Assembly (NCBI GenBank): GCA_021791635.1
Contig: JAJYWF010000009.1
Span: 1-48,442, forward strand
Direction of reading: 5' to 3'
Length of the DNA stretch: 48,442 nucleotides
DNA from: Actinomycetes bacterium
Lineage (GTDB): Bacteria > Actinomycetota > Acidimicrobiia > Acidimicrobiales > RAAP-2
This document shows positions 1 to 48,442 of the stretch, in pieces. A program made the translations under genes and the position numbers. The notes under the pieces were generated by a model that worked only from the letters and a program-made list of their open reading frames with translations, was not told the DNA's origin and searched no databases. How positions within the stretch are numbered: position 1 is the first letter of the stretch; every line of letters begins with the position of its first letter.

Positions 1-1
1 G

Positions 2-295
2 CGCAGGGTACCCATCGACTGCCGGGCCACGCTCGGTGTAGTCGGGAACTCCGAGGCGGAGCTGGTGAAGATCGGCAAGGCGGGCCGGAACCGCTGGAAG
101 GGCGTCCGCCCCCAGACCCGTGGCGTCGCGATGAACCCGGTCGACCACCCCCTCGGCGGCGGCGAAGGAAAGTCCTCGGGTGGGCGACACCCGGTCTCGC
201 CGTGGGGAAAGCCCGAAGGCCGGACGCGACCCCGTCACAAGGATTCCGACAAGATGATCGTCCGTCGCCGGCGCACGCGCGGAGCGCGGCGGTGA
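2..295 (+). CDS. rplB: 50S ribosomal protein L2, C-terminal part (5' end outside window)
   Basis: L2 is a 23S rRNA-binding protein near the peptidyl transferase centre. Reading from base 2 gives an open frame with the L2 landmarks [32 protein letters not shown] and the basic C-terminal end. About 97 residues are visible; the family is about 275 long, so roughly two thirds lies upstream. In the loop usually written VDHPHGGGEG the second His is Leu here ([10 protein letters not shown]), while the first His, the one studied in E. coli as His229, is kept. It lies 19 bases before rpsS in the usual S10-operon order. Identification is certain; the upstream part cannot be judged. Confidence 0.97.
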
Positions 296-314
296 TGGGA
301 GAGGTTGAGAGACC

Positions 315-593
315 ATGCCACGCAGCCTGAAGAAGGGCCCGTTCGTCGACGACCACCTGCTGAAGAAGGTGGACGCCCTGAATGCTTCCGGCGACAAGCG
401 GGTGATCAAGACGTGGTCGCGTCGGTCGACGATCATCCCCGACATGGTGGGCCACACCATCGCCGTTCACGACGGCCGTCGGCACGTACCGGTCTACGTG
501 ACCGAGTCGATGGTCGGCCACAAGCTGGGCGAGTTCGCACCGACCCGGACCTTCCGGTACCACGCCGGTCAAGAGCGGGCTGGGAGGCGCTGA
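315..593 (+). CDS. rpsS: 30S ribosomal protein S19
   Basis: S19 binds the head of the 30S subunit with S13. The 92-residue product has the standard start [15 protein letters not shown], the [20 protein letters not shown] core and the GEFAPTRTF end. A GGGAGAGG stretch just upstream is a good ribosome binding site. The length is normal for the family. It sits between rplB and rplV, with only two bases before the GTG of rplV, so the two are probably translationally coupled. Confidence 0.98.
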
Positions 594-595
594 TC

Positions 596-1351
596 GTGCC
601 GGGACTCAAGACGAACGAGCGACCGGGGACCAGAGCCGTCCTTCGCCACTTCGGAATGTCGGCCTCGAAGGCCCGTCAAGTGCTGGACCTCATCCGGGGC
701 CAGGACGTGGACCGCGCCGCCGAATTGCTGCGCTCCACCGAGCGCGAGGCAGCCTCGGTCGTGGGGAAGGTACTGGCCTCGGCGGTCGCCAACGCCGTGC
801 ACAACGATGGTCTCGATCGCGAGGATCTCTACGTGTCGTCGTGCTTCGCCGACGAGGGTGCCACGCTCAAGCGGTGGCGACCGAGGGCTCGGGGGCGGGC
901 GACCCGAATTCGCAAGCGTACGTGCCACATCACCGTGATCGTGAGCAGGATGCCCGACGAGCGGCTCGCCCGGCGCCGGGCCGAGCGCGAAGTGGCCGGC
1001 ATCCAGCGATCCCGCCGCGTATCCGAGTCGCGTCGCCGGGCTGACCTTGCCGGTCGCTTGTCCCGTCGCCGTCACGCCCAAGAGGAGGCCGCCGAAGCTG
1101 CGGCGGCTGAAGAGGCTGCAGCCGAGGCGGCAGAAGAGCAAGCCGCGTCGGCAGCCGGGGAGGCGCCCGACGATGGGGTGGAAGAGGTGGCGGCCGGCGC
1201 CGACGTCGGGGCCCCGGCGGAAGAGGCGGTGGACGGGCTCTCCGAGGAGCAAGTCGAGCCCGAGGGTGATGCCACCGATGACGCCGGCGACGGTGAGGTG
1301 CCGTCCGGTGACGACGGGACCGTCGACGGTGACGAGGAGAAGGGCGAGTAG
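596..1351 (+). CDS. rplV: 50S ribosomal protein L22 with long acidic C-terminal extension
   Basis: L22 lines the peptide exit tunnel and binds 23S rRNA. The start is GTG at 596, eight bases after GGGAGG (582-587) and two after the rpsS stop; it gives 251 residues, against about 110-130 normally. Residues 1-119 are a standard L22 core (SASKARQVLDLIRG, ANAVHN, RWRPRARGRA, HITVIVS). Residues 120-161 are Arg-rich. Residues 162-251 are Ala/Glu rich and then Asp/Gly/Glu rich, without a recognisable fold and probably disordered. rpsC begins directly after the stop. L22, S3 and L29 in this operon all carry acidic tails. Confidence 0.95.
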   Translation: MPGLKTNERPGTRAVLRHFGMSASKARQVLDLIRGQDVDRAAELLRSTEREAASVVGKVLASAVANAVHNDGLDREDLYVSSCFADEGATLKRWRPRARGRATRIRKRTCHITVIVSRMPDERLARRRAEREVAGIQRSRRVSESRRRADLAGRLSRRRHAQEEAAEAAAAEEAAAEAAEEQAASAAGEAPDDGVEEVAAGADVGAPAEEAVDGLSEEQVEPEGDATDDAGDGEVPSGDDGTVDGDEEKGE

Positions 1352-2437
1352 ATGGGCCAGAAGGTCAATCCCTACGGGTTCCGCCTCGGCGTGACCACCG
1401 ATTGGAAGTCACGCTGGTTCGAAGAGCGTCACTACGGCGAGTTCGTCGTGGAGGACTGGAAGATCCGCGACTACCTGATGTCGCAGCTGGAAGCGGCGGC
1501 GGTGAGTCGGATCGAGGTGGAACGTACCCGCGACCGCCTTCGCGTCGATATCCACACCGCCCGCCCGGGCATCGTGATCGGTCGCCGCGGTGCTGAGGCC
1601 GACAGGTTGAAGAAGAAGCTCGAGGAGATCACCGGGCTGCCGAACCGCATCCAGCTGAACATCCAGGAGATCAAGCAGCCCGAGCTCGATGCCGCGCTCA
1701 TCGCCCAGGGGATCTGCGACCAGCTGGTCCGCCGGGTGGCGTTCAGGCGGGCCATGAAGCGGGCCATCCAGACGGTCCAGAAGGCCGGAGCCCAGGGTGT
1801 GCGAGTCCAGTGCGCGGGACGGCTCGGAGGATCTGAGATGTCGCGCAAGGAGTCCTACCGCGAGGGCCGGGTTCCCCTCCACACGCTCCGTGCCGACATC
1901 GACTTCGGGTTCCGCGAGGCCAAGACCACGTCGGGCCGGGTGGGGGTCAAGGTGTGGATCTACAAGGGTGACATCCTTCCCTACAAGGTCTCGGTCGATG
2001 ACAAGATCACCCGTGAGGCGGCCATGGCCGTCGGGGAGACCTCGGGCCAGAGCGGGCCTCGTCGGCTCATCACGGCCGGCGGTGGTCGCCGCCGCTCGGA
2101 TCTGGGTGAGCCTGGGGTCGCAGCCCCGCCCCCGCAAGAAGTAAATGGTGACGAAGGGGATGGAGTTGCCCCGATGGACGGCACACCGTCCGAGATCATC
2201 GAGAGTGAGGCTCCCGCCGGGCTGGCGGTGGAGTCCGGTGCGCTCGTCGCCGAGGAGACCGGAGAGCCGACCGCTCCACCCGAAGACGAGCAGTCCACCG
2301 ACCGGGTGACCGACCTGATTGCGCCACCGGTCGAACCCGACGAGCTGGAGCGACGCCTGGCCGAGGACGAGGAGATAGAGCGACGGAACCGTCACGAGCA
2401 CCACGAGACCCCTCACTTCCGACGGGACGCTGATTGA
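1352..2437 (+). CDS. rpsC: 30S ribosomal protein S3 with acidic C-terminal extension
   Basis: S3 sits at the mRNA entry channel of the 30S subunit and helps unwind mRNA. The 361-residue product starts [13 protein letters not shown]; the KH domain has its GRRG loop near residues 77-80 and the C-terminal core ends around residue 210 ([10 protein letters not shown]). The remaining 150 residues are unusual: a short basic patch, then a region rich in Glu, Asp, Pro and Ala, ending in charged [10 protein letters not shown]. Many actinobacterial S3 proteins have tails, but this one is long. The ATG follows the rplV TAG without a gap. Confidence 0.96.
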
Positions 2438-2438
2438 C

Positions 2439-2876
2439 ATGCTGATGCCCCGGAAGGTGAAGCACCGCAAGCAGCAACGTGGGCGGCTCACCGGAGACGC
2501 CAAGCGCGGGACCGCAGTCTCCTTCGGCGACTTCGGGATCCAGGCCCTCGAGCCGGCTTGGCTCACGGCGCGCCAGATCGAGGCCGCACGTATCGCCATG
2601 ACCCGGCACGTGAAGCGTGGTGGGAAGGTGTGGATCCGCGTCTTCCCCGACCGGCCGGTGACCCAGAAGCCGGCCGAGACCCGCATGGGATCGGGCAAGG
2701 GGAACCCCGAGCACTGGGTGGCCGTTGTCCGGCCGGGCAAGGTGCTCTTCGAGCTCGCCGGCGTAGAGCCGGAGCTGGCGCACGAAGCCATGGACCGCGC
2801 CATCCAGAAGCTGCCGATGAAGGCCCGCTTCGTGGTGAGGGCCGGGACCCACGGGGTACCGGAGGTGCAGGTGTGA
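2439..2876 (+). CDS. rplP: 50S ribosomal protein L16
   Basis: L16 organises the A-site side of the 50S subunit. The 145-residue product starts [16 protein letters not shown] and has the expected [24 protein letters not shown] block and the KARFVVR end. Two in-frame ATG codons (2439, 2445) are possible; the first matches the usual family start. It begins one base after the rpsC stop and ends in a TGATG overlap with rpmC. It carries no extension, unlike its neighbours. Confidence 0.97.
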
Positions 2877-3193
2877 TGGCGGGGAAGACCGACCTCAGCT
2901 TGATGGGCTCCGACGAGCTGGAGGACCATTTGGCCGAGCACCGCAAGGAGCTGTTCAACCTGCGCTTCCAGCTGGCCACGGGTCAGCTGGACAACACGGC
3001 ACGGATGGGACAGGCCCGCCGGGAGATCGCCCGGGCCATGACGCTGCTGAGAGAGCGCGAGATCCTCGAGGCCGAAGGGCTGTACGGGGACATGGCGACC
3101 GGTCACGACGGCACCGACGACGCGGGTCCCGGACCGGTCGACTCCGGGAACGACGTGGTCGAGGATGCGGGTGACGAGGAGGACGAGACCTGA
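2876..3193 (+). CDS. rpmC: 50S ribosomal protein L29 with acidic tail
   Basis: L29 sits by the exit tunnel and contributes to the docking site of trigger factor and SRP. The ATG at 2876 overlaps the rplP stop (TGATG), giving 105 residues; L29 is normally 60-75. Residues 1-70 are a two-helix L29 ([40 protein letters not shown]). From about residue 76 to the end there is a Gly/Asp/Glu-rich tail ending [10 protein letters not shown], without sequence resemblance to the core. It overlaps rpsQ by one base. Confidence 0.94.
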
Positions 3194-3468
3194 TGACCGA
3201 CGAAAAGGCAGTGGACAGGTCGAACCGCCGCAAAGTGCGCGAAGGGACTGTGGTCTCCGATGCCATGGACGCCACGGTGATCGTTGCCGTGGTCGAGCGG
3301 GTCCGCCATCCCCGATACCGCAAGACCGTCCAGCGGACCAAGAGGCTGTACGTTCACGACGCTGAGGGGGCGGCCAAGGTCGGCGATCGCGTGCGGGTCG
3401 TGGAGACGAGGCCGCTGTCGAAGTTGAAGCGCTGGCGGTTGGCGGAAGTGACGGAGCGAGCTCGATGA
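3193..3468 (+). CDS. rpsQ: 30S ribosomal protein S17
   Basis: S17 is a primary 16S rRNA-binding protein with an OB fold. The 91-residue product has the family pattern: [37 protein letters not shown] and the [18 protein letters not shown] end. The ATG overlaps the rpmC stop (TGATG) and the gene ends inside the start of rplN (ATGA). Normal length; nothing unusual. Confidence 0.97.
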
Positions 3469-3833
3469 TCCAGCAAGAGTCCCGACTTCGGGTGGCGGAC
3501 AACTCAGGTGCCCGCGAAGTTCTCTGCATCAGGGTGCTCGGTGGATCGCGACGGAGATACGCGAGCATCGGCGACGTGTTCGTGGCCACGGTCAAAGACG
3601 CCATCCCCGGAGCCGCAGTGAAGAAGGGCGATGTCGTCCGCTGTGTGGTCGTGCGTACGAAGAAGGAGAAGCGCAGGCCGGATGGGAGCTACATACGCTT
3701 CGACGAGAATGCCGCGGTCCTCATCAACGAGCAGCAGCAGCCCCGCGGCACCCGTATCTTCGGTCCGGTGGGCAGGGAGCTGCGCGACAAGCGGTTCATG
3801 CGCATCGTTTCGCTGGCGCCAGAGGTGCTGTGA
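3465..3833 (+). CDS. rplN: 50S ribosomal protein L14
   Basis: L14 is at the 30S-50S interface. The 122-residue product begins [28 protein letters not shown] and contains [15 protein letters not shown] and the [21 protein letters not shown] end. Length and sequence are fully typical. It overlaps rpsQ (ATGA) and runs into rplX by TGATG. Confidence 0.98.
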
Positions 3834-4141
3834 TGAAGATCCGTAAGGGTGATCGTGTCATGGTCCGGGCCGGTAAGTACAAGGGACATCGTTCCGAGGT
3901 CGTACGAGTGCTGCCGGCCGAGGGACGCGTCGTGCTCGAAGGTGTCAACGTGGCTAAGCGACACGCCAAGCCGACCCGCAACACCATGCAGGGCGGCATC
4001 ATCGACAAGTTCATGCCGGTGCCGGTCTCGTCGGTGTCCATCCTGTGCCGGTCGTGCGGTGAACCGACGCGCATCGGGGTGATCCACGACGAGCAGGGCA
4101 GGAAACTACGGGTGTGCCGAAAGTGCGGAGGGGAGCTGTGA
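3833..4141 (+). CDS. rplX: 50S ribosomal protein L24 with C-terminal zinc-ribbon cysteines
   Basis: L24 starts 50S assembly by binding 23S rRNA. The ATG at 3833 overlaps the rplN stop (TGATG); a GTG three bases earlier would add one residue. The 102-residue product has the N-terminal KOW domain ([25 protein letters not shown]) and [11 protein letters not shown]. The C-terminal part has two CxxC pairs (CRSC, CRKC), as in the zinc-binding L24 forms of many bacteria. It overlaps rplE by TGATG. Confidence 0.97.
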
Positions 4142-4701
4142 TGGCCGCCCCCCGTCCTCGCCTGAAGGAGCGTTACGGGAGCGAGATCCGTCCCCGTCTG
4201 GCTGAGGACCTCCACCTGGGGAACCTGATGGAGGTACCGCGCCTGGAGAAGATCTCGGTGAACATGGGCGTGGGCAAGGCCACCCAACAGCAGTCGCTGA
4301 TCGAAGGAGCCCAGAGGGACCTGGAGGTGATCACCGGGCAGAAACCGGTGATCACCAGGGCCAAGAGATCGATCGCCGGGTTCAAGCTGAGAGAGGGGAC
4401 GCCCATCGGGGTCAAGGTGACCCTTCGGGGGGATCGAGCGTGGGAGTTCCTGGACCGTCTGGTCAGCCTGGCCATTCCGCGGATCCGTGACTTCCGGGGA
4501 CTGTCACCGCGGTCGTTCGACGGCCACGGGAACTACACGTTCGGCGTCACCGAGCAGCTGATCTTTCCCGAAGTGGACTACGACCGCATCGACACCATCC
4601 GGGGCATGGACATCACGATCGTCACCACTGCCCGCACCGATGAGGAGGGACGAGCGTTCCTGAGAGCGTTCGGCTTTCCCTTCCGACAGGAGACCAGATA
4701 A
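4141..4701 (+). CDS. rplE: 50S ribosomal protein L5
   Basis: L5 binds 5S rRNA and bridges to S13 on the small subunit. The ATG at 4141, in a TGATG overlap with rplX, gives 186 residues, close to the family length. Landmarks are [52 protein letters not shown] and [16 protein letters not shown]. An upstream in-frame ATG at 4114 lies inside rplX and adds nonconserved residues, so it was not used. Confidence 0.97.
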
Positions 4702-4706
4702 GCACC

Positions 4707-4892
4707 ATGGCGAAAAAGGCTCTGATCCAGAAGCAGCAACGAGTTCCGAAGTTCAAGGTGCGCGCCTACACGCGCTGCCAGCGCTGCGGCCGCCCCAAGG
4801 CGGTCTACCGCAAGTTCGGGCTGTGTCGGATCTGTCTGAGGACGATGGTGCATGCGGGCGAAATTCCCGGCGTTACCAAGGCGAGCTGGTAG
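4707..4892 (+). CDS. rpsN: 30S ribosomal protein S14, zinc-binding type Z
   Basis: S14 is in the 30S head. The 61-residue product is the short, zinc-binding form (type Z, also called RpsZ): [19 protein letters not shown], then CQRC and CRIC, ending PGVTKASW. The longer zinc-free form has about 100 residues and lacks these cysteines. It lies five bases after rplE, and its stop overlaps the ribosome binding site of rpsH (AGGAGA). Confidence 0.98.
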
Positions 4893-4902
4893 GAGACCTG
4901 TC

Positions 4903-5307
4903 ATGACCATGACCGATCCGATCGCCGACATGCTCACCCGGATCCGGAACGCGAGCTCGGCCCAGTTCGAGACAGTCCGGATGCCTGGATCCAAGCTCAA
5001 AGAGGCGTTGGCGGCCATCCTGGAGCGTGAGGGGTTCATCGCCGGCTACAAGGTGGAGAAGGATCCGAAGAGGCCTGGAACGCAGCTTTCGATCACGCTG
5101 AAGTACTCCGCCGACCGCACCCGGACGATCGGTGGGATAAAGCGCGTGTCGAAGCCGGGACTGCGCATCTACGCGCAGGCCGATCGGATGCCGCGAGTGC
5201 TCGGTGGGATCGGTGTGGCTGTGGTGTCGACGAGCCACGGGCTCATGACCGACCGCGAGGCGCGCAAGCGTCATCTGGGAGGGGAGGTGCTCTGCTATGT
5301 CTGGTAG
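4903..5307 (+). CDS. rpsH: 30S ribosomal protein S8
   Basis: S8 binds the central domain of 16S rRNA and in E. coli represses the spc operon. The ATG at 4903 lies seven bases after AGGAGA and gives 134 residues starting [17 protein letters not shown]. The C-terminal signature [23 protein letters not shown] is complete. A second ATG at 4909 is also possible. Length and sequence are typical. Confidence 0.97.
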
Positions 5308-5361
5308 CCTCGCACCCCGCCGATGCATCCCGATGTTCGGCCGGACGAGAGGAACCCGCTG

Positions 5362-5901
5362 ATGTCGCGCGTCGGACGTGCACCCATTCCCGTGCCTTCA
5401 GGCGTGACCGTGGTCGTCGGCGACGGGTCGGTCGACATCACCGGGCCCCACGGCTCGCTGTCCCGCCAGATCCCCGCGGGGATCTCGGTCACCCAGCAAG
5501 GCGATGCCCTGGTCGTTGAGCGCCAGGATGACGAGCGTAGGAACCGAGCCCTGCACGGGCTCACGCGATCCCTGCTCGCCAACATGGTGACCGGCGTGAC
5601 CGACGGCTTCTCCAAGGAGCTCGAGATCGTAGGCGTGGGCTACCGGGCCGCCGCCCAGGGGCCGGCGGCTCTCGAACTGGCGCTGGGCTTCTCCCATGCG
5701 GTGAAGGTGGCCGCTCCGGACGGGATCACGTTCGACGTACCCTCGCCCACCCGGATCGTGGTCAAGGGCATCGACAAGGAGCGGGTCGGCCAGGTGGCGG
5801 CGGACATCCGTAAGCTGCGCAAACCCGAGCCCTACAAGGGCAAGGGTGTTCGGTACGCCGGTGAGCGCGTGCTGCGCAAGGCCGGGAAGGCTGCGAAGTG
5901 A
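5362..5901 (+). CDS. rplF: 50S ribosomal protein L6
   Basis: L6 lies near the factor-binding region of the 50S subunit. The ATG at 5362, preceded by GAGAGGA (5346-5352), gives 179 residues starting [15 protein letters not shown], the usual length. The tandem L6 folds are visible, with the C-terminal signature [15 protein letters not shown]. An upstream in-frame ATG at 5323 has no ribosome binding site and adds nonconserved residues. It overlaps rplR by GTGA. Confidence 0.97.
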
Positions 5902-6278
5902 CGGCGCGGACCACCAACCGGGAGCGGGCGCTCCGCATCCGCAGGCACGCCCGAGTGCGCAGCAAGGTCTCGGGCACGAAGGATCGGCCGCGCCTGGCGG
6001 TGAGCCGGTCGAACCGCCACATCTCGGCGCAGCTCATCGACGACCAGGCCGGGCACACGCTGGTCTCGGTCAGCACCGTCGAGGCCGAGCAGCGCGAACG
6101 CAATGGTCGGGGAGGTGGGGGTAACGTGGCCGGTGCTGTGAACGCCGGGCGCGTGCTGGCTGCCCGGGCCAAGGCGGCGGGAATCACCAAAGTGGTGTTC
6201 GACCGCGGGGGGTTTGCCTACCACGGACGGGTGGCTGCGCTGGCTGATGCCGCCCGCGAAGAGGGACTGGAGTTCTGA
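5898..6278 (+). CDS. rplR: 50S ribosomal protein L18
   Basis: L18 binds 5S rRNA with L5. The product has 126 residues and starts at a GTG overlapping the rplF stop (GTGA). Landmarks are [30 protein letters not shown] and the [28 protein letters not shown] end. A Gly-rich loop (NGRGGGGN) near residue 70 is a little longer than in most L18 proteins. It is followed five bases later by rpsE. Confidence 0.97.
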
Positions 6279-6283
6279 GGGCC

Positions 6284-6832
6284 ATGATCGACACCCAGTA
6301 CGAGGAGAGGACCATCCGGGTGAACCGGGTGGCCAAGGTGGTGAAGGGTGGTCGGCGGTTCTCGTTCGCCGCGCTGATGGTGGTGGGAGACGGCAACGGA
6401 CGCGTCGGTCTCGGGTATGGCAAGGCCAAGGAAGCCGGCCTCGCCGTGCAGAAGGGCATCGAAGAAGCCCGTAAGAACGTGTTCGAAGTCGCCCTGGCCG
6501 GGTCCACCATCACCCACCCGGTGATAGGGGAGAGTGGCGCAGGCAGGGTAATGCTCAAACCGGCTGCACCGGGGACCGGGGTGATCGCCGGCGGGGCAGC
6601 CCGGGCCATCCTCGAGATGGCCGGCATCCACGACATCCTGGCCAAGTCGCTCGGCTCCTCGAACGGGATCAACGTCGCCCACGCCACCATCGCCGGCCTG
6701 AAGGCGCTCCGGCGCCCCGACGAGGTGGCAGCTCTGCGCGGCAAGCAGCCCGACGAGGTCGCCCCGGCCGGGGTGCTCCGGGCGTACCGCGAGCGCAAGC
6801 GTGAGACGGATCTCTACTCGGAGGGGAGGTGA
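6284..6832 (+). CDS. rpsE: 30S ribosomal protein S5
   Basis: S5 helps form the mRNA entry pore and affects decoding fidelity. The 182-residue product shows the double-stranded RNA-binding-like N-terminal domain ([39 protein letters not shown]) and the C-terminal domain with [15 protein letters not shown]. Typical length. The gene ends in a GTGA overlap with rpmD. Confidence 0.98.
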
Positions 6833-7062
6833 CGGTGACCGCCACGTCAGATGACAGTCGCCTGTTGCGGGTGACCCAGGTCCGATCGGCGATCGGTTCC
6901 AAGCCGAAGCACCGGGGGACGCTCCGGGCGCTGGGGCTGCGCGGCATCGGGCAGCACAACGACCTTCCGGACCGGCCCGAGATCCGGGGCATGCTGGCCC
7001 GCGTGCCACACCTCGTCGAGGTGGTGGACGCGTCAGGCGCACCGTCGAAGGCACGCCGATGA
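6829..7062 (+). CDS. rpmD: 50S ribosomal protein L30
   Basis: L30 is a small peripheral 50S protein. The 77-residue product has the single L30 domain ([31 protein letters not shown], then [12 protein letters not shown]). The start is ambiguous: GTG 6829 overlaps the rpsE stop and has GGAGG four bases upstream, and GTG 6835 has another GGAGG five bases upstream. The first is used here. It is slightly longer than the usual 60 residues at both ends. Confidence 0.95.
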
Positions 7063-7547
7063 AGCTCCACGAGCTGAGCTCACCGGCGGGGTCGAAGAAG
7101 GCTCGGCGCCGGGTCGGGCGTGGCATTGGCGGCAAGGGTGGAAAGACCGCCGGCCGGGGGACGAAGGGGCAGGGCGCCAGAGACACCATCCCTGCCGGTT
7201 TCGAGGGTGGGCAGCTCCCCCTGATGCAGCGGATCCCCAAGCTCAGGGGATTCAAGAACCCGTTCCGGGTGGAGTACACCCCGGTCAACATCGATGCCCT
7301 CGCGGCCTTGGGAGTGGACCGGATCACGGTCGACACCATGGTGTCGGCCGGTCTGGCCCGACCAAAGGCGCTGGTGAAGGTGCTGGGTCGAGGCGAGCTG
7401 ACGGCGCCGCTCCATGTGAGCGCGCATGGGTTCTCGACCGCAGCCGAAGAGGCGATCGTCCGGGCCGGTGGTACCGTCGAGCGTGTCCCCTTGCCGTTCG
7501 GCCACGGCCGGCCACCGGCCAGCGGCAATGCGCTCATGAACCGGTAG
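7059..7547 (+). CDS. rplO: 50S ribosomal protein L15
   Basis: L15 is a late-assembly 50S protein. The 162-residue product starts [22 protein letters not shown], has the Gly-rich N-terminal stretch (KGGKTAGRGTKGQGAR), FEGGQLPLMQRIPKLRGF and a conserved C-terminal domain. It overlaps rpmD by ATGA. It is the last r-protein gene before secY, the usual spc order. Confidence 0.98.
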   Translation: MKLHELSSPAGSKKARRRVGRGIGGKGGKTAGRGTKGQGARDTIPAGFEGGQLPLMQRIPKLRGFKNPFRVEYTPVNIDALAALGVDRITVDTMVSAGLARPKALVKVLGRGELTAPLHVSAHGFSTAAEEAIVRAGGTVERVPLPFGHGRPPASGNALMNR

Positions 7548-7577
7548 CGGTCTCGGGACAGGACGCGAGGAGCCGTC

Positions 7578-8864
7578 ATGCTCACCAGGCTGGCCAATAT
7601 CTTCAGGGTTCCGGACCTCCGGAACAAGGTGCTCTTCACCCTGACGATCATCGCCCTGTACCAGGTAGGGGCGAACGTCCCGGTTCCGGGTGTGAGCTGG
7701 GCGAAGCTCCAGACACTCCAGAGCAAGGCCGGTTCCGCCGGCGTGCTCGGCTTCTTGAACCTCTTCTCGGGGGGGGCGCTCGTCCGTCTGGCGGTGTTCG
7801 GCCTGGGCGTCATGCCGTACATCACCAGCTCGATCATCATCCAGCTCCTGTCCACGGTGATCCCCAAGCTCGAGGAGTGGCGGGACCAGGGAGCGGTGGG
7901 GCAGAAGAGGATCACCCAGACCACGCGCTACCTGACCGTGGCGCTGGCCCTCATGCAGTCCACCGGGCTCATCTACGCCTTTCACGGGCACGACTCGGCG
8001 CTGCTCGGGGTCACGGTCGACCTCATCCCCAAGTTCAGCATCCCCCTGGCGGCGTTCATGGTCCTCTGCCTGACCGCCGGAACGGCGTTCGTCATGTGGC
8101 TGGCCGAGCTCATCACCCAGAGGGGGATCGGCCAGGGCATGTCCATCCTGATCTTCGCCAACGTGGTGGCTTCGATCCCCTCGGGCGGCAAGGGGATCTA
8201 CGAGGAAGGTGGGGTGCTCAAGTTCAGCGTCATGATCGCCGTCTCGCTCATCCTTCTGGTCTTCATCGTGTTCATGGACCAAGGGCAACGACGGATCCCG
8301 GTGACGTTCGCCAAGCGGGTCGTGGGACGACGAATGTACGGCGGCCAGAGCACCTACATCCCCTTGAAGGTGAACCAGTCCGGGGTGATCCCGATCATCT
8401 TCGCCAGTTCGGTGCTCTACATCCCGGTACTGCTGAGCAACGTGATCCCGTGGCACTCCTTCCAGAATTTCGTGAAGAGCAACATCACCCCCACCAGCTT
8501 CTGGTACATCAGCTTCTATTTCGTCCTCATCTTGGCGTTCACCTTCTTCTACGTGTACGTTGCCTTCGATCCCCACCAGCAGGCGGACATCATCCGCAAG
8601 CAGGGTGGGTTCATCCCGGGCATCCGACCAGGGCCGCAGACCGAGCGCTACTTCGCCCGCATACTGAACCGGATCACGGTCCCAGGAGCGCTCTTCCTGG
8701 CGTCGGTGGCCGTCGTGCCCTCGATCCTCATGGCTCTGTGGAACCTGAACCGCTTCCCGTTCTACGGGACCACGTTGCTCATCTCCGTCGGTGTGGCACT
8801 CGAGACGATGCGCCAGATCGACAGCCAGCTGATGATGCGCAACTACGAGGGTTTCCTCAAGTAG
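7578..8864 (+). CDS. secY: Preprotein translocase subunit SecY
   Basis: SecY is the channel of the general secretion pathway in the cytoplasmic membrane. The 428-residue product starts MLTRLANIFRVPDLRNKVLFTL and shows the ten hydrophobic segments expected. The early signature GVMPYITSSIIIQLL (TM2) is present, as are the cytoplasmic C5/C6-loop motifs around QGGFIPGIRPG and the C-terminal MRNYEGFL. GAGGAG precedes the ATG. Length is normal. It is followed seven bases later by adk, the arrangement shared by most bacteria. Confidence 0.98.
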   Translation: MLTRLANIFRVPDLRNKVLFTLTIIALYQVGANVPVPGVSWAKLQTLQSKAGSAGVLGFLNLFSGGALVRLAVFGLGVMPYITSSIIIQLLSTVIPKLEEWRDQGAVGQKRITQTTRYLTVALALMQSTGLIYAFHGHDSALLGVTVDLIPKFSIPLAAFMVLCLTAGTAFVMWLAELITQRGIGQGMSILIFANVVASIPSGGKGIYEEGGVLKFSVMIAVSLILLVFIVFMDQGQRRIPVTFAKRVVGRRMYGGQSTYIPLKVNQSGVIPIIFASSVLYIPVLLSNVIPWHSFQNFVKSNITPTSFWYISFYFVLILAFTFFYVYVAFDPHQQADIIRKQGGFIPGIRPGPQTERYFARILNRITVPGALFLASVAVVPSILMALWNLNRFPFYGTTLLISVGVALETMRQIDSQLMMRNYEGFLK

Positions 8865-8871
8865 GGACTGG

Positions 8872-9597
8872 GTGGTACCCGGGGTCAGGCTCGTGGTCCT
8901 TGGTAAGCAGGGGGCCGGGAAGGGGACGCAGTGCGTCCGCCTTTCCCACCACTACGTGGTGCCCCACGTCTCCACCGGGGACATGCTCCGCGGGGAGGTG
9001 AAGTCCCGCACGCCTTTGGGGCTCCGGGCCAAGGAGCAGATGGACAGCGGAGAGCTCATCGCCGACGAACTGATCATGGAGATGGTAGGGCGCCGCCTGT
9101 CGGAGGGGGACACTCGGGCCAGGGGATTCGTCCTTGACGGGTGCCCGCGCACCATCTCCCAGGCCACCGAGCTGGCGTCGCTCCTCCTCCCCGACCATCT
9201 GGACCTCGTGATCGACCTGGAGGTTCCTACGCCCCTGGTGCTGAAGCGCCTGGCATCGCGTCGGGTCTGCGTGGACTGTGGCGCCAACTACTCGGTGTCG
9301 TCACCCCCGCTCTCGAACTGGACCTGCGACGTCTGCGGAGGGGAAGTGATCCAGCGGCCTGACGACACCGAAGACGCGATCCGCCGCCGCCTCGACCTCT
9401 ACGAGGTGCAGACCGCCCCGCTCATCGACTGGTACCGGAGCCGGGACCTCCTGGCCTCGGTGAACGGCACCGGTGCGCCCGATGTGGTGACCCGGCGGTG
9501 CGTGAAAGCCATCGAGCTCAGGCGCAACGCCGGGAGCGCAAGCAGATCGACCGAGCCGTCCTCGAGCCCGGTGGAACCGGAAACGAGAGATCGATGA
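8872..9597 (+). CDS. adk: Adenylate kinase with zinc-binding LID
   Basis: Adenylate kinase interconverts ATP + AMP and 2 ADP. The 241-residue product has the P-loop GKQGAGKGTQ near residue 11, the AMP-binding STGDMLR and LDGCPRT motifs, and a LID domain with CVDC and CDVC zinc pairs. The P-loop usually reads GxPGAGKGT; here Gln replaces Pro, and Cys replaces the usual Phe in DGFPRT. The C-terminus adds about 25 Ser/Glu-rich residues. The start is GTG 8872, with only a weak ribosome binding site; GTG 8893 is an alternative. It overlaps map by ATGA. Confidence 0.95.
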   Translation: MVPGVRLVVLGKQGAGKGTQCVRLSHHYVVPHVSTGDMLRGEVKSRTPLGLRAKEQMDSGELIADELIMEMVGRRLSEGDTRARGFVLDGCPRTISQATELASLLLPDHLDLVIDLEVPTPLVLKRLASRRVCVDCGANYSVSSPPLSNWTCDVCGGEVIQRPDDTEDAIRRRLDLYEVQTAPLIDWYRSRDLLASVNGTGAPDVVTRRCVKAIELRRNAGSASRSTEPSSSPVEPETRDR

Positions 9598-10334
9598 GGC
9601 GGAGCGCCGACGAGCTGGCCAAGATGCGTCGGGCCGGCCGGGTTGTGGCCGAGATGCACGAGAAGACGCGGGCGGCGGCACGACCTGGAGTCACCACGCG
9701 CCAGATCGACGCCGTGGCCCGCGACGTGCTCGAGCGGCGGGGGGCGACCTCCAACTTCCTGGGCTACCACGGATTCCCGGCGGTGATCTGCACCTCGCCG
9801 AACGACATGATCGTCCACGGCATCCCCGGCGACTACCGGTTGGAGGACGGGGACATTCTCTCCGTCGACTGTGGCGCCATCATCGAGGGGTACCACGGAG
9901 ATGCGGCGTACACCATGGCCGTCGGCGATGTGTCGGCCGAGGCCCGGCGACTGATCGAGGTGACCGAGCGCAGCCTCTGGGCCGGGATCGAGCAGCTGAA
10001 GGTGGGTAACCGTCTCCACGAAGTCGGCCGGGCGGTCCAGTCGGTGGCCGAGGACGCCGGGTTCAGCGTGGTCCGCGAGTACGTCGGGCACGCCATCGGG
10101 ACGGCGATGCACGAGCAGCCCCAGGTGCCGAACTACTGGCCGGGAACCCCGGGCCCCACGCTGAAGGCGGGGATGGTGTTCGCCGTCGAGCCCATGGTGA
10201 ACGCCGGGGGCCCCGAGACGCGCCAGCTGGACGACGGTTGGAGCGTGGTGACCGCCGACGGCCGGCTATCGGCTCACTTCGAACATACGATCGCCGTCAC
10301 TGACGCCGGCCCGGAGGTGTTCACGGTGCCCTGA
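9594..10334 (+). CDS. map: Type I methionine aminopeptidase
   Basis: Removes the initiator methionine from nascent proteins. The ATG at 9594 overlaps the adk stop (ATGA) and gives 246 residues starting MRRSADELAKMRRAGRVVAEMH. The metal ligands are visible in order: Asp in SVDCGA, Asp in GDAAYT, His in GHAIG, Glu in AVEPM and Glu in HFEHT. Length is typical for a bacterial type Ia enzyme without an N-terminal SH3 or zinc extension. It follows secY-adk in the conserved order and is followed by a 171-base gap with a likely promoter for infA. Confidence 0.97.
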   Translation: MRRSADELAKMRRAGRVVAEMHEKTRAAARPGVTTRQIDAVARDVLERRGATSNFLGYHGFPAVICTSPNDMIVHGIPGDYRLEDGDILSVDCGAIIEGYHGDAAYTMAVGDVSAEARRLIEVTERSLWAGIEQLKVGNRLHEVGRAVQSVAEDAGFSVVREYVGHAIGTAMHEQPQVPNYWPGTPGPTLKAGMVFAVEPMVNAGGPETRQLDDGWSVVTADGRLSAHFEHTIAVTDAGPEVFTVP

Positions 10335-10353
10335 GCCCCCCGTGGAGCCCGGC

Positions 10354-10383
10354 TGGCAATTTTTTCCCCAGGTGGACTACCAT
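10354..10383 (+). promoter_or_regulatory. Possible promoter of the infA-rpmJ-rpsM-rpsK-rpsD unit
   Basis: TGGCAA (10354-10359) and TACCAT (10378-10383) are separated by 18 bases in the gap between map and infA. The -10 matches TANNNT well and the -35 only in part. A run of six T follows the -35. A transcript from here would have a leader of about 115 bases, including a CCCC-GTC-GGGG hairpin at 10407-10417. Infer only. Confidence 0.35.
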
Positions 10384-10505
10384 GGCCCTCCGGTCCGTCG
10401 GCCGTTCCCCGTCGGGGCCGGCCGGTCACGGTCCCCCTGCCGGAGGTCGCCCGTCTGGCGGCGCGCCACACGGCGGACACGAGAGAACGAGTCGAGGAGA
10501 GTCAC

Positions 10506-10730
10506 CTGCCCAAGCCCAAGGAAGACGCCATCGTGCTGGAGGGCACGGTGGTGGAGCCACTGCCCAACGCCATGTTTCGAGTAGAGCTCGAGAACGGTCA
10601 CAAGGTTCTGGCGCATAGTTCGGGGAAGATGCGGATGCACAGGATCCGCATCCTCCCGGGCGACAAGGTCCAGGTGGAGATCACCCCGTACGATCTGAGC
10701 CGGGGCCGGATCACCTACAGGTACAAGTAG
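10506..10730 (+). CDS. infA: Translation initiation factor IF-1, probable CTG start
   Basis: IF-1 binds the ribosomal A site during initiation. The conserved body ([64 protein letters not shown]) is complete. The only ATG/GTG/TTG in frame, GTG 10533, would remove most of the first beta strand. A CTG at 10506, six bases after GAGGAG (10494-10499), gives 74 residues starting [12 protein letters not shown] after the initiator, which aligns with the usual AKEDNIEMQG start. CTG is therefore the preferred start. It is the first gene after a likely promoter and precedes rpmJ. Confidence 0.93.
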
Positions 10731-10759
10731 ATCGAAGAGGGAGCAGGACAGGTCAGCAG

Positions 10760-10873
10760 ATGAAGGTGCGACCGAGCGTCAAGCCGATATGCGAGAAGTG
10801 CAAGGTCATCCGCCGGCACGGCCGCGTGGTGGTGATCTGCGACAACCCCCGCCACAAGCAGCGTCAGGGATAG
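10760..10873 (+). CDS. rpmJ: 50S ribosomal protein L36, zinc-binding form
   Basis: L36 is a small zinc-containing 50S protein. The frame at 10760-10873 encodes 37 residues, [21 protein letters not shown] onward, with the zinc ligands C11, C14, C27 and H32. ACAGGTCAG upstream is a weak ribosome binding site. This is the usual place between infA and rpsM. Being the cysteine-containing form, it would be replaceable by a cysteine-free copy under zinc starvation if the genome has one. Confidence 0.97.
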
Positions 10874-10888
10874 GGAGGCAGCACGATC

Positions 10889-11266
10889 ATGGCCCGAATC
10901 TCCGGAGTGGACATCCCGCGCGAGAAGCGCCTGGAGGTGTCCCTCACCTATATCTACGGGATCGGACCCACCCGCGCCCGCGAGATCTGCAGCCGGGCCG
11001 AGGTGGACGTGAACACGCGGGTCCGGGACCTCACCGACGAAGAGGTCACGCGGCTGCGCAACGATATCGACGCCCATCTGCGGGTCGAGGGGGACCTCCG
11101 CCGTGACGTGTCCCAGGACATCAAGAGGAAGATGGAGATCAACTGCTACCAGGGGGTCCGGCACCGCAAGGGCCTCCCGGTCCACGGCCAGCGGACCCAC
11201 ACCAACGCCCGCACCCGTAAAGGTCCGAAGAAGACGGTGGCCGGAAAGAAGAAGGTCAGGAAGTAG
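10889..11266 (+). CDS. rpsM: 30S ribosomal protein S13
   Basis: S13 is in the 30S head and contacts the P-site tRNA. The 125-residue product starts [26 protein letters not shown] and ends in the basic tail GKKKVRK; the helix-two-turn-helix motif and [13 protein letters not shown] are present. It is preceded by GGGAGG and followed without a gap by rpsK. Confidence 0.98.
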
Positions 11267-11671
11267 ATGCCCAAGACCACCAAGCAGCAGGGCGCTCGAC
11301 GCCCCCGACGGCGCGAGCGCAAGAACGTGAGCTACGGCGTGGCCCACATCAAGAGCTCGTTCAACAACACCATCGTCGCCATCGCCGACCCCCAGGGCAA
11401 CGTCCTGGCGTGGGCGTCGGCCGGGAACGTGGGGTTCAAGGGGTCACGCAAGTCCACGCCCTTCGCCGCCCAGCTGGCCGCCGAGGCCTGTGCCAAGCGG
11501 GCCATGGAGCACGGTGTCCGGAAGGTGGACGTGCTCGTCCGGGGCCCCGGTTCGGGTCGTGAGACCGCCATCCGCTCTCTGGCGGCCGCCGGGATCGAGG
11601 TGGTCGGCATCAAGGACGTCACCCCGATCCCCCACAACGGTTGCCGCCCCAAGAAGCGGCGCCGGGTCTGA
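11267..11671 (+). CDS. rpsK: 30S ribosomal protein S11
   Basis: S11 forms part of the mRNA exit region. The 134-residue product shows [31 protein letters not shown], the [17 protein letters not shown] block, [11 protein letters not shown] and the terminal [18 protein letters not shown]. Fully typical. It begins directly after the rpsM stop. Confidence 0.98.
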
Positions 11672-11681
11672 GGAGATCGAA

Positions 11682-12329
11682 ATGGCTCGATACACCGGAC
11701 CTGTCTGCCGCCTTTGCCGGCGCGAACGCACCAAGCTCTTCTTGAAGGGCGAGCGGTGCTACTCCCTCAAGTGTCCCGTCTCCGAGGCGGTCACCGACCG
11801 CCACAGCAGGGCCTACCCCCCCGGCGAGCATGGTCGTGACCGGATGCGCCAGGGCTCGGAGTACCTGAGCCAGTTGCGGGAGAAGCAAAAGGCGCGGCGC
11901 ATCTACGGACTGCTCGAGAAGCAGTTCCGGAACCTCTACGAGGAGGCCAACCGCCAGCCGGGCATCACCGGCGAGACCTTGCTCCGTATGCTCGAGCTCC
12001 GTCTGGACAACGTCGTGTTCCGCGCCGGGTGGGGTGCCAGCCGGCGTCAGGCTCGCCAGTTCGTCCGCCACGGGCACGTCCTGGTGAACGGCCGTCGTGT
12101 GACCATTCCCAGCTACCGCGTGCGACAGGGGGAGAAGATCTCGCTGAAGGCCCCGTCCCGGGAGATGTTCGCCGTGCGCCGGAACATGGACACGCTGGAC
12201 CGGCAGACGCCCCCATGGCTCGGGTCCGGCGACGCCGGGTTCGAGGTCGAGGTGCTCAACCCACCGCTGCGCGAGCACATCGACGAGCCCGTACGCGAGC
12301 AGCTGATCGTCGAGCTGTACTCGAAATAG
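11682..12329 (+). CDS. rpsD: 30S ribosomal protein S4, zinc-binding form
   Basis: S4 starts 30S assembly and in E. coli represses the alpha operon. The ATG at 11682 follows GAGGAG and gives 215 residues starting [15 protein letters not shown]. The N-terminal region has CRLC and then CYSLKC, the zinc-binding C+ form. The S4 RNA-binding domain ([34 protein letters not shown]) is complete. A strong hairpin lies directly downstream, before rpoA. Confidence 0.97.
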
Positions 12330-12337
12330 CCCGCGAC

Positions 12338-12361
12338 GTGGAACGGGCTCCCCCGTTCCAC
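12338..12361 (+). other. Perfect 10-bp hairpin between rpsD and rpoA
   Basis: GTGGAACGGG (12338-12347) pairs perfectly with CCCGTTCCAC (12352-12361) around a four-base loop. It starts eight bases after the rpsD stop and ends 48 bases before rpoA. No T-run follows, so it does not look like an intrinsic terminator; it could be an RNA processing site, attenuator or protein-binding site. Confidence 0.7.
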
Positions 12362-12409
12362 TCGCCCGATCCCTTCAATCACGATCCATCCATCGAGGAG
12401 CCTTCACCA

Positions 12410-13348
12410 ATGCTCATCATCCAACGACCCACCGTCGAGGCCGTCGACGAGGAGCGGGACAACCGCCAGAGATTCGCCATCGGACCTCTCGACCCGGGGT
12501 TCGGGCACACCCTGGGCAACTCGCTCCGGCGAACTCTGCTGTCGTCCATTCCCGGGGCCGCAGTGACCCAGCTCCGCTTCGACGACGCGCTCCACGAGTT
12601 CACGACCCTCCCGGGGGTCAAAGAGGACGTGACCGACATCATCTTGAACTTGAAGGACCTGCTGGTGCGGTCGGAGTCAGACGAGCCGGTGACCCTGCGG
12701 CTGGACAAGCGTGGCCCGGGGGAAGTGACCGCAGCCGACCTCCAGGTGACGTCGGACGTCGAAGTGCTGAACCCCGACCTTCGGATCGCCACGCTGAACG
12801 GCAAGGGGCATCTGGCCGTTGACGTCACGATCGAGAAGGGGCGTGGTTACGCGTCGGCCGACAAGAACAAGCGTTCCTCCACGATCGGCGTGATCCCGGT
12901 CGACTCCATATTCTCGCCGGTGCGGCGAGTGGCGTTCGACATCGAGCCGGTGCGTGTGGAGCAGTCCACGGACTTCGACAGCCTGGTGCTCGACATCGAG
13001 ACCGACGGGTCGATCTCCCCGCGCCAGGCCCTGGCCTCGGCCGGCGACACCTTGCGCACCCTCGTCGGCCTCGTGGCCGACCTCGAGGACGAGCCCCAGG
13101 GGCTTGCGCTGGGTGACGTGGGTGCGGCGAGCAGCGGCTCCCCCGACCTGGACCTGCGTATCGAGGAGCTGGACCTGTCCGAGCGACCGCGCAACTGCCT
13201 GAAGAGGGCCCAGATCAACACCATCGGCGAGCTGGTGGAGCGGACCCTCGACGACCTCCTCGGGATCACCAACTTCGGTCAGAAGTCTCTCGACGAGGTG
13301 ATCCAGCGCCTGGACGAGCGCGGGCTCTCGCTGCGGACCAAGGACTGA
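12410..13348 (+). CDS. rpoA: DNA-directed RNA polymerase subunit alpha
   Basis: Alpha forms the dimer on which RNA polymerase assembles; its C-terminal domain contacts UP elements and activators. The ATG at 12410, with GAGGAG nine bases upstream, gives 312 residues starting MLIIQRPTVEAVDEE. The N-terminal domain shows FGHTLGNSLRRTLLSSIPGAAVT, and the C-terminal domain shows LDLSERPRNCLKRAQINTIGEL and LLGITNFGQKSLDEV. Length is normal. rplQ starts 11 bases later. Confidence 0.98.
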   Translation: MLIIQRPTVEAVDEERDNRQRFAIGPLDPGFGHTLGNSLRRTLLSSIPGAAVTQLRFDDALHEFTTLPGVKEDVTDIILNLKDLLVRSESDEPVTLRLDKRGPGEVTAADLQVTSDVEVLNPDLRIATLNGKGHLAVDVTIEKGRGYASADKNKRSSTIGVIPVDSIFSPVRRVAFDIEPVRVEQSTDFDSLVLDIETDGSISPRQALASAGDTLRTLVGLVADLEDEPQGLALGDVGAASSGSPDLDLRIEELDLSERPRNCLKRAQINTIGELVERTLDDLLGITNFGQKSLDEVIQRLDERGLSLRTKD

Positions 13349-13359
13349 CGGAGGGCACG

Positions 13360-13713
13360 ATGCTGGGACAGCCGAAGCGGGGCCGCCGGTTCGGCGGCGA
13401 TGCCGCCCACCAGAAGGCCATGATGGGAAACCTGGTGGCTTCACTCATCGCCGCCGAATCACTCGTGACCACCGAAGCCAAGGCCAAGGCCATGCGGCCC
13501 GTGGCCGAGAAGTGCATCACCGCAGCCCGAAAGGGGGGCCTGCACGAGCACCGCCGGGTGGTGGCACTCATCCGGGACAAGGACATGGCCCACAAGCTGT
13601 TCGCCGAGATTGCTCCCCGGTACTCGGATCGCCCCGGGGGCTATACGAGGATCCTCAAGCTCGGACCCCGTCCGGGGGACAACGCCCCCATGGCTCGCAT
13701 AGAGCTCGTCTGA
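13360..13713 (+). CDS. rplQ: 50S ribosomal protein L17
   Basis: L17 lies near the exit tunnel. The 117-residue product begins MLGQPKRGRRFGGDAAHQKAMMGNL (family: RxLgRxxxHRxAMLRNL), followed by TTEAKAKAMRPVAEKCITAAR and the YTRILKLGPRPGDNAPMARIELV end. Typical length. It sits between rpoA and truA, the standard order. Confidence 0.97.
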   Translation: MLGQPKRGRRFGGDAAHQKAMMGNLVASLIAAESLVTTEAKAKAMRPVAEKCITAARKGGLHEHRRVVALIRDKDMAHKLFAEIAPRYSDRPGGYTRILKLGPRPGDNAPMARIELV

Positions 13714-13718
13714 GGTCG

Positions 13719-14570
13719 GTGTCCCAGGGCAGCTCACCGACCGGATCTCTCCGGCGGTGGCGCCTGGTGGTGGCGTACGACGGGAGCGGGTTCCGTGGCT
13801 TCGCTGACCAGCCCGGGGTGCCGACGGTAGCGGGAACCTTGTCGGCGGCCATCGGTCGGGCGGCCCGTATGCCCGAGAGGCCTCGCATCGTCTGCGCCGG
13901 CCGGACCGACGCCGGGGTCCATGCCCGGGGGCAGGTCATCCACGTCGACCTGCCTGATCCACTCTTCGACATCGATGGTGCAGGCCGACAGCGGCCCCTG
14001 CCGGCCGGCGACCTGCAGCGGGCGGTGAACGCTCAAGTGGGTCCGGCGGTCGTGGTCCGCACTCTCGAGGAGGCGCCGCCGGACTTCGACGCCCGGCACT
14101 GGGCCGTCAGCCGGAGCTACCGGTACCTGGTCCACGCCGCTCCGGTGCCGGACCCGCTGCTGGCCTCCTACGCCTGGCACGTGCCCGGACCGCTCGATGT
14201 CCGGGCCATGGGAGCCGCCACCGATCCTCTGATCGGCGAACACGACTTCCGGTCCTTCTGCCGGCGCAAGCCAGGGACCGATGCCGGCGATCCCATCGTC
14301 CGATCGGTGTCGGCGGCGGGATGGTCTGAGGTGACGGGAGTGGCGACCGATGGCCGGCTCTACCGGTTCGACATCACGGCTGGTTCGTTCTGCCACCAGA
14401 TGGTCCGCTCCGTGGTCGGGACCCTGGTGTCGGTCGGCCGGGGAAGGGGGAACGCGGCCACGGTGATGGGCCTGCTGCGGTCGGGGAGCAGGAACGGCGC
14501 GCCGGAACCCGCCCCTCCGCACGGGCTCTGCCTCATGAGCGTGTCGTACGGCGATCGGTGGTCGCCTTGA
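13719..14570 (+). CDS. truA: tRNA pseudouridine(38-40) synthase TruA
   Basis: TruA converts uridine to pseudouridine at positions 38-40 of tRNA anticodon arms. GTG 13719, five bases after the rplQ stop, gives 283 residues. The catalytic motif CAGRTDAGVHARGQV carries the active-site Asp, and the C-terminal domain has the FDITAGSFCHQMVRSVVGTLVSVGRG pattern. A GTG nearer the conserved WRLVVAYDGSGF is also possible. It closes the alpha-operon run; rplM downstream has its own promoter. Confidence 0.96.
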   Translation: MSQGSSPTGSLRRWRLVVAYDGSGFRGFADQPGVPTVAGTLSAAIGRAARMPERPRIVCAGRTDAGVHARGQVIHVDLPDPLFDIDGAGRQRPLPAGDLQRAVNAQVGPAVVVRTLEEAPPDFDARHWAVSRSYRYLVHAAPVPDPLLASYAWHVPGPLDVRAMGAATDPLIGEHDFRSFCRRKPGTDAGDPIVRSVSAAGWSEVTGVATDGRLYRFDITAGSFCHQMVRSVVGTLVSVGRGRGNAATVMGLLRSGSRNGAPEPAPPHGLCLMSVSYGDRWSP

Positions 14571-14582
14571 GAGCGCCCGGGC

Positions 14583-14611
14583 TTGCCGTGAAGGCGGCGA
14601 ACCCGTATCCT
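14583..14611 (+). promoter_or_regulatory. Promoter of rplM-rpsI
   Basis: TTGCCG (14583-14588) and TATCCT (14606-14611) are separated by exactly 17 bases, a good housekeeping sigma-type promoter, just after truA. The predicted transcription start is near 14618, leaving a leader of about 94 bases that contains a hairpin (14657-14686). Confidence 0.65.
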
Positions 14612-14656
14612 GGGAGTCCGGCCCACTAGGGTCGATCGGCCCGTCAGGGTCGTCGT

Positions 14657-14686
14657 GACGTCGGATCTGGTCGGGACCTCGACGTC
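14657..14686 (+). other. Hairpin in the rplM leader RNA
   Basis: GACGTCG (14657-14663) pairs with CGACGTC (14680-14686), and GGT/ACC (14669-14671 with 1476-78 of the same block, 14676-14678) forms a small inner stem. It lies in the predicted 5' leader of rplM and ends 12 bases before the AGAGGA ribosome binding site. L13 is known to control its own operon through leader RNA in E. coli, so a regulatory role is plausible but unproven here. Confidence 0.45.
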
Positions 14687-14711
14687 GGCCAGCCTGCAGA
14701 GGACTCCAATC

Positions 14712-15161
14712 TTGCCCACCTACTCGCCCAAAGCTCATGAGATCACCCGTGACTGGCATCTGATCGACGCCCAGGGGCTGGTCCTGGGCCGGCTGGCCAC
14801 CGAGGTGGCGCGCCTCCTGCGGGGCAAGCACCGCCCGTACTTCGCACCCCACGTCGACACCGGTGACCACGTAGTGGTCGTGAACGCCTCTCTAGTCGTC
14901 CTGACCGCCGACAAGGGGGACGCCAAGTTCGCCTACCGCCATAGCGGGTACCCGGGCGGTCTCAAGCGGGAAAGCTACACGAGCCTGCTCGCCCACAGCC
15001 CTGAAGAGCTGGTTCGACGGGCTGTTCGCGGCATGATCCCGAAGAACACGTTGGGACGCCAGCAGCTGGCCAAGCTCAAGGTCTACGCCGGTCCCGACCA
15101 TCCCCACGCGGCCCAGGATCCCCAGCCGCTGGACCTGCCGACGGCCCGCCGGGCCGGTTGA
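14712..15161 (+). CDS. rplM: 50S ribosomal protein L13, TTG start
   Basis: L13 is an early-assembly 50S protein. The conserved start [20 protein letters not shown] fixes the beginning at TTG 14712, eight bases after AGAGGA (14698-14703); the in-frame upstream start at 14655 would add 19 unrelated residues and lie in the leader hairpin. The product has 149 residues with [17 protein letters not shown] and [25 protein letters not shown]. It is followed by rpsI, its usual partner. Confidence 0.96.
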
Positions 15162-15186
15162 GCCGACGCCGCCGAGGAGATATCGC

Positions 15187-15579
15187 ATGCCCGCACCGCT
15201 CAGCCAGACCACCGGCCGCCGCAAGCGTGCCGTGGCACGGGTCCGCTTCCGCCCGGGACAGGGGGCGATCACCGTCAACAAGCGCGCTCTGGAGGAGTAC
15301 TTTCCGTCGATGACCCACCGGATGCTCGCCACCGAGCCCCTCCGGGTCACCGGCACCGCCGACGCCTACGACATCGACGCCACCATGGACGGGGGCGGGA
15401 TGTCCGGGCAGGCGGGAGCGCTCCGCCTGGGGATCGCCCGGGCGCTTTGTGAGCTCGACCCCGAACGCCGGGCCGCCCTCAAGCGCGCCGGGTTCCTCAC
15501 CCGCGACGCGCGTGAGAAGGAGAGCAAGAAGTACGGCCTGAAGAAGGCTCGCAAGGCTCCTCAGTACTCGAAGCGGTAG
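15187..15579 (+). CDS. rpsI: 30S ribosomal protein S9
   Basis: The C-terminal tail of S9 reaches the P-site tRNA anticodon. The 130-residue product has [44 protein letters not shown] and the basic end [14 protein letters not shown], which is the conserved KxPQ(F/Y)SKR tail. GAGGAG lies upstream of the ATG. Cotranscribed with rplM. Confidence 0.98.
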
Positions 15580-15583
15580 CCGG

Positions 15584-16942
15584 GTGGCGCTTGCCCGCTT
15601 CGGCACCGACGGTGTGAGAGGGGTAGCGAACGCCGATCTGACGCCGGAGCTGGCAGTGGCCCTTGGTCGGGCGGCGGCCCGGGTGCTCGGGGATCGGGAG
15701 TTCCTGGTCGCACGCGACACCCGGCGATCAGGACCGCTCTTGCAGTCGGCGGTGTCGGCGGGCCTCGCAGCCGAAGGTGCCGACGTCGTTGATCTCGGGG
15801 TGCTCCCCACCCCGGGGTTGGCTCTCGTTTCCGCCGTCCGGGGGGTGCCAGGCGTCATGGTCTCGGCCTCCCACAATCCCTTCGAGGACAACGGCATCAA
15901 GCTGTTCGGCCCCGGCGGCATGAAGCTGACGGCCGAGGTCGAGTCGGCGGTGGAGCAAGCCATGGAGCAGGTGGAGACCGCTGGACCTTCGGACCCGTCA
16001 GCTCGGGTGGGAGCCGATGTGGGCTGGATCGCTGCCGACCCGACGGGCGCCGAGACTTACCATAAGCACCTCGGGTCAGCCATCGGGGATCGCCGGATCG
16101 AAGGGATGAAGATCGTCCTGGACTGCGCCAACGGGGCGGCTGCCGGCCTGGCCCCCCAGGTGTTCGCCGAGGCCGGTGCTTCGGTGACGACGATCGCCTG
16201 CGACCCCGACGGAGCGAACATCAACGCCGGTTGCGGCTCCACCCACCCCGAGGACCTGGCCGCCGCGGTGGTGTCGAGTGGGGCCGACCTGGGCCTGGCG
16301 TTCGACGGCGACGCCGACCGGCTCGTCGCCGTCGATCACACCGGGGGCATCGCCGATGGCGACGTCCTTTTGGCCCTCTTCGCCGTGGACCTCGCCCAGC
16401 GGGGGGAGCTCGTGGGGGGGACGGTGGTGGTCACGGTGATGACCAACCTGGGGTTCCGACGAGCCATGGAGGAGAAGGGCATCGGCGTCCGCGAGACCCC
16501 GGTGGGCGATCGGCACGTCCTCGAGGCGCTCGACGCCGAGGGCCTGGTGCTCGGGGGCGAGCAGTCCGGCCACATCATCTTCCGGAACCTGGCCACCACC
16601 GGTGATGGAATACTGACCGGGTTGCTCCTCGCCGACGTCATCGTCCGCTCGAGATCCTCCCTGGCGTCCCTGTCCACGGGCCTCATCGTGCGCCTGCCCC
16701 AAGTGGTGGAGAACGTCGCCGTCGAAGATCCCCGGCGACTGGCCGGTGCGACGGGCGTGTGGGAGACCGTGGCAGCCGTCCAAGAAGAGCTGGGCGCCTC
16801 CGGGCGGGTGCTCCTGCGCCCGAGTGGAACCGAGCCGTTGGTCCGCATCATGGTGGAAGCGGTATCGGAGGACCAGGCGGCGCGGGCCGTCGGCCGCCTG
16901 TACCGCGCCGTGGAAGGGGCGCTCGGTCCGGTCCCCGGCTGA
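15584..16942 (+). CDS. glmM: Phosphoglucosamine mutase
   Basis: Converts glucosamine-6-phosphate to glucosamine-1-phosphate for UDP-GlcNAc and so peptidoglycan synthesis. The 452-residue product starts ALARFGTDGVRGVAN and has the phosphoserine loop SASHNPFEDNGIKLF, the metal-binding DGDADR, the sugar-binding GEQSGHI and the C-terminal phosphate-binding RPSGTEPLVR. The start is GTG 15584, four bases after rpsI. It precedes glmS, the previous enzyme of the same pathway. Confidence 0.97.
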   Translation: MALARFGTDGVRGVANADLTPELAVALGRAAARVLGDREFLVARDTRRSGPLLQSAVSAGLAAEGADVVDLGVLPTPGLALVSAVRGVPGVMVSASHNPFEDNGIKLFGPGGMKLTAEVESAVEQAMEQVETAGPSDPSARVGADVGWIAADPTGAETYHKHLGSAIGDRRIEGMKIVLDCANGAAAGLAPQVFAEAGASVTTIACDPDGANINAGCGSTHPEDLAAAVVSSGADLGLAFDGDADRLVAVDHTGGIADGDVLLALFAVDLAQRGELVGGTVVVTVMTNLGFRRAMEEKGIGVRETPVGDRHVLEALDAEGLVLGGEQSGHIIFRNLATTGDGILTGLLLADVIVRSRSSLASLSTGLIVRLPQVVENVAVEDPRRLAGATGVWETVAAVQEELGASGRVLLRPSGTEPLVRIMVEAVSEDQAARAVGRLYRAVEGALGPVPG

Positions 16943-16967
16943 TAGCCGGCGGAACGATTGCTAGCCT
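16939..16967 (+). promoter_or_regulatory. Predicted leaderless promoter of glmS
   Basis: CTGATA (16939-16944) and TAGCCT (16962-16967) are 17 bases apart, and the -10 ends seven bases before the glmS ATG. Transcription would then start at or next to the ATG. No purine-rich ribosome binding site is seen between. The -35 overlaps the glmM stop. Confidence 0.55.
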
Positions 16968-16974
16968 CCAACGC

Positions 16975-18816
16975 ATGTGCGGCATCATCGGGGCGACCGG
17001 GACCGCTGCCGCACCATCCTTCCTGATCGAAGGTCTCCACCGATTGGAGTACCGGGGGTACGACTCGGCTGGCCTGGCCCTGGTGGAAGCGCAGGGAATC
17101 TGGAGGGCCCGAGCGGCTGAGGGGACCCACTCGGTGGAGGATCTCGAGGTCCTGGCCCGAACGGCGCCTCAGGGCGCCCGCTGTGGGATCGGGCACACCC
17201 GGTGGGCCACCCACGGGCGGCCTTCGGTGGAGAACGCCCACCCCCACCTGGACTGTACGGGCCGGCTGGCCCTGGTCCACAACGGCATCATCGAGAACCA
17301 CGCCGAGCTGGCGATTGGCCTGCTCGACCGGGGCCACGTCCTGGCCTCCGAGACCGACACCGAGTGCCTGGCTCACCTGGTCGAAGAAGCTGTCGCCGAA
17401 GGCACACGCCTCTCCCGAGCGGTCGTCCGGGCCCTCTCGATGGTCAGGGGGTCGTTCGCCATCGCCGTCGTGCACGCCGACCAGCCCGGGACGATCGTGG
17501 CGGCGCGCCGGGCGACGCCACTGGTGGTGGGGCTCACCGACGACGTCTCGATGCTGGCCTCGGACATACCGGCCCTCCTGGGCACCACCCGTCGCCTGGT
17601 GGCTCTCGAGGATGACCAGGTGGCCGTGCTCACCCCGGGATCACTGGAGGTGGCCACGTTCGACGGTGACGAGATCGATCCGACCGCGCTGACGGTGGAG
17701 TGGGATCTGGAGGCCGCCCAGAAGGGCGGGTACGACGACTTCATGTCCAAAGAGATGCATGAGCAGCCGCACGCGGTGGCCGAGACGCTGTTGGATCGGC
17801 GCTCACCGGACGGCACGCTCCGGCTCGATGACCTCCGGATCGACGACGACCAGCTCCGCTCGATCGACCGAGTCTGCATCGTGGCCTGCGGGAGCAGCTA
17901 CCACGCGGCCATGGTGGCCAAGTACGCCATCGAGCACTGGGCCCGGCTGCCCACCGAGGTGGACATAGCCAGCGAATTTCGCTACCGCGACCCGGTCCTC
18001 GACCAACGTACGCTCACGGTCGGGGTGAGCCAGTCGGGGGAGACGCTCGATACCCTCCAAGCGTTGAGGGAAGCCCGCAGGTGGGGGTCCCGGGTACTGG
18101 CGGTGTCGAACGTCGTCGACTCGTCGATGGCCCGGGAGGCCGACGGCGTGTTGTACACGCGAGCCGGTCCGGAGATCGGCGTGGCATCCACCAAGTGCCA
18201 CTTGGCCCAGATCGTGGTCCTCGAGCTCCTGGCCCTGACCCTCGCTCAGCTCCGCGGCACTCGGACCCCGGCCCAGATCGATGCCGTCGTCCGCGGGCTG
18301 CACGAGCTGCCCGACCACGTGGCCGAAGCGCTAGCCCGCGAGAAGGAGGTCCGGGACGTGGCCGACACTCTGGTCGGGGCCCGGGACTTCTTCTTTCTGG
18401 GGCGAGGGGTGGGGTTCCCGGTCGCTCTCGAAGGGGCGTTGAAGCTGAAGGAGCTCTCCTACCTCCGGGCCGAGGGGTATCCGGCGGGCGAATTGAAGCA
18501 CGGGCCGATCGCCCTCATCGAGCCGGGTACCGTCGTGGTAGGGGTCGCCACCCGGAGCCCGCTGTACGAGAAGATGCTCGCCAACGTGGCCGAAGTGGCC
18601 AGTCGGGGAGCCACGGTGGTGCTGGTGGCCGACGACGGAGACGATCAGGCTGCAGGGGTCGCCGACCATGTGTTGTGGGTGCCCGCGACCGAAGCGATCC
18701 TGTCGCCCGTCGTCGGTGTGGTGCCGCTCCAGATCCTCGCCTACCAGTTGGCTCGGCGGCTCGGCAATGACGTCGACCGACCCCGGAACCTGGCCAAGAC
18801 GGTGACCGTGGAATGA
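16975..18816 (+). CDS. glmS: Glutamine-fructose-6-phosphate aminotransferase (isomerizing)
   Basis: Makes glucosamine-6-phosphate from fructose-6-phosphate and glutamine, the first step to UDP-GlcNAc. The 613-residue product starts MCGIIGATG, so the catalytic Cys is residue 2 and is exposed by Map. The glutaminase domain has HTRWATHGRPSVENAHPH; two SIS domains follow with CGSSYHA and SQSGETLDTLQALREA, and the end NLAKTVTVE is typical. Upstream in-frame starts overlap glmM and would bury the catalytic Cys. It is probably translated from a leaderless mRNA and ends in an ATGA overlap with acpS. Confidence 0.97.
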   Translation: MCGIIGATGTAAAPSFLIEGLHRLEYRGYDSAGLALVEAQGIWRARAAEGTHSVEDLEVLARTAPQGARCGIGHTRWATHGRPSVENAHPHLDCTGRLALVHNGIIENHAELAIGLLDRGHVLASETDTECLAHLVEEAVAEGTRLSRAVVRALSMVRGSFAIAVVHADQPGTIVAARRATPLVVGLTDDVSMLASDIPALLGTTRRLVALEDDQVAVLTPGSLEVATFDGDEIDPTALTVEWDLEAAQKGGYDDFMSKEMHEQPHAVAETLLDRRSPDGTLRLDDLRIDDDQLRSIDRVCIVACGSSYHAAMVAKYAIEHWARLPTEVDIASEFRYRDPVLDQRTLTVGVSQSGETLDTLQALREARRWGSRVLAVSNVVDSSMAREADGVLYTRAGPEIGVASTKCHLAQIVVLELLALTLAQLRGTRTPAQIDAVVRGLHELPDHVAEALAREKEVRDVADTLVGARDFFFLGRGVGFPVALEGALKLKELSYLRAEGYPAGELKHGPIALIEPGTVVVGVATRSPLYEKMLANVAEVASRGATVVLVADDGDDQAAGVADHVLWVPATEAILSPVVGVVPLQILAYQLARRLGNDVDRPRNLAKTVTVE

Positions 18817-19322
18817 CCATGGACGCCGGTGTCGGGGGGCGACCCGAAGGGGGATCCGGTGTCTTGGGGGTTGGCGGTGTCGTGGGTGTCGGCGGTGTCG
18901 TGGGGATCGGCGGTGTCGTGGGGATCGGCGGTGTCGTGGGGATCGGCGTGGATGCTGTCGACGTGACCAGGTTCCGGGCCGTCCTCGACCGGCGCCCCAG
19001 GCTGGCCGAGAGGATCTTCAGTGACGGGGAGCGCGCCGATGCCAGTGCGTGGCGAGATCCGGCTGAACGGCTGGCTGCTCGCTTCGCAGCCAAAGAGGCG
19101 GTGATGAAAGCCCTGGGCAGCGGGCTCGGAAGCTTCGGACTGCGTGACGTGGAGGTGGTGCGACACCCAGGGACAGGTGCTCTGGCCGGCGCTCCCAGTC
19201 TGCGCTTGCGCTCGGCCGCGGCTGCGCTGGCCCGGGACCGAGGCGTTACCCGTTGGCACGTGTCGCTCACGCACACGGCTCAGTTGGCGGTGGCTCTGGT
19301 CGTCGCCGAAGGCGGTCGCTGA
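18813..19322 (+). CDS. acpS: Holo-[acyl-carrier-protein] synthase with repeat-derived N-terminus
   Basis: Transfers phosphopantetheine from CoA to acyl carrier protein. The core (GIGVDAVDVTRF, then RFAAKEAVMKALG with the catalytic Glu, then WHVSLTHTAQLAVALVVAE) is normal and begins near residue 43. Before it the frame from ATG 18813, which overlaps the glmS stop (ATGA), encodes a Gly/Val-rich stretch made by an 18-nt tandem repeat (GGVVGI units). Each repeat also contains a GTG; GTG 18936 would start the protein exactly at VGIGVD. Which start is used cannot be settled from sequence; the coupling argues for 18813. Confidence 0.92.
   Translation: MTMDAGVGGRPEGGSGVLGVGGVVGVGGVVGIGGVVGIGGVVGIGVDAVDVTRFRAVLDRRPRLAERIFSDGERADASAWRDPAERLAARFAAKEAVMKALGSGLGSFGLRDVEVVRHPGTGALAGAPSLRLRSAAAALARDRGVTRWHVSLTHTAQLAVALVVAEGGR
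18873..18944 (+). repeat. 18-nt tandem repeat, four copies, in the 5' part of acpS
   Basis: Four 18-nt units (18873-18890, 18891-18908, 18909-18926, 18927-18944); the last three are identical (GGCGGTGTCGTGGGGATC) and the first differs by a few bases. A shorter, decayed copy lies at 18858-18872. The unit encodes GGVVGI and resembles the natural AcpS start VGIGVD, suggesting expansion from the original start region. Confidence 0.95.
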
Positions 19323-20743
19323 TGCGACCGGTGGCCACCGTGGCCGAAGTGCGGGCCGCCGACGCCGCTGCCCTCGAGCACGTCGACCACGACACCTTGG
19401 TGGCCCGTGCCGGGCGAGGAGTGGTCCGGGGAGCCTTGGAGCTGTTGGGGACGGCCTACGGGCGCCGGGTCGTGGTCCTGGCCGGCAAGGGCAGCAACGG
19501 CGCCGACGGTCGGGCGGCGGCCCGTCTCCTGGAGCGCCGAGGTGCGCGCACCATGGTCGTCGACGCTGCGGCACCCGGATCGGCGCTGCCACGTTGCGAC
19601 TTGCTCATCGACGCGGCGTATGGCACCGGCTTTCGGGGTCACTACGAGGCCCCGGCCGTACCCGAGGGAGCGAAGGTACTGGCCGTCGACATTCCCTCGG
19701 GGGTCGACGGGGACACCGGGAGGGCCTCTGGCACACCGCTGCCGGCCGACCTCACGGTGACGATGGCGGCCCTCAAGCCGGGACTCCTCCAGGACGACGG
19801 GCTTCGTACGGCCGGCACAGTGGAAGTGGCCGACATCGGGGTCCGCATCGAGCACACGGCCATCAAGCTGATGGAGGACGGCGACGTCGCCCGGCTCCTC
19901 CCTCTCCGAGCCACTGACGCGCAGAAGTGGGACGCTGCTGTCGCCGTCGTGGCCGGGTCACCGGGCATGGAAGGGGCCGCGATCCTCGCCACCACCGGTG
20001 CGACCCGCTCCGGAGCCGGCATGGTCCGCCTGGCCGTCCCCGGGTCCTGGGAGCCGGATCGACCATCGGTCGTCGTGGCCTGGCCGGCCGAAGCCGTCCG
20101 CCTCGCTCTGCCGAGCACCGGTTGGTCCGGCGACGTCCTGGCCGTCTTGGACCGGTGTCGGGTACTGGTGGTCGGTCCGGGGTTGGGGAGGGACGATGCC
20201 ACCCAGTCCGAAGTCCGAAGGTTGATCGCCCACTGCCCGGTGCCGGTGGTGGTCGACGCCGACGCGCTGTTCGCCATGGGGTCGGTCTCGTCTCTGGCGA
20301 CGCAGGTCGGGCGCGGGCGCACAATGGTGCTCACCCCCCACGACGGCGAGTACCGGCGAATGTCGGGTGACCTCCCCGGAGGGGACCGGGTGGCCGCGGC
20401 CCGCCGGTTGGCCGAGTTGACCGGGGCCGTGGTGCTCCTCAAGGGGCGGTCCACGGCCGTGGCGTCGCCTGAGGGCGAGGTGCTCATGGCCACCGCCGGA
20501 TCACCCCGGCTGGCCACCGCCGGCACCGGAGACGTGCTGTCGGGAATGATCGGCGCCTTCGTGGCCCGTGGTGTCCCGATGCACCAGGCGGCGGCCCTGG
20601 CCGCCCACGTGCACGGGCGGGCAGCCATGGCCGGAGCGGCCGAAGGGCTGGTGGCGCCGGACCTTCCGATGCTCGTGTCTTCGTGGCTGTCGGGAGTGAG
20701 GGCTCATCGGTCCTCCGGTGAGGGCGTGAACGACCATGGCTGA
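19322..20743 (+). CDS. nnr: Bifunctional NAD(P)H-hydrate epimerase / ADP-dependent NAD(P)H-hydrate dehydratase
   Basis: Repairs hydrated NADH and NADPH. The ATG at 19322 overlaps the acpS stop (TGATG), giving 473 residues. The N-terminal epimerase domain (about 1-200) has VLAGKGSNGADGRAAARLL, close to the usual GNNGGDG motif, and DIPSGVDGDTG. The C-terminal kinase-like dehydratase domain has LTPHDGEYRRM, VLLKGRSTAV and TAGTGDVLSGMIGAF. It sits between acpS and alr as in many actinobacteria and overlaps alr by eight bases. Confidence 0.95.
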   Translation: MRPVATVAEVRAADAAALEHVDHDTLVARAGRGVVRGALELLGTAYGRRVVVLAGKGSNGADGRAAARLLERRGARTMVVDAAAPGSALPRCDLLIDAAYGTGFRGHYEAPAVPEGAKVLAVDIPSGVDGDTGRASGTPLPADLTVTMAALKPGLLQDDGLRTAGTVEVADIGVRIEHTAIKLMEDGDVARLLPLRATDAQKWDAAVAVVAGSPGMEGAAILATTGATRSGAGMVRLAVPGSWEPDRPSVVVAWPAEAVRLALPSTGWSGDVLAVLDRCRVLVVGPGLGRDDATQSEVRRLIAHCPVPVVVDADALFAMGSVSSLATQVGRGRTMVLTPHDGEYRRMSGDLPGGDRVAAARRLAELTGAVVLLKGRSTAVASPEGEVLMATAGSPRLATAGTGDVLSGMIGAFVARGVPMHQAAALAAHVHGRAAMAGAAEGLVAPDLPMLVSSWLSGVRAHRSSGEGVNDHG

Positions 20744-21995
20744 GGGTCACTCGCGACCGGCATGGGCCGAGGTCGACCTGTCGGCGATCCGGCACAACGC
20801 CTCGGTCCTCCGGCGGATCGCCGCGCCGGCGGCACTGTGTGCTGTGGTGAAGGCCGACGCCTACGGCCACGGCGCGCCGAGCGTGGGTCGGGCGGCCATC
20901 GAGGGTGGGGCGGCCGGACTGGCGGTGGCCCTGGTGGAAGAAGGCCTCGAGCTGCGCGAGGCCGGTATCACCGAACCGGTCCTGCTCCTGTCCGAGCCGC
21001 CTGCCGACGCTGCCGACGCCGTCGTGGCCGGAGGGCTCACTCCGACGTTGACGAGCGCCGAAGGGGTCACACGTATGGTGACTGCCGCTCGTAGGTTCGG
21101 GACCCGGCTCTCGGTCCACGTGAAGGTGGATACCGGGATGCACCGTATCGGCGCCCATCCCTCGGTGGTCCCTTCGCTCGTCACCTCGATTGCCGAGGCA
21201 CCCGAGCTCGTGCTCGAAGGCCTCTGGACCCACCTGGCGGTGGCCGACGGGCAGTCCGAAGAGGATCGTGCCTTCACCGCATCTCAGCTGGACCGCTTTG
21301 ACGAGCTGGTCCGTGCGCTGGCCGGTCCCCGAGCCCGCCCGGCGGTGCTGCATGCCGCGAACTCGGCCGGGACCATGGCCTGGCCCCGGGCTCGTTACGA
21401 CATGGTTCGCTGCGGGATCGCTCTCTACGGGCAGCTCCCGTCGCCCGCGATGGCGCCGGTGCTGCTCGACTCCAGTGGAGGCGAGGCCCTCAGACCGGCG
21501 ATGTCGCTGCGGGCCCGGGTGTCGGCGGTGCGGTGGCTCGAGAGCGGCGAGCGCCCTTCCTACGGCAGATTGCGTCCGCTCCCGGGCCCCGCGTTGGTGG
21601 CGACGGTTCCCATCGGCTATGCCGACGGTGTGCCGAGGGCCCTCTTCGAATCCGGGTACCACGTCCTGATCGGTGGCCGTCGGAGGCCCCTGGCCGGAAT
21701 GGTGACGATGGACCAGATACTGGTGGACTGTGGCGACGACACGAGCGTGGCGCCGGGGGATCCGGTCACCCTCCTCGGCCGCCAGGGCGACGAGGAGATC
21801 ACGGCGGACGAGTGGGCGGAGCTCCTCGGGACCATCAGCTACGAGGTGCTCTGCGGGATTGGCCCCAGGGTTCCCAGAGTGGTCGATGGCGCGACCAAGG
21901 CGGGATGGGGATCCTGGGTGAGCCGCGCCGCTTCCCCGGGTGTCTCCGGCGATCGCCGAGCGGACCGGGCCCGAACGAAGGGAGCAGACCTCTGA
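20736..21995 (+). CDS. alr: Alanine racemase
   Basis: Makes D-alanine for peptidoglycan. The 419-residue product has the PLP lysine in VVKADAYGHG near residue 38, HVKVDTGMHRIG, RCGIALYG, and in the C-terminal beta domain IGYADGVPR and MVTMDQILVD. About 30 residues beyond the usual end are Arg/Ala/Gly rich. It overlaps nnr by eight bases and the next gene by CTGA. Part of a cell-envelope precursor run with glmM and glmS. Confidence 0.96.
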   Translation: MAEGHSRPAWAEVDLSAIRHNASVLRRIAAPAALCAVVKADAYGHGAPSVGRAAIEGGAAGLAVALVEEGLELREAGITEPVLLLSEPPADAADAVVAGGLTPTLTSAEGVTRMVTAARRFGTRLSVHVKVDTGMHRIGAHPSVVPSLVTSIAEAPELVLEGLWTHLAVADGQSEEDRAFTASQLDRFDELVRALAGPRARPAVLHAANSAGTMAWPRARYDMVRCGIALYGQLPSPAMAPVLLDSSGGEALRPAMSLRARVSAVRWLESGERPSYGRLRPLPGPALVATVPIGYADGVPRALFESGYHVLIGGRRRPLAGMVTMDQILVDCGDDTSVAPGDPVTLLGRQGDEEITADEWAELLGTISYEVLCGIGPRVPRVVDGATKAGWGSWVSRAASPGVSGDRRADRARTKGADL

Positions 21996-23011
21996 GACGG
22001 CGACGCAGGCTGCTGGTGGCGATCGGTGCCGGGGCCCTGGCGGCCGGGGCTGCGGTGACCGGGTACACCCTGGAACGGTCCCTGGTCCGACGATGGCAGG
22101 TCGACGCCGACACTTTGGCTGCTGCCGGCAGGACGCTCCCCGGAGACATGCGTCACCGCTCGGTGACCGTGAGCGACGGTGGGAGGATCCACGTGGTGGA
22201 GCGGGGCGAGGGACCGCCTCTGGTGCTGGTCCACGGCGTCACGCTGAGTGTGGCCACCTGGACGCCACAGCTCCGTGCTCTGGCCGGCCGGCATCGGGTC
22301 ATCGCCGTGGACCAGCGGGGGCATGGTCAGTCCATTGCCGGTGAGGACGGCTACTCGATGGATCGTCTGGCCGACGACCTGGCCGAAGTCCTCGTGGCCC
22401 TCGACGTGACCGACGCAGTGCTGGTGGGGCACTCGATGGGGGGGATGGTCGCCCAGCTCATGTCCGTCCGTCACCCCGACGTGCTCCATCGACGGGTCGC
22501 CGGGCTGGCCCTGGTAGCCACGGCGGCTGGCCCCTTGGTCCCCGGGTTGGGCGGCGCGGCTCTCGCCGAGCTGCTCGCCGGTGCCGTCGGGCGCGGGTTG
22601 CACAGAGCGGAGCGACGGGGAAAGGGCATCTTCTTCAGTGACGACCAGAGCGCCTGGGTGACCAGGGCCTCCTTCGGTTCGCGCCCTTCACCGGCCGATG
22701 TCGAGCTGGCGCGGTCGATGATCAGCGCTATGCCTCCGGCAGCGCTCGCCGGGTTGATCGGGCCACTCTTGGCCTTTGACGTCCGGCACCGAATTCGTCG
22801 GATCGATCGGCCCACGCTGATCGTCGTGGGCACCAGAGACGTCCTGACTCCCCCGCGCATGTCTCGGGCGCTGCACGAGCTCATCGCCGGCTCGGAGCTC
22901 GTAGTGATCCCCGGGTGCGGACACATGGTGATGCTCGAGCGCCCCGACCTGCTCGACGAGCTGCTGCACCGGTTCTCGACCGAGCTGGTGGGCATGGCGG
23001 AAGGCCAATAG
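21992..23011 (+). CDS. Membrane-anchored alpha/beta hydrolase
   Basis: Alpha/beta hydrolase fold protein; substrate unknown. Motifs: LVLVHGVTLSVATW (oxyanion region), VDQRGHGQS, the nucleophile elbow GHSMGG, Asp in GTRDVLTPP and His in CGHMVMLERPD. An Arg cluster followed by a hydrophobic stretch (LLVAIGAGALAAGAAV) looks like an N-terminal membrane anchor. To include it the start must be CTG 21992 (CTGA overlap with alr, GGGAG eight bases upstream) or an in-frame ATG inside alr near 21905; GTG 22016 would drop the arginines. Actinobacteria often have such a hydrolase between alr and tsaE. Start confidence is moderate. Confidence 0.85.
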   Translation: MRRRRRLLVAIGAGALAAGAAVTGYTLERSLVRRWQVDADTLAAAGRTLPGDMRHRSVTVSDGGRIHVVERGEGPPLVLVHGVTLSVATWTPQLRALAGRHRVIAVDQRGHGQSIAGEDGYSMDRLADDLAEVLVALDVTDAVLVGHSMGGMVAQLMSVRHPDVLHRRVAGLALVATAAGPLVPGLGGAALAELLAGAVGRGLHRAERRGKGIFFSDDQSAWVTRASFGSRPSPADVELARSMISAMPPAALAGLIGPLLAFDVRHRIRRIDRPTLIVVGTRDVLTPPRMSRALHELIAGSELVVIPGCGHMVMLERPDLLDELLHRFSTELVGMAEGQ

Positions 23012-23096
23012 GGGCATCAGGCTGCCTCCGGCCCGGCCGCAGGCGCGGCGGTACGTTCGACCCGAGCCTCGGATGGGTGGCCACCGGCAACGTGGT

Positions 23097-23102
23097 TACG
23101 AT
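23097..23102 (+). promoter_or_regulatory. Predicted -10 of a leaderless promoter for the uracil-DNA glycosylase
   Basis: TACGAT lies six bases before GTG 23109, the likely start of the glycosylase. No clear -35 hexamer is seen at the right distance. The arrangement matches the -10 to start spacing seen before glmS, rlmN and purN. Confidence 0.4.
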
Positions 23103-23108
23103 GCCAAC

Positions 23109-23735
23109 GTGGTTGTGCACGGTCCGCGCCCTATCGGGGAGCCGGCATCCGAGGGTGATCAGTCGGGCCCGACGGAGTCCTTGGAGGCGGTCCGGGTCGA
23201 AGCGCTCGGCTGCACGCGCTGCCCGTTGGCCGGTGGGCGGACCCAGGTGGTGTTCGGCGTGGGCGATCCGGCTGCCCAGTTGATGTTCGTCGGGGAGGGA
23301 CCAGGGCGTGACGAGGATCGGCTGGGCGAGCCCTTCGTGGGAAGGTCCGGGAAGCTCCTGGATCGGCTCATGGCCGAAGAGATGGGCATCGACCGTTCAC
23401 GTTGCTACATCACCAATGTGGTGAAATGTCGGCCTCCGCAGAACCGTGACCCCCTACCCGCCGAGATCGACGCCTGCCGGCCGTACCTCCATCGACAGAT
23501 CGAGCTGATCCGGCCCCGGGTGGTGGTGACCTTGGGGAACTTCGCCACCCGCCTGCTCTTGGACACCACCGAAGCCATCAGCAGGCTTCGGGGCCGCGAC
23601 TACGAATTCGGCAAGGCTCGGCTCGTACCCACCTACCACCCGGCGGCCGCGCTCCGTTCTGGCGGAGCGGTGGTGGCCGAGATGCGGGCCGACCTCGTAC
23701 GGGCCAAGTTGCTGCTCGCCGGCGTAGATCGGTGA
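23109..23735 (+). CDS. Family 4 uracil-DNA glycosylase (iron-sulfur type)
   Basis: Excises uracil from DNA in base-excision repair. The 208-residue product has the family 4 motifs: GEGPGRDEDRLGEPFVGRSGKLLDRL, ITNVVKCRPPQNRDP and the C-terminal PTYHPAAALR. Four cysteines (CTRC near the N-terminus, C in VVKCRPP, C in DACRPYL) match the 4Fe-4S ligands of this family. Starts: GTG 23109, just behind a TACGAT hexamer, is preferred; ATG 23073 would add 12 nonconserved residues. It sits inside a run that otherwise makes t6A, overlapping tsaE by GTGA. Confidence 0.93.
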   Translation: MVVHGPRPIGEPASEGDQSGPTESLEAVRVEALGCTRCPLAGGRTQVVFGVGDPAAQLMFVGEGPGRDEDRLGEPFVGRSGKLLDRLMAEEMGIDRSRCYITNVVKCRPPQNRDPLPAEIDACRPYLHRQIELIRPRVVVTLGNFATRLLLDTTEAISRLRGRDYEFGKARLVPTYHPAAALRSGGAVVAEMRADLVRAKLLLAGVDR

Positions 23736-24322
23736 CCGGCGCCGAGAGGTGGAAGGCCACGGCCCGCGTCCGTACGCCCGAGCGTCTGCAGGCCCTGGCG
23801 GCGGCGTTGGCCCCGCTGGCCCACCCTGGTGACGTCATCTTGCTGGTGGGTGGACTGGGTGCCGGCAAGACCACGTTCGCCCAGGGATTCGCCCGAGGTC
23901 TCGGGATCACCGTCCCGGTGACCAGTCCCACGTTCACGCTGGTCCGCCAGTACGCCTGCACCGGTCCCGTCCGCCAGCTTCTCCATGCCGATGTGTACCG
24001 CCTCGAGACCCTGGCCGAGATCGCCGATCTCGGCTTGGGGGAGCTGGTCGACGACGGTGGGGTCGCCCTGGTCGAATGGGGTGACGCAGCCGAGCCGGTG
24101 CTGGGCGCCGGGGCGTTGACGGTGTCGCTGACCCCTGCGCCCCCACCCGATGATGACGTCCGCCTGGTCACGGTGACCCATGGGACGACGCCTTGGAGCG
24201 ATCGCCGAGGGGCGATCGAGCGGGTGTTCGCCGAAGTCACCGCGCTTGGAGACGAACCGGTCGGGAGCGCCGGACCCGAGCTCGAGCCGGACGCCGACCA
24301 CGCCGGGGAGGATTCGCCATGA
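23732..24322 (+). CDS. tsaE: tRNA threonylcarbamoyladenosine biosynthesis ATPase TsaE
   Basis: ATPase that works with TsaB and TsaD to transfer threonylcarbamoyl to A37 of tRNA. The 196-residue product has the Walker A motif GGLGAGKTTFAQGFARGLG, TSPTFTLVRQY, the H-A-D-V-YRL motif and VALVEWGD. The C-terminal 50 residues are less conserved and acidic. It starts at GTG 23732 (GTGA overlap) and overlaps tsaB by ATGA. Confidence 0.95.
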   Translation: MTGAERWKATARVRTPERLQALAAALAPLAHPGDVILLVGGLGAGKTTFAQGFARGLGITVPVTSPTFTLVRQYACTGPVRQLLHADVYRLETLAEIADLGLGELVDDGGVALVEWGDAAEPVLGAGALTVSLTPAPPPDDDVRLVTVTHGTTPWSDRRGAIERVFAEVTALGDEPVGSAGPELEPDADHAGEDSP

Positions 24323-25170
24323 TCGTCCTCGGGATCGAGAGCGCCACCGAGCTGGTCGGGGTGGCCGTGGCCGACGGGGAAGGGCTTCGCTCGTCAGTCT
24401 GGGCCACCGGGCGGCACCGTCACGGAGAAGCGCTGATGCCGGCCATCACCCACGCCCTCGAGCAGGCCGAGGTCACGTTGACCGACATAGAGGTCGTGGC
24501 CGTCGACGTGGGACCGGGACTGTTCACCGGGTTGAGGGTAGGCGTGGTGACGGCCAAGGCCCTGGCGCAGGCCCTCGGATTGGGGATCATCGCCGTGACC
24601 AGCGTGGACGTGCTGGCCCACGCGGCAGTCGACGCCGGTTGGAACAGCGAGGTCGCGGCCGTCGTGGATGCCCGCAGGGGCGAGGTGTTCGCCCGTCGCT
24701 ACCAGCCTCGACTCTGGGGCTCCACCGCGCCCGCGGGCCTCTCCGCCAACGCTCCGGCCCAGGGTCCCGACGCGAACCTGCTCTTCGAACAGTCCGGCCT
24801 GCTGGCCCTGGGGCCGACCACCCGTTACGCGCCGGCAGAGCTCGCCGCGGCGCTCGGTACCCGGAGCGGGGGCGCGTCGGTTGACGGTGCCGCCGTCCTG
24901 TCGCCGGAGTCGGCTGCACCTCGGTCGGGGCCCGTGCTGGCCGTGGGGGACGGCGCACGCCGCTACGCGCAAGATTTGGCGAGGGTGCCGAACGTGACCG
25001 TCGCCGGGCTGCTCCTGGCGAGCCCTCCGCCGGCCATGGTGGCCGTACTTGCCGCTCAGATGATCGCCGCCGGCGTGGCGATGGCAGCACCGGAGGCGAT
25101 CCAGCCCGTGTACCTTCGTGATGCCGACGCCCGGATCAACTGGGTACAGCGGCGAGGCGCTGCCACGTGA
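24319..25170 (+). CDS. tsaB: tRNA threonylcarbamoyladenosine biosynthesis protein TsaB
   Basis: Partner of TsaD in t6A synthesis, ASKHA fold. The ATG at 24319 overlaps tsaE (ATGA) and gives 283 residues starting MIVLGIESATELVGVAVADG; GPGLFTGLRVGVVTAKALAQ and VDARRGEVFARRY are conserved. An insertion of about 60 residues rich in Ala, Gly and Pro around residues 130-200 makes it longer than the usual 220-230. It overlaps rimI by GTGA. Confidence 0.94.
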   Translation: MIVLGIESATELVGVAVADGEGLRSSVWATGRHRHGEALMPAITHALEQAEVTLTDIEVVAVDVGPGLFTGLRVGVVTAKALAQALGLGIIAVTSVDVLAHAAVDAGWNSEVAAVVDARRGEVFARRYQPRLWGSTAPAGLSANAPAQGPDANLLFEQSGLLALGPTTRYAPAELAAALGTRSGGASVDGAAVLSPESAAPRSGPVLAVGDGARRYAQDLARVPNVTVAGLLLASPPPAMVAVLAAQMIAAGVAMAAPEAIQPVYLRDADARINWVQRRGAAT

Positions 25171-25841
25171 CGACCGGGCCTTCTGACCCGCTCCGGCGGT
25201 CGAAGGGACTCGAGCGGCCCCACCAGTCGGGACCGGCGGCACCAGGGGGACCGGCCGCACCCGAGGGACCGGCGGCACCAGGGGGACCGGCGGCACCAGA
25301 GGAACCGGCCGCACCAGCGCGCGCCGTCAGGCGGCATCGGCTGGACTTCGTCCCGATGCGCCATCGTCACCTGCGCCAGGTGATGGCCATCGAGCACGCG
25401 GTGTTCCCCGAGCCCTGGAGCCTGGCCATCTTCAACTCCGAGCTGGCCTTGCGCACGGGACGGGCGTACAGGGTGGCTCGGGTGCGCCACTCCATCGTGG
25501 GATACGTGGGATTGATGATCGTCGGGACCGAAGCGCACGTCACCACCCTGGCGGTGGCCCCGGACCATCACGGGAGCGGGATGGGCACCGAGATCCTGCT
25601 CCACGCCATGCGTCTGTCCCTTGAGCTCGGGGCCCGCCAGGTCTCGCTGGAAGTGGCAGCGGGAAACACCCGGGCTCAGGCCCTGTACCGGCGCTTCGGG
25701 TTCGCGCCGGTCGGCGTGCGCAAGGGCTACTACCAGAAGACCGGAGAGGACGCGTTCGTCATGGTGGTGCACGACATCGACGCCGACGAGTACTCCCGAA
25801 GGCTGGGGGCGATAGAGGCCCGACTACGCTCCGACGGGTGA
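25167..25841 (+). CDS. rimI: Ribosomal-protein-S18-alanine N-acetyltransferase-like GNAT protein with repeat linker
   Basis: GNAT acetyltransferase; RimI acetylates the N-terminal Ala of S18. The GNAT core (about residues 60-205) has HLRQVMAIEHAVFPEPWS, YVGLMIVGTEAHVTTLAVAPDHHGSGMGTEIL (acetyl-CoA site) and AQALYRRFGFAPVGVRKGYY. The first 55 residues include five 18-nt repeats encoding Pro/Ala/Gly. GTG 25167 overlaps tsaB (GTGA); ATG 25356 would start directly at the core. Position between tsaB and tsaD is classic for RimI. Confidence 0.9.
   Translation: MTTGPSDPLRRSKGLERPHQSGPAAPGGPAAPEGPAAPGGPAAPEEPAAPARAVRRHRLDFVPMRHRHLRQVMAIEHAVFPEPWSLAIFNSELALRTGRAYRVARVRHSIVGYVGLMIVGTEAHVTTLAVAPDHHGSGMGTEILLHAMRLSLELGARQVSLEVAAGNTRAQALYRRFGFAPVGVRKGYYQKTGEDAFVMVVHDIDADEYSRRLGAIEARLRSDG
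25229..25318 (+). repeat. 18-nt tandem repeat, five copies, in the 5' part of rimI
   Basis: Five units of 18 nt (25229, 25247, 25265, 25283, 25301) close to GGGACCGGCGGCACCAGG, differing by one to four bases. They encode a GPAAPG/E-type Pro-Ala linker before the acetyltransferase domain. The period is the same as in acpS but the sequence is different. Confidence 0.95.
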
Positions 25842-26875
25842 TGACGACTGCCGACGACCGGGCCGACCAAGGCGTCGTGTTGGGCATCGAGACGTCCTGT
25901 GACGAGACGGCGGCGGCCGTGGTGGTCGGAGGGCGACAGGTGAGGTCGTCCGTGGTGTCCAGCCAGGTCGACCTTCATGCCAAGTACGGAGGTGTGGTGC
26001 CCGAGATCGCCGGCCGGGCGCACGTCGAGCTGTTCACCCAGGTGGTCGCCGAGGCACTGGAGTCGGCCGGCATCGACCCACGTGCTCCTGTGCTCGACGC
26101 CGTGGCCGCCACGTACGGCCCCGGACTGGTGGGTTCCCTCCTGGTCGGTCTCAGCGGAGCCAAGGCCCTGGCCACGAGCTGGGGCGTGCCGTTCGTGGGT
26201 GTCAATCATCTCGAAGGGCACCTGTTCGCCTCCATGTTGGAGCAACCCGACATGGGGTGGCCGCTCGTGGTTCTCTTGGTGTCGGGAGGCCACACGCTGC
26301 TGGTGGAGATGCGGGGGCCGGGGTCCTACCGGCTGCTCGGTCAGACCTTGGACGACGCCGCCGGAGAGGCCTATGACAAGGTTGCCAGGTATCTCGGGTT
26401 GGGCTACCCCGGCGGGCCGGCGATCGACAAGGCGGCCGTTGAGGGGGATCCGACGGCGTTCTCGTTCCCCCGAGCCATGCTCGGAGATGGGTTCGACTTC
26501 TCCTTCTCCGGGCTGAAGACGTCGGTGGTTCGCACCGTGGAGCGCCACCCCGAAGCCACCACCGCCGATGTGGCAGCCTCGTTCCAGCATGCGGTCGTCG
26601 AGGTGCTGGTGGCCAAGTCCCGCCGAGCGGCAGAGGCCGTCGGTGCCCGCGGGCTCTGCCTCGCCGGTGGTGTGGCGGCGAATTCGCTGCTCCGTCGACG
26701 CATCACCGAAGTCGCAGAGGAGATCGGGGTGCCGGCATACCTTCCGAGCCGGGCCATGTGCACGGACAACGCAGCCATGGTTGCCGCGGCCGGCTGGTGG
26801 CGCCTCGAACACGACGGACCGAGCCCGTTGTCGCTGGCAGCAGATCCGACGCTCTTCCTCGCGGTCCAGGGCTAA
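25841..26875 (+). CDS. tsaD: tRNA N6-adenosine threonylcarbamoyltransferase TsaD
   Basis: Catalytic subunit that transfers the threonylcarbamoyl group to A37 of ANN-decoding tRNAs. The 344-residue product has LGIETSCDETAAAVV, the metal-binding NHLEGH, VLLVSGGHTLL, DDAAGEAYDK and the C-terminal LAGGVAANSLLR and MCTDNAAMVAAA. ATG 25841 overlaps the rimI stop (TGATG); GTG 25838 is an alternative one codon earlier. Length is typical. It ends the t6A run. Confidence 0.97.
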   Translation: MTTADDRADQGVVLGIETSCDETAAAVVVGGRQVRSSVVSSQVDLHAKYGGVVPEIAGRAHVELFTQVVAEALESAGIDPRAPVLDAVAATYGPGLVGSLLVGLSGAKALATSWGVPFVGVNHLEGHLFASMLEQPDMGWPLVVLLVSGGHTLLVEMRGPGSYRLLGQTLDDAAGEAYDKVARYLGLGYPGGPAIDKAAVEGDPTAFSFPRAMLGDGFDFSFSGLKTSVVRTVERHPEATTADVAASFQHAVVEVLVAKSRRAAEAVGARGLCLAGGVAANSLLRRRITEVAEEIGVPAYLPSRAMCTDNAAMVAAAGWWRLEHDGPSPLSLAADPTLFLAVQG

Positions 26876-26899
26876 GGCGTCCGAAGGGGGACCTGGGGC

Positions 26900-26998
26900 T
26901 GGTCCCGGCCCCGATGGGGTGCACCGCCCAGTACCTCCCAGTACCGCCCACTACCGCCCAGCACCGCCCAGCACCCCCCAACACTGGGGCCGGGACCA
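26900..26998 (+). repeat. 13-bp inverted repeat enclosing six 10-nt tandem repeats
   Basis: Between tsaD and rlmN. The left arm (26900-26912, TGGTCCCGGCCCC) is exactly complementary to the right arm (26986-26998, GGGGCCGGGACCA). Between them six decamers occupy 26921-26980, each close to GCACCGCCCA. No protein-like signal in any frame explains it. The right arm ends 65 bases before rlmN and 30 before its predicted -35. Function unknown. Confidence 0.9.
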
Positions 26999-27027
26999 TG
27001 GGACGTGGCCCCGAGGAGCGCGCCCGG

Positions 27028-27055
27028 TTGGCGTGCGACCGGCTCGGCGTAGCGT
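27028..27055 (+). promoter_or_regulatory. Predicted leaderless promoter of rlmN
   Basis: TTGGCG (27028-27033) and TAGCGT (27050-27055) are 16 bases apart; the -10 ends seven bases before GTG 27063. AGGAG (27056-27060) is too close to the GTG to act as a normal ribosome binding site. Confidence 0.55.
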
Positions 27056-27062
27056 AGGAGCC

Positions 27063-28208
27063 GTGCTCGGTCGGTACGACGCCACCATCGACGATGTGGC
27101 CGGACTCCTCCAAGGCGAGCCCGACTACCGGGTCCGTCAACTCTGGGAGGGCCTGTACCACCAGGCACGATTTCCGGCCGAGATGACCGATCTCCCCCTG
27201 GATCTCCGAGCGCGTGTCGAGGCGGCCCTTCCCATGATGCTCACCGAGGTGTCGAGGGTTACCGCTGACGGCGGCGACACGGTGAAGTGGCTGTGGTCGC
27301 TCTCAGACGGTGCGGCGGTGGAAACGGTCCTCATGTGCTACCCGGACCGGGTGACGGTCTGCGTCTCCACCCAGGCGGGCTGCGCAATGGCGTGCGGGTT
27401 CTGCGCTACCGGCCAGGCCGGTTTCCGCCGGAACCTCAGGACCGGTGAGATCGTCGAGCAGGTGATCGCCGCCATCCGGGAGGCCCGTCCCCGGCGGGTC
27501 TCGAACGTGGTCTTCATGGGAATGGGCGAGCCGTTGGCCAATTACGACCGCACCTGGGGAGCGGTGCAGCGGCTGCACACGGACGTCGGGATTTCGGCCC
27601 GTCATCTCACCCTCTCCACGGTCGGGATCGTTCCCGGCATCCTGCGTCTGACCGGCGAGTCGCTCCCGGTGAACCTGGCCGTCTCACTCCATGCCGCGAA
27701 CGACGCGTTGCGTGATTCTCTCGTGCCGATGAACCGTCGCTATCCCTTGGACATGCTGGTCGAGGCCTGTGGTTCGTACGTGGCCACCTCGGGACGGAGG
27801 CTCAGCTTCGAGTGGGCGCTGATCGACGGAGTGAACGACCACGACTCCGATGTCGAAGAGCTGGCGGGCTTGGCGAGGCCGTTGTCCGCCCACGTGAACG
27901 TCATACCGCTCAATCCGACCCGGGGGTACGAGTATCCCGGCTCCCCGCGCCGCCGGGTCCGCGAGTTCCGCGAAGCGCTCGAAGCCAGGGGGGTGAAGGC
28001 CACGGTGCGGGTGACCCGGGGATCGGACATCGATGCGGCATGCGGGCAGCTGGCCGGGGCGGCGTTCCCGGTGGCTCCGGGATCGCCGGCCCCGGGATCG
28101 CCGGCTCCGGGATCGCCGGCTCCTCTGGTGTCACCTTCGGCGGGGCCGACCGGCCAGAAGAGGACCTCGGCGGTCAAGCTGGGGATTCAGGACCGGGGCA
28201 GGGCGTAG
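27063..28208 (+). CDS. rlmN: Dual-specificity 23S rRNA (A2503-C2) / tRNA (A37-C2) methyltransferase RlmN
   Basis: Radical SAM enzyme that methylates A2503 of 23S rRNA and A37 of some tRNAs. The 381-residue product has the radical SAM motif CAMACGFC near residue 107-114, preceded by CVSTQAG, then FMGMGEPLANY, LSTVGIVPGI, LAVSLHA and NVIPLNPTRGYEY; the late catalytic Cys is in DIDAACGQLAG. GTG 27063 is the only start that fits the conserved YDATIDDVAGLL beginning. About 40 residues after the core include a PGSPA repeat and a basic end. It converges with and overlaps the next gene by 22 bases. Confidence 0.96.
   Translation: MLGRYDATIDDVAGLLQGEPDYRVRQLWEGLYHQARFPAEMTDLPLDLRARVEAALPMMLTEVSRVTADGGDTVKWLWSLSDGAAVETVLMCYPDRVTVCVSTQAGCAMACGFCATGQAGFRRNLRTGEIVEQVIAAIREARPRRVSNVVFMGMGEPLANYDRTWGAVQRLHTDVGISARHLTLSTVGIVPGILRLTGESLPVNLAVSLHAANDALRDSLVPMNRRYPLDMLVEACGSYVATSGRRLSFEWALIDGVNDHDSDVEELAGLARPLSAHVNVIPLNPTRGYEYPGSPRRRVREFREALEARGVKATVRVTRGSDIDAACGQLAGAAFPVAPGSPAPGSPAPGSPAPLVSPSAGPTGQKRTSAVKLGIQDRGRA
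28079..28123 (+). repeat. 15-nt tandem repeat, three copies, in the 3' part of rlmN
   Basis: Three units (28079-28093, 28094-28108, 28109-28123) of GGGATCGCCGGCTCC, the first with one change. In frame they encode three PGSPA-type units in a C-terminal tail beyond the catalytic core. Confidence 0.93.
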
Positions 28209-28918
28209 ACGAGGATCACGACGTAGTGGAGCACTGCTCCCACCACGGTGAAGGCGTGAAACACTTCGTGGTAGCCGAACGTCGCGGGGAGTGGATCGGG
28301 GCGCCGGAGCGCGTAGACGAGGGCCCCCACCGTGTAGCAGGCGCCTCCGGCGAGCAAGAGGGCGAATCCGGCTCCACCGAGCGAGCGCACGAGTTGGGGC
28401 AGGACCACCACGGCCGACCAGCCGACCACCACGTAGGGAATGGCTACTGCCCATTTGGGGGCATCCAGCCAGAGTTGCCGGAGGACGATGCCGCCCACTG
28501 CACCGGCCCAGACGAGGCTCAAGATCAGGACCCGGCTCCAGCCGCCGAGTGCCAGCCCGCCCACTGCGGTGTAGGTTCCGGCGATCGCTACGAAGATCGT
28601 GGAGTGGTCGGCTCGACGCATTCGCCGCCGGGCCGACGGCGACCAGTGGATCAAGTGGAACGAGGCGCTGACCCCGAACAGGGCGATCATCGACAGCACG
28701 TAGACGACGAGGAACGCCGTCGACGCGGGCCGGTGCGAGCGGGCCACGAGGAGGGGACCGGCCACCAGCATCGCCGCCAGTGCTCCGAAGTGCAGCCACC
28801 CGCGCAGCACCGGCTTTGGCCGGGCAGGTCCTCTCCCAACACCCGGCCCGCCCACTACATCAGACGCATCCGACCGACGTGGCCCACCTGGTCCGAGCCC
28901 GGTCTCGGCGCCGCTCAT
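28187..28918 (-). CDS. Hemolysin III / PAQR-family membrane protein
   Basis: Integral membrane protein of the hemolysin III (YqfA, PAQR-like) family; its bacterial role is poorly defined. The ATG at 28918 overlaps the stop of the upstream glycosyltransferase (ATGA) and gives 243 residues. About seven hydrophobic segments are seen. Family motifs with the likely metal ligands: SASFHLIHWSP, ADHSTIFVAIAGTYT and GYHEVFHAFTVVGAVLHYV. The first 35 residues are low complexity. It converges with rlmN and is probably cotranscribed with the glycosyltransferase. Confidence 0.92.
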   Translation of the reverse strand: MSGAETGLGPGGPRRSDASDVVGGPGVGRGPARPKPVLRGWLHFGALAAMLVAGPLLVARSHRPASTAFLVVYVLSMIALFGVSASFHLIHWSPSARRRMRRADHSTIFVAIAGTYTAVGGLALGGWSRVLILSLVWAGAVGGIVLRQLWLDAPKWAVAIPYVVVGWSAVVVLPQLVRSLGGAGFALLLAGGACYTVGALVYALRRPDPLPATFGYHEVFHAFTVVGAVLHYVVILVYALPRS

Positions 28919-30228
28919 GCCGGTGCACCGACGCCGAGGGCGTCGAGCACCTCGTCCAGCTCGTCCAGCGGTCGGTGGGCGCGGATCTCGCGCCGCATCG
29001 CCTGGGCATGGGCGCCAAACGACGGATCGGCCAGGACGTGGCGGACGGCGGCGGCGACGCGACCGGGCGACGGTCGTCCCGACCGGAGGTTCACGCCGGT
29101 CCCGGACCACGCCACTCGGGCGGCGACCTCGGGCTTGTCCTCGCTGTCGCCGGCCACCACCAGAGGGACCCCGAGCGCCAAGGCCTGCTGGACCCCGCCG
29201 TACCCGCCGTTGGTCACCATCACATCCACCTTTGCCAGCAGGCGGTCGTGAGGTATGAATCCCTCGATCCTGGCGTTCGCGGGAAGCCGGATCGGAAGAG
29301 AGTCGGGATCGGGCCCTCCGGTGGTGCCGACCACCAACAGGTCGTCGCGAGACAACCCCTCGATCGTGGGAAGGACGAGCCTGGTGAGGTCGTGGTTATC
29401 GAGCGTCCCCTGGGTGACGTGGACCACTGGCCGGCTCTGGTCGAGGTCGCCCCACCACGGGGGTTCGTGGAACGTGAGCGACGGATCGGGCAGGATCGGT
29501 CCGAGGAAGCGCACCGCCGGAGGGAGATCGCGGCGTGGGTACTCGAACGACTCCGTCGTGAGCTGAAGGTAGGCATCAGCCAGGTGTGCGGGTGCGTCCA
29601 CGACGAACTTCTCGACGGGTGGGCAACCCTCGGCGCGCAGCATCTCCTGGGCGTGGCGCTGCACGTCGCGGAGAGCCACATGACGGGCCAGCCAGGTGAG
29701 GCCGACATTCCTCACCTGCCCGAGCAGGCCTCCGAGAGGGGGCAAGGCCAGGCCGAACGGGGCGGTGTCGCGGCTGGAGATGGGCAGGGGCAGCACGCCG
29801 AGGACGATCACCGCCGGGCGGTCACCCCGACGACGGCCGGCCTGACGGCCGACCATCAACGGCGCGATCCCCACGAACGTGGTATCGGCGATCACAGCGT
29901 CCGCCGGGAAGTTTGAGAGGATCTCTCGCACGTCGTGGTACTGGTGACGGGCCGGGTCGATGAACACCCGGCGGAGGTCGTCCTTCACGCCGCGTAGTCC
30001 CCGGCGCGACGCGGCCTCGCGCTCGGGATTGGACACCAGTAGGTCGTGGGCGTCGCCCTCGGGGCTCAAGGCCACGAACTGAGCCCCGGTGTCGGCCACC
30101 CGGCGGGCGTAGTGGGCGGTGGTGAGGAACACCACCTCGTGACCCCGGTCGACCAGGTGCCGGGCCACCACCAGCAGCGGAGCCGTGTGTCCCTGGGCTG
30201 GGGTGCTGGCCAGCAGCAGGCGGCTCAC
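28915..30228 (-). CDS. GT1-family glycosyltransferase (UDP-glucuronosyl/macrolide-type)
   Basis: GT-B fold glycosyltransferase of the MGT/UGT type, transferring a nucleotide sugar to a small lipophilic acceptor; acceptor unknown. The 437-residue product starts at a GTG with MSRLLLASTPAQGHTAPLLVVARHLVDRGHEVVF, the N-terminal Rossmann signature. The C-terminal domain has HVTQGTLDN, EGFIPHDRLLAKVDVMVTNGGYGGVQQALALGVPLVVAGDSEDKPEVAARV, the donor-binding region; the family usually has HGG where TNGGYGG stands. Divergent from groES across 293 bases. Confidence 0.92.
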   Translation of the reverse strand: MSRLLLASTPAQGHTAPLLVVARHLVDRGHEVVFLTTAHYARRVADTGAQFVALSPEGDAHDLLVSNPEREAASRRGLRGVKDDLRRVFIDPARHQYHDVREILSNFPADAVIADTTFVGIAPLMVGRQAGRRRGDRPAVIVLGVLPLPISSRDTAPFGLALPPLGGLLGQVRNVGLTWLARHVALRDVQRHAQEMLRAEGCPPVEKFVVDAPAHLADAYLQLTTESFEYPRRDLPPAVRFLGPILPDPSLTFHEPPWWGDLDQSRPVVHVTQGTLDNHDLTRLVLPTIEGLSRDDLLVVGTTGGPDPDSLPIRLPANARIEGFIPHDRLLAKVDVMVTNGGYGGVQQALALGVPLVVAGDSEDKPEVAARVAWSGTGVNLRSGRPSPGRVAAAVRHVLADPSFGAHAQAMRREIRAHRPLDELDEVLDALGVGAPA

Positions 30229-30359
30229 CGACGTCGTCTCCAGCTCTCGCCACCCGATCGCCCTCTCCGCCCCCGGGTGGTCCGGCGACTACCCCGAACC
30301 GTGTCCGAGCAGGCCGGGGATGGGCCGCCCCACGGTCGACTCCGGTCAGGTAGGCGTGC

Positions 30360-30371
30360 CTCCACGTGGAG
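30360..30371. promoter_or_regulatory. Perfect 12-bp palindrome between the glycosyltransferase and groES
   Basis: CTCCACGTGGAG is fully self-complementary and lies 131 bases before the glycosyltransferase start, in the 293-base divergent region (30229-30521). On the minus strand a TACGCT hexamer (30373-30378) is just beside it. It could be an operator for the leftward pair. The rest of the region, apart from the groES promoter and CIRCE, shows no gene. Confidence 0.4.
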
Positions 30372-30442
30372 CAGCGTAGGACCCGTTCCGCGTCCGGCGC
30401 CCGACGGGGGGCGGAGCGCCGCCACCGACTCGGGTGCCCGGG

Positions 30443-30471
30443 TTGCCTCGCGCCGACGCGCCCGCTACCAT
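30443..30471 (+). promoter_or_regulatory. Promoter of groES-groEL
   Basis: TTGCCT (30443-30448) and TACCAT (30466-30471) with exactly 17 bases between. The predicted start of transcription, near 30478, falls inside the CIRCE operator, the usual arrangement for HrcA-repressed promoters. Confidence 0.75.
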
Positions 30472-30497
30472 TGGCACTCGCAACGTTAGAGTGCTAA
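30471..30497 (+). promoter_or_regulatory. CIRCE operator (HrcA binding site)
   Basis: TTGGCACTC (30471-30479), nine bases, then GAGTGCTAA (30489-30497). The consensus is TTAGCACTC-N9-GAGTGCTAA, so there is one mismatch. It lies 25 bases before the groES ATG and overlaps the -10. HrcA-type heat-shock repression of groESL is the established role. Confidence 0.95.
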
Positions 30498-30521
30498 TGA
30501 GTGCCAAGGAGGCCCGTTCCC

Positions 30522-30815
30522 ATGAAGCTGCACCCGCTCGAAGACCGGATCGTAGTCCGGCCCGGCGAGTCCGAGGAGACCACTGCATCCGGCCTGGTCA
30601 TCCCTGACACGGCCAAGGAGAAGCCGCAGCAGGGCGAGGTCCTGGCTGTCGGCCCCGGCCGTCGCGCCGAGAACACCGGAGAGTTGGTCCCCCTGGACGT
30701 GTCGGTGGGAGACACCGTCGTCTACTCCAAGTACGGCGGCACCGAGATCACCGTCGACGGCGAGGACCTGCTGATCCTCTCCGGCCGCGACGTCCTGGCC
30801 AAGCTGTCGAAGTAG
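30522..30815 (+). CDS. groES: Co-chaperonin GroES
   Basis: GroES caps the GroEL folding chamber. ATG 30522, nine bases after AAGGAGG (30506-30512), gives 97 residues starting [29 protein letters not shown] with the mobile loop, then GEVLAVGPG and [14 protein letters not shown]. Normal length. It is controlled by CIRCE and separated from groEL by 122 bases containing a strong hairpin. Confidence 0.98.
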
Positions 30816-30860
30816 TCCGGGCCCGGCCGGTCCGTTCCGGTCGACCGAGCACCACCGGGA

Positions 30861-30893
30861 GCCGGCAGGACGGGTGAAGACCCGTCCGCCGGC
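30861..30893 (+). other. Strong hairpin between groES and groEL
   Basis: GGACGGGT (30868-30875) pairs with ACCCGTCC (30880-30887) around a GAAG loop; the flanking GCCGGC at 30861-30866 and 30888-30893 extend the stem to 14 pairs with a single bulged A (30867). No T-run follows. It begins 45 bases after the groES stop and ends 44 bases before groEL. Confidence 0.8.
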
Positions 30894-30910
30894 ATCCCGC
30901 CCACCCCTGA

Positions 30911-32593
<1,683 letters not shown>

Positions 32594-32618
32594 TTCGCAG
32601 GGCGCGCCACTCAATCTG

Positions 32619-32644
32619 CCGGCCGGGCCTTCGGGTCCGGCCGG
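32619..32644 (+). terminator. UUCG-loop hairpin after groEL
   Basis: An 11-bp stem (32619-32629 with 32634-32644, one G-U pair) is closed by a TTCG tetraloop, 25 bases after the groEL stop. No T-run follows, so it may be a high-GC terminator or a 3'-end stabiliser rather than a classical intrinsic terminator. Confidence 0.6.
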
Positions 32645-32683
32645 GGCGCGTCCAGCGAGCTGATCGCCGTCCGTACGAGCGAG

Positions 32684-33460
32684 ATGGACCAGCCCCCCGA
32701 GCCGATCGAGGTCCCCGAGGTCTCAGAGGTACCCGAAGCCGTCGAAGCCCCCGAGGCCACCCGGGTCGCGGTGCCCCGACCGCCCGGTGCCCGTCCCGGG
32801 GCACCGGCTCCCTGGAGCGCGCTCCCGGCCGCCGATCGCCGGGAGATCAGGCTCGACCGGGTCCGAAGGGCCGTCCACGGCGTTGCCCGGGCCGCCGGTG
32901 TCTCTCCACCGCCCCTGGATCCACGAGGCGCCCGGAGATCGGCAGTCCTCGTCGCCCTCTTCGAAGAGGAAGGTGAGACCCGGGTCGTCCTCACCCGACG
33001 GTCCTCGAGGCTCCGCCACCACCGCGGCGAGGTGAGCTTTCCCGGTGGGCGCATGGAGCCCGGTGAGCTCCCGGCCGACGCGGCCGTCCGAGAGGCCTAC
33101 GAGGAGGTGGGACTCGACCCGGTCCGGGTGGAGACCGGGGAGGAGCTCTCGCCGCTGAAGACCTTCAGCTCCGGGTCGTTCATCGTGCCGGTGGTCGGCC
33201 TCCTCGGCGACCGACCGCTGTTGGCCGCGAATCCCGGGGAAGTGGCCCGGGTCTTCGACGTGGGGCTGGCCGAGCTTGCGGCCGACGGGGTGTTCCACGA
33301 AGAGCTCTGGCCGTCCTCGAGCCGGGCGATCGCCGGGTCGAGCGACGGATGGTTCCCGGTGTGGTTCTTCGACATCTCCGACGAGACGGTGTGGGGCGCC
33401 ACGGCGCGGATCTTGACCGAGCTGCTCTGCGTGGTCCTGGGCACCGGTCCGCAGAGCTGA
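32684..33460 (+). CDS. NUDIX hydrolase, probable CoA pyrophosphatase
   Basis: NUDIX hydrolase of the NudL/CoA diphosphatase type. The 258-residue product has an intact NUDIX box, GRMEPGE, seven residues, then REAYEEVGL (about residues 126-146), preceded by VVLTRRSSRLRHHRGEVSFPGG, the pattern typical of CoA pyrophosphatases (LTxRSxxLxxHxGxxxFPGG). About 80 N-terminal residues rich in Pro, Glu and Val precede the domain and look disordered. No clear ribosome binding site before the ATG. Substrate inferred from the motif only. Confidence 0.88.
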   Translation: MDQPPEPIEVPEVSEVPEAVEAPEATRVAVPRPPGARPGAPAPWSALPAADRREIRLDRVRRAVHGVARAAGVSPPPLDPRGARRSAVLVALFEEEGETRVVLTRRSSRLRHHRGEVSFPGGRMEPGELPADAAVREAYEEVGLDPVRVETGEELSPLKTFSSGSFIVPVVGLLGDRPLLAANPGEVARVFDVGLAELAADGVFHEELWPSSSRAIAGSSDGWFPVWFFDISDETVWGATARILTELLCVVLGTGPQS

Positions 33461-33490
33461 ACGGCACCGACCGGGAGCGCCCACACGGTA

Positions 33491-33504
33491 ACGTAGACCT
33501 ACGT
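33491..33504. promoter_or_regulatory. Inverted repeat upstream of guaB3
   Basis: ACGTAG (33491-33496), two bases, then CTACGT (33499-33504), 55 bases before guaB3. A TAACGT hexamer (33489-33494) that could serve as a -10 overlaps it, so it has the position of an operator. The regulator is unknown. Confidence 0.45.
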
Positions 33505-33559
33505 CGGCGGGTCGGCCCGGCGTTCTTCGGTGGTTCGGACGAGGGTCGGAGGACAGGCT

Positions 33560-34723
33560 GTGGCAGAGATCGAGATCGGCATCTTCAAGTCGGGCAGGCG
33601 GGCGTACGGTTTCGACGACATCGCCATCGTCCCCAGCCGGCGGACCCGTGACCCCGAGGACGTGGACGTCAGTTGGGAGATCGACGCCTACCGCTTCGAC
33701 TTGCCGCTGCTCGGCGCGGCCATGGACGGTGTGATCAGCCCGGCCACGGCCATCGAGCTGGGGAGGCTCGGGGGTCTCGGGGTCTTGAACCTCGAGGGCC
33801 TGTGGACCCGGTACGAAGACCCGACCCGTCTCTTCGACGAGATCCGCGAGCTCGACGACGAGAAGGCCACCGGGCGGATGCAGCAGATGTACTCCGAGCC
33901 GATCCGTCCGGAACTGGTCACCGAGCGCATCCGCCAGATGAAGGAAGCCGGGATCACCACCGCCGCGTCGGTCACGCCCCAGCGGACGGTGGAGCTGGCA
34001 CCGGCCATCCTGGCGGCCGAGCTGGACCTGCTGGTGATCCAAGGCACGGTGGTGTCGGCGGAGCACGTGTCCAAGACGGTCGAGCCGCTGAACCTCAAGC
34101 GGTTCATCCGCGAGTTCGAGATCCCGGTCATCGTGGGAGGTTGCGCCTCCTACCAGGCCGGCCTGCACCTCATGCGGACCGGCGCCGTGGGGGTCCTGGT
34201 CGGGGTGGGTCCGGGGAACGCCTGTACCACTCGAGGGGTGCTGGGGCTCGGCGTGCCCCAGGCCACCGCCATCGCCGACGTCGCCGGAGCTCGCATGCGG
34301 CACTTGGACGAGACCGGTGTCTACGTCCACGTGATCGCCGATGGCGGCATGAGCAAGGGCGGGGACATCGCCAAGGCCATCGCCTGCGGTGCCGATGCCG
34401 TCATGCTGGGTTCGCCCCTGTCCTCGGCCACCGAAGCACCGGCCCGTGGCTTCCACTGGGGAATGGCCACCTTCCACCCGACCCTGCCGCGTGGCGCCCG
34501 AGTACGGACCGGGGTCCGGGGCAGCCTGAAGGAGATCCTCCTCGGTCCGGCCCACGAGAACGACGGCCGGATGAACCTCTTCGGCGCCCTGCGGACGGCG
34601 ATGGCCACTTGCGGCTACGAGACGGTGAAGGAGTTCCAGAAGGCCGAGGTCATGGTGGCCCCGTCGCTCCAGACCGAGGGCAAGCAGCTCCAGCGGTCCC
34701 AGGGCGTGGGCATGGGCCATTGA
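33560..34723 (+). CDS. guaB3: GuaB3-family IMP dehydrogenase-related protein
   Basis: Member of the IMPDH/GMP reductase superfamily common in actinobacteria. GTG 33560, six bases after GGAGGA, gives 387 residues. The barrel shows [58 protein letters not shown] with the catalytic Cys (GxxCTT), and [30 protein letters not shown] domains are absent, as expected for GuaB3. Reported GuaB3 proteins act on purine nucleotides, but the exact reaction varies in the literature. It overlaps guaA (TTGA), so a role in GMP metabolism is likely. Confidence 0.94.
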
Positions 34724-36282
34724 GCCCGGTCGACGATCCCGTCCTGGTCGTCGACTTCGGCGCGCAGTACTCCCGGCTCATCGCCCGTCGGGTCCGCGAG
34801 TCCCACGTGTACTCCGAGATCGTCCCGCCGACGCTCTCGGCAGCACAGTTGCTGGCCCGCCGGCCGAGGGCGATCATCTTGTCGGGTGGACCCAAGTCGG
34901 TCTACGACACACCGGCTCCATCGGTGGATCCGGCCATCTACGAGGCCGGCGTGCCGATCCTCGGCATCTGCTACGGGGCGCAGCTCCTCACCAGCCAGCT
35001 CGGAGGCACGGTGTCGCGGACCGGTCGTGGCGAGTACGGTCGGACTCGCCTCTCGGTCACCGGCTCCGCCCCGCTGTTCGCCGACTGGCCCAGCGAGACC
35101 GAGGTCTGGATGAGCCACGGTGACGCCATCACCCAGGCCCCGCCCGGTTTCGTCGCCACGGCATCGAGCCCTGACGCACCGGTGGCCGCCCTGGAGGATC
35201 CCAGCCGCCGGATCTACGGCGTGCAGTTCCATCCCGAGGTGGTCCACACCACCCGTGGGTCCGAGCTCATGGAGCACTTCCTCGTCGACGTCTGCGGCAT
35301 CCTGCCAACGTGGACCCACGTGTCGATCATCGAGCAGCAGGTGGAGGCGGTGCGGGCGCAGGTGGGTGGTGAGCGGGTGCTGTGCGCGCTCTCCGGCGGT
35401 GTGGACTCGGCGGTGGCGGCGGCGCTGGTGCACAAGGCGGTCGGCGACCAGCTCACCTGCGTGTTCGTCGACACCGGCCTCATGCGGTCCGGAGAGGCCG
35501 AGCAGGTCGAAGAGACCTTCCGCCGCCAGTTCCACGTCGACCTGGTCCACGTCAAGGCCGCCGACCGTTTCTTCGCCGGACTGGCCGGTGTCACGGACCC
35601 CGAGGAGAAGCGCAAGGTCATCGGCGAGCTGTTCATCCGGATCTTCGAGGAGGTGGCCCGGGATCTCGGTGCCGGCGCGGCCGGGCCCCGCTTCTTGGTC
35701 CAAGGGACGCTCTACCCCGACGTCATCGAGTCTGGGGGCGGTGGCGACGGCGGTTCGGCTGCCAATATCAAGTCCCACCACAACGTGGGCGGCCTCCCCG
35801 ACGATCTGGACTTCGATCTGGTCGAGCCGCTGCGCCTCCTCTTCAAGGACGAGGTCCGAGCGGTCGGAGAGGAGCTCGGACTGCCGCACGAGATCGTGTG
35901 GCGCCAGCCGTTCCCCGGGCCCGGGCTGGCTGTTCGGATCGTAGGAGAGGTGACGCCCGAGAGGGCCGACATCCTCCGAGCTGCCGACGCCGTGGTGGTC
36001 GAGGAGATCCGGCGGGCCGGGCTGTACCGGGACCTGTGGCAGAGCTTCGCCGTGCTGCCGGCGGTGCGCACCGTCGGGGTCATGGGTGACGGGAGGACGT
36101 ACGCCTACCCGGTGGTGATCCGGGCGGTGACCAGCGAAGACGCCATGACCGCGGACTGGGCCCGGCTTCCCTACGAGCTGGTGGAGCGCATCTCCTCACG
36201 GATCATCGGGGAGGTGGACGGCGTGAACCGGGTCGCCCTGGACGTCACGTCCAAACCCCCCGGCACCATCGAATGGGAGTGA
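34720..36282 (+). CDS. guaA: GMP synthase (glutamine-hydrolysing), TTG start
   Basis: Converts XMP to GMP. The 520-residue product has the glutamine amidotransferase domain ([17 protein letters not shown], catalytic Cys in GICYGAQ, His/Glu in GVQFHPEV), the ATP-pyrophosphatase P-loop [18 protein letters not shown] near residue 225, and the C-terminal dimerisation domain ending GTIEWE. The only start before [11 protein letters not shown] is TTG 34720, overlapping the guaB3 stop (TTGA). Length is normal. It overlaps pcrA by ten bases. Confidence 0.96.
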
Positions 36283-38495
36283 GAGGCGATCCCGACGACC
36301 TCCTGGCCGACCTGAACCCCCCGCAGCGGGCCGCGGTCGTCCACCGGGGTGGTCCCCTGGTCGTCGTGGCCGGGGCCGGTTCGGGCAAGACCCGGGTGCT
36401 CACCCGCCGTATCGCCCATCTCCTGGCGACCGGCGACGCCGCGCCGTGGCAGATCCTGGCCATCACGTTCACGAACAAGGCGGCCGACGAGATGCGCCAC
36501 CGGGTGGTGGAGCTGGTGGGGCCGCAGGCCGAACGGATGTGGGTCTCGACCTTTCACTCGGCCTGTCTGAGGATCCTGCGCTCCCACGCCGACCGGATCG
36601 GCTACCAGCCGTCGTTCAGCGTCTACGACGACTCCGACTCGCGCCGCTTGGTGGAGATCGTCGAGAACGAGCTGGGACTCGACACCAAGCGCCTCCCCCC
36701 CCGATCGGTGGCCGCGGTCATCGGCCAGGCCAAGGCCGAGCTCACCGACGAGCGGGCCTTCGTCGACCTCTCGGGTTTCGGAGGGGATCCATATCGGCGT
36801 CGGATCGCCGACGTCTACCTCGAGTACCAGCGGCGACTCCGGGCGGCCAACGCCATGGACTTCGACGACTTGCTCATGCAGGCCGCACGTCTGCTCCACG
36901 AGTGCGAGGACGTCCGCCGTTCCTACCAGGAGCGCTTCACCCACGTGCTCGTGGACGAGTACCAGGACACCAACCGGGCCCAGAACGAGCTGGTCATCCT
37001 GCTGGCTGCCGACCACGGCAACGTCACGGTGGTCGGGGACTCGGACCAGTCCGTCTACCGCTGGCGAGGTGCCGACATCTCCAACATCTTGGACTTCGAG
37101 CACGTGTTCGCCGACGCCACCACCGTCCTTCTGGAACAGAACTACCGCTCCACCCAGACCATCCTCGACGCCGCCAACGCCGTGATCGCCCACAACGTGA
37201 CCCGGCGGCCCAAGCGCCTGTTCACCGAAGGCGACGCCGGTGAGCCCGTCTGCCGGTACCGGGCCGAGGACGAGCACGACGAAGCCGCCTGGGTGGCAGG
37301 TGAGATCCTCCGGCTCCGATCCGCCGAGCGGGTCAGCTTCGGAGACGTCGCCGTGTTCTACCGGACCAACGCCCAGAGCCGAGTTCTCGAAGAGGAACTG
37401 GTGAGAGCCGGGGTCGCCTACAAGGTGATCGGCGGGACCCGCTTCTACGACCGCCGAGAGGTGAAGGACATCCTGGCGTACGTGCGGCTGTTGGCCAACC
37501 CGGCTGACGAGGTGTCGGCCCGACGGATCGTCAACGTTCCCAAGCGCGGGATCGGGGCCACGTCGGCCGCCCGGCTGGCTGCCTGGGCTGCGTCCGAAGG
37601 GGTGAGCCTGGGGCGGGCCTTCTCCGCCGCCGAGGCCGCAGGGCTTTCGGGTCGGGCGCTCCGTGGCGCCACCGAGCTGGGCGACCTGCTCGACGACCTG
37701 CGCCGCGCCATGGACCACGTCGGTCCCGGAGAGCTGGTCCAGATGGTGGCTGACCGCAGCGGCTACCTGGCCCAGCTCGTGGCCGAGCACTCCCATGAGG
37801 CCGACGGCCGGCTGGAGAACATCGCCGAACTGGTGTCGGTGGCGGCCGAGTACGAGAGCGTGTCCGAGCTCCTCGAAACGGTGGCACTGGTGTCCGACGC
37901 CGACGAGGTGGAGCGGGACGAAGCGCGGGTGTCGCTCATGACCCTCCACACGGCCAAGGGGCTGGAGTTCCCCGCAGTGTTCATCGTCGGGATGGAAGAA
38001 GGCATCTTCCCCCACGGTCGCACCTTGGCCGAGCCCCTGGAGCTCGAGGAGGAGCGCCGCCTGTGCTACGTCGGCATCACCCGGGCCCGGAGGCGCCTCT
38101 ACCTCTCCCACGCCTGGACCCGGTCCCTGTGGGGGCGGACCAACCAGAACATCCCGAGCCGGTTCCTGAGCGAAGTCCCCACCGAGCTCGTCCACGACGC
38201 CGGCGTCCGCCGGGGTGGCCTCACCCTGGTGACCGGTGCAGGGACGACGCGGTCCGAGGGTGCGAGGGGGGGCGGAACCTGGGGCGCCGGTTCGGCCCCC
38301 GCCGGGCCCCGGCCCGGTAGCGGCGCCGAGCGCCTGGGGCTGGTGCCCGGAGACTCCGTGGTCCACGAGCGCTGGGGCGAGGGCGTGGTGCTCGTGGCCA
38401 GCGGGGAAGGGGACCTGGCCCAGGCCACGGTGCGCTTCCCCTCCGTCGGGGACAAGCGCCTCCTCCTGACGGCAGCGCCCATCCGGCGGGCCTGA
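36273..38495 (+). CDS. pcrA: ATP-dependent DNA helicase UvrD/PcrA
   Basis: Superfamily 1A 3'-5' helicase for repair and replication restart. The 740-residue product has [30 protein letters not shown] (Q motif and Walker A), [21 protein letters not shown] (motif II), [16 protein letters not shown] (III), [11 protein letters not shown] (IV), [23 protein letters not shown] (V) and [17 protein letters not shown] (VI). The C-terminal 50 residues ([15 protein letters not shown]...) match the Tudor-like RNA polymerase-binding domain of PcrA. It overlaps guaA by ten bases. Confidence 0.97.
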
Positions 38496-38576
38496 GCAGG
38501 GCGGAAGCCGGCGATCGCATCGCACGTCACCGGGTTCAGCGGGGTCTCAGACGACCCGTGGGAGAATTAGAGGAAG

Positions 38577-39914
38577 ATGACGACGATGAGCCCTGCCCAC
38601 TCGCGGGCGCGTTCGGGTCGCCGTGGCCGCCACTCCCGCCGGAGCCGAGCTGCGGTCATCCGGCGCCGCCGCATCATGGCGCTGCTGCTGGTGCTCTTGG
38701 TGCTCATGACCCCGATCTGGTGGTCCCTCGGCAGTGCCCTCACCACACGCTCCATGGGAACAACGATCGCCGCCCGGTTCGCCGAGTGGGCCCACGACCA
38801 CGGGGGAGGCTCCGTCGTGCGCTGGGCCGAGAACATCTGGTACACCCACCACCCGCCGCCCAAGGGCGGCAAGCCGGCACGCGGTGCCATCCCGGCGCCC
38901 ACGACCACGACGGTGGCGCCGACGGTGACCGTGGGCCTTCCCGTCCCACCGGCGATCGTCCCGCCGCTCAGCCCTCCGTTGCCGGGCGAGGGACAGTGGC
39001 ACCCAGCCGGTCGCACGGTGAACGGCACCCCGGCCGTCTACGAGGCCTTCGTCCGACCCGACGCCGGGTCCACAAGCGTCGTGGCCGGCATCGCCTGGAT
39101 GGACACCAAGCTGCTGCGGGCCACCTTGTACTCGGGGAGCTCGATCCCCGGGGGCGGTCCGTACAAGCACAGCGCCCCGATCCAGCCCACAGCGGCCACC
39201 AGCCTGGTGGCGGCCTTCAACGCCGGCTTCCGGATGCAGACAGCCAATTCCGGGTACTACACCGACGGCAAGGTCGTCATCCCGCTCCGGACCGGGGCCG
39301 CGTCCTTCGTCATCTACACAAACGGCTCGGCCGCCGTCGGAGCCTGGGGGAGCCAGGTGAAGATGACCTCCCATGTGGTCTCGGTCCGCCAGAACCTGGA
39401 CCTGGTGGTCACAGGGGGGAAGCCGGTCCCGGGGCTGAGCTCGGGGACATACACGAAGTGGGGGGCGACCCTGGGCGGTGCGGTCGACGTGTGGCGTTCG
39501 GGTGTCGGAGAGACGGCGAACGGCGCACTCGTCTACGTGGGTGGTCCGTACCTCAGCATCGGCACGCTGGCCAATCTGCTGGTCAGGGCCGGTGCCGTGC
39601 GGGCCATGGAGCTGGACATCAACACCACATGGGTGAACTACGCCACCTTCTCCCCCTCTACACCCCACGGCGCGGCCACCACGACAAACGGCACCGACCT
39701 GCTCTCGAACATGTCGGGGTCCCCCGGGCGCTACTTCGCCAATTGGTGGACGCGCGACTTCTTCACCATGTCTGCCGCATCGACAGCCGACGTCACGCCG
39801 CCGGCCACAACCGTTCCCTCCACCGCCGCGACGTCATCGAGCAGCTCGGGGGCCTCAAGTGCCTCTGGCGCCAGGGCCTCACCGACGAAGAAGGCGACGA
39901 AGAAGACGTCTTAG
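38577..39914 (+). CDS. Membrane-anchored phosphodiester glycosidase-like (NAGPA domain) protein
   Basis: The 445-residue product has a basic N-terminus, one transmembrane segment (about residues 34-52, MALLLVLLVLMTPIWW), a Pro/Thr-rich linker (95-145) and an extracytoplasmic domain resembling the phosphodiester glycosidase (NAGPA/DUF2233) family: AAFNAGFRMQTANSGYYTDGK, VRQNLDLVVTGGKPV, GGPYLSIGTLANLLVRAGAVRAMELDINTTWVNYATF. The C-terminus is Ser/Thr/Lys rich. Members are thought to act on exopolysaccharide or N-acetylglucosamine-phosphate diesters. AGAGGA is close to ATG 38577; ATG 38586 is an alternative. Its stop overlaps the stop of dprE2 (TTAG). Confidence 0.85.
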   Translation: MTTMSPAHSRARSGRRGRHSRRSRAAVIRRRRIMALLLVLLVLMTPIWWSLGSALTTRSMGTTIAARFAEWAHDHGGGSVVRWAENIWYTHHPPPKGGKPARGAIPAPTTTTVAPTVTVGLPVPPAIVPPLSPPLPGEGQWHPAGRTVNGTPAVYEAFVRPDAGSTSVVAGIAWMDTKLLRATLYSGSSIPGGGPYKHSAPIQPTAATSLVAAFNAGFRMQTANSGYYTDGKVVIPLRTGAASFVIYTNGSAAVGAWGSQVKMTSHVVSVRQNLDLVVTGGKPVPGLSSGTYTKWGATLGGAVDVWRSGVGETANGALVYVGGPYLSIGTLANLLVRAGAVRAMELDINTTWVNYATFSPSTPHGAATTTNGTDLLSNMSGSPGRYFANWWTRDFFTMSAASTADVTPPATTVPSTAATSSSSSGASSASGARASPTKKATKKTS

Positions 39915-40675
39915 CCCGGGAGCCGCCGCCAGATCGTCGCCGGGAGGTTCTTCAGCACGGCGAACACCCACCGCAGCGCCCCCGGGGCCCAGACCACCTC
40001 GGCGCCACTGGCCAGACCGTCGGTGATGGCCTCGGCAACCACGTCGGCCGTGGTGGCGAACGGCGCCTCGGGGCGCCCCAGGGTCATCTTGGTCCGCACG
40101 AAGCCGGGCCTGACCACCATGACGCCGGCTCCACTGCCCCTCAGCGCCTCGCCCAGCCCCACCGAGAAGGCGTCGAGGCCGGCCTTCGACGATCCATACA
40201 CGAAGTTGGCCCGCCGGACCCGGACGCCGGCGACCGACGACAGGACCACGAGGCGACCGTGACCTTGGGTTCGAAGGCGCGCCGCGGCGGCCACCATCGC
40301 CGCCGCCGGCCACGTGAAGTTCACGGTGAGCATGGCTGCCGTGCGTTCGGGGTCGGTCTCGTCGACGCTCTGGTCCCCCAGTTCCCCCACCGCCACCAAT
40401 ACGACGTCCACCTCACCGCCGGCGGCAGCGAAACACCGGTCGACCGCGTCTCGGGCCCCGGTCGGGTCGCCGGCGTCGAACAGCAAGGTGGGCACGTCGT
40501 CAGCGCCGGCGGCCACGGCCTCGGCGGCGGCCTCGGCCAGCGTGGTCGGGTTCCGGCCGGCCAGCACGACCGTTCGGCATCGATCTGCAACCGTGCGCCG
40601 GACCACGGCACGGGCGATCTCCGAGGTCCCTGCGAGGACCACCATCGACTGGGGCCGGCCGAAGGCGTCGTTCAT
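39911..40675 (-). CDS. dprE2: Decaprenylphosphoryl-2-keto-erythropentose reductase (DprE2-like SDR)
   Basis: Short-chain dehydrogenase that, with DprE1, epimerises decaprenyl-phosphoryl ribose to the arabinose form, the arabinan donor. The 254-residue product, equal in length to the mycobacterial enzyme as I recall it, has a nucleotide-binding VVLAGTSEIARAVVRR, the Ser in VVLSSVAGV and the YxxxK motif in YGSSKAGLDAF. The ATG at 40675 overlaps the dprE1 stop (ATGA). Position next to dprE1 and ubiA gives the assignment; sequence alone would only say SDR. Confidence 0.9.
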   Translation of the reverse strand: MNDAFGRPQSMVVLAGTSEIARAVVRRTVADRCRTVVLAGRNPTTLAEAAAEAVAAGADDVPTLLFDAGDPTGARDAVDRCFAAAGGEVDVVLVAVGELGDQSVDETDPERTAAMLTVNFTWPAAAMVAAAARLRTQGHGRLVVLSSVAGVRVRRANFVYGSSKAGLDAFSVGLGEALRGSGAGVMVVRPGFVRTKMTLGRPEAPFATTADVVAEAITDGLASGAEVVWAPGALRWVFAVLKNLPATIWRRLPG

Positions 40676-42054
40676 CCCGCCATCCTCGCGCCGTCCATGC
40701 CCAACCGCCGGGAGAGGTCCGAGCACAGGATCCCCGAGGGGTCGATCCGCCGGCGGACCTCTTGGAGCTCGCTGAGGCGGGGGTACATGACTTCGAGGAG
40801 CTCGGGACGCAGCCGAGCGTCTTTGGCCAGGTACACCCTCCCACCGGCCTGCGCCACCATCTCGTCGAGTTGATCGGTGATCCGGGCCAGCTGCGGGGGA
40901 CCGAGGGGGAGGTCGAGGGCCAGGGTCCACCCCTCGATGGGGAAGGACAGGGGGCCGGGATTGCCTGAGCCGAAGCGCTTGAGGACGGCCAGGAAGGACG
41001 GCGTGCCGCTGTCGGAGAGGAGGCGCACCGCCTGGTGGACCACGTCGGCCCGGTCGGGCCCGACGGCGAACTGGTACTGGAGGAACCCGCGTCGGCCGTA
41101 CAGGAGGTTCCAACCGTCGATGCCGTCCAGCGGGTGGAAGAAGGCCGTGATGGTCTGTAGCTCACCGGAGCGCCGGCGCGGTGCCCGGGAGTACCACGCG
41201 GCGTTGAACGCGCTCACGGTGAAGGCGTTCAGCAGTCCCGAAGGCGCGGTGCGGCGGACTCGGACGCGCGCCGGATGGGGCGCTTCCAGCGGTCGGTCCC
41301 GGTGAGCCTTGGGGAGGTCGCTCACCGCGGCATGGTCGCCCCGGGTGAGCACCGACCGACCGGCCCGCCCACGACCGGCGGCGGCGTCCACCCACGCCAC
41401 CGAGTACTGGTAGCCGGAGTCGCTCTCTTCCATGGCCGCCATCACCCCGTCGAGGTCGGTGAACCGCTCGGTGTCCACCACCACGCGGTTGGTCTCGACC
41501 GGCTTCATGCGGACCGTGGCGTCGGTGACCACCCCGGTGAGACCCATGCCGCCGGCCGTGGCCCAGAAGAGCTCGGGATCGAGCTCCGGCCCGGTCGACA
41601 GGACACCCGAGGGAGTGTTCAAGGTCAACGACGTCACGTGGCCGCAGAAGCTCCCGTCTCGATGGTGGTTCTTCCCGTGGACGTCCGCGGCGATGGCCCC
41701 ACCGATGCTCACCAGGCGGGTTCCCGGCGTGACCGGGACGAACCAGCCTTCGGGGAGCGAGCGTTCCAACAGGTGCTGGATGCTCGTGCCCCCACCCACG
41801 GTCACGAGACCCGACTCCGGATCGATCGGCCCGATGTCCGAGAGCCGCCCGACGTCGATGACCGTTCCCCCCGCGCACTGGGCTGCGTCTCCGTAGCTCC
41901 GACCCAGGCCCCGGGCGATGGTCCCAGCGCCCTTCTCCCCGCCCTCTCCGCCCGACAGCTCCACCGAGAGCTCGGCCGGGTCGGCGGGGGTCACCACTCG
42001 GGCCCACGACGGCGACGTCCTCCCCCAGCCAGCGAGGAGCCAGCCGTCACCCAT
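40672..42054 (-). CDS. dprE1: Decaprenylphosphoryl-beta-D-ribose oxidase (DprE1-like)
   Basis: FAD enzyme that oxidises decaprenyl-phosphoryl ribose at C2 in DPA synthesis. ATG 42054 gives 460 residues, one less than the mycobacterial enzyme. The FAD domain has GLGRSYGDAAQ, GGGTSIQHLL, PGTRLVSIGGAIAADVHGKNHH (near 110-131) and the C-terminal GGRVYLAKDARL with the conserved Lys near 411, ending PSGILCSDLSRRLG. The segment GWTLALDLPL has Ala near 379 where the Cys387 that reacts with benzothiazinones lies in M. tuberculosis. It overlaps ubiA by eight bases and dprE2 by four. Confidence 0.93.
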   Translation of the reverse strand: MGDGWLLAGWGRTSPSWARVVTPADPAELSVELSGGEGGEKGAGTIARGLGRSYGDAAQCAGGTVIDVGRLSDIGPIDPESGLVTVGGGTSIQHLLERSLPEGWFVPVTPGTRLVSIGGAIAADVHGKNHHRDGSFCGHVTSLTLNTPSGVLSTGPELDPELFWATAGGMGLTGVVTDATVRMKPVETNRVVVDTERFTDLDGVMAAMEESDSGYQYSVAWVDAAAGRGRAGRSVLTRGDHAAVSDLPKAHRDRPLEAPHPARVRVRRTAPSGLLNAFTVSAFNAAWYSRAPRRRSGELQTITAFFHPLDGIDGWNLLYGRRGFLQYQFAVGPDRADVVHQAVRLLSDSGTPSFLAVLKRFGSGNPGPLSFPIEGWTLALDLPLGPPQLARITDQLDEMVAQAGGRVYLAKDARLRPELLEVMYPRLSELQEVRRRIDPSGILCSDLSRRLGMDGARMAG

Positions 42055-43084
42055 AGAGGCCCAGAGCGAACAGCAGGACCCACGCCAGGCCCAGCACCTG
42101 GACGGTGTGATCGCGCAGCACGAGGTCCTCGGGAGCTCCTCCCTCACCGGCGTCGAGCAGTCGCAGGACGTGGAGGACCCCGATCACCACCGGCACCACG
42201 CTGAGCTGGATCCAGATGAGGTGGTGGCCGGCGTGGTCGGCCAGGCCGGTACGGTCGAAAGCCCACAGGCAGTAGGCGGTCACGGTGGCCGACGCCGTGA
42301 GGATCAACGTGGAGTGCAGGAACTCCGCCGTGTACCGGCCCAGGACCGGTCGGTGCGCCATCCGGTCGTCGCCCAGGAGACGGTGCTCCGCCGCCCGCTT
42401 GCCGGTCACCACGAAGAGGGCTCCGAAGGAGGTCACCACCAGGAACCAGTTCGAGAGCGGCACGTGGGTGGCCACGCCCCCGGCGATGGCCCGGAGGACG
42501 AAGCCCGAGGCCACGGCGGCCAGCTCGATCACCGCCTCACGTTTGAGACCCAGGGTGTAGGCCACGTTGATCCCGGCGTACAGGCCGATCACCAGCATCA
42601 GCTGCCAACCGGCCAGCAGCCAAGAACCGGCCAGCGCCCCCGCCAGCAGGAGCGCACCGATCGCCACCGCCGTCGGCACCGGCAGTGTCCCCGCCGCCAC
42701 CGGTCGATGGCGTTTGTCGGGGTGGCCACGGTCGGCCACGGCATCCATCGAGTCGTTGAGGAGGTACACGCCCGAAGCGGCGGCGCAGAAGATGGCGAAC
42801 ACGCCGCCGGCCCGGGCGGCCACGCCACCGTGGTGGAGGACTCCGGCGGCAGCCGGGGCCACGAAGACCAGGGCGTTCTTCACCCACTGGCGGATGCGGG
42901 CGGCCCGGAGAGCGCCCCGGACCCGGTGGGGACCGTCGCCGTGAAGCTCCGAGCCGTCACGCGCCGAGCCGTGCCGGTCCTGTTCCACGTCGAGGGGAGC
43001 CGCGGCAGTGGTCACGGGTGGATCGGGGGGGAGGGGGCCACCTTCCAAGCGTGCCGGACCTCGGGTTCGGGTGCGCCACTCCAT
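42047..43084 (-). CDS. ubiA: Decaprenyl-phosphate phosphoribosyltransferase (UbiA family, Rv3806c-like)
   Basis: Membrane prenyltransferase family enzyme that would put 5-phosphoribose on decaprenyl phosphate, the first committed step to DPA. The 345-residue product has [10 protein letters not shown], the first Asp motif [21 protein letters not shown] (Mg/PRPP site) and [28 protein letters not shown], with about nine transmembrane segments. ATG 43084 has AGGAGG nine bases upstream. About 60 N-terminal residues before the conserved part are low complexity. First gene of the leftward ubiA-dprE1-dprE2 cluster. A DPPR phosphatase gene is not seen nearby. Confidence 0.92.
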
Positions 43085-43160
43085 CCTCAGTGCCTCCTCA
43101 GCGGGCCCTCAGGCGACCCCGACATCGAACCCGTCTGGCGCTCCACCGCACCTCCCTGCC

Positions 43161-43166
43161 TATCAT
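43161..43166 (+). promoter_or_regulatory. Predicted -10 of a near-leaderless promoter for the B12-binding subunit
   Basis: TATCAT ends nine bases before the ATG at 43176, so the transcript would have a leader of only about three bases. The -35 is poor (TGGCGC, 19 bases upstream). It lies in the 91-base divergent gap with ubiA. Confidence 0.45.
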
Positions 43167-43175
43167 CGGGGCTCG

Positions 43176-43610
43176 ATGCATCGTCCCTACCGGGTGGTCG
43201 TGGCCAAACCCGGCCTCGACGGCCACGACCGCGGGGCCAAGGTTATCGCCCGCGCCCTTCGCGACGAGGGGTTCGAGGTGGTCTACACCGGACTCCACCA
43301 GACGCCCGAGCAGGTGGTCAACGCCGTCGTCCAAGAGGACGCCGACGCCCTGGGGCTATCCCTCCTGTCGGGAGCTCACCTCACCTTGGTCCCAAGGGTG
43401 ATCGAGAGCCTGGCCGAGAGCGGCCGGGGAGACGTGGTGGTGGTGGTCGGCGGGATCATCCCCGATGCCGATATCCCGGCGCTCAAAGCCGCGGGGGTGG
43501 CCGAGGTCTTCACCCCCGGAGCACCGCTCCCGTCGATCGGTCGCTGGCTGGCCGAGGCACTCGACCGGCGGGAGGAGTCAGCAGGCGCGGCCGGGAGCCG
43601 CGGGACGTAG
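43176..43610 (+). CDS. Stand-alone cobalamin-binding subunit of an acyl-CoA mutase
   Basis: Small B12-binding domain protein like the C-terminal domain of methylmalonyl-CoA mutase or the small subunit of isobutyryl/2-hydroxyisobutyryl-CoA mutase. The 144-residue product starts [23 protein letters not shown]; DxHxxG supplies the His that coordinates cobalt. [14 protein letters not shown] and [30 protein letters not shown] are the other conserved parts. No catalytic large subunit is in the window. It lies before sucC-sucD, which fits a methylmalonyl-CoA to succinyl-CoA route, but that is inference. No ribosome binding site is seen. Confidence 0.92.
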
Positions 43611-43654
43611 CGCCACGCCGCCGCCGCCCGTGGCGCGCCGCCGCCTGACCGGTG

Positions 43655-43696
43655 ACCGAGAACGAGAACGAGACCGAGAACGAGACCGAGAACGAG
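43655..43696 (+). repeat. Seven purine-rich hexamers upstream of sucC
   Basis: Seven consecutive 6-nt units, ACCGAG or AACGAG, fill 43655-43696 and run into GAGGAGAG, the ribosome binding site of sucC. In frame with sucC they would encode a Thr/Asn/Glu N-terminal extension from GTG 43652. Confidence 0.9.
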
Positions 43697-43708
43697 GAGA
43701 GAATCGCA

Positions 43709-44851
43709 GTGGACCTCTACGAGTACCAGGGAAAGCAGTACTTCGCCCGGTTCGGCATCCCGACGTCGCCGGGCGGAGTAGCCGACACCGTCGACGAGGC
43801 GGTGGTCCAGGCCGATGCCGCCGGCTACCCGGTGGTGGTGAAGGCCCAGGTGAAGGTTGGAGGGCGGGGAAAGGCCGGCGGCATCAAGCTGGCCGCCGAC
43901 GCCGCCGAGGCCCGACGTCACGCCGAGGCGATCTTGGGCATGGACATCAAAGGCCATGTCGTCCACCGCCTGTGGGTCGAGCACGCTTCGGACATCGCCC
44001 GGGAGTACTACGCCAGCTTCACCCTGGATCGACCGGCCAAGCTCCACCTGGGCATGCTCTCGGCGGAGGGCGGGGTGGAGATCGAAGAGGTGGCGGCGAC
44101 CAATCCCGATGCCATCGCCCGGCTCCACGTCGATCCGGTACGAGGGATTGACCGTGGGGCGGTGGCCGACTGGGTCGAGAGGGCCGGGCTGGACGAGGCG
44201 GCCCGTGCACAGGCGACGGACCTGTTGGTCGAGCTGTACCGGTGCTACGTGGACGGTGACTGCGACCTGGCCGAGATCAACCCGCTCATCCTCACCACCG
44301 ACGGCCGGGTCCACGCCCTGGATGCCAAGGTGACCCTCGACGACAACGCCTCGTTCCGCCACCCCGAGTGGGCCGAGTACGCGGCGACCGAGTCCGAGGA
44401 CCCGCGCGAGGTGATGGCCAAGGAGAAGGGGCTCAACTACATCGGCCTCTCCGGCACGGTCGGCATCATCGCCAACGGCGCCGGGCTGGCCATGAGCACC
44501 CTCGACGTGGTGAACCAGGTCGGGGGGAGCGCGGCGAACTTCTTGGACATCGGTGGGGGGGCCAATGCCGACGTCATGGCCGCCGCCCTCGAGGTCATCA
44601 ACGCCGACCCGGCCGTCCGTTCGATCTTCGTGAACATCTTCGGCGGGATCACCCGGGTCGACGAGGTGGCCAAAGGTGTGATCGAGGCGCTGGCTCGGGT
44701 GGACCTGCGTTCGCCGATCGTCCTTCGCCTGGACGGCACCAACGCCGACGCCGGGCGGGCCCTGCTGGCCCCCCACCTCTCCGACCGGCTGCTGTCGGAG
44801 CCCACCATGCTCGACGGCGCTCGCCGGGCCGTGGCCCTGGTGGGGAGCTGA
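43709..44851 (+). CDS. sucC: Succinate-CoA ligase (ADP-forming) subunit beta
   Basis: Beta subunit of succinyl-CoA synthetase in the TCA cycle. GTG 43709, seven bases after GAGGAGAG, gives 380 residues starting with MDLYEYQGKQYFARFGIP. The ATP-grasp domain has VVVKAQVKVGGRGKAGG, EINPL and DAKVTLDDNA; the C-terminal ligase domain has GIIANGAGLAMSTLD, ANFLDIGGGA and FVNIFGGITR. A longer version from GTG 43652 would add 19 repeat-encoded residues. It is followed by sucD in one operon. Confidence 0.96.
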   Translation: MDLYEYQGKQYFARFGIPTSPGGVADTVDEAVVQADAAGYPVVVKAQVKVGGRGKAGGIKLAADAAEARRHAEAILGMDIKGHVVHRLWVEHASDIAREYYASFTLDRPAKLHLGMLSAEGGVEIEEVAATNPDAIARLHVDPVRGIDRGAVADWVERAGLDEAARAQATDLLVELYRCYVDGDCDLAEINPLILTTDGRVHALDAKVTLDDNASFRHPEWAEYAATESEDPREVMAKEKGLNYIGLSGTVGIIANGAGLAMSTLDVVNQVGGSAANFLDIGGGANADVMAAALEVINADPAVRSIFVNIFGGITRVDEVAKGVIEALARVDLRSPIVLRLDGTNADAGRALLAPHLSDRLLSEPTMLDGARRAVALVGS

Positions 44852-44883
44852 GCGACCGTGGAACGAGAGAGAAGAGGAGATCA

Positions 44884-45774
44884 GTGAGCATCTTTGTCGA
44901 CGAGACCACGACCGTGGTCATCCAGGGCGTGAGTCCGACCAGCCAGGGCCTCTACCACGGCCTGCGCAACCGGGACTACGGCACCAAAGTGGTGGCCGGG
45001 ACCAACCCCCGGCGGGGTGGCGAGGTGATCGAGGGGATCCCGGTGTTCGCCTCGGTCAAAGAGGCGGTGGAGGCCACGGGAGCCACGGCGTCGTTCATCT
45101 CCGTTCCGCCGCCGCATGCCGCCGCCGCAATCGAGGAGGCCGCCGAGGCGGGCATCAGCTTCGTCGTGTGCATCACCGAGGGGATACCGGCCCAGGACGA
45201 AGCCCGGACGTACAACCGGCTGGTCCAGGAGTTCCCCCGGACCCGGCTCCTCGGCCCGAACTGCCCAGGGATCATCTCGCCGGGGAAGTGCAACATCGGC
45301 ATCACCTCGGGGGACATCGCCATGCCCGGGGGGCCGGTGGGCATCGTGAGCCGTTCGGGAACCCTTACCTACCAGGCGCTGCACGAGCTCTCCCAGCAGG
45401 GTGTGGGGCAGACCACCTGCGTGGGGATCGGTGGTGACCCGGTGCCCGGGACGAACTTCATCGACTGCCTGGCTGCCTTCGAGGCCGACCCGGACACCAG
45501 GGCGGTCATGATGATCGGGGAGATCGGTGGCTCCGAGGAGGAGCGGGCGGCCGAGTACATCGCCGCCAACCTCACCAAGCCGGTGGTCTCCTACGTGGCC
45601 GGGGTGACTGCGCCTCCGGGGCGGAAGATGGGTCACGCCGGGGCCATCGTCTCGGGCTCCCAGGGCACGGCGCAGGCCAAGATGGACGCCTTGTCGGCGG
45701 CCGGCGTCACCGTCGCCCTGAACCCGACCGAAGCCGGCGAGCGGATGGTCGAGATCGTCAAGGCGCTGCCCTGA
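44884..45774 (+). CDS. sucD: Succinate-CoA ligase (ADP-forming) subunit alpha
   Basis: Alpha subunit carrying the phosphorylated His. GTG 44884, with AGAGGAGA just upstream, gives 296 residues starting [22 protein letters not shown]. The CoA-binding Rossmann part, [17 protein letters not shown], and the active-site His in [18 protein letters not shown] are present. Length is normal. The gap to sucC is 32 bases. Confidence 0.97.
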
Positions 45775-45780
45775 CATCGG

Positions 45781-45807
45781 CACGGCCGCCGGGCCACGGC
45801 CGCCGGG
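45781..45807 (+). repeat. 13-nt direct repeat between sucD and purN
   Basis: CACGGCCGCCGGG occurs at 45781-45793 and again at 45795-45807. The CGGCCG cores are self-complementary, so the region could fold into a hairpin after sucD. No T-run. Function unclear. Confidence 0.6.
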
Positions 45808-45837
45808 GACGTCGCCGGGGCGAGCCGCCGGGGTTGG

Positions 45838-45843
45838 TAGCGT
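45838..45843 (+). promoter_or_regulatory. Predicted -10 of a leaderless promoter for purN
   Basis: TAGCGT ends seven bases before GTG 45851, exactly as before rlmN (same hexamer, same distance, same start codon). The -35 region is GC-rich without a clear hexamer. Confidence 0.5.
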
Positions 45844-45850
45844 GAGCGCT

Positions 45851-46468
45851 GTGACGGTCTCGCTGGCGGTGCTGGCATCGGGGAGCGGGACCATTCTCGA
45901 AGCGATGCTGGCCGAGCGACTCCCGGTCACCGTCGTGGTGGCCGACCGTCAGTGCCGGGCCGTCGAAGTCGGGCGCGACGCCGGGGTCGACACCGTGGTG
46001 GTGGACCGACGGGCGTGGGGGGGCTTCGGCCCCGGGTTCGACCGCCGAGGGTTCACGGAGGCCGTGAGCGAGGTGCTCGTGTCCCGCACCGTGGACCTGG
46101 TGGCTATGGCCGGCTTCGGAACCGTGCTGGACGAGCCGGTGCACCGGGCCTTCCCCGGTCGCATCCTGAACACCCACCCCGCCCTCTTGCCGGCCTTCCC
46201 CGGCTGGCACGGCGTGGAGGACGCGCTGGCGGCCGGGGTCGCGGTGACCGGGTGCACCGTGCACGTGGCCACGTTGGAGATGGACGCCGGGCCGATCCTG
46301 GCCCAGGCCGAAGTCCCGGTGCACGAAGGTGACACCCCCGAGCTCCTCCACGAGCGGATCAAGCAGGTGGAGCGCCGGCTGTACCCCGAGACCGTCCGGA
46401 GGGCCTGCGCCGAGCTGGAGGTCAACGGGTCCCTCGACCGGCTCGTTCCCCAGGAGGTACGGGCGTGA
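45851..46468 (+). CDS. purN: Phosphoribosylglycinamide formyltransferase 1
   Basis: Formylates GAR in purine synthesis using 10-formyl-tetrahydrofolate. GTG 45851, in leaderless position, gives 205 residues starting MTVSLAVLASGSGTILEAML; GTG 45842 would add three residues. The catalytic loop NTHPALLPAFPGWHG holds Asn and His, and the Asp lies in TLEMDAGPILAQAEVPV. The folate supply step, FolD, is encoded shortly downstream. It overlaps purH by GTGA. Confidence 0.95.
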   Translation: MTVSLAVLASGSGTILEAMLAERLPVTVVVADRQCRAVEVGRDAGVDTVVVDRRAWGGFGPGFDRRGFTEAVSEVLVSRTVDLVAMAGFGTVLDEPVHRAFPGRILNTHPALLPAFPGWHGVEDALAAGVAVTGCTVHVATLEMDAGPILAQAEVPVHEGDTPELLHERIKQVERRLYPETVRRACAELEVNGSLDRLVPQEVRA

Positions 46469-48072
46469 GGGCCCTCCTCTCGGTGTACGACAAGACCGGC
46501 CTGGTGGAGCTGGCCGGGGGGCTGGCCGAGCTGGGGTGGGAGCTGGTGGCCAGCGGCAAGACGGCATCGGTGCTCGACGAGGCCGGCATCGCCCACCTCG
46601 AGGTGAGCGCCGTGACCGGCTCGCCCGAGATGCTCGGCGGTCGGGTGAAGACCCTCCACCCCCGCATCCACGGCGGGATCCTGGCCGACCGGTCCGAGCC
46701 GTCCCACCTGGCCGACGTTGCCGACCAGGGCATAGAGCTGATCGACCTGGTGGTGTCCAATCTCTACCCGTTCAGCTCGGACCCATCGGTCGAGCTCATC
46801 GACGTCGGCGGTCCCACCATGGTCCGCGCCGCGGCGAAGAACTTCGCCCACGTAGGTGTCGTCACCTCGCCGGCCGACTACCCCGGCATCCTGGCCGAGC
46901 TGCGTCACGCCGGATCGCTCTCCGAGGGCACCCGGCGGCGGCTGGCCCGCACCGCCTTCGCCCACACTGCCGGCTACGACGCCGCAATCGTGGCGTGGTT
47001 CGACGATTTGGAAGGTGCCGCCCCGGTCGGCCCTGACGACGGTGAGGCGGCTGACGTCCTGCTCCCGCCGACCCTGCACCTCACCTTGGAGCGGGCCGCC
47101 CCGCTCCGCTACGGCGAGAACCCCCACCAACGCGGCGCCCGGTACCGGCTGGCCGGGGCCCCGAGCTGGTGGGACGCGGCGACCCAGCACGCCGGGACCG
47201 AGCTGTCGTACCTGAACATCTTCGACGCCGACGCCGCTTGGCGACTGGTCTACGAGTTGGTATCAGACGCTGCCACCCCCCCGGGAGGTGCCGCGGGCGG
47301 TGCTGGCGGTGCTGGCGGTGCTGCCGGTGGTGCCGCAGCGGCGGTGATCGTGAAGCACGCCAATCCGTGCGGCGCGGCCGTGGCCCACGACCTGGTCACG
47401 GCCTACCAGCGGGCCCTGGAGGGTGACCCCCTGTCCGCCTTCGGCGGGGTGGTGGCGCTGGCCGGCACGGTCACCGAGGACGTCGCCGAGGCCGTGGCAT
47501 CGGGCCCCCAGGCGGACGTGGTGGTGGCCTCGGCGTTCGAGCCCGCGGCGGTCACCCGTCTGGTGGCGAGACGCAAGGCCACCCGCCTCCTGTCGGCCCC
47601 GGCACCCGAGGCCGTGTCCCGGCAGGTGCGGAGCCTCGGGGGATCGTGGCTCGTCCAGACGCCCGACCGGTTCGAGTCGGCACCCGAGGGCTGGAAGGTG
47701 GTCACCGGCGTGGCTCCGACCGAGGCCCAGTGGTGGGACCTGGCCGTGGCCTGGAGGATCTGCGGTCGCACCACGTCGAACGCCATCTCGATCGCCCACG
47801 GGGGCCAGGCGGTCGGGGTGGGGGCCGGGCAGCAGTCGCGGGTCGTGGCGGCCGAGATCGCCGTGGCCAAGGCCGGCCAGCGGGCCGTGGGTGCGGCGGC
47901 GGCCAGCGACGCCTTCTTCCCCTTCCCCGACGGTCTGGAGGTCCTGGCTCGGGCCGGGGTGGCCGCGGTGGTCCAACCCGGGGGATCGGTCCGAGACGCC
48001 GAGGTCGCGGCGGCAGCCGAAGCGGCCGGCATCGCCATGGTGACCACCGGCGAGCGGCACTTCCGGCATTGA
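46465..48072 (+). CDS. purH: Bifunctional AICAR transformylase / IMP cyclohydrolase
   Basis: Carries out the last two steps of IMP synthesis. The 535-residue product has the cyclohydrolase domain (residues 1-190: LLSVYDKTGLVELAGGL, SGKTASVLDEAGI, GGRVKTLHPRIHGGIL, NLYPF, GGPTMVRAAAKNFAHVGVV) and the transformylase domain (RYGENPHQRGARY, LSYLNIFDADAAWRL, VKHANPCG, SAFGGVVAL, and late SDAFFPFPDGLE). A Gly/Ala-rich insert encoded by a 9-nt repeat lies just before VKHANPCG. GTG 46465 overlaps purN (GTGA). Confidence 0.96.
   Translation: MRALLSVYDKTGLVELAGGLAELGWELVASGKTASVLDEAGIAHLEVSAVTGSPEMLGGRVKTLHPRIHGGILADRSEPSHLADVADQGIELIDLVVSNLYPFSSDPSVELIDVGGPTMVRAAAKNFAHVGVVTSPADYPGILAELRHAGSLSEGTRRRLARTAFAHTAGYDAAIVAWFDDLEGAAPVGPDDGEAADVLLPPTLHLTLERAAPLRYGENPHQRGARYRLAGAPSWWDAATQHAGTELSYLNIFDADAAWRLVYELVSDAATPPGGAAGGAGGAGGAAGGAAAAVIVKHANPCGAAVAHDLVTAYQRALEGDPLSAFGGVVALAGTVTEDVAEAVASGPQADVVVASAFEPAAVTRLVARRKATRLLSAPAPEAVSRQVRSLGGSWLVQTPDRFESAPEGWKVVTGVAPTEAQWWDLAVAWRICGRTTSNAISIAHGGQAVGVGAGQQSRVVAAEIAVAKAGQRAVGAAAASDAFFPFPDGLEVLARAGVAAVVQPGGSVRDAEVAAAAEAAGIAMVTTGERHFRH
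47296..47322 (+). repeat. 9-nt tandem repeat in purH
   Basis: Three exact copies of GGCGGTGCT at 47296-47322, followed by related units to about 47340. It encodes a Gly/Gly/Ala stretch between LVYELVSD and VIVKHANPCG, where other PurH proteins have only a few residues. Confidence 0.9.
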
Positions 48073-48141
48073 GCACGTGGCGAAGCTCGGGTTTGCGTCC
48101 GTGGTGACCCACGTGCTGACGCAGCGCGCGGTGGGGCGACG

Positions 48142-48442
48142 TTGACGGCGCAGCTCCTCGACGGCGAGCGCCTGGCGGCCAGGATCCGGTCCGAGGTGGC
48201 CGAGCGCGTGGCCCGCCTGGCGGGCGAGGGGATCACCGTGGGCCTGGGCACGATCCTGGTGGGCGACGACGGCCCCAGTGCCCGGTACGTGGCGATGAAG
48301 CACGAGGACTGCGCCGAGGTCGGCATCGCCTCGTTCCACGAGCACCTGCCGGCGTCGGCCACCCAGGACGAGGTGGAGGCGGTGGTGGCCCGGTTCAACG
48401 CCGACCCGGCCGTCCACGCCTACCTGGTGCAGCTCCCCCTGC
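48142..48442 (+). CDS. folD: Methylenetetrahydrofolate dehydrogenase / cyclohydrolase FolD, N-terminal part
   Basis: Makes 10-formyl-tetrahydrofolate, the donor used by PurN and PurH. TTG 48142 is the only start in frame before the conserved [12 protein letters not shown]; 100 residues are visible before the window ends, against about 285 in the family. The catalytic Lys is in [14 protein letters not shown] (usual YVxxKxxxCxxxGI), and the visible end VQLPL matches the family QLPLP motif. Ribosome binding is weak (GGTGGGG). The 69-base gap after purH shows no clear terminator. Confidence 0.94.

Follow-up and report, generated by a model that had tools for sequence, protein, structure and literature searches.

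In the window (the whole stretch of 48,442 nucleotides of DNA that was analysed), the 187-bp noncoding gap between the tsaD stop (26875) and the rlmN GTG start (27063) contains a perfect 13-bp inverted repeat that encloses a C-rich array of 10-nt units (Table 1). We give even chances to the reading that this element is a terminator-like 3' end of the tsaD operon with a slippage array in its loop. In the proposed mechanism, the element would be the 3'-end region of the tsaE-tsaB-rimI-tsaD operon, where the arms would pair in the mRNA to form a GC-rich stem without a U-run, displaying a C-rich and weakly structured loop. Read-through into rlmN would probably be lowered, and rlmN would start at its own leaderless promoter 30 bp downstream. 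The route could be either the U-less hairpin itself or the C-rich loop serving as a Rho loading site, and the decamers may represent a small slippage array that has grown within the loop. We infer both the stop or slowing of transcription at the element and its route.

If the element is a terminator, a control element at the end of tsaD that is known from Mycobacterium would extend to a distant actinobacterial order, and the gap would be a concrete test site for U-run-free transcript ends in GC-rich Actinobacteria. If it is not, the element would be a local curiosity of one genome.

Table 1. Features of the gap between tsaD and rlmN and of the flanking genes (positions in the window)
Feature	Position	Strand	Remarks
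tsaD	25838..26875	+	TIGR03723, 414 bits; last gene of the udg-tsaE-tsaB-rimI-tsaD run
Predicted RNA stem-loop	26895..27013	+	Arms lengthened by an outer helix across a ~9-nt bulge
Left arm, perfect 13-bp inverted repeat	26900..26912	+	TGGTCCCGGCCCC
Decamer array, C-rich and G-poor	26923..26980	+	Period 10, 5.8 copies, 87% match; 34 C and 8 G of 58
G-quadruplex pattern	26927..26979	-	Six G3 runs, spacers up to 7 nt; pattern match
Right arm of the inverted repeat	26986..26998	+	GGGGCCGGGACCA; no T run after
Likely rlmN promoter	27028..27055	+	TTGGCG, 16 nt, TAGCGT
rlmN	27063..28208	+	TIGR00048, 343 bits; start picked independently by the codon model

Gene neighbourhood and structure of the element

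The window is contig 140 of a draft genome (2.46 Mb, 155 contigs, 69% GC), and the nearest named matches of its RlmN are from metagenome-assembled genomes of the Acidimicrobiales. Upstream of the gap, the genes for a family-4 uracil-DNA glycosylase, TsaE, TsaB, RimI and TsaD are encoded in one run (tsaE, tsaB and rimI were identified by NCBIfam profiles). The left arm begins 25 nt past the tsaD stop and is the exact complement of the right arm, with a loop of 73 nt between them. The units of the array are degenerate and read, in order, ACCGCCCAGT/ACCTCCCAGT/ACCGCCCACT/ACCGCCCAGC/ACCGCCCAGC/ACCCCCCA; their number is that of the draft assembly, and assembly errors can occur in short arrays. An earlier note on this DNA had described perfect 13-bp arms around six 10-nt repeats in a noncoding gap; we recovered the arms at the positions in Table 1 and the repeats as 5.8 copies, and all six frames of the gap scored negative in a codon model trained on the window's genome. 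The rlmN reading frame stays open across the gap, yet its codon score there is negative. An N-terminal extension of RlmN and a small ORF in the gap were both rejected on the six-frame codon scores and the conserved arrangement of -10 box and start.

The rlmN promoter

Between the TAGCGT hexamer (27050-27055) and the GTG of rlmN are 7 nt, and the rlmN mRNA is for this reason probably leaderless. The TANNNT-to-start arrangement has been published as a mark of leaderless genes in bacteria of high GC content (PMC3160421). Among 44 rlmN loci, counting that of the window, 21 have an in-frame TANNNT-N5..8-start, where shuffles would give 0.23. Across the family and the order, a TAGCST-like -10 box is kept 5-8 nt before the rlmN start (for example in L019, L024, L026, L039 and L044). 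As rlmN has a promoter signal of its own, the element lies between two transcription units and separates the end of one from the start of the next. Its site after tsaD and before this conserved signal argues for the terminator reading.

Other relatives (L020, L022, L025, L027, L029-L033 and L035) have rlmN abutting or overlapping tsaD, in some cases at ATGA, and the N-terminus of their RlmN is seemingly a low-complexity, Ala/Pro-rich extension. The arrangement suggests that in these relatives rlmN is coupled to tsaD, which would replace a separate promoter. Where rlmN abuts tsaD and has no promoter of its own, such a stem is absent as well, which again favours a terminator.

Rarity of the arms and frequency of tandem arrays

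Genome statistics were obtained from a sample of 433 kb, made up of 20 stretches and the window. Its tandem arrays number 90, and the 33 in gaps have many periods and occur in all gap orientations. The decamer array taken alone is ordinary, because this genome has many short arrays in its gaps. Of the 90 arrays, that between tsaD and rlmN is the only one with arms of 13 bp within 40 nt on either side (the next best arms have 9 bp). By chance, such arms would flank a 58-nt stretch within the same distance at a frequency of 5e-5 per place; these rarity figures for arms and array together somewhat overstate the surprise, because the site had been picked for being striking. Perfect 13-bp inverted repeats with loops of up to 120 nt occur 12 times in the 433 kb, mostly outside gaps. 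Three inverted repeats in gaps of the sample have arms of at least 13 bp and a loop of 3 nt or longer, and with a loop longer than 30 nt the tsaD-rlmN element is the only one.

The main rival of the terminator reading is that of a functionless intergenic minisatellite, in which replication slippage would have produced the decamers, and either chance or template switching at a near-palindrome the arms. We regard it as a serious possibility, albeit one with less than even prospects. The abundance of arrays in gaps, with their varied periods and orientations, is consistent with it, as are the degenerate units, the lack of conservation and a fold no better than that of shuffles (see below). Like known intergenic minisatellites, the array is a degenerate short tandem repeat in a gap and one of many in the genome; it differs from them in being flanked by long perfect inverted arms, which are unlikely by chance, and its position matches that of a known terminator-like site in M. 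tuberculosis (PMC5335608).

Six minus-strand G3 runs could also form a G-quadruplex in the DNA, with an i-motif opposite, that would stall the polymerase or affect the rlmN promoter. Gaps make up about 10% of the sequence and hold 23 of the 99 patterns of this kind, an enrichment of about twofold. At 69% GC, however, the pattern is common (99 in 433 kb), any C-rich array yields one and the arms have no role in a DNA structure of this kind, which we consider improbable. G-runs were also seen in a divergent gap (L148:2960-3078), where an 8-bp tandem repeat of about 15 copies (CGGGGTGC) has 13 G-runs on the + strand.

Copies and conservation

In a genome-wide search, the element and its array were found to be single copy in their own genome. 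The comparison covered 150 genomes of the family and 298 of the order, with the genus represented by the window's genome alone. No real copy of the element was detected in the 150 family genomes, where one genome gave a 26-bp partial match to the array. The decamer pattern had eight single matches outside its own genome among the 298 order genomes, about the same as a reversed control pattern, and the exact pattern had four single matches in viral contigs. In 13 relatives with rlmN directly after tsaD, the gaps measure 2-104 nt and hold no comparable repeat. On these comparisons the element is lineage-restricted, and its absence from every relative searched counts against the terminator reading.

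The earlier note had suggested a small dispersed element and a search for further copies of the arms and decamers. None were found, and a dispersed element is rejected on the searches of the genome itself, the family and the order. A mobile element of the MITE or REP type would account for terminal inverted repeats around a core, but the single copy in the genome, the lack of any in the 150 family genomes and the absence of an evident flanking target duplication leave this reading nearly refuted. Absence from relatives (about 300 searched) and the lack of other copies had been part of what the earlier note named as speaking against the element, and both were observed.

The array could alternatively be iteron-like, with one regulator-binding site per helical turn at about -80 to -140 relative to rlmN. 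The 10-nt period and the place upstream of the promoter agree with this, and we found no support beyond the period for phased protein binding. However, the array has no second copy in the genome and is missing from relatives, whose rlmN and promoter signal are conserved, and we hold such a function to be very unlikely indeed.

RNA folding and Rho-related features

RNA fold prediction places a weak 7-bp inner helix inside the 73-nt loop. The RNA of the gap was not more stable than its shuffles (z +1.37), nor was that of the element alone (z -0.72). The large stem proposed in the earlier note is the reading that holds best among its suggestions. The lack of extra stability tells against a terminator. 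A search of the window against Rfam 15 gave no match above the gathering score, the best near the site reaching 19.9 against 43 and 15.2 against 37 bits. The latter is a sub-threshold match to the SAH riboswitch at 27010-27075, over the rlmN promoter (E 1.2), and its score is at chance level, though RlmN is SAM-dependent.

The array is among the least paired stretches. Its RNA has a mean unpaired value of 0.52 against a background of 0.35 +/- 0.06, which places it in the least paired 0.8% of stretches. The 78 nt at 26905-26982 contain 42 C and 16 G, a C/G ratio of 2.6, where a rut site is expected to exceed 1. This ratio is higher than the uppermost step on the RhoTermPredict scale and is reached by 0.15% of 78-nt windows, and the array ranks third among all gap strands in C minus G. 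CCC is present in every 10-nt unit, in a stretch so C-rich that many spacings fit (the rut consensus is every 11-13 nt). A rho gene is present in the genome. These features argue for a terminator in which the loop would load Rho, whereas a genome-wide enrichment of C relative to G downstream of stop codons, sought as support for Rho, was not found, and C-rich arrays are present in divergent gaps too.

Compared with rut sites as described for RhoTermPredict (PMC6407284), the array is likewise C-rich, G-poor and weakly paired and lies in an untranslated 3' region, with C that may be regularly placed. It differs in its period of 10 nt rather than 11-13 and in lying inside a loop closed by a stem; the model was developed on E. 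coli, B. subtilis and Salmonella, and the Rho site here is a candidate. A more elaborate version, which we consider highly improbable, is a compound terminator in which the stem would display a tandem site for loading Rho, with one C-rich unit for each of the six Rho subunits. Its strength could vary with repeat number, which would make read-through of the tsaD operon into rlmN tunable.

Comparison with known terminators

In M. tuberculosis, the U-less hairpin TtsaD lies directly after tsaD in the alr-groEL1 operon, which includes tsaE, tsaB and rimI, and is followed by a separately promoted sub-operon (PMC5335608). In a reporter, TtsaD lowers downstream expression, in one orientation only (PMC5335608), and this tested precedent argues for the terminator reading. 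The element in the window resembles TtsaD in its place directly 3' of tsaD, in an operon with tsaE, tsaB and rimI, in its hairpin without a U-run and in a next gene with its own promoter. The two differ in that the next genes are groES-groEL1 in M. tuberculosis and rlmN here, and in that the element has a 73-nt loop with a decamer array and is predicted from sequence. The earlier note had called the structure one not explained by a known feature, to which TtsaD now offers a plausible counterpart.

A canonical terminator was rejected for lack of a U-run after the stem. In mycobacteria, Rho-dependent ends dominate and hairpins without a U-run are described as frequent (PMC12288462), which also favours a terminator. 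On the other side, M. tuberculosis Rho reportedly recognises purine-rich sequences (PMC12288462), and mycobacterial RNA polymerase may need a U-run in vitro, according to a reference (27) as quoted in PMC5335608. The I-shaped (U-less) hairpins of Actinobacteria share with the element a perfect GC-rich stem shortly past the stop codon and the lack of a U-run, a style common to other gene ends here. Their loops are short, in contrast to the 73-nt loop of the element, and because of this loop the element is not filed as an I-shaped terminator; its length, far beyond that of ordinary terminator hairpin loops, also weighs against a terminator in general.

Other hairpins at gene ends

Of 141 gene ends of the genome, 4 are followed by a perfect stem of 10 bp or more, where 0.4 would be expected. 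No stem of 8 bp or more after a gene end has a T run. That other gene ends in the genome carry long perfect stems of this kind is in line with the terminator reading of the element.

Individual hairpins were also noted. One of these stems lies in the gap between rpsD (S4) and rpoA (fold z -4.0), where a perfect 10-bp hairpin (12338-12361) without a T run is followed by a C-rich stretch. Two perfect hairpins with arms of 17 and 16 bp are placed back to back at L151:18453-18528, the first of them close behind a gene end and lacking a T run.

In another family of the order, an ORF of 82 aa ends at position 1474 of L167; it had no NCBIfam match, and we take it to resemble WhiB. The region that follows (L167:1475-1620, fold z -7.9) is flanked by convergent ORFs and contains a perfect hairpin of about 25 bp between two decamer arrays, the first of which is C-rich and similar to that of the tsaD-rlmN gap (ACCGCCCTGA). 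The region resembles a terminator that acts in both directions and is built with decamers.
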